Assembly (NCBI GenBank): GCA_015206945.1
Contig: JADEXV010000006.1
Coordinates: forward strand, 1-64,000
Direction: 5' to 3'
Source: Nostocales cyanobacterium LEGE 12452
GTDB taxonomy: Bacteria > Cyanobacteriota > Cyanobacteriia > Cyanobacteriales > Nostocaceae
DNA: 64,000 nucleotides
The notes under the pieces were generated by a model, which searched no databases, had not been told where the DNA came from, and saw only the letters and a program-made list of their open reading frames with translations. Positions within the stretch are counted from its first letter, which is position 1, and every line of letters begins with the position of its first letter. Both the position numbers and the translations under genes were made by a program. Below are positions 1 to 64,000 of the stretch, piece by piece.

Positions 1-230
1 AATAAACTCTAATTTCTGAAAATTTGCGGTATTTTAAATACCTAATAAAATATTAATAATAAAGGAATAATTATTTTATTATTTACTTTAATTGGCAATG
101 ATTAAGCTGAGGTTATAAGTGAATTAACTAAAAATTATCACCTCTTACTATTTCCTTAGCCCGAATCAAGTAAGGAACAGTGTCAGCGCCCCATCTGTCC
201 TATCCTGGAGATGGATAAATCAATAGTGTT
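1..230. other. Intergenic, AT-rich left edge
   Basis: I see no convincing gene here. The first 120 bases are very AT-rich with short self-complementary TTATT/AATAA stretches. A GGAG at 207-210 lies too far (about 20 bases) from the GTG at 231 to be a clear ribosome-binding site, so the start of the following gene is uncertain. Confidence 0.5.
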
Positions 231-1184
231 GTGGGTGAGACTGTGTTTTTCAGCGTTGTGATACCGACTTATAATCGCCAACCGATTTTAGAAAAGTGCC
301 TCCGCGCCTTGGAGTTGCAGGAGTTAAGTCAGCCAAGTTCGGTTACTAATTACGAGATTGTCTTGGTAGATGATGGTTCTACTGATGGCACATTGGAGTG
401 GTTAGCAGCACACAAAGAAGAGTTTCCCCATGTGCGCTGGTTTCAGCAAGATCATGCTGGCCCAGCTGCGGCTCGAAATTTGGGGGTAGAACAGGCGCAG
501 GGAGACACAATTATCTTTATTGATAGCGATTTAGTAGTGCTGAAGAATTTCCTGCAAGCTCATGCTGACGCGTTAGTGCAGGGGAAAGAGAAATTGGGGA
601 GCGATCGCTTTTTCACTTACGGTGCAGTTATTAATACTTGTAATTTCAACAATCCAACGGCTGAACCCTACAAAGTCACAGATTTTTCAGCAGCTTTTTT
701 TGCTACGGGAAATGTAGCAATTCCCAAATATTGGTTAGACAAAGCCGGACTTTTTGATACTAGTTTTCAACTCTATGGCTGGGAAGATTTAGAATTAGGA
801 GTGCGGCTGAAAAAACTAGGTTTGACACTAATTAAATGTCCAGAAGCCGTAGGATATCACTGGCATCCAGCATTTAACTTAGAGCAAATTCCCCGATTAA
901 TTGACCAAGAAATTCAACGCGGACGGATGGGAGTTTTGTTTTATCAAAAGCATCCTACATGGGAAGTGCGAATGATGATTCAAATGACTTGGCTGCATCG
1001 CTTACTTTGGGGAATTTTGTCACTTAATGGTGCGTTAAATGAACGGACAATGGCTCCGTTATTGCAATGGCTAATTAATTTAGGTAAACCTCAATTAGCT
1101 TTAGAAATTGCTCGAATTTTTCTCAATTGGTATAACGTGAAGGGTGTCTATGAAGCCTATGCTCAAATGCAGCAAGCATCGTGA
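231..1184 (+). CDS. Family 2 glycosyltransferase
   Basis: A 317-residue GT-A enzyme that should transfer a sugar from a nucleotide-sugar donor. The N-terminus has the GT2 signature VVIPTYNR, followed by LVDDGSTDGT and a metal-binding DxD-like IDSD near residue 100. The second half carries GWEDLELGVRLKKLG, the C-terminal motif of the galactosyltransferase-like (Glyco_transf_7C) group. There is no signal peptide or obvious membrane segment. The start is GTG at 231; a second GTG at 243 would remove only four residues and cannot be excluded. The acceptor and pathway cannot be read. It is separated from the hps glycosyltransferases further right and has no operon partner here. Confidence 0.85.
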   Translation: MGETVFFSVVIPTYNRQPILEKCLRALELQELSQPSSVTNYEIVLVDDGSTDGTLEWLAAHKEEFPHVRWFQQDHAGPAAARNLGVEQAQGDTIIFIDSDLVVLKNFLQAHADALVQGKEKLGSDRFFTYGAVINTCNFNNPTAEPYKVTDFSAAFFATGNVAIPKYWLDKAGLFDTSFQLYGWEDLELGVRLKKLGLTLIKCPEAVGYHWHPAFNLEQIPRLIDQEIQRGRMGVLFYQKHPTWEVRMMIQMTWLHRLLWGILSLNGALNERTMAPLLQWLINLGKPQLALEIARIFLNWYNVKGVYEAYAQMQQAS

Positions 1185-1397
1185 TTTAAACACCTTTAGA
1201 AAGTACTACCGTGTAATCAACCTGTTAAAAGCTTGTTGGTCATGTCGCACATCTCAACTCAATCCCTGATTCTCTGATGGTGAATGAACTGGCAGGATTA
1301 ACTACCGTTTAAACTCAAATAGGAATGTTTAAAATATTAATATTTTTCCTGAATACAATTACAAGTCCTGCCAAATTTAAACTGGGACTAAATAGAG

Positions 1398-2354
1398 ATG
1401 AAGAAGCACCATAAAAACCTGATTCAAAAGAGAATCCTAATTATAGGAGTGGCTATTGCATTCAATGGGCTACCCAAAAGTGTCTATGCTCAGTCATCAA
1501 AAATACTTATTGCTCAAAATAGCGGTTCTGACTTCTTAGACCAAGAAATAGACAAGGAAAGCGACTTGTTCTTCCAAGGAGTACAGAAGTTTAACCAACA
1601 TGACTATAGAGGTGCTATTACAGATTTTAATCAGGCAATTCGATTAAATCCTAATAATGCCCAACCCTACTACAACCGTGGTCTTGCCCGCTCTCAGTTG
1701 GGAGATCATACTGGAGCAATTTCTGATTATAATCAAGCCCTGCGATTAAATTCCAAGTTTACCGATGCCTATAGCGACCGAGGTTGGGAATATTACAAAC
1801 TGGGCAATTACAAACAAGCTATCTCCGACTACAATCAGGCTATGGAAATCGATCCTAAGTATGGTCGTTCTTACTACCATCGGGGTATTGTCTACGCGGT
1901 ACAAGGAAACTACAAGCAAAGCATTGCTGATTACAATAAAGCTATCGAATTAGGAAGCTATCCTCTCAGTTGGCCCTACTATTATCGTGGTCTTGCCCGT
2001 TCTAGGTTGGGAGACTTGAAAGGAGCGATTGAAGATTACAACCAAGCTTTACGAGAAGACTCCAACTACATCGAAGCCTATCTTAGTCGAGGTCAGACTC
2101 TTGCACAGCTAGGGAAACTCCAGGCAGCGCTCATTGATATTAACCAAGTGATTCGGCTTAAATCTAACTTACCCGAAGCCTACTACAGTCGTGGTCTTCT
2201 TCGCTTTCTCTTAGAAGATAACAAAGAAGGAGCAATGGCAGATTTACAGCAAGCTGCTGACCTGTTTCTTATCCAAGGGAAGAAACAGAAGCATCAAATG
2301 GTAATAGACACAATCAAAAACCTAAAAAATATCTTTCACAGCAGGCGCATATAA
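1398..2354 (+). CDS. Secreted or periplasmic TPR-repeat protein
   Basis: A 318-residue protein with a basic N-terminus (KKHHKN), a hydrophobic stretch and a likely signal peptide ending near the SVYAQ site around residue 32. From about residue 55 it is made of consecutive 34-residue tetratricopeptide repeats, each with the pattern AI.D.NQAI.L.P....Y..RG, about seven in all. TPR arrays are protein-protein scaffolds; no catalytic domain is present. It converges on recG with a gap of only 48 bases. The partner is unknown. Confidence 0.85.
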   Translation: MKKHHKNLIQKRILIIGVAIAFNGLPKSVYAQSSKILIAQNSGSDFLDQEIDKESDLFFQGVQKFNQHDYRGAITDFNQAIRLNPNNAQPYYNRGLARSQLGDHTGAISDYNQALRLNSKFTDAYSDRGWEYYKLGNYKQAISDYNQAMEIDPKYGRSYYHRGIVYAVQGNYKQSIADYNKAIELGSYPLSWPYYYRGLARSRLGDLKGAIEDYNQALREDSNYIEAYLSRGQTLAQLGKLQAALIDINQVIRLKSNLPEAYYSRGLLRFLLEDNKEGAMADLQQAADLFLIQGKKQKHQMVIDTIKNLKNIFHSRRI

Positions 2355-2402
2355 AAGTTAGGAATGCATAGTCAGTTTCTCTCTTAAACTTACTAAGATA
2401 TG

Positions 2403-4928
2403 TTATGTCAAAATCGCCCCACCCATTAACCGCTCATACCGATACTTCAACTCTTCTTTCATCAAATACCAACGCTCTAAAGTTGCATCCATTTCTATTA
2501 TTTTCTCGGCTGCTTGCCGCGCTAAAAGTAAAACTTCCTCATCGTCAACCAAACTCGCTAAGGTAAAATCTGGCACTCCTGATTGACGAGTTCCCAGTAC
2601 TTGCCCTGGCCCACGAAAACGCATATCCATCTCAGAGATGAAAAAGCCATCCTGAGATTGTTCCAACACCTTTAACCGTTGTTGAGCATCAGGACTTCTG
2701 GAACTGCTCATCAACAGACAGTAAGACTGAGCCGCACCACGACCAACGCGCCCCCGCAGTTGGTGCAGTTGCGATAAGCCAAATCGTTCCGCATTTTCAA
2801 TGAGCATAACTGTAGCGTTAGGTACGTCTACACCAACCTCAACAACGGTAGTAGAAACCAAAATTTGCGTTTGGTTATCACGAAATTTGGTAATTGCTTC
2901 ATCCTTATCGGCTGAACTCATGCGACCGTGTAGCAGCCCAACTTGAAAGTCGGGAAAAACACTTTCTTGTAACTTTTGATGCTCGTCAACAGCCGATCGC
3001 AAATCTAATTTTTCCGATTCTTCCACTAACGGCAAAACCACATAAACTTGTCTTCCTTGGACAATTTCTCGGCGGATCAGGTCATAAGCATGGTTGCGTT
3101 GCTGACCAGACAATACTGTTGTTTGAATCTTTTGTCGTCCTGGCGGTAACTCATCAATTTGGCTCACATCCAAATCCCCGTGTATCGTCAGTGCTAAGGT
3201 TCGGGGAATTGGGGTAGCTGTCATAGTTAACACATGAGGTTGATTGCCTTTTTGCTGCAAACGTGCCCGTTGTTCTACCCCAAAGCGATGCTGTTCATCT
3301 ATCACTACTAACCCTAGTTGCTGAAAGTTTACAGGGTCTTGAATTAAGGCATGGGTTCCCACTAACAAAGGTAATTCACCAGTTCCTAACTGAGAATGTA
3401 TTTGTCTTCGTTTCGCAGCTTTAGTCGAACCTGTCAGTAATTCCACTGGTAAATGCAAGAGGTTAAACCAACTAACCAACTTGCGATAATGTTGTTCTGC
3501 CAAAACTTCTGTGGGAGCCATCAGCGCCGCTTGGTAGCCAGATTGAATTGCTGCAAGGATAGCCAACACGGCGACGACTGTTTTACCAGAACCGACATCA
3601 CCTTGCACCAAACGATTCATTGGCACAGGTTTTTGCAAGTCGTTGAGAATGTCGTTGAGAACTCGTTGCTGTGCGCCAGTGAGTTGAAAAGGCAGTATTT
3701 CGTGAAATTTCTCTACAAGTTGACCGCGTGGGACGAGGATGGCGCTGGTTTGAATCGCTCTTGCTTGCTGTTGACGTTGCAGTAACCCAAGTTGTAGGTA
3801 GAAAAATTCGTCAAAAACTAGGCGACGACGGGCAACTTGTAGGGCGGCGCTATCGCTGGGAAAATGAATATTAGCGATCGCATCTTTTAATTCCATCAAA
3901 CCATACTTCTGCCGCAAACCACTTGGCAAAGGGTCTTTCAGGTTAGCCGCAGCAGGCAAAGCAGCAATTACCGCCTGTCGCACTGTATTCGCCACTACGC
4001 CTTCAGTTAGTCCATAAATTGGTACTACCCGCCCAATATTTAGCGACTCAATCGTATCTCCTGGGCTTGCCAAAACCTCTAGTTCTGGATTATCCAGTGT
4101 CAAGCCGTATTTACTTTCTTTCACCAATCCACAGGCCGCCAGAATGCTACCTACTGGATAACGGCGTTTTAAACTTTCTTGCCAAGCGCGACTGCTAAAG
4201 CGCGTACCTGCGTAAAAACGGCCAATTTTGATTTGACCGCTGTTATCTTTTACTACCAGTTCTAAAATTGATAATTTCTGATTTTTAGGGCTAGTAAAGC
4301 AGTTACAACGCTTCACTGTAGCCACTATTGTCACCGCCTCACCCGCCTGTAACTCGCGGATATTCACCTGACGCGCATAATCAATATGGTCACGAGGATA
4401 GTAGAAAAGCAAGTCACGGACGGTATGTAAACCAAGCCGTGCCAAATTATCAGCTTTTTTAAAACCTATTTCTGGTAAATCACTGAGTTTTTGCTCAATT
4501 TTTGGTGCAAGTCTCCGACTCACCTCAGTAACAATTGGAGATTTTGGACTTCGGCTACGCTCAGTCGAACGATTTTGAGTTTTGGATTGATAAATTCTCC
4601 CTTGCTCCTCTGCTCCTCTGCTCCCCTGCTCCCCCTGCTCCTCCCTTTGCTGCTCCTGTTGCTGTAATTGGGAAAGATACCTACGAGTCTCTGCTACTAA
4701 ATGCTGCCTTTCTTCCTGTGCTAGATGTGGATAACTAGCAAATTGCACCGCTAATCCTTGCCAACGGCGGCGTTCAGTATGGGGTAAGCCTGTTGGAAAT
4801 TTCCCCAAAGTTAGGCTCAGAAATTCACTGAAACGGTATTCTCTACCCATCAAGTCTGTAAAGCCACGTTCAGCCTCTATTGCCAAGGCTTTATGCAATC
4901 GTATCCAATCTGGTTTTTCATTAGTCAT
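2403..4928 (-). CDS. recG: ATP-dependent DNA helicase RecG
   Basis: RecG remodels stalled replication forks and Holliday junctions. The 841-residue protein has an OB-fold wedge domain at about 150-290, Walker A GDVGSGKT at 443-450, the RecG-type DEQH box at 544-547, and the helicase C-domain with QLRGRVGRG. It is roughly 150 residues longer than typical enterobacterial RecG because of an N-terminal extension, as is usual in cyanobacteria. Residues about 86-133 form a low-complexity Gln/Glu/Ser linker whose DNA is made of GAGGAGCA-type tandem repeats and a GTTCGACTGAGCGTAGCCG repeat, so repetitive DNA has been incorporated in frame. It lies downstream of tsf and the acidic unknown gene on the same strand. 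Confidence 0.97.
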   Translation of the reverse strand: MTNEKPDWIRLHKALAIEAERGFTDLMGREYRFSEFLSLTLGKFPTGLPHTERRRWQGLAVQFASYPHLAQEERQHLVAETRRYLSQLQQQEQQREEQGEQGSRGAEEQGRIYQSKTQNRSTERSRSPKSPIVTEVSRRLAPKIEQKLSDLPEIGFKKADNLARLGLHTVRDLLFYYPRDHIDYARQVNIRELQAGEAVTIVATVKRCNCFTSPKNQKLSILELVVKDNSGQIKIGRFYAGTRFSSRAWQESLKRRYPVGSILAACGLVKESKYGLTLDNPELEVLASPGDTIESLNIGRVVPIYGLTEGVVANTVRQAVIAALPAAANLKDPLPSGLRQKYGLMELKDAIANIHFPSDSAALQVARRRLVFDEFFYLQLGLLQRQQQARAIQTSAILVPRGQLVEKFHEILPFQLTGAQQRVLNDILNDLQKPVPMNRLVQGDVGSGKTVVAVLAILAAIQSGYQAALMAPTEVLAEQHYRKLVSWFNLLHLPVELLTGSTKAAKRRQIHSQLGTGELPLLVGTHALIQDPVNFQQLGLVVIDEQHRFGVEQRARLQQKGNQPHVLTMTATPIPRTLALTIHGDLDVSQIDELPPGRQKIQTTVLSGQQRNHAYDLIRREIVQGRQVYVVLPLVEESEKLDLRSAVDEHQKLQESVFPDFQVGLLHGRMSSADKDEAITKFRDNQTQILVSTTVVEVGVDVPNATVMLIENAERFGLSQLHQLRGRVGRGAAQSYCLLMSSSRSPDAQQRLKVLEQSQDGFFISEMDMRFRGPGQVLGTRQSGVPDFTLASLVDDEEVLLLARQAAEKIIEMDATLERWYLMKEELKYRYERLMGGAILT

Positions 4929-4980
4929 TGGTCATTGGTCATTGGTCATTAGTCATTGGTCATTGGTCATTGGTCATTTG
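4927..4980. repeat. Heptameric short tandem repeats (TCATTGG)
   Basis: Seven or more copies of TCATTGG, with one TCATTAG variant, run in tandem directly upstream of recG and overlap its start codon region. Such STRR heptamers are typical of Nostoc/Anabaena intergenic DNA. They may move the recG translation start, since the first ATG sits at the repeat edge. Confidence 0.85.
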
Positions 4981-4995
4981 ACTCTCGACAAATGA

Positions 4996-5868
4996 CTAAT
5001 CCTCAAACCAACTAGCGCGCCATGCAGCTTCCGCTTCAGCGATCGCCTTTTCTTTATATCTCTTTTTATACTCTCGTCCTATTTTGTTTAGCTGAACTAA
5101 AATACTGCGGATTCGCTTGCGCTCAGAGGAAAGTGTCACATCAGCAAATTCAATTTCTCCTAGCCGCAGGTTAATAGCCATAATTTGAGTCAGTCCAGAA
5201 TTTTCTGACTGTTGCTCATTTTCAATTTCAATTACTAAGTTTAATAAATTGGGTGGCCCTGGCATGACCTCAGCAGATGCTTCTGATGCTGCCGCCGCTG
5301 CTGCTAAAATCGGTTCTGGTAATTTTTTCGGCAATACTCCAGCTTTTTGTAACAAAAGATTAGCATCATGCGAAAGTTTTTTCAGTATCTCTTGCGCAAC
5401 CTCTTCTAATTTCTGTTGCCATTTTGCGAGTTCTATAGGATCGGAGGTGTTGGCAGTTAGATACTGAGAATTAGAAGTGTTCAGAAATAGTGAAGATGAA
5501 GAGGGTGTTACTTCCTCATCCACTTCATCCATCTCATCTTCCTCATCTATATCATCTCCCTCATCCACCTCATCTTCCTCTGATTCTTCACTTGTAAGAT
5601 AAATGAGCAATTGTTCAGCTGCCAGTTGACCCAACTTACGAATAGCTTGTTGCAATTGTTGGCGCTGATTCAATGACAAATGCAGAAAGTTTTCGGGATA
5701 TCCTTGAGTGCAGAGGTGGTAACTTGCGAGAATCAACTGTTTGCGTACAGCTAGCCCCAAGGTATTTAGATAACTAGCATAAGCGCTTTGTAGTTCGATT
5801 GCGATCGCCCGGATCGCTTCTTGGAGTCTTGCAATATCCTGCTCAATTCGCTCGATTGCTCTTGCCAT
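4996..5868 (-). CDS. Unknown acidic coiled-coil protein
   Basis: I do not recognise a family. The 290-residue protein begins with a heptad-rich helical segment (residues 1-60), continues to a strongly acidic tract of Glu/Asp at about 95-120 (EEDEVDEGDDIDEEDE), and ends with a basic, helical tail with KKRYKEKAIAEAEAAW. No signal peptide or membrane helix is visible. It lies between tsf and recG on the same strand. The terminator after tsf suggests it usually has its own promoter. The length and consistent cyanobacterial codon use support a real gene. Confidence 0.75.
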   Translation of the reverse strand: MARAIERIEQDIARLQEAIRAIAIELQSAYASYLNTLGLAVRKQLILASYHLCTQGYPENFLHLSLNQRQQLQQAIRKLGQLAAEQLLIYLTSEESEEDEVDEGDDIDEEDEMDEVDEEVTPSSSSLFLNTSNSQYLTANTSDPIELAKWQQKLEEVAQEILKKLSHDANLLLQKAGVLPKKLPEPILAAAAAASEASAEVMPGPPNLLNLVIEIENEQQSENSGLTQIMAINLRLGEIEFADVTLSSERKRIRSILVQLNKIGREYKKRYKEKAIAEAEAAWRASWFED

Positions 5869-5996
5869 ATTTTTTCGCTCTTGCCCATCTGAACCATTAC
5901 ATAGTACAAATGTACAAATTTATTTTAAGATAACTTTTCAGAGAATTTTAGATTTTAAATTAAATGCGATATCTCACGTCTTTGACTAAATAAAAG

Positions 5997-6023
5997 ACAG
6001 GCCAAGCGAATAACCTGACCTGT
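5997..6023 (-). terminator. Rho-independent terminator after tsf
   Basis: Read on the minus strand, the 10-bp arms ACAGGUCAGG and CUUGGCCUGU (two G-U pairs) close a 7-base loop and are followed by CTTTTATTT. The position about 65 bases past the tsf stop fits termination of the rpsB-tsf transcript. Confidence 0.75.
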
Positions 6024-6035
6024 TTTTTAAAGAGT

Positions 6036-6092
6036 TATTAGTCATTCGTCCTTTGTCCTTGGTAAAGACTAATGACCAATGACTAATATTAC
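6036..6092. repeat. Degenerate heptamer repeats at the tsf 3' end
   Basis: Units such as TTAGTCATTCGTCC, CCAATGACTAATG and GACTAATGACC form a mixed direct and inverted STRR block that touches the tsf stop codon. It is the same repeat class as at 4927-4980. Confidence 0.65.
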
Positions 6093-7033
6093 TTGATGCC
6101 CATTTGTGCAGCGACTTCATCAGCAAAGCTGATTTCTTGCTTTTCAATGCCTTCGCCCAGTATATAACGGACAAAGCGAGTCACTTGAATCTCTTCACCT
6201 AATTGAGCCTTGACTTGTTTTATCAAGTCTTCTACGGAAATACTCTGATCCCGAATGTAAGGCTGATCGAGCAAAGTTAATTCTTTCAGGCGTTTTTCAA
6301 TCCGTCCCTGAACAATCTTTTCTTTGATGTTTTCAGGCTTGTTCGCCAAATCATCCTTGCCCATTTCAATGTCTTTTTCCTTTTGGGCAACTTCAGCGGG
6401 GATTTGGTCTACGCTCACATATTCGACATTGGGACAAGCCGCAACTTGCATTGCAGTGTTCCGTGCCAAGGTTTGGAACTCTGAATTAGCAGCTACTGAC
6501 TCAGTTTGGGAACCCAGTTCTACTAATACACCAACTCGACCGCCAGTATGAATGTAGCTGTCTACTACGCCTTGTGTGCCTTCTGCTATTGCAAAATTAA
6601 CAAAGCGGCGCACTTGGATATTTTCACCGAGCGTAGCAATAGTTTGCTTGATGAATTCTTCTACAGTCCCGCTTGCACTATCAGCATACTGTTGAGCCAA
6701 CAAAGACTCAACACTATCAGCAGTCGCTGCTTGCTTTGCTAGATTCTTAACTAAAGCTTTAAAAGCCTCGTTACGAGCAACAAAGTCGGTTTGGCAGTTG
6801 ACTTCGATGAGTACACCTACTCGACCACCGGGCTGAATGTAAGTGTCTACTAGACCTTCTGCCGCAACGCGATCGCTTTGTGTCCCCGCCTTAGAGATGC
6901 CCTTTTTCCGTAGCCAGTCTATAGCTTCTTCTACGTTGCCTTCAGTCTGTATCAGCGCCTTTTTGCAGTCCATCATGCCAGCACCAGTTTTTTGGCGTAG
7001 CTCTTGGACGAGTTTTGCAGATATTTCCGCCAT
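6089..7033 (-). CDS. tsf: Translation elongation factor Ts
   Basis: EF-Ts is the guanine-nucleotide exchange factor for EF-Tu. The 314-residue protein has the N-terminal UBA-like domain ([16 protein letters not shown] at 12-27), the conserved TDFVARN at 82-88, and two core repeats, each with a YIH/YIQ-GGRVGVL segment. The length exceeds the roughly 283 residues of E. coli because of a cyanobacterial insertion of about 30 residues in the second half. It follows rpsB on the same strand, the usual bacterial order. The 325-base gap and a strong hairpin between them suggest partial termination or a separate tsf promoter. Confidence 0.98.
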
Positions 7034-7303
7034 GTTGTCTCAATTCCTAACTTGACCTCGAGTTGTAATCGCTCACCTAATTTAGTACTGAGTACTGAGT
7101 TTTGTTAACGTTAGCGGGGCGTTTAGCCCGTGCTGAGTTTTGAGTGTTCAGTTATCAATTTTATTCTTCATTGAGAAATCACAACTTATACAGCGCTTCC
7201 GGCTATTATGCAATACAGTTTTTCTCCTTGCCCTCTCCTATCAAAGCTTTCAGATTTGGGGATGTACCTCATAGCTGCCGTAAGTGCTGTAACTTCAAAA
7301 ATC
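7034..7303. other. tsf upstream region with short repeats
   Basis: About 270 bases hold no gene. TACTGAGTACTGAG is repeated near 7087, and AGCGGGGCGTTTAGCCCGTGCT forms a small hairpin near 7110-7132. A tsf promoter probably lies here but I cannot place its boxes. Confidence 0.4.
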
Positions 7304-7335
7304 AAGACTCAGCACTATTCAATTTGCTGAGTCTT
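7304..7335 (-). terminator. Terminator or attenuator between rpsB and tsf
   Basis: On the minus strand a perfect 11-bp stem (AAGACTCAGCA with TGCTGAGTCTT, 10-base loop) is followed by TGATTTTT. It begins 24 bases past the rpsB stop. It would end rpsB transcripts or set the rpsB:tsf ratio. Confidence 0.8.
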
Positions 7336-7358
7336 TCTATCTTACTCAGCACTCAGCA

Positions 7359-8153
7359 CTATTCTTCTGTTTCCTCATCGGGAATTACGGCATCAGTATA
7401 TTCGGTTTCTTCGTAATCATCGTCATACTCACTGCCGTCGTAATCTTCGTAATCATCTTCAGCATCCAGCTGACCGTGACGACCTTCATAAATGGCATCT
7501 GCCAATTTTCCGACTATCAGCTTAATTGACCTGATAGCATCGTCGTTTGCGGGGATGGGGATATCTACTACATCGGGGTCACAGTTTGTATCCAACATGG
7601 ACACAATGGGAATATTCAGCTTTTGGCATTCTTGAACTGCGTTATATTCCCGTCGTTGGTCTACGATTACCACGATATCGGGCACTTTCCGCATTGTTTT
7701 AATGCCGCCTAAATATTTCTGAAGCTTCGTCATTTCCCGACGTAGCATTGAGGCTTCTTTTTTCGGTAATAAATCTAGTGCGCCAGTTTCTTCACGGCGT
7801 TCTAAATCTTTCAAACGGTCAACCCGTGTTTTGATGGTTGCCCAGTTGGTCAACATTCCGCCCAACCAGCGTTGGTTAATATAGTGGGAACCACAACGGC
7901 TAGCTTCTTGGGCAATAATTCCAGCTGCTTGGCGCTTGGTGCCGACAAAAAGAAATTTCTTCCCTTGTTCAGCGTGCGATCGCATGTAGTTGTAAGCATT
8001 ATCCATCAACTGGGCAGTTTGCACCAAGTCGATAATATGCACGCCATTGCGGGAAGTATAAATGTAAGGAGACATTTTTGGGTTCCAACGCCGGGTCTGA
8101 TGCCCAAAGTGAACCCCTGACTCCATCATTTGAGCCAATGAAACTACTGGCAT
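7359..8153 (-). CDS. rpsB: 30S ribosomal protein S2
   Basis: S2 binds the 30S head-body junction and is needed for S1 assembly. The start chosen is ATG at 8153, giving [20 protein letters not shown], the canonical S2 N-terminus, with GGAG 11 bases upstream. The frame stays open another 58 codons upstream, but that extension has no S2 homology. Typical motifs follow: [19 protein letters not shown] and [14 protein letters not shown]. The protein is 264 residues, with an acidic cyanobacterial C-terminal tail rich in Asp, Glu and Tyr ([17 protein letters not shown]). Confidence 0.97.
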
Positions 8154-8371
8154 ATATTTTTCAACTCCGATTCGGGTTAAACCTCCATCCAAGTGTATTT
8201 CCCAATCGGGAAACACCCGAATTCTTAGATGTGCGAGATTAGTTAACCATACTAGGTTAACATATTCCGAAGAGTTGTAGTTGCTTGACCGAGTGAGTCC
8301 AAGAAAATAGCGCTGCCTACTCAACAATTGGGCAGCACTATTAATGAAAATCTTGCTGTTTTAAAGGTCTA

Positions 8372-8536
8372 CTAGCGGTCTTCTCGATCTTCGGGTTTAG
8401 GTTTTTGTCGCCGTTGTTCTATCTGATCGTCGATAGTTTCTCTCATTTTGCGATCGGCAGCGTCCATCGCAGAATACTTAAAGCGGTTGATTATGCCACT
8501 GAACAAGTTGCCAAAGAATCTTTCAATCTCTTGCAT
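8372..8536 (-). CDS. Small charged protein, 54 residues
   Basis: A short frame begins MQEIERFFGNLFSG and ends QRRQKPKPEDREDR. A GAGG Shine-Dalgarno sits 9 bases before the ATG (TGAGGTATAAAATT). The first 20 residues are amphipathic and the rest is highly charged. The codon use resembles the neighbours, and the compact, terminated frame 218 bases ahead of rpsB on the same strand supports a real gene. I do not recognise a family with certainty and assign no function. Confidence 0.6.
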   Translation of the reverse strand: MQEIERFFGNLFSGIINRFKYSAMDAADRKMRETIDDQIEQRRQKPKPEDREDR

Positions 8537-8996
8537 AATTTTATACCTCACTATTTAAAGGTAAATTCTTATTGATCTTGGACTTTCTAGTGGAAGTAGG
8601 AAATAAAACGCTAACCTGTGCTTGAAGTATCTGTTAATCTCTTAGCGTCTCTGGGTGCTTAAAGGGCTGGCGGTTTATTTATCCTTTGATTCAGTTTTGC
8701 TTGTAAATGACTGTATAAAACAGTCTTCTCAATAAAATCAGTATTGTTGAGATTTATTTACTAGATTGAAACGCCCTAGAGATTCATCTATTGTATTCTG
8801 TCTCAGGTAATAAATGTAGCAAAGACACAGGTAACAAATTGTTTACTTGGTATTGGGCTGAGATATAACCACAAACCTGCAAGATGATCTGGAAAGGCTT
8901 GATTTTCTGTTGTGAAAAATTCAGACATAGCAAGTTTTCAAATCCAGAGAGGATAAAGTTTTTCAGACCATCTTGCAGAAAACTACACATCAGGTT
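8537..8996. other. Intergenic region, 460 bases
   Basis: No gene is supported. Two small hairpins occur, GACTGT...ACAGTC near 8711 and CTCAATA...TATTGTTGAG near 8728. They could terminate the araC-type gene transcript, which ends at 8997, but neither has a clear T-run. A 68-codon open frame in this stretch has no ribosome site and atypical composition. Confidence 0.4.
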
Positions 8997-9923
8997 TTAT
9001 GTATGGTCGAAAATACTACTCATTTCTTGCTGATAACGCTTGGGAGTTGTGCGTAGCATTCGTTGAAACACAGATGTCATGTGACTTTGGTTGCCAAATC
9101 CCGCTTCTACGGCTACCTGTACCAGCGATCGCTTTTGGTTTTGTAACAGTTGTTGGGCAAGTTCCAGCCGACACCGGAGGACATATTGATAAGGTGATAG
9201 TCCAGTTGTTACCTTAAATGCTCGTGCGAAATGGTAGGGACTGAATCCTACTGTGGCAGCAATCTGTTTCAGGTTAAGTTCCTTGGATAGATGCGCTCTG
9301 ATGTATTCCAAGGCAGACTTTAACAAATTTGGGTCTAAAAACTCTGGTGGACGTTTGAGCCGTTCAGATAGATTTGAACGTCGGTAAATGATTTGTGCCA
9401 ACACCGCTGTTGCAACTGATTCTAAATAAAATGCACCACCAGTTTGTCCATTATAAAAAAACTCTTGTATAGCGATCGCAGCACTCAAACCCCAATGAGT
9501 CTTAGGAATTTGCCCTGGCTGTAATTCAATTGTCTGTCCTTCTGCTTCCACTTTGACTATGCGTTCTAGAAAAGATTGGGAATATCCAAACACCACAAAA
9601 CAAGAAGCATCTTCCACCGAAGTATAAGTACTGCCTTGAGGCACAATATCAAAACCTCCTGGTAACGCTTGATAAGGTTGCAGTCGATCGGCATTGAAAG
9701 CCGCAATCCCATTAGTTTCCCCAAAACTTGTTACCACAAGGTTAAGTGGTGAGCGAATATTGACTTCTAAATGTCCTGGCGGAATGATTGCTACCATCAA
9801 CTCTGGTGTTTCTAGCCAGTGTCCCCACTGCGGTAGAGTTTCTAGCGGGGGTCGATCGAGGGGAATTTTACGTTCTGGGGGATTAAATAGAAACTCTTTT
9901 AGCAGATTCATGGGCAGAGGCAA
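8997..9923 (-). CDS. AraC-family transcriptional regulator
   Basis: A 308-residue regulator. Residues 1-190 form a cupin-like ligand or oligomerisation domain. The C-terminal 100 residues are the double HTH of the AraC/XylS family: LKQIAATVGFSPYHFARAFK is the first helix pair, and AVEAGFGNQSHMTSVFQRML...TPKRYQQ is the classic second one. It is divergently transcribed from the interrupted MAPEG gene and the DUF4336 gene with 125-131 bases between starts, the usual arrangement for a regulator and its targets. The inducer is unknown. Confidence 0.9.
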   Translation of the reverse strand: MPLPMNLLKEFLFNPPERKIPLDRPPLETLPQWGHWLETPELMVAIIPPGHLEVNIRSPLNLVVTSFGETNGIAAFNADRLQPYQALPGGFDIVPQGSTYTSVEDASCFVVFGYSQSFLERIVKVEAEGQTIELQPGQIPKTHWGLSAAIAIQEFFYNGQTGGAFYLESVATAVLAQIIYRRSNLSERLKRPPEFLDPNLLKSALEYIRAHLSKELNLKQIAATVGFSPYHFARAFKVTTGLSPYQYVLRCRLELAQQLLQNQKRSLVQVAVEAGFGNQSHMTSVFQRMLRTTPKRYQQEMSSIFDHT

Positions 9924-10333
9924 TTAATAGCCATTAAAATGCAATACCTTATTGTCTCAAAAAGCAGATTTCGATATTCCGCAAGAATTGAAAAGACACT
10001 AACAATTGCAGTCAAGTATTTTCAAAGTTACGATTTTGATTCGAGTGATTGTCAATGCCTGTTCTGATTCCTATTTCAACCTTTTTTATCGGCTGTCATG
10101 GGCTACTTGCTTTGGGTTTATCCTACCGAGTGGCAATGGAACGCACCCGTACTCGGATTTGGCATGATGCATCTCCAGTTGAGGTTGCTTCACAGCCCAA
10201 TTACCTAGAGCATCCGAATGCTTGGGCAGAGGTTGTGGAAAAAATGACACAACAATCTATTGTCACGAAAAACATAGAAGACGGAGTGTTACAGCGTACT
10301 ATCCGAGCGCATGGTAACTTTGCAGAATACGTA

Positions 10334-10343
10334 CCCCTTAGCC
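10334..10343. repeat. Target-site duplication, left copy
   Basis: CCCCTTAGCC directly precedes the left terminal repeat of the MITE and is repeated at 10540-10549. A 10-bp duplication is in the range made by IS4-family transposases. Confidence 0.9.
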
Positions 10344-10539
10344 GAATGGCACTAAGAAAAGATGAAACCTTTGCCAGGACAGGGTGTCGGGGGTAGGGTG
10401 TCGGGTGTAGGAAAAAATTAAGAAAAGTAGAAAACTTGTACTGACATTAATTAACTTCTTCCTCACTACACCCGACACCCAACACCCCACACCCAAAAGC
10501 CTTATGAATAATGGATTTGCCCTTATCTTAGTGCCATTC
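10344..10539. mobile_element. 196-bp MITE with IS4-like termini
   Basis: The element starts GAATGGCACTAAGA and ends with its exact reverse complement, is flanked by 10-bp direct repeats, and has no transposase. Inside, TGTCGGGTGTAG near 10399 pairs with CTACACCCGACA near 10467, giving a second hairpin. The left 18 bases (GAATGGCACTAAGAAAAG) recur exactly at 63650-63667, next to a partial transposase-like frame, which suggests that element supplies the transposase. Confidence 0.9.
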
Positions 10540-10549
10540 CCCCTTAGCC
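10540..10549. repeat. Target-site duplication, right copy
   Basis: The second CCCCTTAGCC abuts the right end of the MITE. The MAPEG reading frame continues from it without loss. Confidence 0.9.
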
Positions 10550-10797
10550 TCATATTCCTAATTGCCCTAGAGTGGATGCAAGCTGGGGAAAGACTGTTGT
10601 GGATGCTAGGTACTCTATTGACACTAGCTCGGATTGCCCATGCTTGGGGATTAATACAGACTTATGGGCCATCACCGGGCAGAGCGATCGGTTTTTTCGG
10701 TACTTGGCTAGTTTATATCGTCGGCAGTCTAGCTTGTCTTTACTACAGCGTGCAGCAATTTTTATAGTCTAGCAACGGTTCTAACTCAACAATTCTA

Positions 10798-11508
10798 ATG
10801 CTTAAAGCAATTGATACCGACCTTTGGGTTGCTGAACAACCGCTAAAATATTTTGGCTTAGAAGTAGGGACGAGGATGACTGTGATTCGTCTGACCAGTG
10901 GTAAATTAATGGTGATCTCGCCTATTGGGATGGATGACGCAACTATCAATGAGCTAAATCACTTGGGGGAAGTGATTTACATTGTCATCCCCAACTTGTA
11001 CCATCATCTATTTGTTGCTGACTTCAAGCTGTGTTACCCCCATGCCAAACTATGGGCAGTATCTGGTTTAGAACGCAAAAAACCAGATTTGCAGATTGAC
11101 TATACTATTAGCGATCGCAACATTCACCTAATTGACGGGGTTGAGTATTTATTAATACAAGGATTTAACACATTGGATACTAGCGGATGTTCACCGCTCA
11201 ATGAATGCGTCTTTTTTCATGTCAAAAGCCGAACTTTGATTGTCACTGATACAGTTTTCCATTTTGACGATCAATGTTCACCAAGCACAAGGTTAATAGC
11301 CAAACTTCTAGGTGGTTATAACCAACTTCGTCCATCGTTATTGGAAAAATTTGCAACTCAGGATAAAGTCAAAGTCAAATGCTCAATTCAACAGCTTCTG
11401 ACTTGGGATTTTGAACGAGTAATTATGGCGCATGGCAGCATAATTGAACAAAATGGTAAACCTCAGTTTAAAGCAGGTTATGAGTGGTTTTTAGAAATAT
11501 CTTTGTAG
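10798..11508 (+). CDS. DUF4336 domain protein
   Basis: The 236-residue protein fits DUF4336, a cyanobacterial and plant family with a degenerate metallo-beta-lactamase-like fold. The opening LKAIDTDLWVAEQPLKYFGLEVGTR and the later VIPNLYHHLFV and IMAHGSII segments are typical. The function is not established. It follows the MAPEG gene by 30 bases on the same strand, so both were probably one operon facing the AraC gene; the MITE upstream may now affect its expression. Confidence 0.8.
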   Translation: MLKAIDTDLWVAEQPLKYFGLEVGTRMTVIRLTSGKLMVISPIGMDDATINELNHLGEVIYIVIPNLYHHLFVADFKLCYPHAKLWAVSGLERKKPDLQIDYTISDRNIHLIDGVEYLLIQGFNTLDTSGCSPLNECVFFHVKSRTLIVTDTVFHFDDQCSPSTRLIAKLLGGYNQLRPSLLEKFATQDKVKVKCSIQQLLTWDFERVIMAHGSIIEQNGKPQFKAGYEWFLEISL

Positions 11509-11570
11509 CTAATACTTAACCCATAAGTAATTATGCACGATAAAATTCATGCATAATTACACCTTGTGTG

Positions 11571-12356
11571 TTACTGAATAGTATCTGGATCTACATTGAG
11601 CGATGGCTGCGCCAACGCCAAGGGCGAACGCAACCTTGCCTTTAACTGTTCTATTTGCAATTCTGCCTGTTCTGCTCGTTGGCGTTCTTGTTCTGCTCGT
11701 TGGCGTTCTTGTTCTGCTCGTTGACGTTCCTGTTCTACTAGTTCTTCTGCTTGCTGTCTTGCTAAAACTTCCTGTCGTAAAGCCTGTACCAGTTCACCAG
11801 GGATCAGTAATTTTTCCCCTGTATCCTCTTGATAAAACCCAATTAGCCTTCCCTCAACCACCAAGCGTAGTTGTAACGGTTCACTACGTCCATCTTGTAT
11901 CGGTTCGTAGATTTCTCCCCGCAGGCGATAGCCACGTAACTGCTGTTCCACCCACTCGCCTTTCGGGTCAAATAGCCAGTATTCCTTGACACCTAGCTGC
12001 TCATAAAGGGTCTTTTTGAAGATTTCGTCTTGTCCCTTAGTACCAAAGGATGTCATTTCAAAAATAACTGTCGGTACTTGACCCTCTTCCCAGATTTTAT
12101 AGTTGTCTCGACCGCCAGATGCAACATCAAAAATCACCATCACATCTGGGGCTACACGCAATTTGGGAAAGCCCTGTGCATAATAAAGAAATTGATTTGC
12201 CAATACTGTTGCCTGACGATTTGCCAGATACTGTTTCAGGACTTCTAAGGTAGTTAGTAAAGCATAAAGGTGGTCGTAGGTTTCTGCCACTGGTTGACCA
12301 TCAGCACTGGGGTAGAAGATTTCTGATTCGACACTAACAGGTACAGTAGCCGTCAT
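11571..12356 (-). CDS. Uma2-family (DUF820) putative endonuclease
   Basis: A 261-residue member of the PD-(D/E)XK-like Uma2 family that is greatly expanded in cyanobacteria. Visible motifs are APDVMVIFDV, VIFEMTS and KKTLYEQLGVKEYWLFDP. The C-terminus adds a coiled coil built from three copies of the heptad-like unit EQERQRA, encoded by nearly identical 21-bp DNA repeats. The last 20 residues are encoded partly by the repeat GGCTGCGCCAACG (11605-11617), which also occurs between genes at 15042. The real activity of the family is unproven. Confidence 0.85.
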   Translation of the reverse strand: MTATVPVSVESEIFYPSADGQPVAETYDHLYALLTTLEVLKQYLANRQATVLANQFLYYAQGFPKLRVAPDVMVIFDVASGGRDNYKIWEEGQVPTVIFEMTSFGTKGQDEIFKKTLYEQLGVKEYWLFDPKGEWVEQQLRGYRLRGEIYEPIQDGRSEPLQLRLVVEGRLIGFYQEDTGEKLLIPGELVQALRQEVLARQQAEELVEQERQRAEQERQRAEQERQRAEQAELQIEQLKARLRSPLALAQPSLNVDPDTIQ

Positions 12357-12406
12357 GGTTATAAAATCAGTGCTACGAGATTATTGTAAAACAACTCTAG
12401 TTCTTC

Positions 12407-13204
12407 CTAACTTGAGATGTGCAAGCTTTTTAAAATATAACTAGATAACTCACAAAAACCTTCCCCTTCGGCAGCAGTGGTAATGTAAGCGGGGTGATAT
12501 TTCAATTGATTCACATATTCCAGGACATTTGCCACGCCTACAGAAATAGGAAAATAACGCCGATCGAATAAACTTTCATCATTGGGGCTATCGCCCACAG
12601 TAACAATTTGTTCTGATGAATACTGGGGCAAATATTCGCGCAATACCTGCAACAATCCCACGGCTTTATCTTGTCCTTGGGGTTGAATGTGACACTGCAC
12701 GTTGCTATAGGTAAATCCCCAACCCATTTGTTGACAGAGATTATCTAGGGTTTGTAGTTCGTCTTGACTCAAACCAGCTACATAAAAAGTCCAGTCGGTG
12801 ACGCGAAAGCGATTATCAGCAGATTCTTGGATTTGGGGAAATTTAGTTTGTAAATTCTCAAAAGTTGTAGCCAAATGCTGGCGATGTTGAACTAAATCAG
12901 GAATGGGTGTTAAGACTATTGGTTTCTGATTTCCAGGTGGAAAGAACAAACCGCCATTTTCTGCCATCGCACCTGCCACTGGCATCAAACTACTCAATCC
13001 ACTTACCCACCCAGCAGAACGTCCGGTGACAATTAGTACTTTAATGTCAGCTGCGGCTAAATCCTCTAAAGCTTGTAGCAGTGCGGGAGTAAATTTTCCT
13101 CGTCTAGTCAGGGTGCCATCCATATCTGTGGCTATCAGACGAATATTGCTCAAGATTGTAGATGAAACCTCAGATAGGGGAGCGAGGCTCAAATCTTTGG
13201 ACAT
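12407..13204 (-). CDS. HAD-superfamily phosphatase, Cof/IIB type
   Basis: A 265-residue hydrolase with all four HAD motifs: DMDGTL (nucleophile Asp), TGRSAG (Thr), Lys in GQDKAVG, and GDSPNDESLF (metal-binding Asp pair). The middle C2B cap places it in subfamily IIB, whose members act on phosphosugars or nucleotides. It is close in layout to sugar-phosphate phosphatases, but the substrate cannot be read. No signal peptide is present. Confidence 0.88.
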   Translation of the reverse strand: MSKDLSLAPLSEVSSTILSNIRLIATDMDGTLTRRGKFTPALLQALEDLAAADIKVLIVTGRSAGWVSGLSSLMPVAGAMAENGGLFFPPGNQKPIVLTPIPDLVQHRQHLATTFENLQTKFPQIQESADNRFRVTDWTFYVAGLSQDELQTLDNLCQQMGWGFTYSNVQCHIQPQGQDKAVGLLQVLREYLPQYSSEQIVTVGDSPNDESLFDRRYFPISVGVANVLEYVNQLKYHPAYITTAAEGEGFCELSSYILKSLHISS

Positions 13205-13308
13205 ATACGGTTTGTAAAAGGCTGTAAAAAATATTAATCATACAGCAAGATGACCTTGAAGATTTGGGCATCCTAAACATCAGGAGTCAAGTTTTTCAGT
13301 TTCCCACC

Positions 13309-14133
13309 ATGTCCACTTCAATGTTTCTTGCCCAATCCTCCGGGAAAAAGACTACTAAAAAGGCATCCCAGGAAGTGCCAGCAAGTAATCCTCAAATACC
13401 ACCATTATTGTTGGTAACTTCTGGAGGACTGGCTTTAGTGGTGATTGCTTTGATTGTGTATATTAAACTCCAGAAGGATAGGCTGGAGAAAAAACTTAAG
13501 TTTGAACACTTCCGCGCACGAGAACTAGAGAAAAAGTTTAAGCTGGCGCTGGAAACAATTCGCAAAATGGAAACTAATCCCGATTTGGTGAACTCACGGG
13601 ACTTTAACCTGGATTATCTGCGAATGCGGATGTCAGAGGAGGTGTTTCACTTTGCAATTCTTAATCAAATAAAGATTCAGATCAAAGAAAAAATTTCTCA
13701 AGCCCTGCGTCCAAGTCAAGCCCAACAAGGATCGGTTGGAATTGCTAATAGTGCTGGACGGCAAGTAGATGAAATTTTTGATGTCGAGTATGAAACTGGT
13801 AGTCCAGGCAATTCTGCTAAACGGGTGCTGTTTCGGATTCAAATCCGGTTAATGAAATTACCGACGCAAGCAACTTCTGCGACTATTAGTCAAATTATTG
13901 ATTGTATAGAAACTTACCTAAGCCCTATAGAAGACGAAGATAGTTGGCAACCAATAATTCAAGGTCGGATTGCTACTATGCATTGGGATCAAAAGGCTAA
14001 ACCTACGCCTCTACTAGTACTGGAACAATCGAATGAAGGAGTGAATGTAACTTTTCGTACTAGTCGCCAACCAAATACTCCAACCCCGCCAAAGTCACCT
14101 GGAATTAAAAAATCAGGCTCGGCTAGACAATAA
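13309..14133 (+). CDS. Unknown single-pass membrane protein
   Basis: I choose ATG 13309 over a TTG at 13264. The 274-residue product has one transmembrane helix (LLLVTSGGLALVVIALIVYI near 35-55), then a basic coiled segment (KLQKDRLEKKLKFEHFRARELEKKF) and a soluble domain without a motif I know. The Pro/Ser/Lys-rich end is disordered. It probably sits in a membrane with the large domain in the cytoplasm. The function is unknown. Confidence 0.75.
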   Translation: MSTSMFLAQSSGKKTTKKASQEVPASNPQIPPLLLVTSGGLALVVIALIVYIKLQKDRLEKKLKFEHFRARELEKKFKLALETIRKMETNPDLVNSRDFNLDYLRMRMSEEVFHFAILNQIKIQIKEKISQALRPSQAQQGSVGIANSAGRQVDEIFDVEYETGSPGNSAKRVLFRIQIRLMKLPTQATSATISQIIDCIETYLSPIEDEDSWQPIIQGRIATMHWDQKAKPTPLLVLEQSNEGVNVTFRTSRQPNTPTPPKSPGIKKSGSARQ

Positions 14134-14261
14134 ATTGTGACAACTCTCACCGATAATTGCAAGCAATGTAGCGGGAGCAACTGAAATTCTTTTTTAAGTC
14201 TAGCAACATGCAAATGAAGCTTTGCAACCTTGTTGGATTGCTTGCTGTAATTCTTAGAAGA

Positions 14262-14278
14262 TTTCATCTTAATTTCAT
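14262..14278. promoter_or_regulatory. Direct-repeat operator TTTCAT-N5-TTTCAT, copy 1
   Basis: TTTCATCTTAATTTCAT lies 46 bases before the DUF305 start. The two half-sites are 11 bp apart, one helical turn, as expected for an OmpR-family response regulator dimer. An almost identical site is at 15144-15160. Confidence 0.6.
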
Positions 14279-14323
14279 TAGATCATTAGATCATTAGAAT
14301 TAGAAAACTGTTAGATAAGATTT

Positions 14324-15019
14324 ATGCAACTGCTATTTTTAAGGAATGGCTTTTTGGCGTTAACTTTTGCTGCGATCGCATCAGCAGGTGGGTTAATCAC
14401 AGCCTGTACCAATACTGCTTCCCAGAACCAAAGCCAAGCCTCAAATACAACCGCCACCAATGCTAACAACAAGCAACAAATGAACCACGGTGGTGGCATG
14501 AATCACACAATGGGAATGGATTTAGGCCCAGCCGATGCTAATTTTGATTTACGATTTATCGACGCTATGACACCGCACCATCAAGGGGCTGTGGAAATGG
14601 CGAATGTTGCGCAGCAGAAATCAAAACGTCCTGAAATCAAAAAGCTAGCAGACAATATCATCAAATCGCAAAACCAAGAAATCACTCAGATGAAGCAGTG
14701 GCGACAAGCTTGGTATCCCAAGACGGGAGATAAACCAATGGCTTACAACAGTCAAATGGGCCACATGATGGAGATGTCATCTGACCAAATGAAAGCCATG
14801 ATGATGAGTCAAGATTTAGGTGCAGCTGATGCTGAGTTTGATCTGCGCTTTATCAATGCGATGATTCCTCACCATCAAGGGGCTGTAACAATGGCACAAG
14901 ATGCCTTAAATAAGTCTAAGCGACCTGAAATCAAGAAATTAGCCCAAGAAATTGTTAAAGCCCAAGATATAGAGATTAAACAAATGCAACAGTGGCGAAA
15001 AGCTTGGTACAACAAGTAA
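14324..15019 (+). CDS. Tandem DUF305 protein, exported
   Basis: The 231-residue protein has an N-terminal hydrophobic segment with a lipobox-like ITAC (Cys at about residue 28), a low-complexity Asn/Gln/Thr linker with a His/Met-rich patch (MNHGGGMNHTMGMDLG), then two copies of DUF305. Each copy has DLRFI.AM.PHHQGAV.MA and ends QMKQWR.AWY. DUF305 is a ferritin-like helical domain often found near copper and heavy-metal genes; the His/Met patches suggest metal binding. The gene precedes the RND efflux genes and shares their candidate operator. Confidence 0.85.
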   Translation: MQLLFLRNGFLALTFAAIASAGGLITACTNTASQNQSQASNTTATNANNKQQMNHGGGMNHTMGMDLGPADANFDLRFIDAMTPHHQGAVEMANVAQQKSKRPEIKKLADNIIKSQNQEITQMKQWRQAWYPKTGDKPMAYNSQMGHMMEMSSDQMKAMMMSQDLGAADAEFDLRFINAMIPHHQGAVTMAQDALNKSKRPEIKKLAQEIVKAQDIEIKQMQQWRKAWYNK

Positions 15020-15041
15020 TTTGTAATACTTCTCTACGAGA

Positions 15042-15137
15042 GGCTGCGCCAACGGCTAGGCTCAGTACAAGTTCGTAATTTGGGATAGATATTTGGTTAT
15101 TTCAGGAGCGATGTCTACGACGGGCTACGCCTACGCA
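15042..15137. repeat. Interspersed palindromic repeat fragments
   Basis: GGCTGCGCCAACGGCTAGGC and GATGTCTACGACGGGCTACGCC belong to the GC-rich interspersed repeats that recur at 11605, 22124, 31560 and 32750. They lie just upstream of the operator for the efflux genes. Confidence 0.55.
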
Positions 15138-15143
15138 GCAGAA

Positions 15144-15160
15144 TTTCATCCTAATTTCAT
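15144..15160. promoter_or_regulatory. Direct-repeat operator TTTCAT-N5-TTTCAT, copy 2
   Basis: TTTCATCCTAATTTCAT differs at one base from the copy before the DUF305 gene and is 78 bases upstream of the efflux adaptor ATG. It probably binds the response regulator encoded at 20654. Confidence 0.6.
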
Positions 15161-15237
15161 TTCTTAATGAAAGACTGGGTGGTGAGACTAAGCCACTGTA
15201 TTTTCTCTGCTTCTGTATCCAAAGACTTTTGATAGCG

Positions 15238-16866
15238 ATGCCTAAATCCTATTCCCAAGCACTTACAGTTATTCGCTGTGTTTCTGGGACACTTTTCAAT
15301 ATTTTGTTACTTACTAGTCCCGCAGTTGTTTTAGCTCACGCCGGACACGGAAATGAGTTTCAAGGAGGAAGTGAAACAGCTGGTGCTAGTAGTAGCTCTA
15401 TTCAAGTTGATGCCCAAACAGCTAAACGGCTAGGAATTAAAGTTGAACCTGTCAAACGCCAGCAGCTAGCTGTTGGTATTAAAACTACTGGACAGATTGA
15501 AACTCTACCCAGCCAAAAAGTGGAAGTAAATACGCCAATTTCTCAAGCTAAAGTCGTTGAGTTATTGGTGGAACCTGGTGTCATGGTGAAAAAAGGTCAA
15601 CCAGTTGCCGTTATATCCAGTCCTGAACTGGTGGAATTGCGGGTTAACTCTCAGGAAAAACTTGCCCAAGGTCAGGGTGATTTACAGCAAGCGCAGGCTG
15701 ATTTAAGACTAGCTCAACAAAACCGCGATCGCTATCAACAAATAGCCGCAGCTGAAATAGCTCAAGCACAGAGCCAAGTGGCTTTTGCTCAAGAAAAGTT
15801 TAACCAAGATCAACGGTTAGTTAATGCTGGCGCTTTACCACGTCGTAACGCTCTTGAATCAGAAACTCAGTTAGCTCAAGCCAAAGCTGACCTTGCGAAA
15901 GCTGCCAGTCGTCGGGACGTTATTGAGGCAGAAAATCAGCTAAAACGCGCTGATTCAGCAGTTCAGGTAGCAAAGTCTCGTATCCAACTAAGTAATAGTA
16001 TTTATCAAACTCGGCTTTCTCAATTGGGAACCCGCGCTAATGCTCAAGGACTTGTTACTGTAACATCTCCAATTTCCGGCAAAGTTGCCGATCGGGAAGT
16101 TACCCTCGGTCAATCATTTGAAGATGCGGGTGGGAAGTTGATGACAATTATTGATGACAGTCGTGTTTTTGCCACCGCGAATATTTATGAAAAAGATTTG
16201 AATCAGGTAAGAAGTGGTCAACAAGTAAGAGTCAAAGTTGCTTCCATACCTAATCGTACCTTTATCGGTCGAATTACCCGAATTGGTTCTGTGGTGAAAG
16301 GAGAAACGCAAGTCGTACCAGTGCAAGCTGAACTAGAGAATTCTGGTGGAGTGCTAAAACCAGGAATGTTTGCAGAACTAGAAGTTGTTACAAACCAAAC
16401 ATCATCAGGCATATTAGCAATTAAGAGCGCAGCTGTAGTTGAAGCCAATGGTAAAAAACAGGTTTATGTACAAAATGGCAACGCCTATCAGCCTGTTGAA
16501 GTTACTTTAGGTCGAACCTCTGGGGATATGGTTGAGGTCAAAACTGGCTTATTCGAGGACGATTTGATCGTAACAGTGCGATCGCCACAGCTTTATGCTC
16601 AGTCTTTGCGTGGCGATACTAAGCCAAAGGTAGACGAACACCCAGAAACTCCTCGACAGACTACAACAGAGCCAGTACCACTGTGGCTTTTGGGAGGAGG
16701 GGGAGCAGCCTTAGCCACAGTAGCTTTTATCGGAGGTGCTTTTTGGTCTAGTCGTCGCACCAATCAACTTCAACTAGCCAGTTCTGTGCAAGTAGATGCA
16801 TCGCCAGAATGGGTTGATAACCACCATGCGGCAAATGAAGATTCAGAAATTAAGATTCAAAAATAG
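15238..16866 (+). CDS. RND efflux membrane-fusion (adaptor) protein
   Basis: A 542-residue periplasmic adaptor of the CusB/CzcB group. ATG 15238 is preferred to TTG 15229. The signal peptide ends near VVLAHAGHG, exposing a His-rich start. A split biotinyl-lipoyl fold flanks a long coiled-coil hairpin (about residues 130-265, rich in AQ and Q). Beta-barrel and membrane-proximal domains follow. Unusually, a C-terminal transmembrane helix (WLLGGGGAALATVAFIGGAF) anchors the protein. It is followed 2 bases later by the pump gene, so the two are translationally coupled. Confidence 0.9.
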   Translation: MPKSYSQALTVIRCVSGTLFNILLLTSPAVVLAHAGHGNEFQGGSETAGASSSSIQVDAQTAKRLGIKVEPVKRQQLAVGIKTTGQIETLPSQKVEVNTPISQAKVVELLVEPGVMVKKGQPVAVISSPELVELRVNSQEKLAQGQGDLQQAQADLRLAQQNRDRYQQIAAAEIAQAQSQVAFAQEKFNQDQRLVNAGALPRRNALESETQLAQAKADLAKAASRRDVIEAENQLKRADSAVQVAKSRIQLSNSIYQTRLSQLGTRANAQGLVTVTSPISGKVADREVTLGQSFEDAGGKLMTIIDDSRVFATANIYEKDLNQVRSGQQVRVKVASIPNRTFIGRITRIGSVVKGETQVVPVQAELENSGGVLKPGMFAELEVVTNQTSSGILAIKSAAVVEANGKKQVYVQNGNAYQPVEVTLGRTSGDMVEVKTGLFEDDLIVTVRSPQLYAQSLRGDTKPKVDEHPETPRQTTTEPVPLWLLGGGGAALATVAFIGGAFWSSRRTNQLQLASSVQVDASPEWVDNHHAANEDSEIKIQK

Positions 16867-16868
16867 TC

Positions 16869-19800
16869 ATGCTGAGTGCGATTATTAAATGGGCGATCGC
16901 CCGCCGTTGGTTAGTTATCCTGGGTGCAATTGTCCTAACGCTTTGGATATTTCGGACAATTATCCAAATGCCGTTGGATGTTTTCCCCAGCTTTGCACCA
17001 CCCCAAGTTGAAATTCAAACTGAAGCACCAGGATTAGCACCAGAAGAAGTTGAATCTCTGGTAACTTTACCAATTGAAAGTGCGGTTAACGGTACTCCAG
17101 GAATTACAGCAGTACGTTCTTCTAGCGCGTCGGGAGTCTCCGTTGTCAAAGTAATTTTTAACTGGGGAAGCGATATTTATCAAGCTCGCCAATTGGTAAC
17201 AGAGCGATTGCAACAGAGTTCTAGTAAGCTTCCTGAAGGAGTGGGAACGCCACAAATTTCCCCCACCAGTTCCCCCATCGGTACTGTACTGCAATACGCC
17301 TTCACTTCTGAAAATACTCCTTTAATGGAAGTGCGACGCATTGTCGATTGGCAAGTAACAAATCGCCTTTTAGCTGTTCCAGGTGTTAGTCAGGTTATAG
17401 CGTATGGCGGCGATACTCGCCAATATCAAGTATTAATTGACCCAAAGAAGTTGCAAGCCTTTAATGTCACCTTAGAAGATGTGCAAGAGGCTGTATCTGC
17501 TGCCAATGTTAACGCTCCGGGTGGCTATTTGATTACCCGCGATCGCGAAAAATTAATTCGAGGCATTGGACGGATTGAATCTATTGAAGAATTACAGCAA
17601 TCAGTAATTACTGCCCGGAATGGTACACCTGTAAAAATATCCGATGTAGCTGATGTCCAAATTGGTGCAGCTATTAAACGGGGTTACGGCAGTTTTAACG
17701 GTCAGAAAGCAATTATTGTGATGATTAATAAACAGCCTCAAGCCGATACTCCTACTGTTACCCGTGCCATAGAAGAGGCAATGTCGGAAATAAAAGCTGC
17801 TTTACCCAAAGATATTAATATCACCCCTACCTTCCGCCAAGAAAACTATATTGATTCTTCCATTGCCAATGTTAGAGAAGCTTTAATTGAAGGCAGTATT
17901 ATTGTTGCAATTATTCTGATTCCGTTTTTGATGAATTGGCGTAACTTAGCTATTTGTCTAACTGCCCTGCCTTTATCTTTACTAATCGGAGTACTATTAT
18001 TAAATTTGCTAGGACAAGGTTTAAATACTATGACCTTGGGAGGATTGGCAGTAGCAATTGGTTCAGCTGTTGATGATGCAATTGTGGATGCTGAAAACGT
18101 CTATCGTAACCTCAGAGAAAACAAATACTCTTCCAATCCGCGCCCAGTTTTAGACGTAGTATTTGACGGTTGTCAAGAGGTACGCGATTCGGTATTTGGA
18201 GCCACCATAATTACCATAGTTGTCTTCTCTCCAGTTTTTGCTTTGGCTGGTGTAGAAGGTAGTATTTTTATCCCAATGGGATTAGGCTATATGGCGGCAG
18301 TTATCGCTTCTAGTATCACAGCTTTGACAGTAACTCCGGCATTGTGTGCAATCTTATTACCTTACGGTAACTTGCCAGAAACTGAGCCTTGGATAGCAAG
18401 ATTTTTTAAGAAGCTTTATCATCCTTTATTAACATTTTCTCTGCGGCATTCTGGAATTATTTTAATATTAGCTGCGGCCAGTTTAGTAGCATCTGCTGTA
18501 ATTGCTCCCTCCTTTGGAAGAGTATTTTTACCAGAATTTCAAGAGCAAACTTTGGTGAATACCCTCACTCTTTATCCTGGTGTATCTTTGGAAACTACCA
18601 ATGTAGCCGGAGAAGCACTTCAAGACGCGCTGAAGGGAGACTCTAGATTTCCTTACGTACAGTTGCGTTCTGGACGTGCGCCTGGTGATGCAGATGCAGC
18701 TGGGGTGAATTTGGGACATTTGGATATTGAGTTGAGTAAAGCGGGGATGGAAGATAGGGAGGGGAGTATTAAAAAGCTGCGGGAAGAGTTTGCTAAATTA
18801 CCAGGGGTAGCACCGAATATTGGTGGTTTTATCTCTCATCGGATGGATGAGGTTTTGTCTGGTGTGAGAAGTGCGATCGCTATCAAAATTTTCGGTTCAG
18901 AATTAGAAGAACTCCGCATCATTGGGAGCCAGGTAAATGAGGTGATGAAAACCGTTAATGGTGTTGTTGATTTGCAACTAGAGCCTCAAGTACCAGTGGA
19001 ACAAATACAAATTAAGTTCAATCGCCAAGCTGCTTCTCGATATGGTTTAACAGTAGGAAAACTTTCCGAAATTATTGAAACTGCCCTCAATGGAAAAGTA
19101 GTTTCTCAAGTCTTGGAAAAACAACAAACTTTTGACTTAGTTGTGTGGTTAAAACCAGATGCACGTCAAAGTCTGGATACCATTGGCAATTTATTAGTTG
19201 ATGCTCCTGGCGGTCAAAAAATTCCTCTATCACAAGTTGCCATAATTAACAATGGCACAGGCCCAAATACGATTAACCGGGAAAATGTTTCCCGTTTGAT
19301 TGTTGTTTCTGCTAATGCTAGCGGTAGAGATTTGCGCTCTATTGTAAATGAAATTCGAGATAAAGTTAACCAACAAGTGCATCCTCCCTCTGGTTACTAT
19401 ATTCAATATGCAGGGCAGTTTGAGGCGCAAGAACGAGCCACCCAGAATATGTTAATTTCTAGTGCGATCGCCTTTGTTGTCATCACAGTAATTATGTATC
19501 TTTCAGTCAAATCTATCCCTTCTACCATCATGATTATGATTAACTTGCCTTTGGCATTGGTAGGAGGAGTATTTTCAGTGGCTTTAACAGATGGTGTGAT
19601 TTCTATTGCTTCCTTAGTTGGCTTTATCACTCTCTTTGGTGTTGCCACCCGTAATGGTTTGCTTTTGGTAGATAATTACAATACCAAATTTGGTGTTCGC
19701 GAAGCGTCCCGTAGGGAAGGGATGCCTCTTAAAGAAGTGCTTATTCAAGGTTCAATGGAACGGCTTAATGCCATTTTGATGACAGCTTTTACCTCAGCTT

Positions 19801-20009
19801 TAGGATTAGCACCATTAGTAGTTAACAGTGGCCCTGGTAAAGAAATTTTGCAACCCCTTTCGATAGTAGTATTAGGCGGGTTGTTTACCTCTACAGCATT
19901 AACACTGTTAGTTATTCCAGCTTTGTATTCTCAGTTTAGAAAGTTTTTGGTTCCTAAAAATACTATTTTCTTACCAAAGATTGATGTCGCTAAAAATAAA
20001 GTAGTATAG
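16869..20009 (+). CDS. Heavy-metal RND efflux pump, CzcA/CusA type
   Basis: A 1046-residue proton-driven inner-membrane pump of the HME-RND family, with 12 expected transmembrane helices and two large periplasmic loops. The TM4 proton-relay region reads AIGSAVDDAIVDAENVYRN, with the acidic residues characteristic of the family, although the exact motif differs from CzcA and CusA, so the metal cannot be named. At about residues 943-951 a segment (VREASRREG) is encoded by the interspersed repeat TTCGCGAAGCGTCCCGTAGG (19696-), an in-frame addition in a cytoplasmic loop. It forms an operon with the adaptor and probably the next gene. Confidence 0.93.
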   Translation: MLSAIIKWAIARRWLVILGAIVLTLWIFRTIIQMPLDVFPSFAPPQVEIQTEAPGLAPEEVESLVTLPIESAVNGTPGITAVRSSSASGVSVVKVIFNWGSDIYQARQLVTERLQQSSSKLPEGVGTPQISPTSSPIGTVLQYAFTSENTPLMEVRRIVDWQVTNRLLAVPGVSQVIAYGGDTRQYQVLIDPKKLQAFNVTLEDVQEAVSAANVNAPGGYLITRDREKLIRGIGRIESIEELQQSVITARNGTPVKISDVADVQIGAAIKRGYGSFNGQKAIIVMINKQPQADTPTVTRAIEEAMSEIKAALPKDINITPTFRQENYIDSSIANVREALIEGSIIVAIILIPFLMNWRNLAICLTALPLSLLIGVLLLNLLGQGLNTMTLGGLAVAIGSAVDDAIVDAENVYRNLRENKYSSNPRPVLDVVFDGCQEVRDSVFGATIITIVVFSPVFALAGVEGSIFIPMGLGYMAAVIASSITALTVTPALCAILLPYGNLPETEPWIARFFKKLYHPLLTFSLRHSGIILILAAASLVASAVIAPSFGRVFLPEFQEQTLVNTLTLYPGVSLETTNVAGEALQDALKGDSRFPYVQLRSGRAPGDADAAGVNLGHLDIELSKAGMEDREGSIKKLREEFAKLPGVAPNIGGFISHRMDEVLSGVRSAIAIKIFGSELEELRIIGSQVNEVMKTVNGVVDLQLEPQVPVEQIQIKFNRQAASRYGLTVGKLSEIIETALNGKVVSQVLEKQQTFDLVVWLKPDARQSLDTIGNLLVDAPGGQKIPLSQVAIINNGTGPNTINRENVSRLIVVSANASGRDLRSIVNEIRDKVNQQVHPPSGYYIQYAGQFEAQERATQNMLISSAIAFVVITVIMYLSVKSIPSTIMIMINLPLALVGGVFSVALTDGVISIASLVGFITLFGVATRNGLLLVDNYNTKFGVREASRREGMPLKEVLIQGSMERLNAILMTAFTSALGLAPLVVNSGPGKEILQPLSIVVLGGLFTSTALTLLVIPALYSQFRKFLVPKNTIFLPKIDVAKNKVV
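19696..19720. repeat. Interspersed palindromic repeat inside the RND gene
   Basis: TTCGCGAAGCGTCCCGTAGG and the following five bases match a repeat type I know as common in Nostoc intergenic DNA. Here it is in frame and adds residues absent from related pumps, where the loop is shorter. Confidence 0.6.
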
Positions 20010-20053
20010 TTGGGTTTTGATATTTGTTTATTATTATGATTTGGAGTAAATTA

Positions 20054-20530
20054 ATGATTTCACTAAGATTAAGTTTGATTGTTATAGGAAGTGTAGGTCT
20101 GCTTTTTTTAGGAGATTGTAGTAACAGTAATAAAGTAGCCACTAACGAAAAAAGCCCAGCTATTTCTACCTCAACCTCAGCTTCGCCTGCTGCCAAAACA
20201 TCTAGCCAGCATGGTGAATCTAAAGGAGGTCAAGTTGTGGAAACAGGAGCCTATCATTTAGAGTTTGTAGCTGAGAAAGAAGCTAATGGAACTCATATAG
20301 ATTTTTACTTACAAAGAGGAGACAATCATGAAGCAATATCTAATGCCAAAGTGAAGGCTCAAGTTCAGACACCTGATGGAAGGCAGAAAACTTTAAACCT
20401 TGCTTATGATAAAGAAGGTAAACACTATACTGTTTTGCTCCCAGAAAAGTCTTCAGGTCAATATCAAGTGAAAATGCTTGTAGATATTGATGGCAAAAAA
20501 GTAGATGGTCGTTTTAGCTTTAATAAATAA
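20054..20530 (+). CDS. Small exported protein of the efflux island
   Basis: Start ATG 20054 has GGAG 8 bases upstream; two earlier in-frame starts lack a site. The 158-residue product has a signal sequence with Cys in FLGDC, possibly a lipoprotein although Asp before Cys is not standard. A Ser/Thr/Ala linker leads to a C-terminal beta domain (HLEFVAEKEANGTHIDFYL...VKAQVQTPDG) like the YtkA/FixH-type domains that accompany metal efflux genes. A periplasmic metal chaperone is a reasonable guess. It follows the pump by 44 bases. Confidence 0.75.
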   Translation: MISLRLSLIVIGSVGLLFLGDCSNSNKVATNEKSPAISTSTSASPAAKTSSQHGESKGGQVVETGAYHLEFVAEKEANGTHIDFYLQRGDNHEAISNAKVKAQVQTPDGRQKTLNLAYDKEGKHYTVLLPEKSSGQYQVKMLVDIDGKKVDGRFSFNK

Positions 20531-20559
20531 TATAGCAATACTATTTGACTTATGAAAAT

Positions 20560-20615
20560 TATCGAACCGCCATCGCGCAGCGTCTCGCAGAGAAGCCGCC
20601 AAGAGCGCCAAGAGT
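20560..20615. repeat. GC-rich interspersed repeat before the regulator
   Basis: CATCGCGCAGCGTCTCGCAG and GAAGCCGCCAAGAGCGCC form an imperfect palindrome of the Nostoc interspersed type. No other feature is visible in the gap 20531-20653. Confidence 0.5.
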
Positions 20616-20653
20616 AGAAACAGAAAAGTTAATAAATGATTTAGGATTGCTAT

Positions 20654-21376
20654 ATGAGAATCCTGCTAGTCGAAGATGAGCCAGATTTGGGTTCGGCAAT
20701 TAAGCGCACCTTGAACCTAGAAAAGTATGTAGTTGACTGGGTTTTAGATGGTAATGAGGCATGGGATTATCTAGAAAACCAGTGGACACAATACACCCTG
20801 GCTATTATCGATTGGATGTTGCCAGGATTGTCTGGATTAGAACTGTGTAGCCGACTACGAAAACGACGTAATCCTCTGCCTGTTTTGATGCTTACAGCTA
20901 AAGATAGAATGGAAGATAAAGTTGCTGGACTAGATGCAGGTGCTGATGATTATCTAGTGAAGCCCTTTGGTATGGCGGAATTGTTGGCGCGGTTGCGTGC
21001 TTTGCAGAGGCGATCGCCCCAATTTCAATCTAAGGAATTAACTGTTGGCAACCTGACTCTCGATTACAGCAACAGTATGGTTGTCAGTCAGAACCATCAA
21101 GGGGATAAACAGGTAATACCTTTAACTAATAAAGAATTCCAGCTACTAGAGTATTTTATGAAGCATCCGCACCAAATTGTCACAACTGAACAGATTCGTA
21201 ATCAGCTTTGGGAGGTGAGTTCAGAACCAGTTAGTAATGTGGTGGCGGCTCAAATACGTTTGCTGCGTCGCAGATTAGCTAATAGTGGCTGCGGTAATCC
21301 TATTGAAACTATGCATGGTGTGGGATATCGTCTCAATCTCACCGATGAAAGTCCCCGTTCTTACAGCAATTTTTAG
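20654..21376 (+). CDS. OmpR-family response regulator (RppA/NrsR-like)
   Basis: A 240-residue two-component regulator. The receiver domain has VEDEPDLG, the phospho-acceptor Asp53 in IIDWMLPGLSG, and Lys in LVKPFG. The C-terminal winged helix has LTNKEFQLLEYFMKHP and ETMHGVGYRL. The sequence resembles the cyanobacterial RppA/NrsR group that controls metal or redox responses. With the kinase at 22247 it should recognise the TTTCAT-N5-TTTCAT sites before the DUF305 and efflux genes. Confidence 0.92.
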   Translation: MRILLVEDEPDLGSAIKRTLNLEKYVVDWVLDGNEAWDYLENQWTQYTLAIIDWMLPGLSGLELCSRLRKRRNPLPVLMLTAKDRMEDKVAGLDAGADDYLVKPFGMAELLARLRALQRRSPQFQSKELTVGNLTLDYSNSMVVSQNHQGDKQVIPLTNKEFQLLEYFMKHPHQIVTTEQIRNQLWEVSSEPVSNVVAAQIRLLRRRLANSGCGNPIETMHGVGYRLNLTDESPRSYSNF

Positions 21377-21459
21377 GTAAAAAAACCAATGAGACAATAA
21401 CAATTCTGGCTACCAAATATAATGTACAGTCTTCACGTAAGTGATATTGAGGAAAAAAC

Positions 21460-22077
21460 GTGGAATTTCAGAAGTTATTGTCTATTTTTACTTTAGTAAA
21501 GATTGCTACGTTCGCTCTGAGTGTACCTGTATTTGCTCAAATCGCCCAGATTCCCTCTAATTCTTCACAGTCAACTTGTCGTGCAACTAAAGTAGATACT
21601 CCAATTTTTAAAGAACCTTCAACATCATCCAATGCTATCAGAATATTGTCGGCATAAACAAGGATTACTTTAGCATATATACCAGTTAGTGGAGATAAAT
21701 TTGTCAGAATTAAATCTCCGAGTTCAGGATTTATTCAAACTGCTGCACTGAAATTTTGTCAGACAAATAACAACACTCAAAACCTGTGGACTAAACCTAC
21801 TATTGGCAGTGTATGTCGGCAAATTGTGCAAACTGAAACTCTACGTCGTCAACCAAGTCTAAAAGGAGATTATATTACAACACTTTATCCAAACACAAGA
21901 GTGTTTGTGAACGTGGTTGCAGGTAATGTAGTTAAATCATACAAATCTGAAAATTACATTTGGGTAGAAATCGACCTTTCCAGAAGTTTCCCTGGAGAGT
22001 TATCCGGTAATGGTTGGATAGCCAATACTGACTTAGTAAATACTCCTAGATTAAGCAGTCTGGCTTATTGTAGTTAG
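21460..22077 (+). pseudogene. SH3-domain exported protein with one in-frame stop
   Basis: The frame starts GTG (21460, with GAGG upstream), encodes a signal peptide ending near VPVFAQ, and contains two SH3-like (SH3b) repeats: ATKVDTPIFKEPSTSSNAIRI and VQTETLRRQPSLKGDYIT. A single TAA at 21655-21657 interrupts codon 66; the rest stays open in the same frame to 22077, for 206 codons in all. A change from CAA (Gln) would explain it, since related SH3b domains usually have a polar residue there. It lies between the response regulator and kinase genes. It is either a recent pseudogene or a sequencing error. Confidence 0.82.
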
Positions 22078-22099
22078 TAGGCTATTTCGCTTAATATCT

Positions 22100-22165
22100 C
22101 GACCCAGTATGAGTTTATCCATCCGCTAGGGTCGCGCCTTCGACCGCGCAGCAATATCTTGACTC
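22100..22165. repeat. Interspersed repeat upstream of the kinase gene
   Basis: ATCCGCTAGGGTCGCGCCTT and CGACCGCGCAGCAATATC are GC-rich, weakly palindromic and unlike the surrounding AT-rich DNA. They fill most of the gap between the SH3 pseudogene and the kinase. Confidence 0.45.
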
Positions 22166-22246
22166 GACCATTTTTAGGATTTATAAATTCCATCTAACTG
22201 TTTTCCTTGTCAGGCTCAAGCTGCATGGCTACCAACTACGTGGATT

Positions 22247-23635
22247 ATGAATCAAAATAAACTCTTTAACTTAACGCGGGTACGTTTGGCTCTGTGGTAT
22301 GCGCTTGTCATGGCTGTGATTTTAAGCCTATGCGGATTCGGCGTATATACAGCCGTATCCCATGCTCATTGGGTAGCATTAGACCGAGAACTGGAATCTG
22401 TCGCGGGAACGATACACGACAGTATCGAACTGAAACTAAAGCAACCCGGACGTATTGAACCAGTCGTAAAGCAGCTTTTACCAAATATTTGTGTAATTGG
22501 GGAAAGCTGTATTCAACAGCAGTCAAGTTCTAAAAGGCATATTCTCAGCGCCATCCATCAAGGCTACTACTATGTACGTTTTTTTGATAATTCAGAACGC
22601 TTGATTGCGATCGCAGGTTCTCATCCAGAGGGACTTTCTCTAGCCTTTAACAAGGAACTTTGGCAAACTCTCAAAGACAGCAAAGGCAACCCATATTACC
22701 AAATTTCTTTTGTACTACACACTCAAGACAATCGTGATTGGGGATATATCCAAGTAGGGCGAAGTCTGGAAGATTTCAATAGTTATCTGGATGCTGTGAA
22801 ATTAATTTTAGCCGTAGGATTGCCTACAACGATGGTTGTGGTTAGTTTTGCTAGTTGGTGGTTAGCAGGATTAGCAATGCAACCTATCTATCAATCTTAT
22901 AGACAAATCCAACAATTTACAGCAGATGTAGCACATGAATTGCGAACCCCTTTAGCTGCAACACAAGCAACGGTGGAATCAGCTTTATTGATGCCGAAGC
23001 TAGATGAAATCGAAGCCCAGGACATTCTAAAAACTATACAGCGTCAGAATCAGCGGCTTACTACTTTAGTTGTTGATTTGCTCCTCTTAGCTCGCCTAGA
23101 TCGGCAACCTCTGCCATTACGACATGAATGTTGCTTAAATGATATTGTCAATGACTTAATAGAGGAATTTGCAGCGATCGCCTTTTCTGCTAAAGTGACG
23201 CTGACATCTGCAATCAGAGTTGAGCAACCTCTAAATATCGTAGGTAATTCTGACCAGCTTTATCGTCTGGTTTCTAATTTAATCATCAATGCAATTCAAT
23301 ACACGCCACAATCTGGAAAGGTGACTGTTATCTTAGATCGCAGTGAAAATTATGCTGTGATTCAGGTTCAAGATACAGGTATTGGTATTCCTCACCAGGA
23401 ACTGACTCGGATTTTTGATCGTTTTTACCGGGTAAATAGCGATCGCTCTCGTAAAACTGGTGGTTCTGGATTAGGATTAGCGATCGCTCAGGCAATTATT
23501 CAGTCACACCAAGGTAGTTTAAATGTGCAGAGCCAATTAGGTAAAGGTAGCACTTTTACCATTCAATTACCCTTAGATATCACACCAATTTCCCAATTTA
23601 AATTGCTGTATCGTCGCCAGCCTAAATTTAAATAA
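22247..23635 (+). CDS. Sensor histidine kinase of the metal-efflux island
   Basis: A 462-residue membrane kinase. Two transmembrane helices (about 13-36 and 185-210) bracket a periplasmic sensor of about 145 residues. His230 in FTADVAHELRTPL is the phosphorylation site. The ATPase has N-box NLIINAIQYTP, G1 DTGIGIP, F-box FDRFYR and G2 GGSGLGLAIA. It resembles the RppB/NrsS/CopS kinases. The partner is the regulator at 20654; the signal is probably a metal ion or redox state. It ends 7 bases from a convergent gene. Confidence 0.93.
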   Translation: MNQNKLFNLTRVRLALWYALVMAVILSLCGFGVYTAVSHAHWVALDRELESVAGTIHDSIELKLKQPGRIEPVVKQLLPNICVIGESCIQQQSSSKRHILSAIHQGYYYVRFFDNSERLIAIAGSHPEGLSLAFNKELWQTLKDSKGNPYYQISFVLHTQDNRDWGYIQVGRSLEDFNSYLDAVKLILAVGLPTTMVVVSFASWWLAGLAMQPIYQSYRQIQQFTADVAHELRTPLAATQATVESALLMPKLDEIEAQDILKTIQRQNQRLTTLVVDLLLLARLDRQPLPLRHECCLNDIVNDLIEEFAAIAFSAKVTLTSAIRVEQPLNIVGNSDQLYRLVSNLIINAIQYTPQSGKVTVILDRSENYAVIQVQDTGIGIPHQELTRIFDRFYRVNSDRSRKTGGSGLGLAIAQAIIQSHQGSLNVQSQLGKGSTFTIQLPLDITPISQFKLLYRRQPKFK

Positions 23636-23642
23636 AATTTTA

Positions 23643-24227
23643 TTACCAAACTTTACTCATATTCAAAATAAACCCAGGCAATACCGACTCGCCGCTAACG
23701 GTAGTAGGATTATCCAAACATTCCTCTGGCAATCCAGGACGATAAATATAAACTTTACGCTGCTTACGGTCAATCAACCAGCCTAACTGTATTCCTGGCT
23801 CATTCATATATTCCTCCATTTTTTCCTTCAAAGTCTGGAGGTTGTCGCTAGAAGATTTGAGTTCGACTACAAAATCTGGACAAATGGGAGCAAATTTTTC
23901 TTGTTGTTCTGCTGAAAGAGCATTCCACCGTTCTAGTTTAATCCAGGAAGCATCTGGAGAGCGTTCTGCACCTGTTGATAGCTTAAATCCGGTACTAGAG
24001 CTAAAAGTTATACCTGTACCATCTTGTTCTGACCAAACCCATAGCTGTCCTGAGATATTAACTTCTCGGTTTCCTGTCTCTGAACCAGTAGGAGGCATAA
24101 TTACCAATTCTCCGAATTTATTTCGCTCAATGCGTAAGTCACGATTCACCTGACAGAACTCAAAAAATTGTTCGTCTGTCATTTGCATTGATGACGGAAT
24201 TTGCAAAACCAAAGGGGATGAGAACAT
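23643..24227 (-). CDS. Uma2-family putative endonuclease
   Basis: A 194-residue member of the same DUF820/Uma2 family as the gene at 11571 but without the coiled-coil tail. Motifs are ASWIKLERWNAL, PDFVVELKSSSD and MEEYMNEPGIQLGWLIDRK. The PD...ELK triad of the nuclease-like fold is intact. It is convergent with the kinase gene and probably has its own promoter. Confidence 0.87.
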   Translation of the reverse strand: MFSSPLVLQIPSSMQMTDEQFFEFCQVNRDLRIERNKFGELVIMPPTGSETGNREVNISGQLWVWSEQDGTGITFSSSTGFKLSTGAERSPDASWIKLERWNALSAEQQEKFAPICPDFVVELKSSSDNLQTLKEKMEEYMNEPGIQLGWLIDRKQRKVYIYRPGLPEECLDNPTTVSGESVLPGFILNMSKVW

Positions 24228-24239
24228 AGGGATTTCCTC

Positions 24240-24335
24240 CAGGTTCGGATACCTAGCCGACTAACTATATTCTCACGCAAAGAAACAAAGACGCAAAGTT
24301 ATATCTTTGCGCCTTTGCTTTTTATCCGAAATCAT
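24240..24335. repeat. CGCAAAG-type repeat hairpin after the peroxiredoxin gene
   Basis: AAGACGCAAAG and CTTTGCGCCTTT form a stem around TTATAT. On the minus strand it is followed by a T-rich run (GTTTCTTT), so it may terminate the peroxiredoxin transcript. This sequence is a common repeat in such genomes. Confidence 0.55.
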
Positions 24336-24343
24336 TCTCAGAT

Positions 24344-24982
24344 TTATTTGTTAGGCTGAGGAGTCATCCGCAAATAGGGTTTGATTTCCTCGTAACCTTT
24401 GGGGAATTTCTCTTTAAGTACTTCTGGATCTTTCAGTGAGGGGACAATTACAACATCCTCTCCATCTTTCCAGTCGGCTGGTGTCGCCACGCTGTAATTA
24501 TCAGTCAATTGCAGAGAATCAATTACCCGCAAAATTTCATCAAAGTTACGTCCCGTACTGGGAGGATAGGTGAAACTTAGGCGAAGTTTCTTATTAGGAT
24601 CAATCACGAAAACCGATCGCACAGTCACAGTCGCATTAGCATTGGGGTGAATCATGTCGTAAAGCTCAGAAACCTTACGATCCGCATCCGCCAAAATTGG
24701 GTAGTTGAGAGTGGTGCTTTGAGTTTCTTCAATGTCTCCCACCCAGCCTTTGTGGGATTCTACATCATCAACGCTGAGTGCGATCGCTTTGACATTGCGC
24801 TTGTCAAATTCTGGTTTGAGCTTGGCAACTGTGCCGAGTTCTGTTGTACAAACAGGTGTAAAATCAGCAGGGTGAGAGAACAGCACAACCCAGCTGTCAC
24901 CTGCCCATTGGTAAAAATCGATGTCGCCGTGTGTTGAGGCTTGCGTAAAGTTGGGTACTGTGTCACCTAGACGGAGAGCCAT
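24344..24982 (-). CDS. 1-Cys peroxiredoxin (Prx6 type)
   Basis: A 212-residue thiol peroxidase that reduces peroxides. The peroxidatic Cys45 is in HPADFTPVCTTELG; no resolving Cys is present. The extended C-terminal half with KLRLSFTYPPSTGRNFDEILRVIDSLQ identifies the Prx6 group rather than 2-Cys enzymes. No signal peptide is present. It is probably monocistronic. Confidence 0.95.
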   Translation of the reverse strand: MALRLGDTVPNFTQASTHGDIDFYQWAGDSWVVLFSHPADFTPVCTTELGTVAKLKPEFDKRNVKAIALSVDDVESHKGWVGDIEETQSTTLNYPILADADRKVSELYDMIHPNANATVTVRSVFVIDPNKKLRLSFTYPPSTGRNFDEILRVIDSLQLTDNYSVATPADWKDGEDVVIVPSLKDPEVLKEKFPKGYEEIKPYLRMTPQPNK

Positions 24983-25400
24983 GTGAGATTCCCTGTAGTT
25001 AGAAAGGCATATATATTCTAGTATGCCATCATGACATAAAACCCCTATTTCCCAATCGGACTTTAGCAGTTTGAAACAAAATTTTAAGTTGTCAGCGCTC
25101 TCAGATAAAGGACTAAAGAGAGGTAAAAACTATTGACTAAAATACATCTATATGCTTTTAATTAATATGTTTTTCTAGAGGTTTTTCTTTACATAGAGAA
25201 TTCCAAATATCAGGGCAATAGCTGACTACAAGTCATTGCAGGTCTAGGCTTATTGAGTGATAACATTTCCAGATTATTGCAGAATTACAGAAAACTTTAT
25301 TGGCATAGATACAATATTTTGAGGAATTTTAAACCTGTTAAAAATTTAATTTTGATAACGTAAGTATTGAGAAGAAAGACTACAAATATGTTTATTATTT
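24983..25400. other. Intergenic, divergent promoters
   Basis: About 420 bases separate the divergent peroxiredoxin and membrane-protein genes. I see no further gene, no clear palindrome and no repeat; both promoters must lie here. Confidence 0.4.
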
Positions 25401-26129
25401 TTGAATTATAAATTACTTATGATAATAATATTTATGGTGATTGGTGTTATCCTCAGCACAACTGCAAGTTTTGCTTTTGGAGTTCCCTGGTTGATGCCGA
25501 TTTTAGGTGCTGCTGTCCCCTATCCCATTTTCTTTTTAGAAGTACGTCGTCAACAATATAAAAGTGCTTTTTGGTGGATGTTATTGTGGGGAGTTTTGCA
25601 GAGTACTGCTGTAATGATAGCAACAACTATAGCACCAGAAACAGCAGCAAAAGTTATCTTTCGTGGGCAGTCATACACTACTGAGATGTTGCACTGGATT
25701 CGCACAGGAGAAGGTATGGAAGGTTCACTCAATTTATTTTTACCAAACCATTTATTGCACTACGGGATTTTTTGTATTCTCTGCATTGTAAGTATTAGTA
25801 GCATGGCATTGATATTCGGCACTTGGATGCTGAACTACATGAATTTTTATGTTGCAGAATTAGTAAAAGTTAGTGCTAAACCTTGGTTAGCAGCTATTTT
25901 AGGCTGGTATCCTTGGTCAATTTTGCGGATAATCGGGTTTATCGCCACTGGTGTAGCTTTGGCTGCATTGGGATTAAATCTAATAACTCGCATTAGAGGC
26001 GAAGTTCCGAAATCTCCCTTTCCGAAAACTTATATGTTGATTGGGATTGGTTTTGTGATTGCGGATATCGTTGTCAAAGCGGTTCTAGCACCTATTTGGC
26101 AAAAACTGTTGTTGTCTGCGTTGGGTTAA
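25401..26129 (+). CDS. Unknown polytopic membrane protein
   Basis: The start may be TTG 25401 or ATG 25419. The product of about 240 residues has about five transmembrane segments and no motif I recognise. A 60-residue extra-membrane loop (QSYTTEMLHWIRTGEGMEGS) lies in the middle. It converges on the hps gene cluster with only 2 bases between stops. The function is not assigned. Confidence 0.7.
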   Translation: MNYKLLMIIIFMVIGVILSTTASFAFGVPWLMPILGAAVPYPIFFLEVRRQQYKSAFWWMLLWGVLQSTAVMIATTIAPETAAKVIFRGQSYTTEMLHWIRTGEGMEGSLNLFLPNHLLHYGIFCILCIVSISSMALIFGTWMLNYMNFYVAELVKVSAKPWLAAILGWYPWSILRIIGFIATGVALAALGLNLITRIRGEVPKSPFPKTYMLIGIGFVIADIVVKAVLAPIWQKLLLSALG

Positions 26130-26131
26130 AC

Positions 26132-27304
26132 TCATTTGTTTGCCAGAATTTTCTCGTAGGCTTGGATTGTTTGCTTTGCGATCGCATCCCAGCTAAAATT
26201 TTCCAATGCATATTTTTGGGCGTTTAATCCGCGTCGTTGGCGTTCTGCGGGATTTTGCAAAGCTTCTTGCAGTAACTCCACCAGTGCTTGCACATCTGTT
26301 GCACCCACCCAACCCGACTCGCTATCACGTATCTGTTGACAAATATGTACTTGATCAGAAATAACTACAGGTACACCTGCAACCATCGCTTCAGCTACAG
26401 CAATCCCAAAATTTTCGTAGTAGGAAGGCAAGACAAATAAATCAGCAGCTTGCAGTAAACTAACTTTTAGTTCACCAGTGACAAAGCCTGTAATTGTAGT
26501 GTGCGATCGCAGTGGTGAATTTTGAATTTGGGATATTATCTTTTGTTCGTAATCTGGATCTTGAGGATTTGTCCCAGCTAAGACAAAATGAAACTTATAA
26601 CCAGCTGCTAATAGCTTCTCTAGCGCCGGAATCAACAAATTCAACCCCTTTTTCGGGTCAATTCGTGACATAAACAGCACCAAAGGTACGTCTTTTGGTA
26701 TTTCTAACTGACTACATACATTTTTAATAGAAGATTGACGGGGAATCACGCCCAAGGGAATCACCAAATCTGGTGTAGATACTCCAAATCGTTCTGATAT
26801 TTTAGCTTCTTGGTCGCTGGTAAAATGAATTGCTGCGGCACTAGCTAAATTTTGACGTTCTATAATTGCGACATAAAGCTGTTTTAATTGCTTTTTCTTC
26901 TGTAAATCAGCCGGATCGAGAGTACCCAAAGGACGGAAAATATAAGGTAGCTTTTGCTGACGACATACAAGAGCAGCAGCACTAATTATTGGCGAGAATA
27001 GAGCGTGAATGTGTGCTATGTCAAACTCGTGAGCATGACGTTTTAACCAGTTTAATAAATCTAGGGAAAATTTGTAGCGACGAAACGGCGCGCAACGAAA
27101 GTAAATTATTTCATAGCCATCTTGTTTAATTGGGCGATTTAAAGGGACATCCAGAGGTGTTTGACCATTATCACCATTACTATCAGTTGTGAGAATTGTA
27201 ACTTCTACTCCCTCTTTTACTAACGCTGGAGCTAATCCAAGTACCATTTGACTCGGCCCACCGTAAATTAGAGAAATTGAGGGGACAATTTGTAATATTT
27301 TCAT
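26132..27304 (-). CDS. hpsP: Family 4 glycosyltransferase, HpsP-like
   Basis: A GT-B enzyme of about 390 residues that starts MKILQIVPSISLIYGGPSQM; ATGs at 27316 and 27334 are possible alternatives. Motifs are GGPSQM, FMSRIDPKKGLNLLIPAL, and PSYYENFGIAVAEAMVAGVPVV, the EX7E retaining GT4 signature. It ends a minus-strand set of four genes whose types and order (ligase-like membrane protein, GT2, GT4, GT4) match hpsL-N-O-P for hormogonium polysaccharide. The symbol rests on that context. Confidence 0.75.
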   Translation of the reverse strand: MKILQIVPSISLIYGGPSQMVLGLAPALVKEGVEVTILTTDSNGDNGQTPLDVPLNRPIKQDGYEIIYFRCAPFRRYKFSLDLLNWLKRHAHEFDIAHIHALFSPIISAAALVCRQQKLPYIFRPLGTLDPADLQKKKQLKQLYVAIIERQNLASAAAIHFTSDQEAKISERFGVSTPDLVIPLGVIPRQSSIKNVCSQLEIPKDVPLVLFMSRIDPKKGLNLLIPALEKLLAAGYKFHFVLAGTNPQDPDYEQKIISQIQNSPLRSHTTITGFVTGELKVSLLQAADLFVLPSYYENFGIAVAEAMVAGVPVVISDQVHICQQIRDSESGWVGATDVQALVELLQEALQNPAERQRRGLNAQKYALENFSWDAIAKQTIQAYEKILANK

Positions 27305-27334
27305 TTTTTTTGTCATTTGCCCTTTGTTATTCAC

Positions 27335-28510
27335 CTAATGACTAATGACTAACTCTTTATAAAACTCTAACTGCTGTTTAGCCAAAGCTTTATTTGTATA
27401 TTGAATCATTGCTTTTTGATAACCCATTTCACCGAGAGTATGAGCAAAATCTGGTTTATCCATTAATTGAACTAAGCAATTAGCAAGAGCTTGAACATCA
27501 CCTTCAGGAAAAACTAAGCCAGCATCACCAATTACATAAGGAATTTCCCCAGAATCAGAACCAATCACAGGAACTTGACAAGCCATTGCTTCAATTAGCA
27601 CATGACCAAATTGCTCTTTCCAGCCAGCAGAAGTTAAGGTTTTAAACTTGTAAGTTGTTTCGGAAGGTAATACTAAAGTACTCATTAAATTGATATAGCT
27701 TGCAACTTCATCATGGGGAACACTTTCTATTAAAATTAACCGTTCTTTAATATTGTTTTCTGCCGCAATTTTCATTAATTCATTTTGCAACTCTCCCCGT
27801 CCCAATAACAGTAATTTCCAAGGTTTATTTTTCAAAGTTGCTAAAGCTTGCAAAAGCGTTAACAAACCCTTCTCTTGGACAAAACGCCCTACAAAACCTA
27901 CTACAAAATCATCTTTTTCAATGCCCAACTTAGCTGCTAATTCTGGTTGAGCTTTAGGAGTAAATAAACTTTCATCTACACCTAGTTGTGGCATGACTTT
28001 AATTGCACCTGTATATCCCTGTTGCCGCAAAATTTCTGCTCCATCTTGATTGCCAGAAATAATGCCGTGGCTGTGGTTTAGGTTGTATTTTTCTAATAAA
28101 GAAATTGGCAGTTTCAGTTCATAAGGAAGATTCCACCAGGTAAAAAATACGTTTTTCGCCTTGAGTCCTAATAGCTGATTTAAGGCAATCATTTGAGTAT
28201 AAGCCAAAGCTCTAGAACCTTGTTCAACTTGGATGATTTGCGGGCGAAATTGTTTTAATAAAGATATTAAATCAGCGCCAAATGTAAGAAGTCCCTGATG
28301 ATTTTGACTAAAATTAGAAACTGGAACTATTTTAAATCTGCCTTCATCACGGTATTCAGTTTCAATAATTCTGTTTTGTACACCGCCTGGTTTCCAGCGC
28401 TTTGGGACTACAACTGTCACTTCAATGTCAGGTTCTAGTTGAGATAAAGCGCGTAATTTCTCACAGTTGAGGTCTACGATATAAGTGTGACTAGCAACTA
28501 AGATTCTCAT
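27335..28510 (-). CDS. hpsO: Family 4 glycosyltransferase, HpsO-like
   Basis: A 391-residue GT-B enzyme that starts MRILVASHTYIVDLNCEKLR. It has VGFVGRFVQEKGLLTLLQAL for donor binding and GHVLIEAMACQVPVIGSDSGEIPYV as the EX7E region. Its upstream gap holds TCATTAG-type heptamer repeats. It probably adds a sugar to the hormogonium polysaccharide repeat unit on the cytoplasmic face. Linkage and donor are unknown. Confidence 0.75.
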   Translation of the reverse strand: MRILVASHTYIVDLNCEKLRALSQLEPDIEVTVVVPKRWKPGGVQNRIIETEYRDEGRFKIVPVSNFSQNHQGLLTFGADLISLLKQFRPQIIQVEQGSRALAYTQMIALNQLLGLKAKNVFFTWWNLPYELKLPISLLEKYNLNHSHGIISGNQDGAEILRQQGYTGAIKVMPQLGVDESLFTPKAQPELAAKLGIEKDDFVVGFVGRFVQEKGLLTLLQALATLKNKPWKLLLLGRGELQNELMKIAAENNIKERLILIESVPHDEVASYINLMSTLVLPSETTYKFKTLTSAGWKEQFGHVLIEAMACQVPVIGSDSGEIPYVIGDAGLVFPEGDVQALANCLVQLMDKPDFAHTLGEMGYQKAMIQYTNKALAKQQLEFYKELVISH

Positions 28511-28524
28511 TTTTCATTTATTCT

Positions 28525-28562
28525 TTGTTATTCACTAATGACTAATGACAAATGACTAATAA
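28525..28562. repeat. ACTAATGACTAATGAC heptamer repeats
   Basis: Short tandem heptamers occupy the gap between the GT2 and GT4 genes. A similar block near 27312-27352 separates the two GT4 genes. They are the same class as at 4927 and 6036. Confidence 0.7.
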
Positions 28563-29543
28563 CTAAACTTGTTTATCCAATCGACTGTAAATTTGACCAT
28601 CGTTCCATAGTGATTGGATGACAGTACCCAAGGCTTTGAAAAAACCCAAAATGTAGAAAATACCGCGAGTGGCAATTTTGATAGGGGAACCACTTTTATG
28701 GCAAGGTGGTCGTCCGAGAACGTGACAGTCAAATAAACGACCATATAAACGCAAAGCTTGAGTCGCAGTCAGGTTTTTCAGCCCTAGCAGGAAATGGTTG
28801 TGGTAAAAGGTGAGTTGATATTTTAGCGATCGCATACTAATATCGTGACAACCCCCTGTCTCTTCGCCTAAATGCACCAAATGAGCCTCTGGGTCGTACC
28901 AAATCTTATACCCCGTCTGTCTCACCCGCAAACAAAAATCTGACTCTTCGCGCACTGCACTACCGCGAAACCTCTCATCAAACCTCAATCCATACTTAGT
29001 AAAAATTTCGCGGCGAAATGACATATTACAACCCCTCGCTGTCAGCACTTGTTGGGGCTTGGTGGTATGTACTAAATCAATATGATACCAAGCGATTCCT
29101 GGGTCCATAGCTTCGGGAGGCAGATATTCAATCTGTAAATCTCCTCCAGAATCACCTAATTTCATTCTGTCAAAGACCCGACCGGCTACAGCCCCCACCT
29201 CTGGATTTTGCACATAATTTTTCGCATGGGCTGCTAACAATCCAGGGGTTAACTGAACATCATCATCAATAAACAATATTATTTCACCAGATGACCGCCT
29301 GACAGCATAATTCCGCGCCCCTGGTAAACTTGCCCAATCTAAACGCAACCATTTAATTTTACCTGCCTCCGCCATCTCTTCTAGATAGGCTTGAATTTCT
29401 GGTTGATGTTTTGCGGTTTGGTCAACAACTAAAACTTCAAAATTTGGATAGTCCTGTTTTAAGACATCCACAATGCTATCGCGTAACGCTTCCTCTCGTC
29501 CGTAGGTCGGGATAACTACAGTAACTAATGGACAATTATTCAT
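28563..29543 (-). CDS. hpsN: Family 2 glycosyltransferase, HpsN-like
   Basis: A 326-residue GT-A enzyme: VTVVIPTYGREEALRDSI at the N-terminus, LVVDQTAKH, the metal-binding LFIDDDVQLTPG, and FRGSAVREESDFCLRVRQTG (catalytic ED-like pair). A C-terminal helix may touch the membrane. It precedes two GT4 genes on the same strand with 52 and 0 bases between them, consistent with one operon. Confidence 0.78.
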   Translation of the reverse strand: MNNCPLVTVVIPTYGREEALRDSIVDVLKQDYPNFEVLVVDQTAKHQPEIQAYLEEMAEAGKIKWLRLDWASLPGARNYAVRRSSGEIILFIDDDVQLTPGLLAAHAKNYVQNPEVGAVAGRVFDRMKLGDSGGDLQIEYLPPEAMDPGIAWYHIDLVHTTKPQQVLTARGCNMSFRREIFTKYGLRFDERFRGSAVREESDFCLRVRQTGYKIWYDPEAHLVHLGEETGGCHDISMRSLKYQLTFYHNHFLLGLKNLTATQALRLYGRLFDCHVLGRPPCHKSGSPIKIATRGIFYILGFFKALGTVIQSLWNDGQIYSRLDKQV

Positions 29544-29813
29544 AATTTTTATTAAGTAATTTTACTAATTCTATAATAGCCTTGTAAAAATTAATTTTCA
29601 TGAAATTCAGTAAGTGGCTATTGCCTTAATTTACATTCTGTCTTTTCACGGATTTTGGAAAACCTCACTTTCATTCTTCTCTCTGACTACGAAATTGCTT
29701 ACTCATCAATAAGTATCATCGAAAAATAAGTGTATGGCGAGAATTTCGAGGTAGGTTTTAAATACTGAGGTATTTTTGACCTCCAATCATATTTTTGGCG
29801 ATTTTTATTTCAT
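29544..29813. other. Intergenic between hpsL-like and hpsN-like genes
   Basis: The 270 bases hold no gene. A promoter for the three glycosyltransferase genes could lie here. I see no strong terminator. Confidence 0.35.
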
Positions 29814-31469
29814 TTAAATTGTTTTTAGACGTTTTTTCTTGGTTTTTTGCTCAGGGTTGGCATCTTCCTTATCTTGTTTCTCCAGTTCTGGCAACTTAAA
29901 AAGAACTCCCGCAAAAAACCAATAATAGGCCGCAACAGGATCGACATCCAGAGGATAGTAGTAAGTGTTGGTGCTAATAAACAATATAAACACCCACAAA
30001 GCTGCTCCGGAACTACGGAAATTACGGTTCTTTATAGAGCGATAGGTTTTAAAGCCCAGAATTGTTAAACTTGTTACCAAACCCAGAAACGCTAGTAATC
30101 CAAAAATTCCCACTTCATAAAGTACTTTGGGGTAATAAGTTTCCACAAGCTTAGTTTGACCCATCACACGAGCAGAGTTTGTTGCTCGTCCTAAGCCGCT
30201 TCCCAATGGCCCATCTACGTTTTTCCAATTTTCTTCAAATTGCTGGATGATAAAATCTTGAGGTGGTGAAGCGTTCCAACGACTGACAAAACTCTCGGTT
30301 CTCTCTTGTACGACAGCAGGGTTAGTCACCATCGCAATTCCCAGAATGAAGGCAAGTCCCACACCTATGGGGATAAATCGTTTCAGGTTGCCAAGTTGTC
30401 CGGTAAGTAATAGCAAAATTCCGAAGCAGATTGGTACTAAAGCTAAGGCGATTCTCTGTCCAGAGATGACAGCATTGATAAAGACTCCCACTATAGAACC
30501 TAAACCGATGATCCGCCATATTGGCGAGGGATCGGTGAAACCGGTGGCAAAGGTAAAAAAGGTGCTAGAAATTAAGAACCAAGCCCACTGCCAAGGAGCT
30601 ACAAATGTCCCTGGTAGGCGAATAATCCCTTCTTCGGGACTATACACTAGCGCTCCACCAAAATAACATCGGGCTTCGAGTGTTGCTCTAAATAAGGCAT
30701 CTCCTTCAAGGCCTCTAGTGCCTTGACATACACCGGTTAGTAGTAAAAAGTATTGAATAAATCCTAGCCCGCAGCAAATCAGTGTGAGGACAATCTGGAG
30801 GCGCAATAAAAATAGAAAATCCCGCTTATCGCGAATTAGATAGTAGGCGCAACCAATCAGGGGGACATAGCCTAAAAATACTTTTAGTCCCAGAATTCCC
30901 ATACCTAATGGTATTTCTTGGGGTGCTTTTTCTAATAGTCCTACACTCTGTGGGTTAAATTGCTGTCCACCATTGACAAACAACAGTGTTAGCAGACTGC
31001 AAGCGAAAACAATATAAAGTGGGATTTGAATGCCTTTGGGAATAATTATAGGTAGCCCCTGTTTACGGCAAGTCTGCCAAAGTCCAATTAACGCTGGAAC
31101 GTAAAAGGCATCTTTAGCTAATTGGAGTATGGGACTATTGCCCAAGTAGTAGGTGATAGTACCTCCCACAGGTATATAAATGATGAAAGCATATAGGGCT
31201 TGGCGCGGATATTTGTAGGAAAGGGACATGACTATTATCCCTAACACGCCAGGGACTGCTGCTTTAATTCCAGCTACAAAAAAAAGTAGAATGCCAACAA
31301 AGACACCGCCAAAAATGGCGGTGGTGAGTAAGCTAGTGAGTTCTTTACGTACTTGGGCAGATTTACGCTTTTGGGCTAACTGTTCTTTGAGGCTAAGGGT
31401 AGAAGTTTCCTTTTTAGCCTGCTTTTTCGATTTTTTCGATTTCTGAGATTTTGATTTGAATTTTGGCAT
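29814..31469 (-). CDS. hpsL: O-antigen ligase-like membrane protein, HpsL-like
   Basis: I start at ATG 31469 (MPKFKSKSQKSKKSKKQAKK), since the next 13 upstream residues look untypical. The strongly basic N-terminus is followed by about ten or more transmembrane helices and a periplasmic loop around residues 380-430 carrying GLGRATNSARVMGQ, as in Wzy/WaaL-type proteins. It would polymerise or transfer polysaccharide at the outer face of the membrane. Gene order suggests HpsL of the hormogonium polysaccharide system. Confidence 0.75.
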   Translation of the reverse strand: MPKFKSKSQKSKKSKKQAKKETSTLSLKEQLAQKRKSAQVRKELTSLLTTAIFGGVFVGILLFFVAGIKAAVPGVLGIIVMSLSYKYPRQALYAFIIYIPVGGTITYYLGNSPILQLAKDAFYVPALIGLWQTCRKQGLPIIIPKGIQIPLYIVFACSLLTLLFVNGGQQFNPQSVGLLEKAPQEIPLGMGILGLKVFLGYVPLIGCAYYLIRDKRDFLFLLRLQIVLTLICCGLGFIQYFLLLTGVCQGTRGLEGDALFRATLEARCYFGGALVYSPEEGIIRLPGTFVAPWQWAWFLISSTFFTFATGFTDPSPIWRIIGLGSIVGVFINAVISGQRIALALVPICFGILLLLTGQLGNLKRFIPIGVGLAFILGIAMVTNPAVVQERTESFVSRWNASPPQDFIIQQFEENWKNVDGPLGSGLGRATNSARVMGQTKLVETYYPKVLYEVGIFGLLAFLGLVTSLTILGFKTYRSIKNRNFRSSGAALWVFILFISTNTYYYPLDVDPVAAYYWFFAGVLFKLPELEKQDKEDANPEQKTKKKRLKTI

Positions 31470-31544
31470 AGTGGCACTGTAGCCTATCAGCCTCGCAAAA
31501 TACTCCATTATATAGGACTAATATTTGATTTAAAAATACACGTA

Positions 31545-31670
31545 GGGGGCCAGTGCGTTGCGGAGGTTATCGACGCTTGAGTACTTGCTCTAAGCGTTGG
31601 CACAGCCTCTGGTAGAGAAGTCATGCCGTTGGCGTACCCTTATAGGGAGCTACGCATGGCGTATTGCAGA
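31545..31670. repeat. Cluster of GC-rich interspersed repeats
   Basis: Segments such as GCCAGTGCGTTGCGGAGG, CTAAGCGTTGGCACAGCC and GCCGTTGGCGTACCC lie in the 311-base gap 31509-31819. They are partly palindromic and of the type seen at 15042 and 32750. No gene is visible in the gap. Confidence 0.55.
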
Positions 31671-31819
31671 CCATTGGTGTCAACTTAAGCTGAAACTCCT
31701 TTAAAACCTCGTTTCTAGCCTCTGGCCAAGCAAATCAACTCGTAGAAAGAGGAAACCCAAAGAGTGATCTTTGGAATCCCCCACTGCATTCAGTATTCCG
31801 AATCAATGGTGGGAGGATG

Positions 31820-32596
31820 TCAAAATTCTGATAGTTGATAAATCTGTTTGGATTGCTGTAGATTGTACAATCCAAATTCGTCTCTCAATGATTGATTTAA
31901 TAATTTACGATTAAAAATGTTAAATCTTAATCTTTTTGAATTTTCAAAAAGATTTTCTCCTGTTGCCAAAATATAAACAGCACCTGGAAATGGTAATGAT
32001 TTAATCGATTTTCCTTTGTTCTTTAAAATATCTCTAACTTTAGCGTGGTCTATATAATATCTATAGTATCCGTAGCCACGATTATATTCTGCGGTTTCTG
32101 GCAAATCATTCAAATCATATCGAATAATATTACAAGTACCGCACATTTTATAAAAATTGCTTCTCTTGATATAGATGTAATTATTGCCTTCTTGATATTT
32201 ATAACCTTTATTTATAAACCATCCATTAGAATCAGGATGTTGTTGAACAAATTTCGCTAGCTTTTGACTTACACAATCGTCAGCATCAACTGTCATAGTG
32301 TGAGTGGGATAAAATTGACGAGCATACATCAATCCTTTTAAGATTTTGCGCCCTTTGTCTGTGTCTCCTTTGGCTACAGGTGTAGGCTCGTTTGGAGGGG
32401 AAAAATCAACTGTAATGTATGTAATATGAGGATGAGTAAATTCTATTTTGGGCTTTTCGTGACAAACAACAATAACGTGAAAATTTGGTGAGGTTTGATT
32501 GCAAACTGATTTAATACATCTTTCAAATAATTGTGTAACACGCTCCCAGGAATTGGAAACTTGTGCACTTTTGAGGGGGATAACAAAAACAAGCAC
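31820..32596 (-). CDS. GT2-like glycosyltransferase, short
   Basis: The 258-residue product (GTG start, MLVFVIPLKSAQ) has a GT-A outline: a first strand FVIPLKS, a SVCNQT helix, and the metal-binding TVDADDCVS near residue 105. It is shorter than typical GT2 enzymes and lacks a transmembrane anchor. Proteins of this kind occur with exopolysaccharide genes; the hps cluster is directly upstream on the same strand. The substrate is unknown. Confidence 0.72.
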   Translation of the reverse strand: MLVFVIPLKSAQVSNSWERVTQLFERCIKSVCNQTSPNFHVIVVCHEKPKIEFTHPHITYITVDFSPPNEPTPVAKGDTDKGRKILKGLMYARQFYPTHTMTVDADDCVSQKLAKFVQQHPDSNGWFINKGYKYQEGNNYIYIKRSNFYKMCGTCNIIRYDLNDLPETAEYNRGYGYYRYYIDHAKVRDILKNKGKSIKSLPFPGAVYILATGENLFENSKRLRFNIFNRKLLNQSLRDEFGLYNLQQSKQIYQLSEF

Positions 32597-32931
32597 TGTA
32601 TTTTATGTATTTTATCAGAACAAACAGCTAGGAATCTCGAAGCAAATAATAACACGTTAAGACTGACGCTAAAACTAAATGTCAGTAGATCGAAAAATTT
32701 TGTAAGTTGACGAAAGAATCAGGGTTTCAGACGAGGTTTTTCTGTTGACGATCGCGATGTTTACGACGAGCTGCGCCTACGCTTGTACTGCACTCTTAAA
32801 CCATCAACAACGCTCGTTCCTTGAAAAGCAGACTCTAGGCAAATTGTGTTCTTAAACTCTAATCAACTGCTGGTAAAGATTCTGGAAAACTTTTCGGTCT
32901 ACTGACAGTAACAGAGGCCAATTACCCGATT
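32597..32931. other. Intergenic region with one interspersed repeat
   Basis: The 335 bases carry the repeat GATGTTTACGACGAGCTGCG near 32756-32784, similar to 15111. No reading frame is supported. Confidence 0.4.
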
Positions 32932-33723
32932 TTACCCAATTTGAGTTACTTGCTGATTCACACGAGGACGCCCAAAGCGTTCCCAAGCACTCCCTCCTCG
33001 CAAAAATAGCTCTAAAAAGCGCAATGGTTCCCCTGAATCGCCTCTTGACCAACCGGAACTACCAGGAGCAAAGGCTAAAGTTCCTTCAGAGACCTTGAAA
33101 CTGCCATCAGAATACACCGCATCACTAACCACATCTCCAATTCGGATGACGATCTTGCTTTGGGGCTCCAAGTTAACTGTATGGGCCCCAATAGTTGTTT
33201 TAATGTTGCCGTAGCCATCAATCCAGGCAATGCGATCTGACGGAACATCTGGAATTTGCTCACTCTTGAGGCTATCTCCCAGAATGCTAAAATCTTCATT
33301 CATAATCGCAGCCGCAGCCGGAGGAAATACATCTCGTGAGCGAAACTGCGAGCCACCACGGGAAACGTTGACCACTCGCAACTCCTTTGTATAGTCTTTG
33401 ATAAAGGAGAGGGTGTAGCCTGCATTTACACCCACTACTTTTACTCCATTGGATAGAAGGGCATAAGTTAGCCCTTCACCTTCATTATCTCGACGAGCTT
33501 CAGGATCGTCCTGACGAGGCGCACAGTTGTGATAAATTAGGCGATCGCTAGGGCCAGGGTTAAGTCCGAGTTGGGCAATCCAGAATCCCGTTGCTAAGGT
33601 ACTGAATGCTGGAACCGAAAGCAAATGAATTTGGGCATGGGGAAAAGTCATCAGCAGACGTTGTGTGACTTCAGTAAATGCCGGATCTCCTGTACCGTAG
33701 TCTGCAATGACGCAGATAAACAT
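32932..33723 (-). CDS. DUF62 SAM hydroxide adenosyltransferase-like protein
   Basis: Start ATG 33723 is preferred because GGAGG lies 7 bases upstream; the 12 residues before it are unrelated. The 263-residue protein matches the SAM hydrolase/chlorinase fold: N-terminal VIADYGTGDPAF, and the C-domain RIAWIDGYGNIKTTI. Those enzymes cleave S-adenosylmethionine to adenosine. The canonical DPGVG-like segment is replaced here by a divergent Asp/Arg-rich stretch, so activity is uncertain. Confidence 0.8.
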   Translation of the reverse strand: MFICVIADYGTGDPAFTEVTQRLLMTFPHAQIHLLSVPAFSTLATGFWIAQLGLNPGPSDRLIYHNCAPRQDDPEARRDNEGEGLTYALLSNGVKVVGVNAGYTLSFIKDYTKELRVVNVSRGGSQFRSRDVFPPAAAAIMNEDFSILGDSLKSEQIPDVPSDRIAWIDGYGNIKTTIGAHTVNLEPQSKIVIRIGDVVSDAVYSDGSFKVSEGTLAFAPGSSGWSRGDSGEPLRFLELFLRGGSAWERFGRPRVNQQVTQIG

Positions 33724-33876
33724 TCTGCTCCTCCTTTTGATGGGGTAATTTGCAATCAACCTAATTCATAATTAGTAATTATGAATTATTTCGTCATTAT
33801 CTGATTACAAGGTGAAATGAAAAAATGAGTGTTCATTTCACTCCTAATTAATAACGTTAAAGTCTTAGTCAATGCA

Positions 33877-34776
33877 ATGAAAACAATCACTTCACTTTTT
33901 AGCGAAGAACGCAACCAACTCCAGATAGATATTGATAACACAATTGGAATTGAGCAAATAGTTAAACTGGTTCAAAACCGACTCGATAATCTCGAAAGAA
34001 TTTACATTGAAAAGCTTAATTTGGCTCAGGTTCGTCTGGCTTCTTTTTTCCTGGAGACGCTGCGGCAGTCCATCGCCACTCTAGCTGCGGCTAACTATCT
34101 TCAAGTTGCTCCAACAGAACAAAGGCAAATTACTAATACAGGGACAAAGTTGTTTAGCAGCAGATTCATCCTGAAACTGCTAAAGGGACTAATTTATATA
34201 GGCATCTTAGGCTCGTTGTTCTCCTTGACTAAAACTACCGCAGGTGCTTGGATGGCTATCTTATTAACTTCTTTACTTATAGGACTAGAAATTGTACTTC
34301 AACTCGAATCAAACAAACAGCAAAATAATTCTATATCTGAAGGAGTATTGGAATTACCTCAACCTATTCTCCGGGTTGATAGCAAAGTATTTCTAGATCA
34401 TCTTGGTGATGCTCTCAACACTATCGACCTAGCAGTGGCTAGATTAGAAGAATCAAATAAACACGAAGGCGATTTAGCAATAGAAGAACTGCCAGAGTTA
34501 TTGAATTTTCTGCAAAGGCTAATGGGCGCATCCAAACTTGATAAACCCCAAATGGCTTATGAACTGGCGAAACTTCTGCCACAGATTTTAATGTCTCAGG
34601 GAATTAACGCTCAAATTTACCGATCGAATAGCGATCGCGAATATTTTGACTTTGAGCCAAGTATCGACCCCGACACTAAAGAACACGTGACTCTAACGCC
34701 GGCTTTGTTAAAAGGCGATCGCTTGATTAGACGCGGTAGGGTAATTGAACCAGCATATTCCTCTGCTAGAGAATAA
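33877..34776 (+). CDS. Unknown membrane protein paired with an actin-like ATPase
   Basis: Start ATG 33877 is chosen over GTG 33829. The 299-residue protein has an N-terminal helical region, two adjacent transmembrane helices (LLKGLIYIGILGSLFSL and GAWMAILLTSLLIGLEIVL) and a soluble C-terminal half with a small predicted alpha/beta domain. It ends 14 bases before an actin/Hsp70-like ATPase gene, so they probably form one operon. I recognise no family. Confidence 0.7.
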   Translation: MKTITSLFSEERNQLQIDIDNTIGIEQIVKLVQNRLDNLERIYIEKLNLAQVRLASFFLETLRQSIATLAAANYLQVAPTEQRQITNTGTKLFSSRFILKLLKGLIYIGILGSLFSLTKTTAGAWMAILLTSLLIGLEIVLQLESNKQQNNSISEGVLELPQPILRVDSKVFLDHLGDALNTIDLAVARLEESNKHEGDLAIEELPELLNFLQRLMGASKLDKPQMAYELAKLLPQILMSQGINAQIYRSNSDREYFDFEPSIDPDTKEHVTLTPALLKGDRLIRRGRVIEPAYSSARE

Positions 34777-34790
34777 TAGACAATAAGGGT

Positions 34791-36713
34791 ATGGAAATTT
34801 TAGAAACAATCGGTTTTGATTTAGGGCACGGTGAAACGGCTGTAGCTAAAGCGATCGTGGAAAGCATCGAACCTCCCCAGATGCTGGAGGTTAATAACAA
34901 GAAGAACCAAATTACAGCCCTTGGTTGGCATCCTAAACTCGGTTATCTGGTCGGCGAACAAGCATTAATTCAAGCTGGTGTTACTCAACTGACAATCTCT
35001 TTCAAGCAAAAACCCAACAACGATCCCAAATATCGAGAAACTATTAGCACTTTTGTGGCAACCTACTACCGTCTTTTGAAAGAAAGCAAACAACTTGCAG
35101 GTGGAGAAAGTAGTTATTTTTACATTGGTTGCCCTTCAGGATGGTCAGTTAGCGATCGCACCGAATACCAAAAGCTACTTCAAGAAGCTGGCATTCCCCA
35201 ACTCAATGTTGTACCCGAATCGCGGGCTGCTTTTATGCAAGCCAAGGAAGCCGGGAAGTTGGAGTATGACAAACTTCTGGCATCGGTGCTAATTGTCGAT
35301 ATTGGTTCTTCAACCACAGATTTTACTCTGGTTAAAAGTTTAGAAGAAATCCCGATAGATTTCGGGAGTAATACTTTAGGTGCATCCCTAATAGACAAAG
35401 CTATTTTTGCCCGGACTCTCGCCAACCACGAACAAAAAGCATTACTGGAAAAAGTATTTCAGGAATATCCCCATCACCAAGCTCGTTGTGAACTTGCTTG
35501 CCGCAAAGCTAAAGAAGATTACTTTTCTAATGAACAGCTATACAGCGATCCTGAATCCTTTGCGCGTGGGTTCGAGTCAATCAACGAACAGATTTATTTT
35601 ATTCCCCAAGTAAATAAATTGATGATGGAGGAAATTTTAAATCAACCCTTACCGGAACTGGAAAATCATAGTTGGATTAAATCATTTCGCAACTCTTTAA
35701 CCGAGGCGAAAGAAAAGCTAGAAAAACTTGGAATCGTGCCGAAACTTGTGCTGATGACTGGCGGTGCATCTCGCATGAAGTTCACGCACGTTTTTTGCCA
35801 GGAAATGTTTCCCGAACCAGAAACGCTGCTTCGCCCCGATCCGGAACCGGAACGGTGCATTGCACTGGGTTTAGCACGAGTAGGAAGATGGGATCTGCGT
35901 GCTGCTGCTTTTAAGCAAGAAGTGAACAAACTATTTACCTCAAATCAGCTTAAAGGTTTGATTGAAAGGCATATTCCAGAGTTAATCACATCACTAACTA
36001 AGCCTTTGGCGGATGGCTTGATTGTCAACGCAGTTAAACCAGGTTTAAAAGATTGGCAAAAAAACAAAATACGGACTTTAGCTGATTTAGAAACAGCTTT
36101 GATCGGTAGGGCAGAACAGTGGCTCAAAAGCGAACGCGCCGTGCAGATAATTAATCATCAATGCGCTTCTTGGTTCAGCAATAAAATCCAACCAGATTTA
36201 GCCGCACAAACCGATCCAATCTGTCGAAAGTTTCAGATACCTAGAAGCAGCTTAAGATTCGAGGATAGTATTGACCCAACTTTTGTTAACCCAGAATTAC
36301 AAATTGGAGATGCTATTCTGGCTGAGACAGTAGCATTTATCGTCAATGTAGTAATTGGTGGAGGCGCTGTGGCTAGCATCATCACTCTTATCCTAACTGG
36401 GCATTTAACCTGGCCAATTGCACTAGTATATGGGGCTTCGTTGATGGCAGCAGGAATGGAGCTAAATCGTAAGAGTGTTCAAGAAGTAATCAAGACAAAT
36501 GTAGATGTCCCTAGTTGGATGCGTTCTAATTTTTTGAGCGACAAAAAAATTGAGGATATGTGTCAGCAAATAAAGCCTGAATTAGAGAAAGTTCTGCAAG
36601 AACAACTGACAGCAAATCAAGAGGCTTTTGACAAACTGATTGTCAAAGTTGAGCAAGGACTTCAAAACAGCCTTTCCAGCAAGGTTCAATCTTGCATAAT
36701 TTTGATCCAATAG
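34791..36713 (+). CDS. Actin/Hsp70-superfamily ATPase with membrane segment
   Basis: A 640-residue protein with the three nucleotide-binding loops of the actin fold: phosphate-1 GFDLGHGETA at 8-17, phosphate-2 VDIGSSTTDF at 169-178, and adenosine TGGASR at 323-328. The C-terminal 300 residues are not an Hsp70 substrate domain; they contain two hydrophobic segments at about 513-556 and a coiled tail. It lies in an operon with a membrane protein. It could form membrane-attached filaments or act as a chaperone-like ATPase. The function is unknown. Confidence 0.8.
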   Translation: MEILETIGFDLGHGETAVAKAIVESIEPPQMLEVNNKKNQITALGWHPKLGYLVGEQALIQAGVTQLTISFKQKPNNDPKYRETISTFVATYYRLLKESKQLAGGESSYFYIGCPSGWSVSDRTEYQKLLQEAGIPQLNVVPESRAAFMQAKEAGKLEYDKLLASVLIVDIGSSTTDFTLVKSLEEIPIDFGSNTLGASLIDKAIFARTLANHEQKALLEKVFQEYPHHQARCELACRKAKEDYFSNEQLYSDPESFARGFESINEQIYFIPQVNKLMMEEILNQPLPELENHSWIKSFRNSLTEAKEKLEKLGIVPKLVLMTGGASRMKFTHVFCQEMFPEPETLLRPDPEPERCIALGLARVGRWDLRAAAFKQEVNKLFTSNQLKGLIERHIPELITSLTKPLADGLIVNAVKPGLKDWQKNKIRTLADLETALIGRAEQWLKSERAVQIINHQCASWFSNKIQPDLAAQTDPICRKFQIPRSSLRFEDSIDPTFVNPELQIGDAILAETVAFIVNVVIGGGAVASIITLILTGHLTWPIALVYGASLMAAGMELNRKSVQEVIKTNVDVPSWMRSNFLSDKKIEDMCQQIKPELEKVLQEQLTANQEAFDKLIVKVEQGLQNSLSSKVQSCIILIQ

Positions 36714-36797
36714 CGGTAGTTAGTGATGCACAACAATAACAATTATTCTAAACTTTCTGCTAACTAGGGAATTAAATATGTAAACTGCTCAAAGTCA

Positions 36798-37622
36798 ATG
36801 ATTCAAACAATAGTTGTATTTATCATCATTGGGCTAATTCTGATTGGGATTTTAGTCAATCCCGTTCTAGTCAAAAGACGAAGAACCCGTCTCAAACATC
36901 GTCCTTTTCCTCCACTGTGGAATGCCATAATTGAAAATAATCTTCCCATTTATCTATGTCTCTCTCCCGATGAAATAAGACGACTTCATGGACATATTCA
37001 AGTATTCTTAGCAGAAAAGCAATTTATTGGTTGTAGAGGATTACAGGTGACGGAGGAAATGAAACTGACTCTTGCTGCTGTTGCCTGTTTACTTCTATTA
37101 AATGAACGTGGGCAGTACTTCCCCAGACTTCGTTCAATTCTGGTGTATCCCAACGCTTATTTTGTTCAGGAAACGAATTCCGTCGGAAAATATGTTGTTG
37201 AGGAAAAGCGTGTAGCAAGACTGGGTGAATCGTGGACAAATGACCAAGTAGTACTGTCTTGGGAACAGGTGAAACAAGACATTAATAACTGGAGAGATGG
37301 ACGTAATGTTGTGCTTCATGAATTCGCCCATCAATTAGATCAAGAAGATGGTAAAGCTGAAGGAGTTCCGATACTGCAAAACAACTCAGACTATGCTATT
37401 TGGGCGAAGGTGATGACAGAAGAATATCAGCAACTTTGTAATGATGTTCTAGAAGGTGCAAAGACGGTAATGTATAGCTATGGTGCAACAAATCCCGCAG
37501 AATTTTTCGCCGTAGCGACTGAGACATTCTTTGAGAAACCGCACCAATTGCTGTCTAAGCATCCGGCACTTTATGAGCAACTGCAACGTTACTATCAATT
37601 AGATCCTTTGCAATGGGTGTGA
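36798..37622 (+). CDS. MtfA-type zinc peptidase (M90)
   Basis: The 274-residue protein has an N-terminal membrane helix (VVFIIIGLILIGILVNPVL) and a gluzincin core with HEFAH at 174-178 followed by LDQEDG, the hallmark of MtfA/YeeI peptidases. In E. coli MtfA is a soluble aminopeptidase that interacts with the Mlc repressor; this form is membrane-anchored. It follows the actin-like pair by 84 bases. Confidence 0.9.
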   Translation: MIQTIVVFIIIGLILIGILVNPVLVKRRRTRLKHRPFPPLWNAIIENNLPIYLCLSPDEIRRLHGHIQVFLAEKQFIGCRGLQVTEEMKLTLAAVACLLLLNERGQYFPRLRSILVYPNAYFVQETNSVGKYVVEEKRVARLGESWTNDQVVLSWEQVKQDINNWRDGRNVVLHEFAHQLDQEDGKAEGVPILQNNSDYAIWAKVMTEEYQQLCNDVLEGAKTVMYSYGATNPAEFFAVATETFFEKPHQLLSKHPALYEQLQRYYQLDPLQWV

Positions 37623-37659
37623 ACTAAGTAGATCCTGTGCAATGGGTGTGAAGTAAGTG
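37602..37659. repeat. 29-bp tandem duplication across the mtfA-like stop codon
   Basis: The 29 bases starting AGATCCTTTGCAATGGGTG are repeated once directly, with two mismatches in 29. The first copy contains the last codons and stop of the gene, so the second is noncoding. Confidence 0.85.
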
Positions 37660-37734
37660 GGTAAGAATAAATCACATTATGTTCAGTTAATCAACTTTCC
37701 TTCAAAATGTTTTACGAATTACGAATTATTTTAA

Positions 37735-38190
37735 CTAGGAGTTTTTCATCGCCAGAATCTTCAAAGCTACTGCTTCAGGGACAGGCATCACTGATAATCG
37801 ATTTCCTTGTCTCACCAACATTAACTCTTCGGCGCTAAACTTCTCTTTGAGTATTGATAGAAAGATGGGGTTAGAAAAAGTCTCAACAAATTCCACTACA
37901 ACTGTTTGCCACCGAGGCGATTCATAACTTGATTTTGGGTCGTAATATTTACTTTTTGGCTCAAACTGGGCCGGGTCAGCAATATCTTTTTTCACTACAC
38001 GCATTAACCCAGCAATACCGGGAGGATTAGTGCTGGAGTGATAGAAAAAAGCTAAGTCTCCTTCATCCATAAGGCGCAAAAAGTTGCGAGCTTGATAATT
38101 GCGAACGCCGTCCCAGATAGTCTCTTTCTGCTGTTGAAGGTCAACAATGCTATAGGCTTCTGGTTCTGATTTCATTAACCAATAATTCAT
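37735..38190 (-). CDS. EVE-domain protein
   Basis: The 151-residue protein is a full EVE (formerly DUF55, PUA-like) domain: MNYWLMKSEPEAYSIVDL, WDGVRNYQARNFLR and DLAFFYHSS...GIAGLMRV are diagnostic. EVE domains bind modified bases in DNA or RNA. The gene stands alone here with a convergent neighbour. Confidence 0.92.
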   Translation of the reverse strand: MNYWLMKSEPEAYSIVDLQQQKETIWDGVRNYQARNFLRLMDEGDLAFFYHSSTNPPGIAGLMRVVKKDIADPAQFEPKSKYYDPKSSYESPRWQTVVVEFVETFSNPIFLSILKEKFSAEELMLVRQGNRLSVMPVPEAVALKILAMKNS

Positions 38191-38246
38191 CTACACAAAT
38201 TATCTATATACAAAACTATTTTAATTTTGAGCAGGTAAATAAGTTC

Positions 38247-38295
38247 GTAGTAAGGACTTTAGTCCTTATTTTTTAAGCACTAAAGTGCTTACTAC
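38247..38295. repeat. Double-hairpin palindrome
   Basis: The outer arms GTAGTAAG and CTTACTAC enclose two small palindromes, AAGGACTTTAGTCCTT and AAGCACTAAAGTGCTT. It lies between two minus-strand genes and is a REP-like element of a type common in Nostoc. Confidence 0.8.
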
Positions 38296-38315
38296 AAGCC
38301 TAGTGAATATTTGGC

Positions 38316-39035
38316 TTAACTGCGGTAAGCTATAACGGCATAAAACGGATCTCCTCCAGCTGCACCTAACCACTGTAAGATATTCGGTAATGTTGATTTA
38401 TGAGCTATAACTTCTGCGGTTGTAAATCCTGGAACTGACGCGAAGTAAGCTTTGACTAATTCGACTCGTTGTGCTTCTGAAGCCTCCCGCCAAGCTTGAA
38501 TCGCTTTTTCAAAAAACATCCGGTTAGAAAAGCTGATGATTGCCACACCACCGGGTTTCAGAATGCGATAAATTTCGGAAAATACTGCTTCGGGATATTG
38601 CATATATTGCACAGATACGCAATTGAGAACAGCATCAAAATCTCCATCTGGTAAAGGTAGCTGCGGATTTTCGTTAAGATTTTGCACAAAGTAATGATTT
38701 AAGCGGGCATTACGTGCTAATTCCTCACCATTGAGTCCGTGTCCCTCCACATGGTCAAACTGCATCTCTTCTGGTAGATGAGACACCCAACTGCTCATCA
38801 TATCAAAAATGCGGGTGTTGGGTTTGAGGCGATCGCGATATAAATCCGTTAGCTGTTGAATAAATCCTTCATCGACATGGGTGACGAAGCGAGGATAGGC
38901 GTAGAACAGTTTATCATCCGTGTCATCTAATTTCAGGCGCTGATTCGGTCTTAACTGCATAAATCTCTGTTTTGGAGTACTGTTTCCGAAATTTGCGGCA
39001 ATTTCAGATATTTTTTCACAAACACTATGTAACAT
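38316..39035 (-). CDS. SAM-dependent methyltransferase, class I
   Basis: A 239-residue protein with LPLPDGDFDAVLNCVSVQYM and RILKPGGVAIISFSNRMF, the motif II and III region of class I methyltransferases of the UbiE/type 11 group. The glycine-rich motif I is weak (RIFDMMSSWVSHL). An alternative start is the ATG of MQLRPNQRLKL, 25 codons in. The substrate is unknown. Confidence 0.85.
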   Translation of the reverse strand: MLHSVCEKISEIAANFGNSTPKQRFMQLRPNQRLKLDDTDDKLFYAYPRFVTHVDEGFIQQLTDLYRDRLKPNTRIFDMMSSWVSHLPEEMQFDHVEGHGLNGEELARNARLNHYFVQNLNENPQLPLPDGDFDAVLNCVSVQYMQYPEAVFSEIYRILKPGGVAIISFSNRMFFEKAIQAWREASEAQRVELVKAYFASVPGFTTAEVIAHKSTLPNILQWLGAAGGDPFYAVIAYRS

Positions 39036-39088
39036 ATTTTAATAACAGCAGGATACCTAAATAGCAGTATTCAATTTTTATCAATTTA

Positions 39089-40747
39089 ATGTTATACAAA
39101 CTACACTTCTTGCAGCATATTTGGCGACAAATCCGCCTAGTCGCATCATTACCCTATTTTAGTTTGTTAGTTTGGATACTACCCTTATTACTATTTACTT
39201 CTGGACAGAATAGCCTGATGGCACATGATGAAGCGCTTTACGCATCACGTGCCCGTCTGATGTTTGATTCTGGTAATTGGATAGCTCCTTGGGAAACAGC
39301 ACATCATAAAACTCCTGGCCCTTATTGGTTAATTGCCAGTTTTTACAAGCTGTTTGGTATCAGTGATACTAGTGCGCGTCTTCCTAGTATGATTGCTGGC
39401 ATTTTTAGCTTGTGGCTTGTGTATGAAATTGGCAAAATTATGCTAGGCAAAAAATTAGGTTGGCTAGCTGCTGCAATTTTAAGTGTGGAATTTCTCTGGT
39501 TGCAATACTCTCGCTTAAGTACACCTGATGTGCCGATGGTTCTCTTGGTGCTTTTAGCTATTTTGTCTTTCATCAAAACGGAATTGCATCCCAAATATCG
39601 CTACTGGTGGACTTTTCTAGCTGGTTTAAGTTTAGGTTTAGGCTTCTTAGTTAGAAGCTTTATGATTTTTTTGCCAATTATAGCTTTATTACCTTATTTA
39701 ATTTGGGAACATCGCCGTCATCGTCATCTTACTAACCCAATTTTATATTTAGGTTTTTTCGTAGGTTTAATACCTACCTGTATTTGGCTGTGGTTAAGCT
39801 GGCTGCACTTCGGAAATAATAGTTTTGAGGAGTTACTCAAGTTTGTTGTACAACTAAGTTCTGAAGAGCGGGAGTCTAATGGGCTACTATTCTATGTCTG
39901 GAATATCCCTATCAAAGCATTTCCTTGGGCTTTTTTCGGACTTTTAGGCTTATTTTTAACTCTCCGTCGTCCCATTCCTCGTTACCAGTTAATATTAGTT
40001 GCTTTTCCACTTGTTTTATTTGTAGAAATTAGTATTTTTAGTACTCGTTTATCTCACTATAGTCTTTGCCTTTATCCGTTCATCGCTTTGTTTGCATCTG
40101 TGGGTTTAAGTTGGTTAGGTAATATTTACCAGACAGGAATTCCCCCACACTTGCCTCTTCAAAAAAGTAAAAAAAAGATATTGAACCTTTTTGCAAGAAA
40201 TAATCTTCCCCGAAATCTCAGTTATGGCTTGGGTGGATTAGGTGTTTTACTTGTTATAGCGAGTATTGGCATTTTTAGCTGGGGTAGTTCTGATATCCGC
40301 AAGTATGCAAGTATTGGCTTGGCTATGGGCTTGGGTTGGTTAATTTTACCTGTGGTGTGGATTGCTCGTTACCACTTTGACAAAAAATTTCTCACAGCCC
40401 GTTATTGGATTGCAGGTTGGTTAATTCCCTGTTGGCTGGCCTTGGCGGCGATAGGTAGCATCGGTCTGTTAAGTGACTATAACTCTGGTTTAAAAACTTT
40501 TTTACAACAAAGTGCGATCGCTTCAATTCTCCAATCTTATCCTACGTACTATGTGGAGATGGACGCTAAAACAAAAGTACTGCTTAATTTCTATCTTCCT
40601 ACTCGCCCTCAACCAGTAATCTCTATTTCCCAAGTACCAGCTTTGAGCTATGCTTGGATCTATGCTAACCAGTCTTCTCAATTATCTCGACCTCACCGCA
40701 TTATCGGCGCTGTCAAAGAGTACCAACTGATTCAAGTTCTTCCCTAA
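39089..40747 (+). CDS. ArnT/PMT-type membrane glycosyltransferase
   Basis: A 552-residue GT-C protein. The first periplasmic loop has HDEALYASRARLMFDSGNW and TPGPYWLIASFYKLFGIS, the acidic catalytic loop of the ArnT/PMT (GT39/83) family, which uses polyprenyl-phosphate sugars. About 11-12 transmembrane helices follow. The end converges on the next gene with 10 bases between stops. A decayed copy of its last 43 codons sits at 42677-42805. Confidence 0.9.
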   Translation: MLYKLHFLQHIWRQIRLVASLPYFSLLVWILPLLLFTSGQNSLMAHDEALYASRARLMFDSGNWIAPWETAHHKTPGPYWLIASFYKLFGISDTSARLPSMIAGIFSLWLVYEIGKIMLGKKLGWLAAAILSVEFLWLQYSRLSTPDVPMVLLVLLAILSFIKTELHPKYRYWWTFLAGLSLGLGFLVRSFMIFLPIIALLPYLIWEHRRHRHLTNPILYLGFFVGLIPTCIWLWLSWLHFGNNSFEELLKFVVQLSSEERESNGLLFYVWNIPIKAFPWAFFGLLGLFLTLRRPIPRYQLILVAFPLVLFVEISIFSTRLSHYSLCLYPFIALFASVGLSWLGNIYQTGIPPHLPLQKSKKKILNLFARNNLPRNLSYGLGGLGVLLVIASIGIFSWGSSDIRKYASIGLAMGLGWLILPVVWIARYHFDKKFLTARYWIAGWLIPCWLALAAIGSIGLLSDYNSGLKTFLQQSAIASILQSYPTYYVEMDAKTKVLLNFYLPTRPQPVISISQVPALSYAWIYANQSSQLSRPHRIIGAVKEYQLIQVLP

Positions 40748-40757
40748 AACATTATAT

Positions 40758-42488
40758 TCAAGTCTTCCCTATTGCTTTGATACATTCTGTTTTGAGAAGG
40801 ACTAAATTATCAGTTTCAATAACTGCACAAGAGTTAATTAATGTTGCTAAAACAGGTAGAGCCTTCTGTAAATTTGCGTTCGCTTGTTGTGCCGCTGGCT
40901 GATATTGTTGTAGCCAAGTGTTTTTAGTTATATATTCTGAAAGGAATGCAGAACGGTCTAATAACCAAAAAGTTACGTGGTATTTTTGAATAAAGTCTTT
41001 AATCTGATTAATATCATCAGTATATTGGGCATTAATCAGGTCAATCATCCGCTGGCGAAATTGAGCGTAATATTTTGTATGGATCGGTAATGCATATTCT
41101 TTACCCACCAAAATTGTTCTTTGAGCAAAGATGGGTATGTTATCTGCTTCTTGGGAAGTAGAGGCTATGACAATATTTTGCGGTTGCTTTTGCAAAAAAT
41201 TATATAATGTTGGAGCTTGACCTGTTAAATAAGGGGTTTTGGGAAAAACTTTTAAGCTACTAGGGTACAAAACGAGTCCTGCACCAAGGATCGTAATAGT
41301 CCCCAAAATTAAAATTTGTCTGCCATTTTGTCTCGACCATCGAAATGTAGCATCTAAAATTAAGGTAATAGAGATTGCTGCTGCAAGAGCAAATACTATC
41401 TTAAAAGTATGATGGGTGTAGCGGCTAGGCCAGTGCAGTTTAAAAGCTAAGGCATGGGCAGTAAAAAACATGATTAAACTAGCTATTACTACCTGTAGTA
41501 ATAGTTTGACTTCATCCTTTACTTGTTTGGTTAGGAGAAAGTGAGACTGGAATTTCAGGATAATTGGTAATAATAAACCAAATAATAATTGAGGAGGTGC
41601 AATTAAAGCAAAAAAACCGCTATCTCTACCATCAAACCAATAACTAATAATATTATGAGTAAAATACCTGAATCTTCCTCCATCCCAGTACTCTGGCATA
41701 GTTCTTGCAACAGCAGCAGTAATTGTCGGGCCAAATTGTGATGATTGAATAGTATAAGGTAAAATTAGGATGCCAGCAGTTATAGCGGCTGCTACAAATA
41801 AAATAAAATCTTTTCGGTTATGAGAAATAGTTATCTGCCCATTCTGCCAGCGAAATAATCTCAAAAGTAAAACTAATAAATTAATAAAACCTATGATAGG
41901 GTATATTAAACATTGAAGTGCAAATACAATTAATATACCAAATCTATAAGACCGGATTAAATAATATATAAAAGCTAAAACCAGGGGATAAATAAAATCT
42001 CTAGGAGTAGCAGAAAATAGGTCATCGTGAAGGCAAAGGCTTTGATTTAAAAGTAAAGAAGCGATAAACCCTGCCATTGGTACTGGTAATATCTCCATAC
42101 AAACTACAAAGCAATAGCTAGTTGTAATTAGTCCCAGGACTAATGGAAAAATCTTGCCAAATAAAATTGGATCTATATTTAAAGCTGCAATTATTTTATA
42201 AACAATACCATACCCAATTGGTGTCACTGACTGAAAATAATCAGCAATTAAATCTCCAGGAAATAAATCTGGGTTAAAGTAACGATAGATCCAAGAAATA
42301 TATTCCCGTGCATCGTCGCTCACTATATATTTGCTCGTGAAAGCTTGTCGCACCCCCAGAAAAATATAACCAACAGCAAAAATTAGACTGAGACTGTACC
42401 AAAAAATAACAGTCAACCTAGATTGATTTTGTCTGTTTTTTTGAGTAATAGGTGCTGTTAAAATTTTTTGTAATTGTGAAATTAGCAT
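40758..42488 (-). CDS. Unknown large membrane protein, GT-C-like
   Basis: A 576-residue protein with about 11-12 hydrophobic helices and a periplasmic first loop containing SDDAREYISWIYRYFNPDLF, an acidic motif like those of GT-C enzymes, and a soluble C-terminal domain with YNFLQKQPQNIVIASTS. No family name is certain. It lies between an ArnT-like gene and the remnant of a second one, so it may belong to the same sugar-transfer function. Confidence 0.72.
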   Translation of the reverse strand: MLISQLQKILTAPITQKNRQNQSRLTVIFWYSLSLIFAVGYIFLGVRQAFTSKYIVSDDAREYISWIYRYFNPDLFPGDLIADYFQSVTPIGYGIVYKIIAALNIDPILFGKIFPLVLGLITTSYCFVVCMEILPVPMAGFIASLLLNQSLCLHDDLFSATPRDFIYPLVLAFIYYLIRSYRFGILIVFALQCLIYPIIGFINLLVLLLRLFRWQNGQITISHNRKDFILFVAAAITAGILILPYTIQSSQFGPTITAAVARTMPEYWDGGRFRYFTHNIISYWFDGRDSGFFALIAPPQLLFGLLLPIILKFQSHFLLTKQVKDEVKLLLQVVIASLIMFFTAHALAFKLHWPSRYTHHTFKIVFALAAAISITLILDATFRWSRQNGRQILILGTITILGAGLVLYPSSLKVFPKTPYLTGQAPTLYNFLQKQPQNIVIASTSQEADNIPIFAQRTILVGKEYALPIHTKYYAQFRQRMIDLINAQYTDDINQIKDFIQKYHVTFWLLDRSAFLSEYITKNTWLQQYQPAAQQANANLQKALPVLATLINSCAVIETDNLVLLKTECIKAIGKT

Positions 42489-42676
42489 TGTACGCGTCTA
42501 TGTCTGAATAAATTATGTTAATTAGGAAAATCAAAAGCTTTTTTCAATTTTTATGATTGTACAATCTTCAAGTACTGAGCGGTCATTTATAAAGCCAATA
42601 ATTCTAGTAACACTCTGTTTTTTACCCAGAACGAAAGGTCATGAAAGCCGAACTGTCTGGATTTAAAGAACAAGTA

Positions 42677-42805
42677 GCCTCTATTTCGCAAATACCCGTT
42701 TTGAGCTATGCTTGGATCTATGCTGACCAGTCCCCCAAATTACCTCAGTCTTAGCGCATTCTTGGTACAGTAAAAGAGTAGCAGTTGATTCAAGTTCTTC
42801 CTTAA
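42677..42805 (+). pseudogene. 3' remnant of an ArnT-like gene
   Basis: The frame reads ISQIPVLSYAWIYADQS, then stop, RILGTVKE, stop, QLIQVLP, stop. It aligns closely to the last 43 codons of the ArnT-like gene at 39089-40747 (ISQVPALSYAWIYANQS...VKEYQLIQVLP). Two in-frame stops and no 5' part show decay. A paralogue was probably deleted here. Confidence 0.85.
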
Positions 42806-42853
42806 GATAGATGTAAAGTAACTATTGCTAAAAAATATTAGTTTAGTTATGAT

Positions 42854-42870
42854 AATAGTACGCATACTAA
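42854..42870. promoter_or_regulatory. Candidate MarR operator, copy 1
   Basis: AATAGTACGCATACTAA contains a perfect 5-bp inverted repeat (TAGTA-CGCA-TACTA) and lies 13 bases before the marR start. Matching sites at 43407 and 43447 precede the next gene, as expected for a self-controlled regulator. Confidence 0.65.
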
Positions 42871-42882
42871 GTATTTTGCTAA

Positions 42883-43350
42883 ATGGTTTCTACATCTAAT
42901 CACTCCCCAACCTTAGAGTCGTGGCAGCAAAATCTGGCACCATATAATTTGGGCTACAGAATCAAATTAGTCTCACAACTGCTGAGTCGCAAGTTTACTG
43001 AGAGGCTAGAACCCTTTGGATTGACGCCATTTCACTGGTTGGTGTTGTGCTGTCTTTGGCAAGAAGATGGTTTACCTACTTCTAGTATTGGGGATAAACT
43101 CAAACAAGTGGGAGGGACTTTAACAGGCGTACTAGATCGGATGGAAGAACGCGGTTTGGTGCGTCGAGAACGCGACACTCAAGATCGGCGCATCTGGCGA
43201 ATCTGGCTCACGGATGCAGGTAAGGAACTAGAAGCTGTTTTACCGCCAATCGCCGCAGCCGTGCGTGATGAAGCAATGGATGGTATTTCCTTTGCCGACC
43301 GAGAACTGTTTTCCCAAATCTTGAATCGAGCGATCGCTAACCTATCTTAA
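42883..43350 (+). CDS. MarR-family transcriptional regulator
   Basis: A 155-residue winged-helix repressor. The core has LTPFHWLVLCCLWQEDGLPTS, GGTLTGVLDRMEERGLVRRE and the wing RDTQDRRIWRIWLT, the DxRxxxxxLT motif of MarR. It is first in a set with an EmrA-like adaptor and two MFS transporters, an arrangement used for multidrug efflux control. It probably represses its own promoter and the operon. Confidence 0.93.
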   Translation: MVSTSNHSPTLESWQQNLAPYNLGYRIKLVSQLLSRKFTERLEPFGLTPFHWLVLCCLWQEDGLPTSSIGDKLKQVGGTLTGVLDRMEERGLVRRERDTQDRRIWRIWLTDAGKELEAVLPPIAAAVRDEAMDGISFADRELFSQILNRAIANLS

Positions 43351-43406
43351 AGGTGATTTTATAATCACCCGACCGGGGGAGGCAGTGTAAAGATTTGTTT
43401 TGAGAT

Positions 43407-43463
43407 AATATTACGCATACTAAGGAAATAAGGGTTTTTTTCAGAGAATATTACGCATTCTAA
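43407..43463. promoter_or_regulatory. Candidate MarR operators, copies 2 and 3
   Basis: AATATTACGCATACTAA (43407-43423) and AATATTACGCATTCTAA (43447-43463) are separated by exactly 40 bases and differ at one base. They lie 50-106 bases before the adaptor gene. Together with copy 1 the consensus is AATAnTACGCATwCTAA. Confidence 0.65.
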
Positions 43464-43512
43464 ATAAACGACTATTAATCAAGTTATTGAACGAGCAAGG
43501 AAGTTAAGAATC

Positions 43513-44967
43513 ATGGGTGCTAACACATTTAACGGACGCAATGGACACAAGACCCCAATTTTAGAAAAAGAAGTGGTTCCAGATTTAGAGAGTTTAGAAA
43601 CTGTTACCGCAGAAACATCCACAACAGCAGAAGCACCTGAGATCGAGAAAAAAGTTCCACCGAAACGGAAAAGACGGACTGGTTTAATTTTGGCAGGATT
43701 AGGTGTGGGTGCGATCGCCGCAGGCGCTTTTGGTTTTCACTACTGGCAATATGCCTCCACCCACCAGGAAACAGATAACGCCACCGTTGCGGGAAATATT
43801 CACCAAGTTAGTAGCCGCATTCCCGGAACTGTAAGTGAAGTGCTGGTGAATGACAACCAACTGGTGCAACCGGGACAATTGTTGGTGAAGTTAGATCCAC
43901 GAGACTATGAAAGTAAGGTGCAACAGGCACAAGCCGCCCTCGAAAATGCTCGTGGTCAAGCGCAAGCGGCTCAAGCCAATATTGCTTTGACTTCACAAAC
44001 CACCACTGGTAAGACAACTCAAGCACAAGGAGATGTCAGTAGTGCAGTAGCAGCAATTTCTACAGCCCAAGCAGCAGTCCAAGAAGCCCAAGCTGGGATT
44101 CCCGCAGCCCAAGCAGCAGTCCAAGAAGCTCAAGCTGGGATTCCCGTCGCCCAAGCGCAGGTAGCGCAAACAAACGCCAATTTGGAAAGAGCGCAAGCAG
44201 ATTACAATCGTTACAACGAATTGTATAAAACAGGTGCGATTCCTCGTCAGCAACTAGATACAGCCAAAGCTGCTTATGATGTAGCTACCGCACAGAAAAA
44301 CGCCGCGATTCAGGGAGTACAACAAGCTCAAGCCAAGTTAGCTTCCGCCAAAGTTGGTGTCGCCAAAGCCCAGTCTCAATTAGCACAAGCGCAAGAAAAT
44401 GTTACCAACGCCCAAGCTAAATTGGCAGCATCTAAGGGAGGATTGCAACAAGCTACCGCAGGCGGACAAGATACCACAGTCAAACGTAGTCAATACGAAG
44501 CGGCAAAAGCAGCGATCGCGCAATCGGAAGCATCGCTAAAAGACGCACAATTGCAACTATCTTATACCAACGTTACCGCCCCCAGTGCTGGACGGGTAGG
44601 TAGGAAAAATGTGGAAGTTGGCAACCGCGTCGCAGTAGGAACACCATTAATGGCGATCGTGGATAACAGCTATTGGATAATTGCCAATTTCAAAGAAACT
44701 CAATTAGAAAAGATGCGCCCAGGAGAGCCAGTAGAAATCAAGCTAGATAGTTTCCCTCATCACACCTTTATCGGTCGTGTTGACAGTATTTCGCCAGCTT
44801 CCGGCGCTCAGTTTGCCTTATTGCCACCGGATAATGCTACAGGTAACTTTACTAAAGTCGTCCAACGCATTCCCGTTAAAATAGTTTTCGACCAAAAGAG
44901 CATTCAAGGATACGAATCACGGATTACTCCTGGGATGTCTGCGGAAGTTGCGGTGGAAGTCAAGTAA
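43513..44967 (+). CDS. EmrA-type membrane-fusion adaptor
   Basis: A 484-residue HlyD-family adaptor. One transmembrane helix (GLILAGLGVGAIAAGAFGF) follows a cytoplasmic N-terminus. The split lipoyl domain (TVAGNIHQVSSRIPGTVSEV and PSAGRVGRKNVEVGN) encloses a very long Ala/Gln coiled coil of about 200 residues. Within it a 14-residue unit (AQAAVQEAQAGIP) is duplicated through a 42-bp DNA repeat. It should link the 14-helix MFS pump at 46528 to an outer-membrane channel. Confidence 0.92.
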   Translation: MGANTFNGRNGHKTPILEKEVVPDLESLETVTAETSTTAEAPEIEKKVPPKRKRRTGLILAGLGVGAIAAGAFGFHYWQYASTHQETDNATVAGNIHQVSSRIPGTVSEVLVNDNQLVQPGQLLVKLDPRDYESKVQQAQAALENARGQAQAAQANIALTSQTTTGKTTQAQGDVSSAVAAISTAQAAVQEAQAGIPAAQAAVQEAQAGIPVAQAQVAQTNANLERAQADYNRYNELYKTGAIPRQQLDTAKAAYDVATAQKNAAIQGVQQAQAKLASAKVGVAKAQSQLAQAQENVTNAQAKLAASKGGLQQATAGGQDTTVKRSQYEAAKAAIAQSEASLKDAQLQLSYTNVTAPSAGRVGRKNVEVGNRVAVGTPLMAIVDNSYWIIANFKETQLEKMRPGEPVEIKLDSFPHHTFIGRVDSISPASGAQFALLPPDNATGNFTKVVQRIPVKIVFDQKSIQGYESRITPGMSAEVAVEVK

Positions 44968-45097
44968 TACCAAATTGGCTTAAAACAGATGAAGAACCTC
45001 TTTCTACCTATGACATTCTCCTACATCTAAAGAGAGGCGTATAGAGATGAGGTGAGATGATATCTATGAAAGCAGATTGGTATAAAACAAGCTTGAG

Positions 45098-46357
45098 ATG
45101 AAAAAATCGCTACTACCTGCATTAAGGTCAAGAAACTACCAGCTGTTTTTTGCTGGGCAAGGTATTTCCCTAATTGGGACGTGGATGACGCAACTTGCCA
45201 CGATTTGGCTAGTTTATGACTTGACAAAATCCCCATTAATGCTGGGAGTTGTGGGATTTTCTAGTCAAATTCCTAACTTTTTTTTAGCTCCCTTTGGCGG
45301 AGTATTTGTAGATCGCTTTTCTCGCTATCGTACTTTAATTGGTACGCAAGTCTTGGCGATGATTCAATCGTTAACATTAGCAGCGCTGGCGTTAACTGGA
45401 GTGATTGAGGTATGGCACATCATCGCCTTGAGTTTGTTTCAAGGATTTATTAACGCCTTGGATGCGCCAGCCCGCCAAGCTTTTGTGCCAGAATTGGTTG
45501 AGCGTAGAGAAGATTTAGCCAATGCGATCGCGATTAATTCCACGATGTTCAACGGTGCTAGATTAATTGGCCCTGCGATCGGGGGTTTATTAATTGCTGG
45601 CGTTGGAACTGGCTATTGTTTTTTAATTGATGGTTTGAGCTACATTGCTGTAATCGCCGCTTTATTGGCGATGAAAGTTAAACCTTGGAAAAATTCGGTA
45701 ACTGACGGTAATCCCTTGCAAAAAGTCAAAGAGGGATTTGTATATGCCTTTAGCTTCCCACCCATTCGATCCGTCTTGTTGCTATCAGCTTTAGTCAGCT
45801 TGATGGGACTGCAAAACACGATTCTCGTCCCCGTTATTGCCGAACAAGTTCTCAAAGGTGGTGCAGAAAGTTTGGGATTTTTGATGGCGGCATCTGGAGT
45901 TGGAGCCTTAACTGGTGGTACTTATCTAGCTACGCGCCAAACAATCTTAGGAATTGGTAAATTGATTGCTCTAGCTCCAGCAATTTTAGGAACTGGTTTA
46001 ATTGCCTTTTCTTTATCTAGATTTTTACCACTCTCTTTATTTACAATGTTATTTGTTGGCTTAGGAACAATTCTCCAGATTGCTGCTAGTAACACATTTT
46101 TACAAACCATTGTTGAAGACGATAAACGCGGGCGATTGATGAGCTTATACACAATGTCATTTTTGGGAATGATTCCCGTGGGTAATCTATTAGGAGGTTT
46201 CCTAGCAAGTCGTATTGGCGCTCCCAACACTTTAATTATTGATGGAATAGCTTGTATTTTAGGGTCAATTATTTTTAGCAAACAGTTACCTGCTCTAAGG
46301 AAAATAATGCGTCCAATTTATGAGCAAAAGGGGATTATTACAACTCAAGAAGTTTAA
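45098..46357 (+). CDS. MFS exporter, EntS-like
   Basis: A 419-residue major facilitator with about 12 helices; the first loop has GTWMTQLATIWLVYDLT and DRFSRYRTL, and the middle has DAPARQAFVPELVERREDL, typical of the enterobactin-exporter (MFS_3) branch. It lies in the MarR-controlled gene set. The substrate is unknown. Confidence 0.9.
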   Translation: MKKSLLPALRSRNYQLFFAGQGISLIGTWMTQLATIWLVYDLTKSPLMLGVVGFSSQIPNFFLAPFGGVFVDRFSRYRTLIGTQVLAMIQSLTLAALALTGVIEVWHIIALSLFQGFINALDAPARQAFVPELVERREDLANAIAINSTMFNGARLIGPAIGGLLIAGVGTGYCFLIDGLSYIAVIAALLAMKVKPWKNSVTDGNPLQKVKEGFVYAFSFPPIRSVLLLSALVSLMGLQNTILVPVIAEQVLKGGAESLGFLMAASGVGALTGGTYLATRQTILGIGKLIALAPAILGTGLIAFSLSRFLPLSLFTMLFVGLGTILQIAASNTFLQTIVEDDKRGRLMSLYTMSFLGMIPVGNLLGGFLASRIGAPNTLIIDGIACILGSIIFSKQLPALRKIMRPIYEQKGIITTQEV

Positions 46358-46527
46358 GAAAAATAACCTAAGTTAAATTTAAATTTATTTTAATGGAGCT
46401 TTCTATAGCAATTATTTTTTAATTTTTAGCGTTGCTGATTCAAGCTCACGCAGAGGCAAAGGACATATTGATATAAGATTCAATCATAAATTTTTTTACT
46501 ACTTAACCTTGAAACTGGAATAAAGTT

Positions 46528-48123
46528 ATGGCTAATACAGGTGTAATTCGTCAGCAAGGGCAAAATCCTGCTTTGCCACCAGAGCGTGTACCGCTAAGAA
46601 CCTGGATTGGTGTATTAGCCAGTATGCTTGGTGCCTTTATGGCGGTATTGGATATTCAAATAACTAATGCTTCGCTGCAAGATATTCAAGCAAGTTTAGG
46701 AGCAACTCTCGAAGAAGGTTCTTGGATTTCTACCGCGTATCTTGTAGCAGAAATTGTGGTAATTCCTCTAACAGGATGGTTATCACGAGTATTTTCTCTG
46801 CAACGTTATTTATTAGTCAATACTGCACTCTTTATCTTCTTTTCTATATGCTGTGCTTGGTCATGGGATCTTAATTCCATGATTTTATTTCGCGCCTTGC
46901 AAGGTTTTAGCGGAGGAGTTTTAATTCCCACTGCTATGACAGTTGTTTTAACAACTTTACCCCAATCCAAACAATCAGTCGGACTGGCTGCATTTGGGTT
47001 TAGTGCAGTTTTTGCGCCCTCAATTGGCCCGACATTAGGAGGTTGGTTAACCGAAAATTTTGGTTGGGAATACAACTTTTATATAAATGTAATTCCAGGA
47101 GCATTAATGCTGGCTGGTGTTTGGTACGGAATTAAGCAAGAAAAACCCCAAATTAATTTACTCAAACAAGGTGACTGGTGGGGAATTATTGCGATGGCTA
47201 TTGGCTTAGGTTCCCTACAAGTTGTTTTAGAAGAAGGTAGCCGCAAAGATTGGTTTGGTTCAGCGTTGATTGTGCGCTTAAGTATAATTGCAGGAATTTT
47301 CTTGGCAATATTTTTCTATATTGAATTAACTCGTAAGCAACCATTTATTAATTTGCGGCTTTTGTTTAGGCGCAACTTTGGTTTAGCTAGTATTGTCAAT
47401 GTGTCGTTGGGAGTAGGATTATATGGTTCAATTTATATTTTACCGTTGTATCTCGCCCAAATTCAAAAATACAATGCGCTGCAAATTGGTGAAGTGTTGA
47501 TTTGGGCTGGTATTCCCCAACTATTTATTATTCCCCTCATACCCAAATTGATGCAACGCATTGATGTGCGCTTAATGGTGGCTGTTGGTGTCACTTTATT
47601 TTCCATCAGTGCATTTATGAACTCTGGAATGACTAATGAAACAGGATTAGATCAGTTACGCTGGTCGCAATTTGTGCGTGCAATGGGACAACCTCTAATT
47701 ATGGTGCCGCTAACTTCTATCGCCACTGGTGGATTAAGTCCGAAAGAAGCAGGTTCGGCAAGTGGTCTATTTAATATGATGCGGAATCTGGGCGGTTCTA
47801 TCGGAATTGCTTCTTTAGCAACATTGTTAACTAATAGAGAGCAATTTCACTCTAATAGATTGGGTGATACAGTATCTTTATATAACCCAGAAACTCAACA
47901 GCGAATTGACCAAATGACGCAGTATTTTATTAGTCGTGGAGCAGATTTAAGTACAGCCCAAGATCAAGCGATCGCATCTATATCCAACATCGTCCGCCGG
48001 GAAGCATTTGTAATGGCTTTTAACGATTGTTTCTACTTTATTGGTATTGCATTATTACTCAGTGGAATTGCTATTTTATTCCTCAAAAAGGTGAAGACAA
48101 CTGGTGGCGCTGTTGCTCATTAA
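46528..48123 (+). CDS. DHA2-family drug exporter, EmrB-like
   Basis: A 531-residue major facilitator with 14 helices (EmrB/QacA type). Motifs are LDIQITNASLQDIQASLGAT and FRALQGFSGGVLIPTAMTVV (motif C region). With the EmrA-like adaptor it should form a tripartite drug efflux system driven by protons. Confidence 0.92.
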   Translation: MANTGVIRQQGQNPALPPERVPLRTWIGVLASMLGAFMAVLDIQITNASLQDIQASLGATLEEGSWISTAYLVAEIVVIPLTGWLSRVFSLQRYLLVNTALFIFFSICCAWSWDLNSMILFRALQGFSGGVLIPTAMTVVLTTLPQSKQSVGLAAFGFSAVFAPSIGPTLGGWLTENFGWEYNFYINVIPGALMLAGVWYGIKQEKPQINLLKQGDWWGIIAMAIGLGSLQVVLEEGSRKDWFGSALIVRLSIIAGIFLAIFFYIELTRKQPFINLRLLFRRNFGLASIVNVSLGVGLYGSIYILPLYLAQIQKYNALQIGEVLIWAGIPQLFIIPLIPKLMQRIDVRLMVAVGVTLFSISAFMNSGMTNETGLDQLRWSQFVRAMGQPLIMVPLTSIATGGLSPKEAGSASGLFNMMRNLGGSIGIASLATLLTNREQFHSNRLGDTVSLYNPETQQRIDQMTQYFISRGADLSTAQDQAIASISNIVRREAFVMAFNDCFYFIGIALLLSGIAILFLKKVKTTGGAVAH

Positions 48124-48171
48124 ATTTGTTCTATGGGTTAAAATGTTTGATAAAACTACTAAGGTACTAAA

Positions 48172-48747
48172 ATGGTCATTAGCCAAAGTGAGTACTATAT
48201 CTCCCCAGAAGAGTATTTAGAAGGCGAGAAATTTAGTGAAATCAAACACGAGTATATTGATGGGCAAGTCTACGCAATGGCAGGAGCGAGTGATGCTCAT
48301 GTAACTGTAGTAGGAAACTTGTTTGTACTGCTGCGAAACCATCTCCGGGGTAGTGGTTGCCGTGTCTATATGTTAGACATGAAAGCACAAATCGAGGCCA
48401 TAAATCGCTATTTTTATCCCGATGTAATGGTGACTTGTGATACACGAGATAGAGAATTGGAATATTTTAAGTGCTATCCTTCCTTAATTATCGAAGTGCT
48501 TTCTGAGTCAACCGAAGGCTATGACAGAGGAAAGAAATTTGCTAGTTATCGGCACTTAGAATCACTGCAAGAATATGTGCTAATTTCACCAGACCGGATG
48601 AGTGTGGAATGCTTCCGCCGCAATGACGAAGGACATTGGGTACTTTACCCTTATGAAAAAGGAGAAGAAGTGCATTTGGCTAGCGTTGATTTTCGGTGTG
48701 CGATCGCAGAAATATATGAAGATGTAATATTGACAAATGACAAATGA
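48172..48747 (+). CDS. Uma2-family putative endonuclease
   Basis: A 191-residue DUF820 protein with SPEEYLEGEKFSEIKHEYIDG, the core YPDVMVTCD, PSLIIEVLSEST and the final helices. Motifs are intact. This is the third member in the window and is the most similar to the standard family form. It lies beyond the MFS operon. Confidence 0.88.
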   Translation: MVISQSEYYISPEEYLEGEKFSEIKHEYIDGQVYAMAGASDAHVTVVGNLFVLLRNHLRGSGCRVYMLDMKAQIEAINRYFYPDVMVTCDTRDRELEYFKCYPSLIIEVLSESTEGYDRGKKFASYRHLESLQEYVLISPDRMSVECFRRNDEGHWVLYPYEKGEEVHLASVDFRCAIAEIYEDVILTNDK

Positions 48748-48788
48748 CCTTCTACACGGAAAATAGCGCAATATGTAGGCGCGTTAGC

Positions 48789-50291
48789 TTATAAATCACT
48801 AATCAACCTCGCCTTACGGAGGAAGAATTGCAGCACAGTTTCTTCACGGGAAATAATATCAACTCTACCCTCCATACCCAATTGAATATGACACTGGTTT
48901 TTCCCTTTACCTAAAACCAAAGTTTCCGGTTCAATTGTGACTTCATAAAAAGCACCAGGCGCAGTAGCTTTTGGGCTAGTAGTCCCATTCATCGATGCAT
49001 TTGTGCCATTCTTTTGAGGAGAGATTGCATCTGGAGAAATCGTCTGCACTTGACCATTCAGAGTACCATAATCTGGGTAAGGACAAGCGCTGACCCGCAT
49101 TTGGACTTTTTGACCAATTTTTAACTTACTTTGATCTTCAGATGCCACCGCAGCTTTCAAAACTTGAGGCGCATCAGAGGGGACAATTTGCAATACTTCC
49201 TCGCCAGCACGTACAGTTTGACCTGGGTTTCGCAGATTGAGTTGGGAAATGATACCATCAGCGGTAGCTGCGATCGCAGTTTGAGCTAAATCTATTTTGG
49301 CTTGTTTGAGTTCGCTAGTATCACGCTCTAACTGCTTTTCAATTTCAATCCGTTGCTTAACTAAGGCTTGGCGTTCCTTTTCTAATGTTGCTTTGTTGCT
49401 TTCCCCTCCGGCTTTTTCTTGAGCGATTCGCTCAGTAGCAATAGTTACTGCTGCATTACTTGGATTGACGGCAACTTGGGCGCGTTGTCTTCTGGCAATC
49501 ACAGCAGATACCGCTTGTTGTAACCGTTGAATTGTCTGTTTTTGCGCCTCCACTGCTGCTTGTTGCGCCTTTACCGCTTGCTCTTGCTGTCTGGCAGATA
49601 ATTGTGCTTCTTCCAATTGATCCTGAGATAGCGCCCCTTGGTTGGCTACACTCTCATATCGCTTCTGTTTTGACTGGGCTACACCCAAAGCAGCTTCAGC
49701 AGCATGGAGATTTGCCTGTGTTGTTTTTAACTGTGCTACCCCAGCCAGCAATTCTTTTTCAGCAATTTTGACGTTGGCATCAGCTTCTTGGAGTTCGGAA
49801 ACGGTGGTCAGATTTTTATCTTGATATTCCCGACGGCGACCGCTCAATTCCGCTTCGGCGCCAGTAATAATCCGGTTAAGGCGGTCAGTTTCGGCTTGAA
49901 TCTGGCTATTAAGGGAACTAATCTGGGCATTGATTTGCACTAGTTGTAACTGAGATTGTTGAATACTAGTTTGCAATAGACTTTTTTTGGTTTGCAGACG
50001 GGAGTCATCGATAGTTGCGATCGCATCTCCTTTTTTGATAAGTTGATTCTCTTTGACATAAATGTGCATAACCTGACCTTCAGTCGCCGCTTGCACAATT
50101 CGCAATTCACCCGCCGGACGCACAACCGCCTGTGCTTGGACTGTAACCTTATACTTACAAATTGCAGCAAGTGGCCCAGCTAATCCGAGAACGCAGAGAA
50201 TAAACATTCCGCCCCATGTTGTCCAACGAGTAATTGGTGGGAGAAATTCGTTTGTTTGAATTGGGGGGAGAAAATTTGTGTTGCTAACCAT
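48789..50291 (-). CDS. HlyD-family secretion adaptor
   Basis: A 500-residue type I secretion membrane-fusion protein. One transmembrane helix (TWGGMFILCVLGLAGPLAAI) is followed by a lipoyl half-domain (VRPAGELRIVQAATEGQV), a long coiled coil (residues 90-330), the second lipoyl half and a beta-barrel. It lies downstream of the C39-peptidase ABC exporter on the same strand, separated by a repeat-filled gap of 235 bases, and is the probable adaptor of that exporter. Confidence 0.9.
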   Translation of the reverse strand: MVSNTNFLPPIQTNEFLPPITRWTTWGGMFILCVLGLAGPLAAICKYKVTVQAQAVVRPAGELRIVQAATEGQVMHIYVKENQLIKKGDAIATIDDSRLQTKKSLLQTSIQQSQLQLVQINAQISSLNSQIQAETDRLNRIITGAEAELSGRRREYQDKNLTTVSELQEADANVKIAEKELLAGVAQLKTTQANLHAAEAALGVAQSKQKRYESVANQGALSQDQLEEAQLSARQQEQAVKAQQAAVEAQKQTIQRLQQAVSAVIARRQRAQVAVNPSNAAVTIATERIAQEKAGGESNKATLEKERQALVKQRIEIEKQLERDTSELKQAKIDLAQTAIAATADGIISQLNLRNPGQTVRAGEEVLQIVPSDAPQVLKAAVASEDQSKLKIGQKVQMRVSACPYPDYGTLNGQVQTISPDAISPQKNGTNASMNGTTSPKATAPGAFYEVTIEPETLVLGKGKNQCHIQLGMEGRVDIISREETVLQFFLRKARLISDL

Positions 50292-50344
50292 GATGTCTTA
50301 GAGGTTGTTTGAAAAGTGGTTGGCTGTGATTTTAAGCACTTATT

Positions 50345-50464
50345 GATCCCCCCTAGCCCCCCTTAAAAAGGGGGGAAAACTTCTTCAAGTCCCCCTTTTT
50401 AAGGGGAGCCAGTGCGGTCTTGGGGGTTTCCCCCATGAGCAACTGGCGTGGATTTAGGGGGATC
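50345..50464. repeat. Nested palindromic element
   Basis: The outer ends GATCCCCC and GGGGGATC bound 120 bases. Inside, one hairpin of CCCCCCTTAAAAAGGGGGG is followed by a second element, GCCAGT...GGGGGTTTCCCCC...ACTGGC (50408-50447), a different Nostoc repeat apparently inserted in the first. It separates the exporter gene from the adaptor gene. Confidence 0.75.
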
Positions 50465-50526
50465 TAAAACGTTTTGCTACCAACAAGAGGACTTTTAAAA
50501 TATCCTCTTACGAATTACGAATTATC

Positions 50527-52746
50527 TTAATTAATAGTGGCAGTCTTACCGTTATGATGAGCCGGGGAAGATATCAGCGCCAACCCATTATGAGAGGGAA
50601 AAATATCATCTAAGAAATCTAAATGTTCGCCAGGTAAAGAGCGCAATTCTTCTGGTGTACCTTGGATTTTTAAGCGTCCTTGTTCTAAAAATACAATTAA
50701 ATCTGCCCTCTGTATCACCTTGGGACGGTGACTAATTAAAATAGTCGTTTGATTGTGACGATGGGATAAAAGTCTATCTAATACTTGTCTTTCGCTTACT
50801 GGGTCGAGTGCGCCCGTGGATTCATCTAAAATTAACACTGGTGGCTGAGTAACTATGGCTCTGGCTATGGCTAATCTTTGGCGTTGTCCACCAGAAAGAT
50901 TTGCCCCAAATTCTCCTAAAACAGTTTGATATTTATCAGGGAGTTTGCTAATAAATTCATCTGCACCTGCAATTTGACAAGCTTTGACAATTTCTTCAAA
51001 ACTAATATGGGGATAGCTAAAGTTGAAGTTATCAATAATTGAACGACTCCAAAAGTGGGGTTCTTGAGGAACTAATACCACTTGTTGACGCAAACATTCT
51101 AAGGATAAATCTTGCTGATTATATAAACCATAACGAATATTTCCAGACTCGACTTTATATAAACCAGTCAGCAATTTTGCCAGGGTACTTTTACCACAAC
51201 CAGATTTGCCAATTAAAGCAATAACTTTACCGCCAGGAATAGTTAAGGAAAAATCTTGTAGGAGGTCAACTCTACCTGCGTGATGAAAGTTCAATTCAGT
51301 GCAAGTTATATCTGCATTTCCAGGAATTTGTGCCCAAGGCTTTTTAAAATCATTTTCGGACTCTGGGGTAGCGTCAATAACTTCTGTCATCCGTTGAAGG
51401 ACTATCTGGGCAGTGATAAACTCATCTACTAAGCCAATGGCAGCACCTAAGAATCCGAGAAAGTTGCCACTCATGCCGTTATATGCCATTAATTGACCGA
51501 TTGTTAAGGTGCGATTAATGACTAAATAGCTACCCATCCAAAGGATGCCAATACTAATGAAAGTGGAAAGAATACCAGTAACTGTACTGCTATACAGTCC
51601 CAGTTTCATCATACTCCAGCCCAAATTGGCAAGATGACCATAATTCCCTTGGTATTCTGACCAAGCTTGGGGAGTGGCTTGGGTAGTTTTTAATACTTGG
51701 ATGCCGCGAAATGTTTCTACCAAAAAGCCTTGGTTTTCTGTACCAGAAATAATCAGATTCCGTGTTTTCTGGCGCATCGCGGGTAAGAAAAGCAGGTTAA
51801 CACCCGTGATAATCATAAATGCAACTATGGAAGCGAGAGTTAGTTCCCAACTGTAAAAGAGCATAAAAGCCAAGGAAATTACAGCAATAAAGAATTGACT
51901 GGGTAATCCGAGGACAATTTGGGAAACTAAGTTATTGATGGCTTTGACATCGGCAATGCGGCTCACAACTTCCCCACTGCGTCGTCCTTCAAAGTAGGAT
52001 AGGGGTAAATGTAAAAGTTTGCGTCCGTATTCTAGGATTAGTCCTAATTGCAATCTTTGACCGAAGTGACCAATGAGGTGAGATTGGACTAAACCAATGG
52101 CGCTTCTAATTAAGTTCATGGCGATAACGCCAATGGCGACGGTGGTTAGTAGTTGGGTATCACCTCGTACTAAGACATCATCGGTGAGGAGTTGCATCAT
52201 GAAGGGAGATGCCAAAGAAAGTAGTCCAATGGCGATGTTAATGGCGATCGCTTGGGCGAGAATAGAACGATAAGGCCAAACCCGTTGCAGATATCTTCCC
52301 AAACCGCCGATTTTATCTGATTCTTGTTGATAAAAACGACTGTCGTCTGGAGTCAGCAGCAGCATGACGCCATTACCCCAACCCGCCATTAACTCTTGAC
52401 GGGTAAGGTAACGGATACCAACACCAGGGTCAGCGATGACGTATTTTTTGCCTTTTTGCCCGTATAATACGACCCAGTGGTAGCCTTTCCAGTGGATAAC
52501 TGCTGGTAAGGGAGCTTGATCTAATTGGTCGAGTAATTGGGGACTGGCTTTAACTTGGCGGGCGTTGAATCCTAGTACTTCTGCACCCCGCTTCAATCCC
52601 AGCAAGGATGTTCCTCTAGAACCAGTACCTACGGCTTCTCGGATGCGGTTGAGGGTAAATGTGCGTCCGTGGTGTTTGGCGATGGTTGCAAGACTCGCAG
52701 CCCCGCAGTCTTCTTCGCTGTGTTGAAGGACTATTTGGTATTTCAT
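50527..52746 (-). CDS. Peptidase-C39 ABC exporter for double-glycine leaders
   Basis: A bifunctional transporter of about 740 residues; ATG 52746 is chosen and a TTG four codons upstream is possible. The N-terminal C39 domain has catalytic Cys14 in HSEEDCGAASL and the His in GYHWVVLYG followed by VIADPGVG. Six transmembrane helices follow, then the ATPase with Walker A IGKSGCGKST, signature LSGGQRQRLAIARA and Walker B LILDEST. It cuts GG leaders and exports the cargo. Four such precursors lie directly upstream. Confidence 0.95.
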   Translation of the reverse strand: MKYQIVLQHSEEDCGAASLATIAKHHGRTFTLNRIREAVGTGSRGTSLLGLKRGAEVLGFNARQVKASPQLLDQLDQAPLPAVIHWKGYHWVVLYGQKGKKYVIADPGVGIRYLTRQELMAGWGNGVMLLLTPDDSRFYQQESDKIGGLGRYLQRVWPYRSILAQAIAINIAIGLLSLASPFMMQLLTDDVLVRGDTQLLTTVAIGVIAMNLIRSAIGLVQSHLIGHFGQRLQLGLILEYGRKLLHLPLSYFEGRRSGEVVSRIADVKAINNLVSQIVLGLPSQFFIAVISLAFMLFYSWELTLASIVAFMIITGVNLLFLPAMRQKTRNLIISGTENQGFLVETFRGIQVLKTTQATPQAWSEYQGNYGHLANLGWSMMKLGLYSSTVTGILSTFISIGILWMGSYLVINRTLTIGQLMAYNGMSGNFLGFLGAAIGLVDEFITAQIVLQRMTEVIDATPESENDFKKPWAQIPGNADITCTELNFHHAGRVDLLQDFSLTIPGGKVIALIGKSGCGKSTLAKLLTGLYKVESGNIRYGLYNQQDLSLECLRQQVVLVPQEPHFWSRSIIDNFNFSYPHISFEEIVKACQIAGADEFISKLPDKYQTVLGEFGANLSGGQRQRLAIARAIVTQPPVLILDESTGALDPVSERQVLDRLLSHRHNQTTILISHRPKVIQRADLIVFLEQGRLKIQGTPEELRSLPGEHLDFLDDIFPSHNGLALISSPAHHNGKTATIN

Positions 52747-52954
52747 TTTCTGCTGCAATTATGGGGAAGAAAATAAAGTCAGGTCATTTGATGCCATTTA
52801 ATTGAGTTATTAACTCTTCGATTTGAACTGAGACAGGATAATGTAAACTCAGAGATTCAAATCCGTAATCAGCCAGTAAGTCTTCTTTACACTTTGTTTC
52901 TGATACTTCCTTAAGTAAACTTCTCTGTTATGACTTTTTACGATGACTTTTAGT

Positions 52955-52965
52955 GTTTATGCACT
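52955..52965 (-). promoter_or_regulatory. AGTGCATAA motif, copy before the exporter gene
   Basis: On the minus strand AGTGCATAAAC lies about 210 bases before the exporter start. It is one of five copies in 2.7 kb, all oriented towards the gene they precede. Confidence 0.5.
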
Positions 52966-53014
52966 GAACAACCGGAAATCCGGGAAAATCTGTAAAATCC
53001 TTATGCAGAAGATA

Positions 53015-53033
53015 TCGGGGCAAAAAGCCCCGA
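53015..53033. terminator. Hairpin, probable terminator of the cargo gene at 53115
   Basis: TCGGGGC-AAAAA-GCCCCGA forms a 7-bp stem about 80 bases past the cargo stop. No T-run follows on the minus strand, so termination is uncertain. Its twin at 54737 has the loop as TTTTT. Confidence 0.45.
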
Positions 53034-53114
53034 CAATGTTTAATGTTCAGCTTGTGAGAACCAAAAGTTTGGCTGTGTGGTTACTGAGGATCTCAAAGTT
53101 CTCAAGAATGCTAT

Positions 53115-53540
53115 TTAGGCAATAACCTTGTAGAGTACATCATAAATAGAGCCACCTTTCGTCACTCTCACTGTTTTTTGACCGGTTCGGGAATCGCCAA
53201 CAGTAAAACCGCCTAGATAGTCATCGGCACTAGAGGAAGAGGGATCGTCATCGAAAAGGTTAACTCTTGCTGTCCCAGTAAAGTTTATTGTTCTGCTGAT
53301 ATTGATGCTTTCGCCAGTATCTACGTCGTTATAAGTTCCCGGAAGTCTTATTCCATTTACTACAATATAGAGATCGTCTCCGTTACCATCCTTCCAGTTG
53401 CCGTCTGCACGTGCTTGGATGGCAGTGGCATTATACAATATGAGCCTAGCACCGCCTTCGATGAAGGCTCCTTCTTCAGGAGTTAATTCTGTAAAAAGTT
53501 GTTCGTCAAAAGTATAAATCGCTGCGTTGATGTTAGACAT
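53115..53540 (-). CDS. Double-glycine-leader C2-like protein A
   Basis: A 141-residue precursor. The leader MSNINAAIYT... ends FTELTPEEGAFIEGG at residue 30, a bacteriocin-type GG cleavage site for the C39 exporter. The mature part of about 111 residues is beta-rich with GDDLYIVVNG, FTGTARVNLFDDD and SADDYLGGF, Asp-rich loops placed as in calcium-binding C2-like domains. The ribosome site is AGGAG, 8 bases before ATG. It shares clear homology with the gene at 54834 and weaker homology with that at 54157. The fold assignment is my inference. Confidence 0.82.
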   Translation of the reverse strand: MSNINAAIYTFDEQLFTELTPEEGAFIEGGARLILYNATAIQARADGNWKDGNGDDLYIVVNGIRLPGTYNDVDTGESINISRTINFTGTARVNLFDDDPSSSSADDYLGGFTVGDSRTGQKTVRVTKGGSIYDVLYKVIA

Positions 53541-53614
53541 TGTTTTTCTCCTGTAATTAAGATGACATCTATTTCAATTAGGTCAATCCGTGCTATGGCT
53601 TGCTATAGAGCAGT

Positions 53615-53839
53615 CTAGTTGTTCAGGCTATTAGAAACGATGGTATTAGGAATACAGCGTAACTGAGGATTAAGAGGTGGTAGCGCTGGTATCCAACCAG
53701 GGGGACAGAGATGAGGAGGCTTAGGAACAATTAATATTTTTTGTGGTGTTGAATGTCCTCCTCCGACACACTCAGCAGTTTGATTGTCCAGTTCTTCAAC
53801 CAAGTTCAAGTCTTCTACTAAGAGGCTTTTGCTTCTCAT
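53615..53839 (-). CDS. Small Pro/Cys double-glycine peptide
   Basis: A 74-residue precursor: leader MRSKSLLVEDLNLVEELDNQ ending TAECVGGG at residue 28, then a core of about 46 residues rich in Pro with two Cys (PHLCPPGWIPALPPLNPQ...RCIP). A GGGAG site lies 9 bases before ATG. It is 74 bases ahead of the C2-like gene A, probably in the same transcript. A disulfide-bonded bacteriocin-like peptide is a possibility. Confidence 0.72.
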   Translation of the reverse strand: MRSKSLLVEDLNLVEELDNQTAECVGGGHSTPQKILIVPKPPHLCPPGWIPALPPLNPQLRCIPNTIVSNSLNN

Positions 53840-53873
53840 TTTTTTAGTCTCCCTTTACTTGAGATTCTGTTTT

Positions 53874-53932
53874 GCGGGTTTGAACCCTTTCAATTTGGTT
53901 ATTGGGGTCGCGTTTGCTGATTTATGCACTTG
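53874..53932 (-). promoter_or_regulatory. Shared upstream module, copy 1
   Basis: Read on the minus strand it opens AAGTGCATAAATCAGCAA, then CCCAATAAC, then TGAAAGGGTTCAAACCC. The same parts occur at 55449-55503 with identical spacing and at 55643-55696 with nearly identical spacing. It ends about 35 bases before the GG peptide gene. Confidence 0.7.
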
Positions 53933-54031
53933 TTCGCCAATAATGCATTCCTGATGTGATACATTATTCTCAATTTTTCTCCTTAATCTTTATAAGGCTT
54001 GCTAGTTAAGGAGGATGAAACGATGACAGGT

Positions 54032-54081
54032 AAAAAAAGAGGCAGTAATTTACCCTAACTTTTGGTAAAAATACTTGCCTC
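54032..54081 (-). terminator. Rho-independent terminator of the cargo gene at 54157
   Basis: On the minus strand GAGGCA...TTTACC pairs with GGTAAA...TGCCTC in an interrupted stem and is followed by seven T residues. It begins about 75 bases past the stop. Confidence 0.8.
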
Positions 54082-54156
54082 AATTAGCAATTAAATTCAA
54101 ACATATACTACCCATGACTTGGAGTTTGGGCAGTGATTACGCCACTTCTAGCCCAT

Positions 54157-54528
54157 TTAGGCGACGCTGTATGTTAGTGCGTAACCACCTGCCTCAAACC
54201 TTCCATTGTCTATTTTGTTTTCTGGGTTAATTGTTATCTCACCTAGTAGGTCATCTCCCGCTAGTCCCGCAGGAGCATCCCAGTCGAAAAGCCTGAGAGG
54301 TGTTGGGCTATCAAATAATACATCCTTTTCAATCGTGGCAAAATCTCCCGCTAACATGTTCGATTTCAAGTACATAGGTGTACCGCCGAATCGGACGCGG
54401 GGATCGTTCTGCGCTGTAGGATTTATAGCGTCAATGGAATGTAATGTAAATATAGCTCCTCCCTCTATGATCGCTGCTTCTTGGGGAGTTAATTCAGTCA
54501 ACAGTTGTTCTAGTTGATTGTTTTTCAT
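54157..54528 (-). CDS. Double-glycine-leader C2-like protein C
   Basis: A 123-residue precursor. The leader QLLTELTPQEAAIIEGG ends at residue 24. The mature part of 99 residues resembles the other two cargoes in layout: TPMYLKSNM, then PLRLFDWDAPAGL and GDDLLGEITI, with Asp-rich loops as in C2-like folds. Identity to A and B is clearly lower, so this is an older duplicate. The ribosome site is weaker (AAGGAAAG 10 bases away). Confidence 0.8.
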   Translation of the reverse strand: MKNNQLEQLLTELTPQEAAIIEGGAIFTLHSIDAINPTAQNDPRVRFGGTPMYLKSNMLAGDFATIEKDVLFDSPTPLRLFDWDAPAGLAGDDLLGEITINPENKIDNGRFEAGGYALTYSVA

Positions 54529-54570
54529 CTTCTTTACTTTCCTTAAAATGTGTGTGCATACAAAATCGGT

Positions 54571-54654
54571 GATTTGGAGTTAGGATAGGCAATGACTCTG
54601 CTTCAAGTCATAAATCAGCTTTAGCGATCGCTTGAGCGAGAATAGAGCAATAAA
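54571..54654. repeat. Chimeric duplicated block joined at HIP1
   Basis: Bases 54571-54631 repeat 55315-55375 almost exactly and end at GCGATCGC. The DNA after that octamer (54624-54654) instead matches 52244-52274 inside the exporter gene at 27 of 30 positions. The junction between the two sources is the HIP1 octamer shared by both. Confidence 0.75.
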
Positions 54655-54676
54655 TCTCTTTAGGATGACTTTTAGT

Positions 54677-54687
54677 GCTTATGCACT
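54677..54687 (-). promoter_or_regulatory. AGTGCATAA motif, copy before cargo gene C
   Basis: On the minus strand AGTGCATAAGC lies about 150 bases before the gene at 54528. It sits in the duplicated 3' flank of cargo B. Confidence 0.5.
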
Positions 54688-54736
54688 GAAGAACCGAAAA
54701 TTCGGGCAAAAATCTGTAAAATTTTGATGCAGGAAA

Positions 54737-54759
54737 TGTCGGGGCTTTTTGCCCCGACA
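54737..54759. terminator. Hairpin, probable terminator of cargo gene B
   Basis: TGTCGGGGC-TTTTT-GCCCCGACA is a perfect 9-bp stem about 75 bases past the stop of the gene at 54834. The loop is the reverse complement of that at 53022-53026. Confidence 0.5.
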
Positions 54760-54833
54760 ATGTTTAATGTTCAGCTTGTGAGAACTAAGAGTTTGGCTGT
54801 GTAGTTACTGAGTAACTCAAGGTTCTGAGAAGT

Positions 54834-55250
54834 TTAGACAGCAGTAACTTTGTAGTACACTTCATACGTGGAGCCACTTCCGCTGATTATTGCTGATTTT
54901 ATACCTGTGGGATTGCTTCCAACAATAAAACCGCCTAGAGGGTCATCGGACAATACGTCGGCATCAAAAAAACGAATCGATGCAGTCCCGCTGAACTGAT
55001 AAGATTTGCCGATGCTAAATGTATCCCCTGTTTTTACATTGTTGTTAGTTCCGTAAATTTTGTTGCCGTTGCATTTAATATAGACGTCGTCTCCGTTAAT
55101 ACCTGGGAAGACGTCTGCACTTGCTCTGATGGCAGTAGCTCTTATCAATCTGAGAGTAGCACCGCCTTCGATGACAGCTCCTTCTTCAGGAGTTAATTCG
55201 CTAAAAAGTAGTTCGTCAGAAGTATAAATTGCTGTGTCGATGTTAGACAT
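54834..55250 (-). CDS. Double-glycine-leader C2-like protein B
   Basis: A 138-residue precursor, close paralogue of protein A. The leader ends FSELTPEEGAVIEGG at residue 30. The mature part of 108 residues has GDDVYIKCNGNKIYG, FSGTASIRFFDAD and SDDPLGGFIVG, ending YEVYYKVTAV. The AGGAG site and the ATG context match gene A base for base. The conserved Asp-rich loops suggest calcium binding. It is exported by the C39 transporter, by inference from the leader and the gene order. Confidence 0.82.
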   Translation of the reverse strand: MSNIDTAIYTSDELLFSELTPEEGAVIEGGATLRLIRATAIRASADVFPGINGDDVYIKCNGNKIYGTNNNVKTGDTFSIGKSYQFSGTASIRFFDADVLSDDPLGGFIVGSNPTGIKSAIISGSGSTYEVYYKVTAV

Positions 55251-55314
55251 TGTTTTTCTCCTTTAGTTAAGATGACATCAATAGCCTTCGATTCGGTCAA
55301 TCGTAGCTATCGAT

Positions 55315-55375
55315 GATTTGGAGTTAGGATAGGCAATGACTCTGCTTCAAGTCAGAAATCAGCTTTGGCGATCGC
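55315..55375. repeat. Duplicated 61-bp block, source copy
   Basis: The block starts GATTTGGAGTTAGGATAGG and ends at GCGATCGC. It is nearly identical to 54571-54631 and lies just upstream of cargo gene B. Confidence 0.8.
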
Positions 55376-55448
55376 CTCCATAAAGCCAAAAGCCATAAGA
55401 CTGTAGTTAACAACATTGGACTCAGAGCCTTTGTCATTCCTCGTCGGG

Positions 55449-55503
55449 GTTTTAACCCTTTCATCAGAGTCAATGGGATGGTCTTGATTGATTTATGCAC
55501 TTG
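55449..55503 (-). promoter_or_regulatory. Shared upstream module, copy 2
   Basis: On the minus strand: CAAGTGCATAAATCAATCAA, CCCATTGAC, TGAAAGGGTTAAAACCC. The blocks keep exactly the spacing of copy 1. It lies about 200 bases before cargo gene B. Confidence 0.7.
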
Positions 55504-55642
55504 ACCTATGCAAAAATTGTTATTTTGACCCATCAAATTAGCTGCAATCATTACCCTAATTAACTTCTAGCTATTATTTGTTTAAGCAATAAAACTTCAT
55601 AAAATTGCTTTTTGCTTGTTTACTCTGCCTGTAATTAAAGAT

Positions 55643-55696
55643 AAGTGCATAAACCAGCAAGTAGCATCCCAATAACTAGATAAAGGGATTCAACTC
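55643..55696 (+). promoter_or_regulatory. Shared upstream module, copy 3 (sigma-like operon)
   Basis: On the plus strand AAGTGCATAAACCAGCAAGT, then CCCAATAAC, then AAAGGGATTCAACTC. From AAGTGCATAA to GTTATTG on the opposite strand the spacing equals copy 1; the last block is 2 bases closer. It is about 330 bases before the sigma-like gene. The rest of 55504-56024 shows no gene. Confidence 0.65.
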
Positions 55697-56024
55697 AATG
55701 TATTGGCTTCATTGTCAATTTGTAAAATCTCTATTAGCAAAAACAACCTAAAAGCTAGAATGAGCAAAAGAGTTTAGTGGCTATTGCCATATAACAGAGA
55801 AAGTTATCGTTTGTTTGAGAAAAATAAAACTGAAGAATCAGATCGAGTTCTTTTAAACCTGGATCTGTAAAACTGGTTACTCGCTATCAATCAGCAAGCC
55901 ACGAAGCACAGCATTTTCTAAATCCGTGACGAATTGAGTGAGCTACTAGCTAGACCCAGAGACACTCAATAACGCTACGAACTTGTGAAATACTGTACTA
56001 AGATTGAGCGGGCAATTATTGAAA

Positions 56025-57821
56025 ATGAGCGATCAATTCTGGACTTTATACGACTTCACTGAAACTAGCGGTCATCCTCCCTTCAAACGGCTAATTCAAA
56101 ATCGCTTGCGGGAGAGAATCCAAAAGCTGGTTCAGTTGCATCCCGAATGGGATGATAATGACTACGCGAATTATTTTATAGAAATTCTCAATGAAGATTC
56201 CCAAGCTGAAACACAAAAGCGCTTGGCTCACTGGCATTTATTATCTTACTTTGATCGCGATCGCTGTTATCTAATTTGGAGAAGTTGGTGCCGTCTGCCT
56301 TTCTACGCTGCTTATGCAGAAAATTTGTATGCTTTGACTAACGAACACCTCTGTAACCGGGAGAAATTGCAGCAATATCTTAATAAGTACGAAGCTAATC
56401 GCGAGAATAAAGCAAATCTCAAAACCTATATGGTAGGGGTGTTGCGAAATGTGATGCGACACCATGTAAATTGGGAATCGAGATGGCATCTGCTGTGTGA
56501 TGTGGAAATTAATAGTAGTAGAAAACTTCAAAAGGCGGAAGAACGACTCAGAGAAGCACTAAAAAACTCTGGCTCAAAAGAACCAGAAATTTCTCAGTAT
56601 CTTTTCGCTTGGCGATATTTTGTACCTGTTTACAAAAACAATCGAGTCTACCATCCCAACAGAAGAGAAGGGGATAAATGGCCAGAGCCGGAATTCTCAG
56701 ATTTTGCAGAAACATCTAAGGACTACAACTCTCAGAGATTTCAACCCGGTGCTCCCCTGCAAGCAGCCGTCGGTGCAGCAGTAGCGCCTGCAATGATTCA
56801 ACAATGGATGAAAATCTGTATTGATGCCTTACAACAATCTTCTCAAATTATTGAAGTATCTTATGATGCCACTAGTATCGAACAGCCGGATCATGAGAGC
56901 CGCAACTCTTGGGAAGCATTAGAGAAAGAGGAAGAGTCAGCAGAATCTTTACAAGAAATAGACTTGATTTTAAGAGAGGAAATTGAGCAAATTGAGCAAA
57001 ATCTAGACAGTATCCGCAGCCAAATTCCCAAATCTTGCCGCCAGGCTGTGATGCCTCTGTGCTATCCTCATCGATTAGCGCTTTTAACCCAAGAACAGTT
57101 GAGCAGCAAGATTGGCGTTCATCAGGGAACCATTTCGCGCTACATCTCCAAGAATGTGGAAGCGCCATTGCTAGAAAAGTTTCAGAAGTTAACAAGTGAG
57201 CAATTCAATCCTACAGCTTATGCTAAAACATTTTTAAATGAGAAATTTACCAATTTTAACTCGGCTCATCCCGTTGAAGCGAAATTATTTGCTGCGATCG
57301 CAGATTTAGATCCCCAGTCTCAGCAAATTCTCAAACTTAGCTACGGTCAAAAAATGAATATCATCGAGCTAACCCAGGCTCTTACTCAGGAAAAACCTAT
57401 TAGCCAAGAGGAAGTGAAACAAAAACTGAGTGCAGCGCAAAATCAATTACAAACAAGTTTTTTAAACTTATTTAACCAATGGCAAAGCAATTATGTCAAG
57501 TTATGGTTAAAAAACTATTACCAAAATCTTATTCAATCAGGTTTATTAAAGTCATTTGAGCAATTAGGGTCGCTGCAACGAGAAATTTTGTGGCTACGAT
57601 ACGGTCAAAAGCAAGACATAAAAAATATTGAAACCCTCAAACCTAACTTTAATGTCTGTCAAACGCTGGCTTTAGCCAAGCAGCAGTTGCAGCGTTCTTT
57701 TCTTTGGTGGATTGACAGCCGTTTTGGTCTTTCCCTAGAGACAGAAACTCAACAAATTGGGGAAATCATTGAAGATTGGTTGTTAACCAACTTACTCTAC
57801 CAAGAAATCGAGAGAAATTAA
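56025..57821 (+). CDS. Sigma-70-like regulatory protein
   Basis: ATG 56025 is preferred to TTG 56004. The 598-residue protein has an N-terminal sigma-2-like part with LKTYMVGVLRNVMRHHV, and a C-terminal half with sigma-4-like helices repeated: LTQEQLSSKIGVHQGTISRYI (about 350-370), LDPQSQQILKLSYGQK and LQREILWLRYGQK. It is much larger than ECF sigma factors. It is followed 9 bases later by DUF1822, then CHAT-CHASE2 and DUF928, a set that I recognise as recurring in cyanobacteria. It may direct RNA polymerase to a special regulon. Confidence 0.8.
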   Translation: MSDQFWTLYDFTETSGHPPFKRLIQNRLRERIQKLVQLHPEWDDNDYANYFIEILNEDSQAETQKRLAHWHLLSYFDRDRCYLIWRSWCRLPFYAAYAENLYALTNEHLCNREKLQQYLNKYEANRENKANLKTYMVGVLRNVMRHHVNWESRWHLLCDVEINSSRKLQKAEERLREALKNSGSKEPEISQYLFAWRYFVPVYKNNRVYHPNRREGDKWPEPEFSDFAETSKDYNSQRFQPGAPLQAAVGAAVAPAMIQQWMKICIDALQQSSQIIEVSYDATSIEQPDHESRNSWEALEKEEESAESLQEIDLILREEIEQIEQNLDSIRSQIPKSCRQAVMPLCYPHRLALLTQEQLSSKIGVHQGTISRYISKNVEAPLLEKFQKLTSEQFNPTAYAKTFLNEKFTNFNSAHPVEAKLFAAIADLDPQSQQILKLSYGQKMNIIELTQALTQEKPISQEEVKQKLSAAQNQLQTSFLNLFNQWQSNYVKLWLKNYYQNLIQSGLLKSFEQLGSLQREILWLRYGQKQDIKNIETLKPNFNVCQTLALAKQQLQRSFLWWIDSRFGLSLETETQQIGEIIEDWLLTNLLYQEIERN

Positions 57822-57830
57822 GGACTGAAA

Positions 57831-59276
57831 ATGCTGAAATTGCGAAAACTTTCTACTATTTATCCTAACCAGCTCTGGTTGAGGTTATCACAAGAGCTTC
57901 AAGAAGAAGCTTGGCAGCAATCCCAAGCTCATGGCAATGCCGCATCTCGCTGTCAAGCTTACCTAAATTATCTCTGCTTAAAAACTTTTGTTCCCTGGAT
58001 TGAGGCTTGGTTAGCAGAAGCCAATCAAGACAAAGATAGGATTTCTGACACCACTTGCGATTCCCTCTGGGAATTTGTCAACGGTACGCCAATTGAGTTA
58101 GAAGGAATCCGATTAGTATTGATACCCAGCGAAACCAGCGATTTAGAGGAATTTGCTGTTCCCTGCGAGTGGGTTGATATTCCTAGCTGGAGAAAAGATT
58201 ATTATGTCGCCGTCCAAATTAATTTAGGTGAGTCAGAGCAATCTTGGCTGCGGGTGTGGGGATACGCTACCTATGAAAAACTCAAGAGCCGGGGGATATA
58301 TGATGAAAGCGATCGCACTTACTATATTAATCAGGAAGTCTTGGCTGAAGACCTCACACAAATGCTACTCGTATTGCAGCCAGATTCCAGTCCCCAAGCA
58401 GCAGCACCTCAGCCACAGTTATCTGCACAACTAGCTCAGGATTTGTTAATACAACTAAGTAATCCTTCAATATATTCCCCTAGATTGACAGTGCCTTTTG
58501 AACAATGGGCAGCATTATTAGTAGACGAGCAGTGGCGGCAAGAACTATACAAAGAGCGGTTGCGGTTAGCTGTGACTTCAACACCAAATTTAGCAGTAGT
58601 GAACTTGCGGCAGTGGTTACAGCAGACTCAGACCATAATTGAGGAAATTTGGCAAGCTGTTGAAACACTCTTAACGCCTCTAGAATTCAGTGCAGTTCGC
58701 GGTATAGAAAATCCGCAAGAGACAGTTTCATCTGAAGCGATCGCACCAGTGATTCGCCTGCTGCAATCAGATCGCCCTGAAAAGGAGCGCTGTCAAGCAG
58801 CCGGGGTTTTAGGACAAATTGGGCTTGGACATCCAGAAGCTATTGAGGCTTTAACCCAATTGTTACGCACTGCGAACGATGAGGAAACCCGTTGGGAAGC
58901 AGCCTTAAGTTTAGGTAAAATTGCTCCCAATCATCCCCAAGCGGGTGTTAGTAAAGCTAGGTTAATTGACTTGGGGATGCAGTTAGCAGGTTGCCAAGTA
59001 GCGCTAATTGTGATCATTAGACCCAAAATAGAGGAGAAAATTGGGGTGCGATTGCAAGTGCAGCCAATCAGCCAGCAGCATAAACTTCCACCCCATCTAA
59101 CACTTAGTGTGATTGCTGATGGAGAAACTCACTTACAAGCCCAAACAAGAAGCGACGAGCAAGGTGAGGGGAAAGATAAAATCCTCCAGTTGGGCTTTAG
59201 TCCGCCACCCGGAACCCAATTCCAAGTGCGGGTGACGCTGGATGGGATATGTGTGAGTGAGGATTTTGTTGCTTAA
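57831..59276 (+). CDS. DUF1822 protein with HEAT-like repeats
   Basis: The 481-residue protein opens with the DUF1822 family region (WQQSQAHGNAASRCQAYLNYLCL). The segment at about 300-385 has two HEAT-like repeats (RCQAAGVLGQIGLGHPEAIEAL; TRWEAALSLGKIAPNHP). The C-terminus is a beta domain of unknown type. No enzyme motif is visible. HEAT repeats suggest it binds other proteins, probably the neighbours. Confidence 0.82.
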   Translation: MLKLRKLSTIYPNQLWLRLSQELQEEAWQQSQAHGNAASRCQAYLNYLCLKTFVPWIEAWLAEANQDKDRISDTTCDSLWEFVNGTPIELEGIRLVLIPSETSDLEEFAVPCEWVDIPSWRKDYYVAVQINLGESEQSWLRVWGYATYEKLKSRGIYDESDRTYYINQEVLAEDLTQMLLVLQPDSSPQAAAPQPQLSAQLAQDLLIQLSNPSIYSPRLTVPFEQWAALLVDEQWRQELYKERLRLAVTSTPNLAVVNLRQWLQQTQTIIEEIWQAVETLLTPLEFSAVRGIENPQETVSSEAIAPVIRLLQSDRPEKERCQAAGVLGQIGLGHPEAIEALTQLLRTANDEETRWEAALSLGKIAPNHPQAGVSKARLIDLGMQLAGCQVALIVIIRPKIEEKIGVRLQVQPISQQHKLPPHLTLSVIADGETHLQAQTRSDEQGEGKDKILQLGFSPPPGTQFQVRVTLDGICVSEDFVA

Positions 59277-59319
59277 AGGAACTGTTAAGTACGCCAAGAA
59301 AGAGAGAGGCATTCATCAT

Positions 59320-59372
59320 CCTTCTTTGCGCCTACCCTGCGGGAACGCCTGACGGCGAATGCGTGAGACAAA
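59320..59372. repeat. GC-rich interspersed repeat before the CHAT-CHASE2 gene
   Basis: CTACCCTGCGGGAACGCCTG and GGCGAATGCGTGAGAC are of the same class as the other interspersed repeats. The 117-base gap holds nothing else. Confidence 0.5.
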
Positions 59373-59393
59373 AAAATTAACCGGAAACTAGCG

Positions 59394-61712
59394 ATGAGCA
59401 GGGTAGCAATTCTTAAAATCGGCAGGGGGGACTTTCACCAAGGGTTTGAAGTATCGCTAGAACTTAGAGAAGATGGCGGTTCTCCTGTGGGGGAAATTGA
59501 AGGTAGGCTAAGAGCTAACACAGAGATTGAAGGATTGTATTTTTTGTGGCAACAATCTTTTCGCAATCTTACTGCGATCGCTCGAAATCATGGTTGGGAG
59601 ATTGAGGAAAGCTTACCAACAAATCGCGCCACTAGCGAGATTGCAGCCGACTGTTGGCAACGGATGCAACAAGTGGAGGCTAACCTGAACCAATGGCTGC
59701 AACCATCGGGGGAACTGGGCTGGCAAAAAATTCGAGAAAGGTTAAGCAAAGAGCTAGCCAGTCAGCCTGACACCATGCGGTTAGGCATCAAAGCTAAAGA
59801 GCCAATCCTGTGGAAACTACCTTGGCATACCTGGGATTTGCTGTCGAGTTACCCAAATGTCGGTGTGAGCTACAGTCCGGTAGAATACGAATCTTGGGGA
59901 ATTGCCAAATATCAAACTCAAAGCGATCGCGTCCGGCTGCTGGCGATTTTTGGAGATAACCGCCACCTGGATCTAGAAGGCGATCGCGAGGCAATCAAAA
60001 GTTTAGAAGCAACATCAGTTTTTTGCCATCAGCCTCAAGCTAGAGATTTAATTGCTCAACTCCGAGAGCCAAAGGGCTGGGATATCTTCTTTTTTGCTGG
60101 GCATAGCCAGACGATACAACAAAGGGGCCGAATTAGTCTCAGCGCCAGGGAAAGTATTGAAACTGACCAATTTAAACATGCCTTAAGGGAAGCGATTCAA
60201 CGCGGATTAAGAATTGCCATTTTTAATTCTTGCGAAGGATTGGGACTAGCGCAGCAGTTAGCTGATTTACACGTCCCAATTATTATCGTTATGCAGGAGA
60301 TAGTCCCCGATTTAGTTGCCCAATCGTTTCTCAAAGAATTTCTGAGAGAATATGCAGCCGGACAACCTTTATACACTGCCGTGCGCCATGCCCAAGAACG
60401 ACTAGAGGAATTTACTGATTTACCAGGCGCTACCTGGTTACCCATGATTTACCACAATCCCTCTGAAGTGCCGCCAACTTGGAAAGATTTGCAGCCGGTA
60501 GCAAAGGGCAATTCCCACCGTCGGCTTGACTGGCAGCATTTGCCAGATATCTTCATTAAGAGTTTGGTAGCTACTGGGTTAGTGATGGCGGTGCGGTTTT
60601 TAGGCGGACTCCAGCCAATGGAAGTGTGGGCTTTTGACCAGATGACGCGGCTGCAACCCGATCGAGGAATTGACGAGCGTCTCCTGGTTGTAAAAGTAAC
60701 CGAAGAAGATATCCGAGAGCAGCGTCAGTATCCCCTCAGCGATCGCGTAATTTTACAGACCATACAGAAACTACAGGTTCATCAACCCAGAGCCATTGGC
60801 TTGGATATCTACCGCGATTTGCCAGTGGAACCCGGATACAGTCAGCTAGCCGCGCACCTTAAGGAGAACCCGCGCCTTGTGACTATCTGCGAAGTCAGCC
60901 AATCCGAAGCTAAAGGTAAGGGTAAATTTGGAGTTGCTTCTCCTCCTGCTAGCCCACCAGAAAATACTGGCTTTAGCGATTTGGTAGTTGATTCTGACGG
61001 TATAGTTCGCCGTTATTTGTTTCATTTGAATTCAGGAGACTCCCTTTGCCAAGCCTCCTATGCTTTCAGTGCCCAATTGGCTTTTCGTTATCTAGATGCA
61101 GAGGGTATCCAGCCAGAAGCAACATCTGAAGGATACTTGCAACTTGGCTCTACCGTCTTTCAGCCTTTGGAAAAGCATACTGGTTTTTATCACAACATCG
61201 ACCCTCGCGGTCATCAAGTCCTGCTCAGTTACCGCTCCTCACAACAAGTCGCTAGGGAAGTAACGCTGGCAGAAGTTCTCAAAAATGATTTTCAGCCGGA
61301 GTGGGTTAAAGATCGTATTGTTTTGATCGGCGTTACGGCCTCATCGGTTGGCGATCGTTTTTCCACTCCCTTTAACCAAAGAATGCCAGGCATCGTCATT
61401 CATGCCCAAATGGCAAGTCAAATCCTCAGCGTAGCGCAACAAAAACGTCCCTTGCTGCGATTTTGGCCCCAGGAATTAGATACTCTTTGGATATGGAGTT
61501 GGTCATTTGCGGGGGGTTTATGCGTTTGGGGGTTTGACTCGCTTCTATATCGGAGAATAGCGATCGCCACAGTCATCACGATCCTTCCTAGCCTTTGCTT
61601 TGGCTTGTTCGCGATCGGCATGTGTGCCCCACTGGTTCCATCAGCACTCGCGTTAGCGATTGCCTGGATCGTAACAACCCATCTGAAGCACCGCAACAGT
61701 AATCAAGTGTAG
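59394..61712 (+). CDS. CHAT protease fused to CHASE2 sensor
   Basis: The 772-residue protein begins with an N-terminal domain and a CHAT (caspase-like) domain at about 175-350; the dyad is intact: His237 in FFFAGHSQ and Cys280 in IFNSCEGLG. A first membrane helix near 388-405 leads to an extracytoplasmic CHASE2 domain (residues 410-690, with DQMTRLQPDRG...AIGLDIYRDLP) and three C-terminal helices. Usually CHASE2 is followed by a kinase or cyclase; here nothing follows. It probably senses an outside signal and activates a protease. Confidence 0.88.
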   Translation: MSRVAILKIGRGDFHQGFEVSLELREDGGSPVGEIEGRLRANTEIEGLYFLWQQSFRNLTAIARNHGWEIEESLPTNRATSEIAADCWQRMQQVEANLNQWLQPSGELGWQKIRERLSKELASQPDTMRLGIKAKEPILWKLPWHTWDLLSSYPNVGVSYSPVEYESWGIAKYQTQSDRVRLLAIFGDNRHLDLEGDREAIKSLEATSVFCHQPQARDLIAQLREPKGWDIFFFAGHSQTIQQRGRISLSARESIETDQFKHALREAIQRGLRIAIFNSCEGLGLAQQLADLHVPIIIVMQEIVPDLVAQSFLKEFLREYAAGQPLYTAVRHAQERLEEFTDLPGATWLPMIYHNPSEVPPTWKDLQPVAKGNSHRRLDWQHLPDIFIKSLVATGLVMAVRFLGGLQPMEVWAFDQMTRLQPDRGIDERLLVVKVTEEDIREQRQYPLSDRVILQTIQKLQVHQPRAIGLDIYRDLPVEPGYSQLAAHLKENPRLVTICEVSQSEAKGKGKFGVASPPASPPENTGFSDLVVDSDGIVRRYLFHLNSGDSLCQASYAFSAQLAFRYLDAEGIQPEATSEGYLQLGSTVFQPLEKHTGFYHNIDPRGHQVLLSYRSSQQVAREVTLAEVLKNDFQPEWVKDRIVLIGVTASSVGDRFSTPFNQRMPGIVIHAQMASQILSVAQQKRPLLRFWPQELDTLWIWSWSFAGGLCVWGFDSLLYRRIAIATVITILPSLCFGLFAIGMCAPLVPSALALAIAWIVTTHLKHRNSNQV

Positions 61713-61722
61713 GAGGGAGATT

Positions 61723-62610
61723 ATGACTAGGATCAAGTTTTTTCACTGGAAGATAGGGCTGGCTTTGGCTTTAATTGCTTTTGCTGCTAGCACAGGAAAA
61801 GCTCATCCTTTTCAAGATCGCCAAACACTCGTTGCAGATGTACGTCCCGCGACTTCATCTTCTTTTAACCAAAATTCTTCAAAGCAGTCCCAGCCTAAGC
61901 CCCCAACCGCTTCCCCAGTGCAGTATAATCAACCGCCACTTTCACCGCGAGGAGCGCCAGGAAACAGAAAAGGCGGCGGAACTCGTGATGGGCATAGTTG
62001 CCCAACGCTGGAAATGAAAGAGCGTCTTATGGCTTTAGTTCCCGCTTTGGAATCAGAGCAACCAGTCAGCCATGTTTGGGGGTTGACCGTTGAAGCCTCT
62101 CCTACACTCTGGTTTTATGTTCCTTATCTTCCCAAAGATATCAAGGTGGGCGAATTGGAATTATGGGACGAAACTGATCGAGAACCCAGAAATTATCAGC
62201 AAATTTACCAAGGAACTTTTACTGTCACTGGAACGCCAGGAGCGATCGCTCTGAGTCTACCACCGACAGTTAAATTAGAGCCAGATAAAAACTATCATTG
62301 GTATTTATCGCTCAACATCAATTGCAATAGTGAAAATGAATCAGTGGATGTTAACGGGTGGATTCAAAGAGTCAAATTGAACAACACCACTTCATCTCAG
62401 CAGCAGTCAGCCGAGCGAGAGCGAGTTATTTTCTATGCCAAAAATGGCATTTGGTACGACGCTTTAACTCTATTAGGGCAACTGCGCCGTCGCCATCCAG
62501 AAACAGAAATTTTGTTAGCTGATTGGCAAAAATTGCTAAGGGATGCTGGCTTAGAAGAGTTTGCCAACAAACCTATTACTCCTTGCTGTACACTTTCACC
62601 CTCACCCTAA
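61723..62610 (+). CDS. DUF928 exported protein
   Basis: The 295-residue protein has a signal peptide (FHWKIGLALALIAFAASTGKA) and the DUF928 core: RGAPGNRKGGGTRDG near residues 81-95, LMALVP, TVEASPTLWFYVPY, and LELWDETDR. AGGAGG lies 8 bases before ATG. It starts 10 bases after CHAT-CHASE2 and so shares its transcript. It is probably periplasmic. The function is unknown; the pairing with CHASE2 suggests a ligand or partner outside the membrane. Confidence 0.85.
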   Translation: MTRIKFFHWKIGLALALIAFAASTGKAHPFQDRQTLVADVRPATSSSFNQNSSKQSQPKPPTASPVQYNQPPLSPRGAPGNRKGGGTRDGHSCPTLEMKERLMALVPALESEQPVSHVWGLTVEASPTLWFYVPYLPKDIKVGELELWDETDREPRNYQQIYQGTFTVTGTPGAIALSLPPTVKLEPDKNYHWYLSLNINCNSENESVDVNGWIQRVKLNNTTSSQQQSAERERVIFYAKNGIWYDALTLLGQLRRRHPETEILLADWQKLLRDAGLEEFANKPITPCCTLSPSP

Positions 62611-62709
62611 AAGCGAATGGCATAAGATTCAGCCGACGCGGGGACACGGACACACGGTGAAAATTCATTCAAAAATATCTCTGCGTCCTTCTCGGTCAAT
62701 GAAATAATA

Positions 62710-63109
62710 CTATGCAGTTTCAGCAGACTCAACGCTTGCTTCCTCGGCAACAGCTTTTAACTCAGTGATAGTGTCTTTGCGGGTGCGCAGCATCGCTTTT
62801 CCGCACACCACGAGCCATTTCGTATTCCTGGCTGTCTTTACCGTATTTTACTGCAACTGCCAGCAGCATCCTTTCACATAGAGCGCTTAAGTTTTTTTCT
62901 AGCTGTTCAATATCATTTTTGTAAGCAGAAATCACAGCTAGAGCAGTATTATGACTATCAAGTTTAGCGCGTAACTGCTCAATCTGTTGTATCATATTTT
63001 GCAAGCTGTTAGCATCGCCAAAATCTAGATTTGGATCGATAGCTTTAAGTCCAGAAACTCTTAATTGAACTTTTTCAAGAATGCGAGATGAACGTTTTTG
63101 AAGAGGCAT
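62710..63109 (-). pseudogene. Small helical protein with a probable 3' frameshift
   Basis: The open frame 62762-63109 encodes 115 residues: a coiled-coil protein (MIQQIEQLRAKLDSHNTALAV, EQLEKNLSALCERMLLAVA) that ends unnaturally in SDAAHPQRHYH. In the next frame the DNA continues as RTRKDTITELKAVAEEASV and stops at 62710-62712. One base changed near 62790-62797 would join the two. It is either a recent frameshift or a sequencing error. The protein family is unknown. Confidence 0.6.
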
Positions 63110-63284
63110 AAATTTAATTCTATGAAGGTTCTAGTGTTAGCTTGTCTCAAATAAGCTGTATTCTGGCTCAGGGTAAATCACAGAAATTTGTGTTTTTTTT
63201 TAATAAGTTTTGATAAAATTATGTAATTATGCATAATTTATAGCAGTCTGCCTGTATGGATAACGTGAAGTGCAACATCTCAGG

Positions 63285-63520
63285 AAAAAAATCAAGACGT
63301 TGGTCACAAATGCGTTGATGTTTTCTATGAATGTTCTCACGTTAATAAGGAACATCAAGACGTTGGTCACGAATGTCTTGATGTTCTCTATGAATGTCCT
63401 CACATTAATAAGAAACATCAAGACGTTGGTCACGAATGTCTTGATGTTCTCTATGAATGTCCTCACATTAATAAGAAACATCAAGACTTTGGTCAGAAAT
63501 GTCTTGATGTTCTCTATGGA
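63285..63520. repeat. 63-bp tandem repeat array with hairpins
   Basis: About four units repeat at 63299, 63362, 63425 and 63488, exactly 63 bases apart and nearly identical in the middle. Each contains AACATCAAGAC and its complement GTCTTGATGTT 13 bases apart, so every unit can fold into a hairpin. As 63 is divisible by 3, long open frames appear on both strands, but these are most likely by-products. Confidence 0.85.
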
Positions 63521-63649
63521 TAAGGTCATGTTGGTAACTACAATAAATGGAGAAGCATTCACAACCCATTGTCTAGTCACGTCATAACTCCTGGGCTAAT
63601 TCTTGATTCGGCACTACTGATTTGCTAACTGGCATTAGGGTATAGATAG

Positions 63650-63667
63650 GAATGGCACTAAGAAAAG
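63650..63667. mobile_element. Left terminal inverted repeat of an IS4-like element
   Basis: GAATGGCACTAAGAAAAG is identical over 18 bases to the left end of the MITE at 10344. The transposase-like frame at 63889 is oriented away from it. The right end is outside the window. Confidence 0.7.
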
Positions 63668-63888
63668 CTCTAAGCTATGTAGAATAAGGACTACAGCTTT
63701 AAAAGCTATTTTTATTAGTGTTGGGATGGCTCAGGCAATTGTCTTTGATGCAGTTTCATCGAAGCGATGCTTACGGCGGTAAACTACGCCGATAAAGTAC
63801 ATCGCGCATAGCGATCGCTGTACAGAGATGGGGATGAAATGTAAGGGTTATGTAAATTTTGCGCTAGGTAGAAAAAGCTTACTCGTTC

Positions 63889-64000
63889 ATGAAATACTTT
63901 CTCAGAGACGAGCAAGCAAATATTACTACTACTACTGTGACACTACGCGTACAAATCCTCAAAGATAAACTTAATCAAAGTTTAGGATTGCCTTTTAAAG
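63889..64000 (+). CDS. Partial transposase, IS4-like (5' end only)
   Basis: 37 codons are visible, starting MKYFLRDEQANITTTTVTLR and ending LNQSLGLPFK at the edge. The segment VTLRVQILKDKLNQSLGLPF resembles the N-terminus of cyanobacterial IS4-family transposases as I remember them. No clear ribosome site is visible. The gap of about 220 bases to the inverted repeat is long for an IS end, so the element may be composite. Confidence 0.5.
   Translation, partial: MKYFLRDEQANITTTTVTLRVQILKDKLNQSLGLPFK

Follow-up and report, generated by a model that had tools for sequence, protein, structure and literature searches.

Two directional promoter-like elements with a common half precede peptide-export genes and a sigma-like operon in a Nostocales cyanobacterium

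The window analysed here, a stretch of 64,000 nucleotides from Nostocales cyanobacterium LEGE 12452, contains the features of a PCAT peptide export locus, with the exporter and its HlyD-type partner assigned by Pfam and the GG leaders recognized from sequence (Table 1). The cargo at 53115..53540 had no match in Pfam and NCBIfam scans, and that at 54157..54528 has a 52% identical homologue in another locus (L085), downstream of a module 1 site as defined below. In PADLOC, the exporter matched two Mads-protein models and one candidate model, which we read as general ABC ATPase likeness. On the other strand, genes for a sigma-like protein, a DUF1822 protein and a caspase-type protein with CHASE2 stand side by side, followed by a DUF928 gene. 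In the caspase-type protein, a GHS motif lies near residue 236 and an NSC motif near residue 278, and we take both to be catalytic. No PADLOC match was obtained for the three sigma-operon proteins tested.

Table 1. Features of the peptide-export and sigma-like locus (window coordinates; module-to-ATG distances are counted from the first base of the module)
Feature	Position	Strand	Evidence or remark
HlyD-type membrane fusion protein	48789..50291	-	PF13437 3.3e-18
Peptidase C39-containing ABC exporter (PCAT)	50527..52746	-	PF03412, PF00664, PF00005
Module 2, AGTGCATAAACACTAAAAGTCATC, before PCAT-HlyD exporter	52942..52965	-	219 nt to PCAT ATG
AGTGCATAA copy	52957-52965	-	exact match
Cargo with GG leader (LTPEEGAFIEGG)	53115..53540	-	blastp: 54% identical to 54834 cargo
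GG peptide, 74 aa (AECVGGG)	53615..53839	-	ORF; L089 homologue 82% identical
Module 1, AAGTGCATAAATCA-N11-CCCAATAAC then GAAAGGGTTCAAACCC, before GG peptide	53874..53931	-	ATG at 53839, 92 nt away
AGTGCATAA copy	53922-53930	-	exact match
Cargo with GG leader (LTPQEAAIIEGG)	54157..54528	-	ORF
Module 2 before cargo 54157-54528	54664..54687	-	159 nt to ATG
AGTGCATAA copy	54679-54687	-	exact match
Cargo with GG leader (LTPEEGAVIEGG)	54834..55250	-	ORF; blastp
Module 1 before cargo 54834-55250	55445..55502	-	252 nt to ATG
AGTGCATAA copy	55493-55501	-	exact match
Module 1 before sigma-like operon	55643..55700	+	382 nt to ATG at 56025
AGTGCATAA copy	55644-55652	+	exact match
Long sigma-70-family protein, 598 aa	56025..57821	+	sigma2-like N-terminal part, two sigma4-like HTHs
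DUF1822 protein	57831..59276	+	PF08852 1.8e-80
CHAT (caspase-like)-CHASE2 protein	59394..61712	+	PF05226 7.1e-68, PF12770 1.2e-9
DUF928 protein	61723..62610	+	PF06051 4e-51

The sigma-like protein of the window represents a long type. Its sigma4-like HTHs lie at about residues 350–390 and 412–485 (Sigma70_r4, 3e-7; region-4 matches at profile positions 334–390 and 421–480), and its score against TIGR02937 is 44.6 bits (cutoff 42.9), while Pfam gave no region-2 match; the sequence used in the protein searches and the structural model starts one codon after the ATG at 56025. The structural comparison with the −35-binding domain of SigL gave a Z of 9.7 with an rmsd of 2.6 over 70 residues, and solved sigma factors were also nearest to the model of the N-terminal part, at Z ≤7.1, where the tool calls values below 8 weak. 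Foldseek returned no match at E ≤0.001 for either model, from which we draw no conclusion. Short sigma-like proteins form a second type, with Sigma70_r4 above cutoff and one region 4 in each of the four tested, no Pfam region-2 match in these four, and a match ending at profile position 404–405 of 545 in all three tested; the short sigma gene of this genome is on another contig (C85). Genes of both types stand in operons with DUF1822, CHAT-CHASE2 and DUF928 proteins, and scans of the window's operon matched no anti-sigma family. A first scan of genome contigs with a single protein as query had found no relative.

Five exact copies of the 9-mer AGTGCATAA, and no others, occur in the window, within 1–2 bases of where the initial annotation had placed them; none of 100 shuffles of the window contained at least five (shuffle mean 0.75). 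Every copy aims at the next gene, as had been noticed, with module-to-ATG distances of 92–382 nt. The annotation had also expected the 9-mer to be rare outside the locus, and in this it erred: the genome holds 60 copies (27 of the reversed word), which rules out the bare 9-mer as the signal. Nor do the five copies make up one motif repeated five times, since their second halves differ and divide them into module 1 (53931, 55502 and 55643) and module 2 (52965 and 54687). AGTGCATAA is thus the common half of two longer conserved promoter-like elements.

Module 1 has the long form AAGTGCATAAAYCA-N11-CCCAWTRAC (53931-, 55502- and 55643+) and the core TGCATAAA-14 bp-CCCAATAA. The ungapped match reported earlier between the copies at 53920 and 55491, GAAAGGGTT included, is real, and CCCAATAAC does lie at the same distance in the copy at 55643. 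Allowing up to three mismatches, the long pattern, which was built from the same three window sites, has three matches in the 8.38 Mb genome, all at the locus, and its control has none. The 30-base core with up to two mismatches has 19 genome matches (reversed control, 3), of which three are at the locus; 11 of the 16 off-locus matches fall inside ORFs of at least 90 aa and 5 outside them, and a wider module 1 regulon was not found in this genome.

Among 62 homologues of the sigma-like gene next to it, 37 have the module 1 core upstream, and the core also precedes peptide-export operons (lanthipeptide, GG-leader and NHLP-linked) beside such sigma genes. The two boxes were separated by exactly 14 bp in 37 of the 62 sigma-upstream windows and by each other gap in only 0–4; of 376 control windows, 10 had the 14-bp gap and 0–12 had each of the other gaps. 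A weight matrix scored at least 13 upstream of 34 of 59 non-seed sigma genes, compared with 13 of 376 control ORFs from the same loci, and of the seven control ORFs scoring at least 22, five precede exporters (three in seed loci), one a TPS exoprotein and one a 159-aa ORF. Across 217 same-family genomes, 84 core matches were among the matches listed, many of them due to chance (reversed control, 37 by hand count). With the three seed genomes removed, 21 of 78 core matches had a strong long-sigma gene no more than 12 kb away, where 0.06 would be expected if matches fell uniformly on 7.6 Mb genomes. An exact core match in one genome (G171, L088) lies within a 2,290-aa ORF and was taken as chance. 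The matrix stayed below 10 in the 900 nt upstream of 24 of the 62 long-sigma genes; at L041, L042, L090–L092 and L143 the module stands further upstream, before another same-strand gene. In 21 loci with other or short paralogues (L013–L033), the best scores ranged from 4.5 to 14.6.

Module 2 follows the pattern AGTGCATAANNACTAAAAGTCRTC and has 46 matches in the 217 genomes (reversed control, 5). Forty-one of these fall in the 33 regions retrieved, of which 21 contain a short sigma gene, 9 more contain cargo, exporter, LanM, TPS/CHAT or triad genes, and 3 contain none of these. Some module 2 cargo genes have no triad within the retrieved stretch, as expected of a trans-acting regulon. In an alignment of 19 short-sigma upstream regions, module 2 occurs only reversed, aiming away from the gene (strict core in 12 of the 19), and autoregulation of the short type is therefore not supported; no other sense-direction element was identified in these regions. 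The offset of its second half is not exactly that of module 1.

Taken together, two directional elements share AGTGCATAA, differ in their second halves and each stand beside their own sigma-like paralogue, and both precede operons for leader-bearing peptides, modification enzymes and PCAT-HlyD exporters. The sequence comparisons strongly support the modules as conserved cis-regulatory DNA, because the long module 1 is confined to the locus within its genome, is found again in other genomes next to exporters and homologues of the sigma-like gene, and favors one fixed spacing. The promoter or operator proposed in the initial annotation is upheld to this extent; its single signal gives way to two signals and two sigma types. 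We favor, with moderate confidence, the interpretation that the modules act as promoters, or as the portions of promoters contacted by sigma, for a pair of related alternative sigma factors; two unusual sigma factors, one per module type, probably read them.

The main competitor, which we consider unlikely though worth keeping in view, is that the modules serve as operators for an independent activator or repressor encoded at an unlinked site, with the sigma-like genes among its targets or neighbors. It would account for the large share of the information held by AGTGCATAA, which both modules have in common, for the module 1 GG promoter in a genome with no strong long-sigma gene (G175; its locus, L089, has the same site as the window at the same distance from the GG-peptide ATG), for the 24 long-sigma genes with no good nearby site, and for the short sigma genes with no sense-direction site. 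On the other hand, the sites track sigma-like genes across genomes, the two site types pair with the two sigma types, and half-sites that differ from each other and prefer a gap of 14 bp are more in keeping with a promoter than with a dimer site; an unsystematic look at these loci noticed no other recurring regulator gene. Less probable still are housekeeping SigA promoters in which one of the boxes binds an activator and the true −10 is located downstream of box 2, ahead of the ATG. Box 1 is only 83–97 nt from the ATG where the gene is a GG gene or a small secreted-looking one, so that a weak −10 would have some 50 nt of room, but in the alignment of 51 module 1 sites no other block downstream was strongly conserved beyond the GAAAGGG region.

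Transcribed leader RNA structures or attenuators are very improbable. A hairpin can form downstream of module 2 in some leaders, and GGGTTNNAACCC is a palindrome in two of the window's module 1 copies; however, other copies have this palindrome in degraded form, the eight module 2 leaders folded (of 47) have no one hairpin in common, and Rfam had no match in window positions 52500–56200. Residues of gene duplication or of a repeat family were already disfavored and can be given next to no weight. The copies at 52957 and 54679 do have similar flanks with a terminator-like stem (flank at about 52895–53035), and they were first suspected to be mere duplication debris, an idea dropped because cargo and exporter genes of other genomes also have module 2 in front of them. 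Moreover, the module 1 core is found with its spacing next to sigma proteins that share about 30% identity or less with that of the window and in other named cyanobacterial groups, and the sites keep their orientation toward the next gene.

If the modules are indeed promoters of two sigma factors, the sigma4 domain common to both types would recognize AGTGCATAA as a −35-like element. The −10-like element for sigma2 would be CCCAATAAC in module 1 (GCATAA-17 bp-CAATAA) and the ATCGTAAAG region in module 2; we know of no sigma −10 element that either second half matches. The CHAT-CHASE2 and DUF1822 products may act as sensors that free or activate the sigma factor in response to a signal; the long type would then switch on cargo and exporter as well as the operon that encodes it, and the short type cargo and exporter. 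The window is a hybrid: it has a long sigma and module 1, yet its exporter and its module 2 are of the kind usual at short-sigma loci. Here the targets of the long sigma would be its own gene, the GG peptide and one cargo, and the short sigma encoded on C85 would drive in trans the exporter and a second cargo of the long-sigma locus. More tentatively, and with somewhat less than even confidence, a caspase-like, CHASE2-sensing module may run bacteriocin-type peptide production via a dedicated sigma factor, in lineages that share the −35 and differ at the −10, the long one having a second region 4; the window would then represent a natural rewiring that joined a short-code exporter to a long-sigma locus, with a single exporter now shared by two signaling systems.

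Autoregulated ECF (group 4) regulons, such as those of SigW and SigE, have two-box sites of fixed spacing before their own operon and their targets. The long type resembles them in its fixed-spacing two-box sites and its region-4 domain. It differs in having two such domains and in its partners, which are the DUF1822, CHAT-CHASE2 and DUF928 proteins rather than a recognizable anti-sigma family, and the module boxes are unlike the GAAC/CGTC of the SigW/SigE type. Alternative sigma control in Nostoc is also reported for the SigJ/SigF promoters of hormogonium development, where sigma type and site are said to differ from those here. The arrangement of the sigma operon is like that of the EACC2-caspase neighborhoods predicted on the basis of gene order by Kaur et al. 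2021 (PMC8195603), which combine an ECF sigma, DUF1822 and a caspase-type protein, some with CHASE2; the window protein is assigned by Pfam CHAT over residues 197–337 only. The sigma was proposed there as a regulator of many genes, with no target genes or sites named in the accessible text, whereas the scheme put forward here assigns a peptide-export regulon with two kinds of site to two kinds of sigma factor. The PCAT exporters and leader-bearing precursors resemble cyanobacterial bacteriocin clusters (Wang et al. 2011, PMC3140520), a paper whose main text, in its accessible form, contains no word starting with sigma, promoter, DUF1822, CHASE2 or CHAT. The caspase/ECF-sigma/DUF1822 neighborhoods have been known since 2021 (PMC8195603); for the sites, no description was found in the listed open-licence PMC papers, including the accessible text of PMC8195603, PMC11119718, PMC3501461 and PMC3140520. 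The sites offer concrete, testable targets for lanthipeptide, NHLP-type and GG-leader peptide production and export, a DNA signature with which to look for cargo genes that are unlinked, and an instance in which half a promoter code may be common to two sigma factors.

The locus lies on contig C181 of an 8.38-Mb genome and contains a peptidase C39-containing ABC exporter (PCAT), its HlyD partner and four small genes with GG-type leaders (cargo), divergent from which runs a four-gene series encoding a sigma-like protein (the long sigma), DUF1822, CHAT-CHASE2 and DUF928. The closest named relatives of the sigma-like gene belong to Nostoc, Calothrix and Tolypothrix. The initial annotation had described one motif, AGTGCATAA, repeated five times; all five copies were found on checking the sequence, but their flanks split them into two elements. 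Three copies share module 1, AAGTGCATAAAYCA-N11-CCCAWTRAC followed slightly downstream by GAAAGGG or AAAGGG, and two share module 2, AGTGCATAANNACTAAAAGTCRTC, in similar flanks upstream of two different genes. The expected concentration of AGTGCATAA at the locus did not hold, with 60 copies in the genome versus 27 for the reversed control. With up to 3 mismatches allowed, the long module-1 pattern, derived from the same three window copies that it recovers, matched the genome at exactly three places, each of them at this locus, and the control had no match. The DNA just upstream of both module-2 copies, beyond the end of the preceding cargo gene, holds a terminator-like stem, CGGGGC-loop-GCCCCG.

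Coordinates of the features discussed (L079, L090, L095 and L260 are compared loci)
Feature	Sequence	Position	Strand	Remark
Module 1	window	53931	-	
Module 1	window	55502	-	
Module 1	window	55643	+	
Module 2	window	52965	-	
Module 2	window	54687	-	
Terminator-like stem	window	53005-53040		
Terminator-like stem	window	54740-54765		
Long sigma gene	window	56025-57821	+	
Small secreted-looking proteins	L079	8893-10024		
Protein within this stretch	L079	8893-9270		no Pfam or NCBIfam match, nor for its L091 homologue
Protein within this stretch	L079	9470-10024		no Pfam match
Small secreted-looking protein	L090	9333-9884		
Small secreted-looking protein	L095	8757-9308		
HlyD relic	L260	9923-10023		101 bp

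In the source genome and 58 relatives, the long module-1 pattern gave 10 matches in 7 genomes (control, 0): three at the window locus, three close to sigma-like homologues, of which G005 has two matches and G013 one, and four in genomes in which the protein search found no match to the sigma-like protein. A shorter core gave 84 listed matches in 58 of 217 genomes of the family against 37 for the reversed control (counted by hand), so that many of these matches are due to chance. With the three matrix-building genomes left out, 21 of 78 shorter-core matches fell within 12 kb of a strong long-sigma gene, versus 0.06 expected under uniform placement in genomes of 7.6 Mb. With a weight matrix built from six sites in these seed genomes, 34 of 59 non-seed sigma genes had an upstream score of at least 13, versus 13 of 376 control ORFs of the same loci. 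Seven control sites scored at least 22; five of them precede exporters (three in seed loci L041 and L042), one precedes a TPS exoprotein (L139) and one a 159-aa ORF (L172). A gap of exactly 14 bp separates TGCATAAA from CCCAATAA in 37 of the 62 sigma-upstream windows, the source window's own included; every other gap in the range of 5-25 bp occurred 0-4 times. The 62 entries count one interrupted gene as two (L149) and include a fragment (L160). In the 376 control windows, the 14-bp gap occurred in 10 and other gaps 0-12 times. Outside the Nostoc-Calothrix group (by name), core forms of the site also precede sigma-like genes of, for example, Xenococcaceae MAGs (L172, L174), Argonema (L176) and Kamptonema (L188, L197), and were not seen before those of L171, L181 and L191. 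Five strong long-sigma paralogues occur in G218 (L098, L129-L132) and four in G121 (L150-L153), where module 1 is diverged or undetected; these genomes offer a chance to map promoter divergence.

Besides the sigma operon, module 1 precedes lanthipeptide-type genes, namely precursors of the mersacidin/lichenicidin type and LanM, accompanied by PCAT and HlyD. LanM was tested in L080, L081 and L092 and the precursors were tested in L080 and L084; the genes of L090, L091 and L095 were assigned from the size, N-terminus and position of their ORFs. Other genes behind module 1 encode a radical SAM protein (L079), GG cargo (L085, L089), an HlyD-PCAT pair that points away from an NHLP precursor (L041) and cNMP-type PCATs (L041, L094). 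Module 1 also precedes small secreted-looking proteins of 125 and about 183 aa, and, at 550-680 nt, exoproteins with an NPXG/TPS domain (L093, L139). Distances to the start codon recur: 83-97 nt for GG and small secreted-looking genes, and 129-132 nt for several sigma genes.

Module 2 had 46 matches in 26 of the 217 genomes (control, 5). Its next ORF was a GG-leader cargo, a DIIRAWKD-type precursor or a PCAT, mostly 110-350 nt away, at 34 of the 46 sites and none of these at 12, a split made by reading N-termini and homologies. The neighbourhoods examined were 33 regions covering 41 matches, the other five lying in the window and L089. A short sigma-like gene, of a shorter paralogue family, was present in 21 regions, where the adjoining module 2 was directed at cargo or exporter and not at the sigma gene; nine others contained cargo, exporter, LanM, TPS/TPR-CHAT or parts of the triad (sigma-like gene, DUF1822 and CHAT-CHASE2), and nothing relevant was found in three (L232, L234, L256). 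Cargo genes that carry module 2 in stretches where neither triad nor exporter was seen (L240, L243, L247, L250 and, with a diverged module 2, L207 on contig C27 of the source genome) are arranged as in a trans-acting regulon. In several leaders (L231, L239, L260 and others, not all), an inverted repeat with TTCACCT...AGGTGAA-like arms follows module 2 and may form an RNA hairpin.

The sigma-family profile separated 46 strong (long) genes in 35 genomes (E <=1.1e-166) from the shorter family (E 7.5e-48 and weaker), with three matches in between (E 1e-75 to 1e-86). In the long sigma (model of 597 residues, mean pLDDT 82.8), two HTH domains resemble region 4, with matches at profile positions 334-390 (SigF) and 421-480 (FliA); model residues 412-485 match the SigL domain that binds the -35 element (Z 9.7, with an rmsd of 2.6 across 70 residues). 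When the N-terminal 272 residues of the long sigma were folded separately, the matches were mainly sigma factors, with a best Z of 7.1, weak by the tool's threshold of 8; the 24 rows at Z of at least 5 comprised 22 sigma subunits, recognised by their titles, and two ISWI-type proteins whose matches begin at about residue 147. Short sigmas, of about 390-400 aa, have one region 4 (4/4 tested), and their profile match ends at position 404-405 of 545 (3/3 tested). GHS and NSC, presumably the catalytic dyad, are present in all six CHAT-CHASE2 partners examined, which come from both sigma types.

The modules are conserved and oriented, are linked to sigma type and export genes and, for module 1, keep a preferred spacing, and we lean somewhat toward reading both as promoters for their cognate sigma. 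Each sigma would bind AGTGCATAA as a -35-like element common to both modules, with -10-like parts that differ between them; the start sites and the assignment of the two boxes are predicted; CHAT-CHASE2 and DUF1822 may take the sensing role. Against promoters of this kind speak the unfamiliar box sequences and the sigma genes that have no good site, the matrix score being below 10 within 900 nt upstream of 24 of the 62. The orientation at short sigma genes also speaks against it: upstream of them, 19 aligned regions contained module 2 in reverse only, with no sense-direction element identified, and we therefore do not claim autoregulation of the short type. The missing sites and this orientation make the promoter reading slightly less probable. 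A further count against it is G175, where the GG-peptide promoter of L089 has module 1 at 92 nt, as in the window, yet only a short-sigma triad and no strong long-sigma gene is present.

In passages of Kaur et al. 2021 (PMC8195603), EACC2-caspase proteins, some with CHASE2, are neighbours of DUF1822 and of an ECF sigma, through which many genes are proposed to be regulated. A term search of the main text of a cyanobacterial bacteriocin cluster survey (PMC3140520) found no mention of sigma, promoter or the partner domains. The literature matches listed contained no description of the module-1 or module-2 sites.

The window exporter genes share 94.5-96.6% DNA identity with those of short-sigma loci (L238, L241, L242, L246, L255) versus 64-81% with the exporter genes of L085 and L095, both long-sigma loci. 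Among the loci compared, a search for module 2 that allowed up to 4 mismatches found it in the window, L089 and the C85 and C27 pieces of the source genome, and in no other long-sigma locus. Contig C85 (L260) carries the genome's own short-sigma triad with one cargo gene and module 2, no exporter in the examined stretch, and a relic that shares 92% identity with a segment of the window's HlyD gene. Judging from these similarities, a module-2-controlled exporter was probably combined with a long-sigma locus, and two sigma systems may thus act on one export machine.
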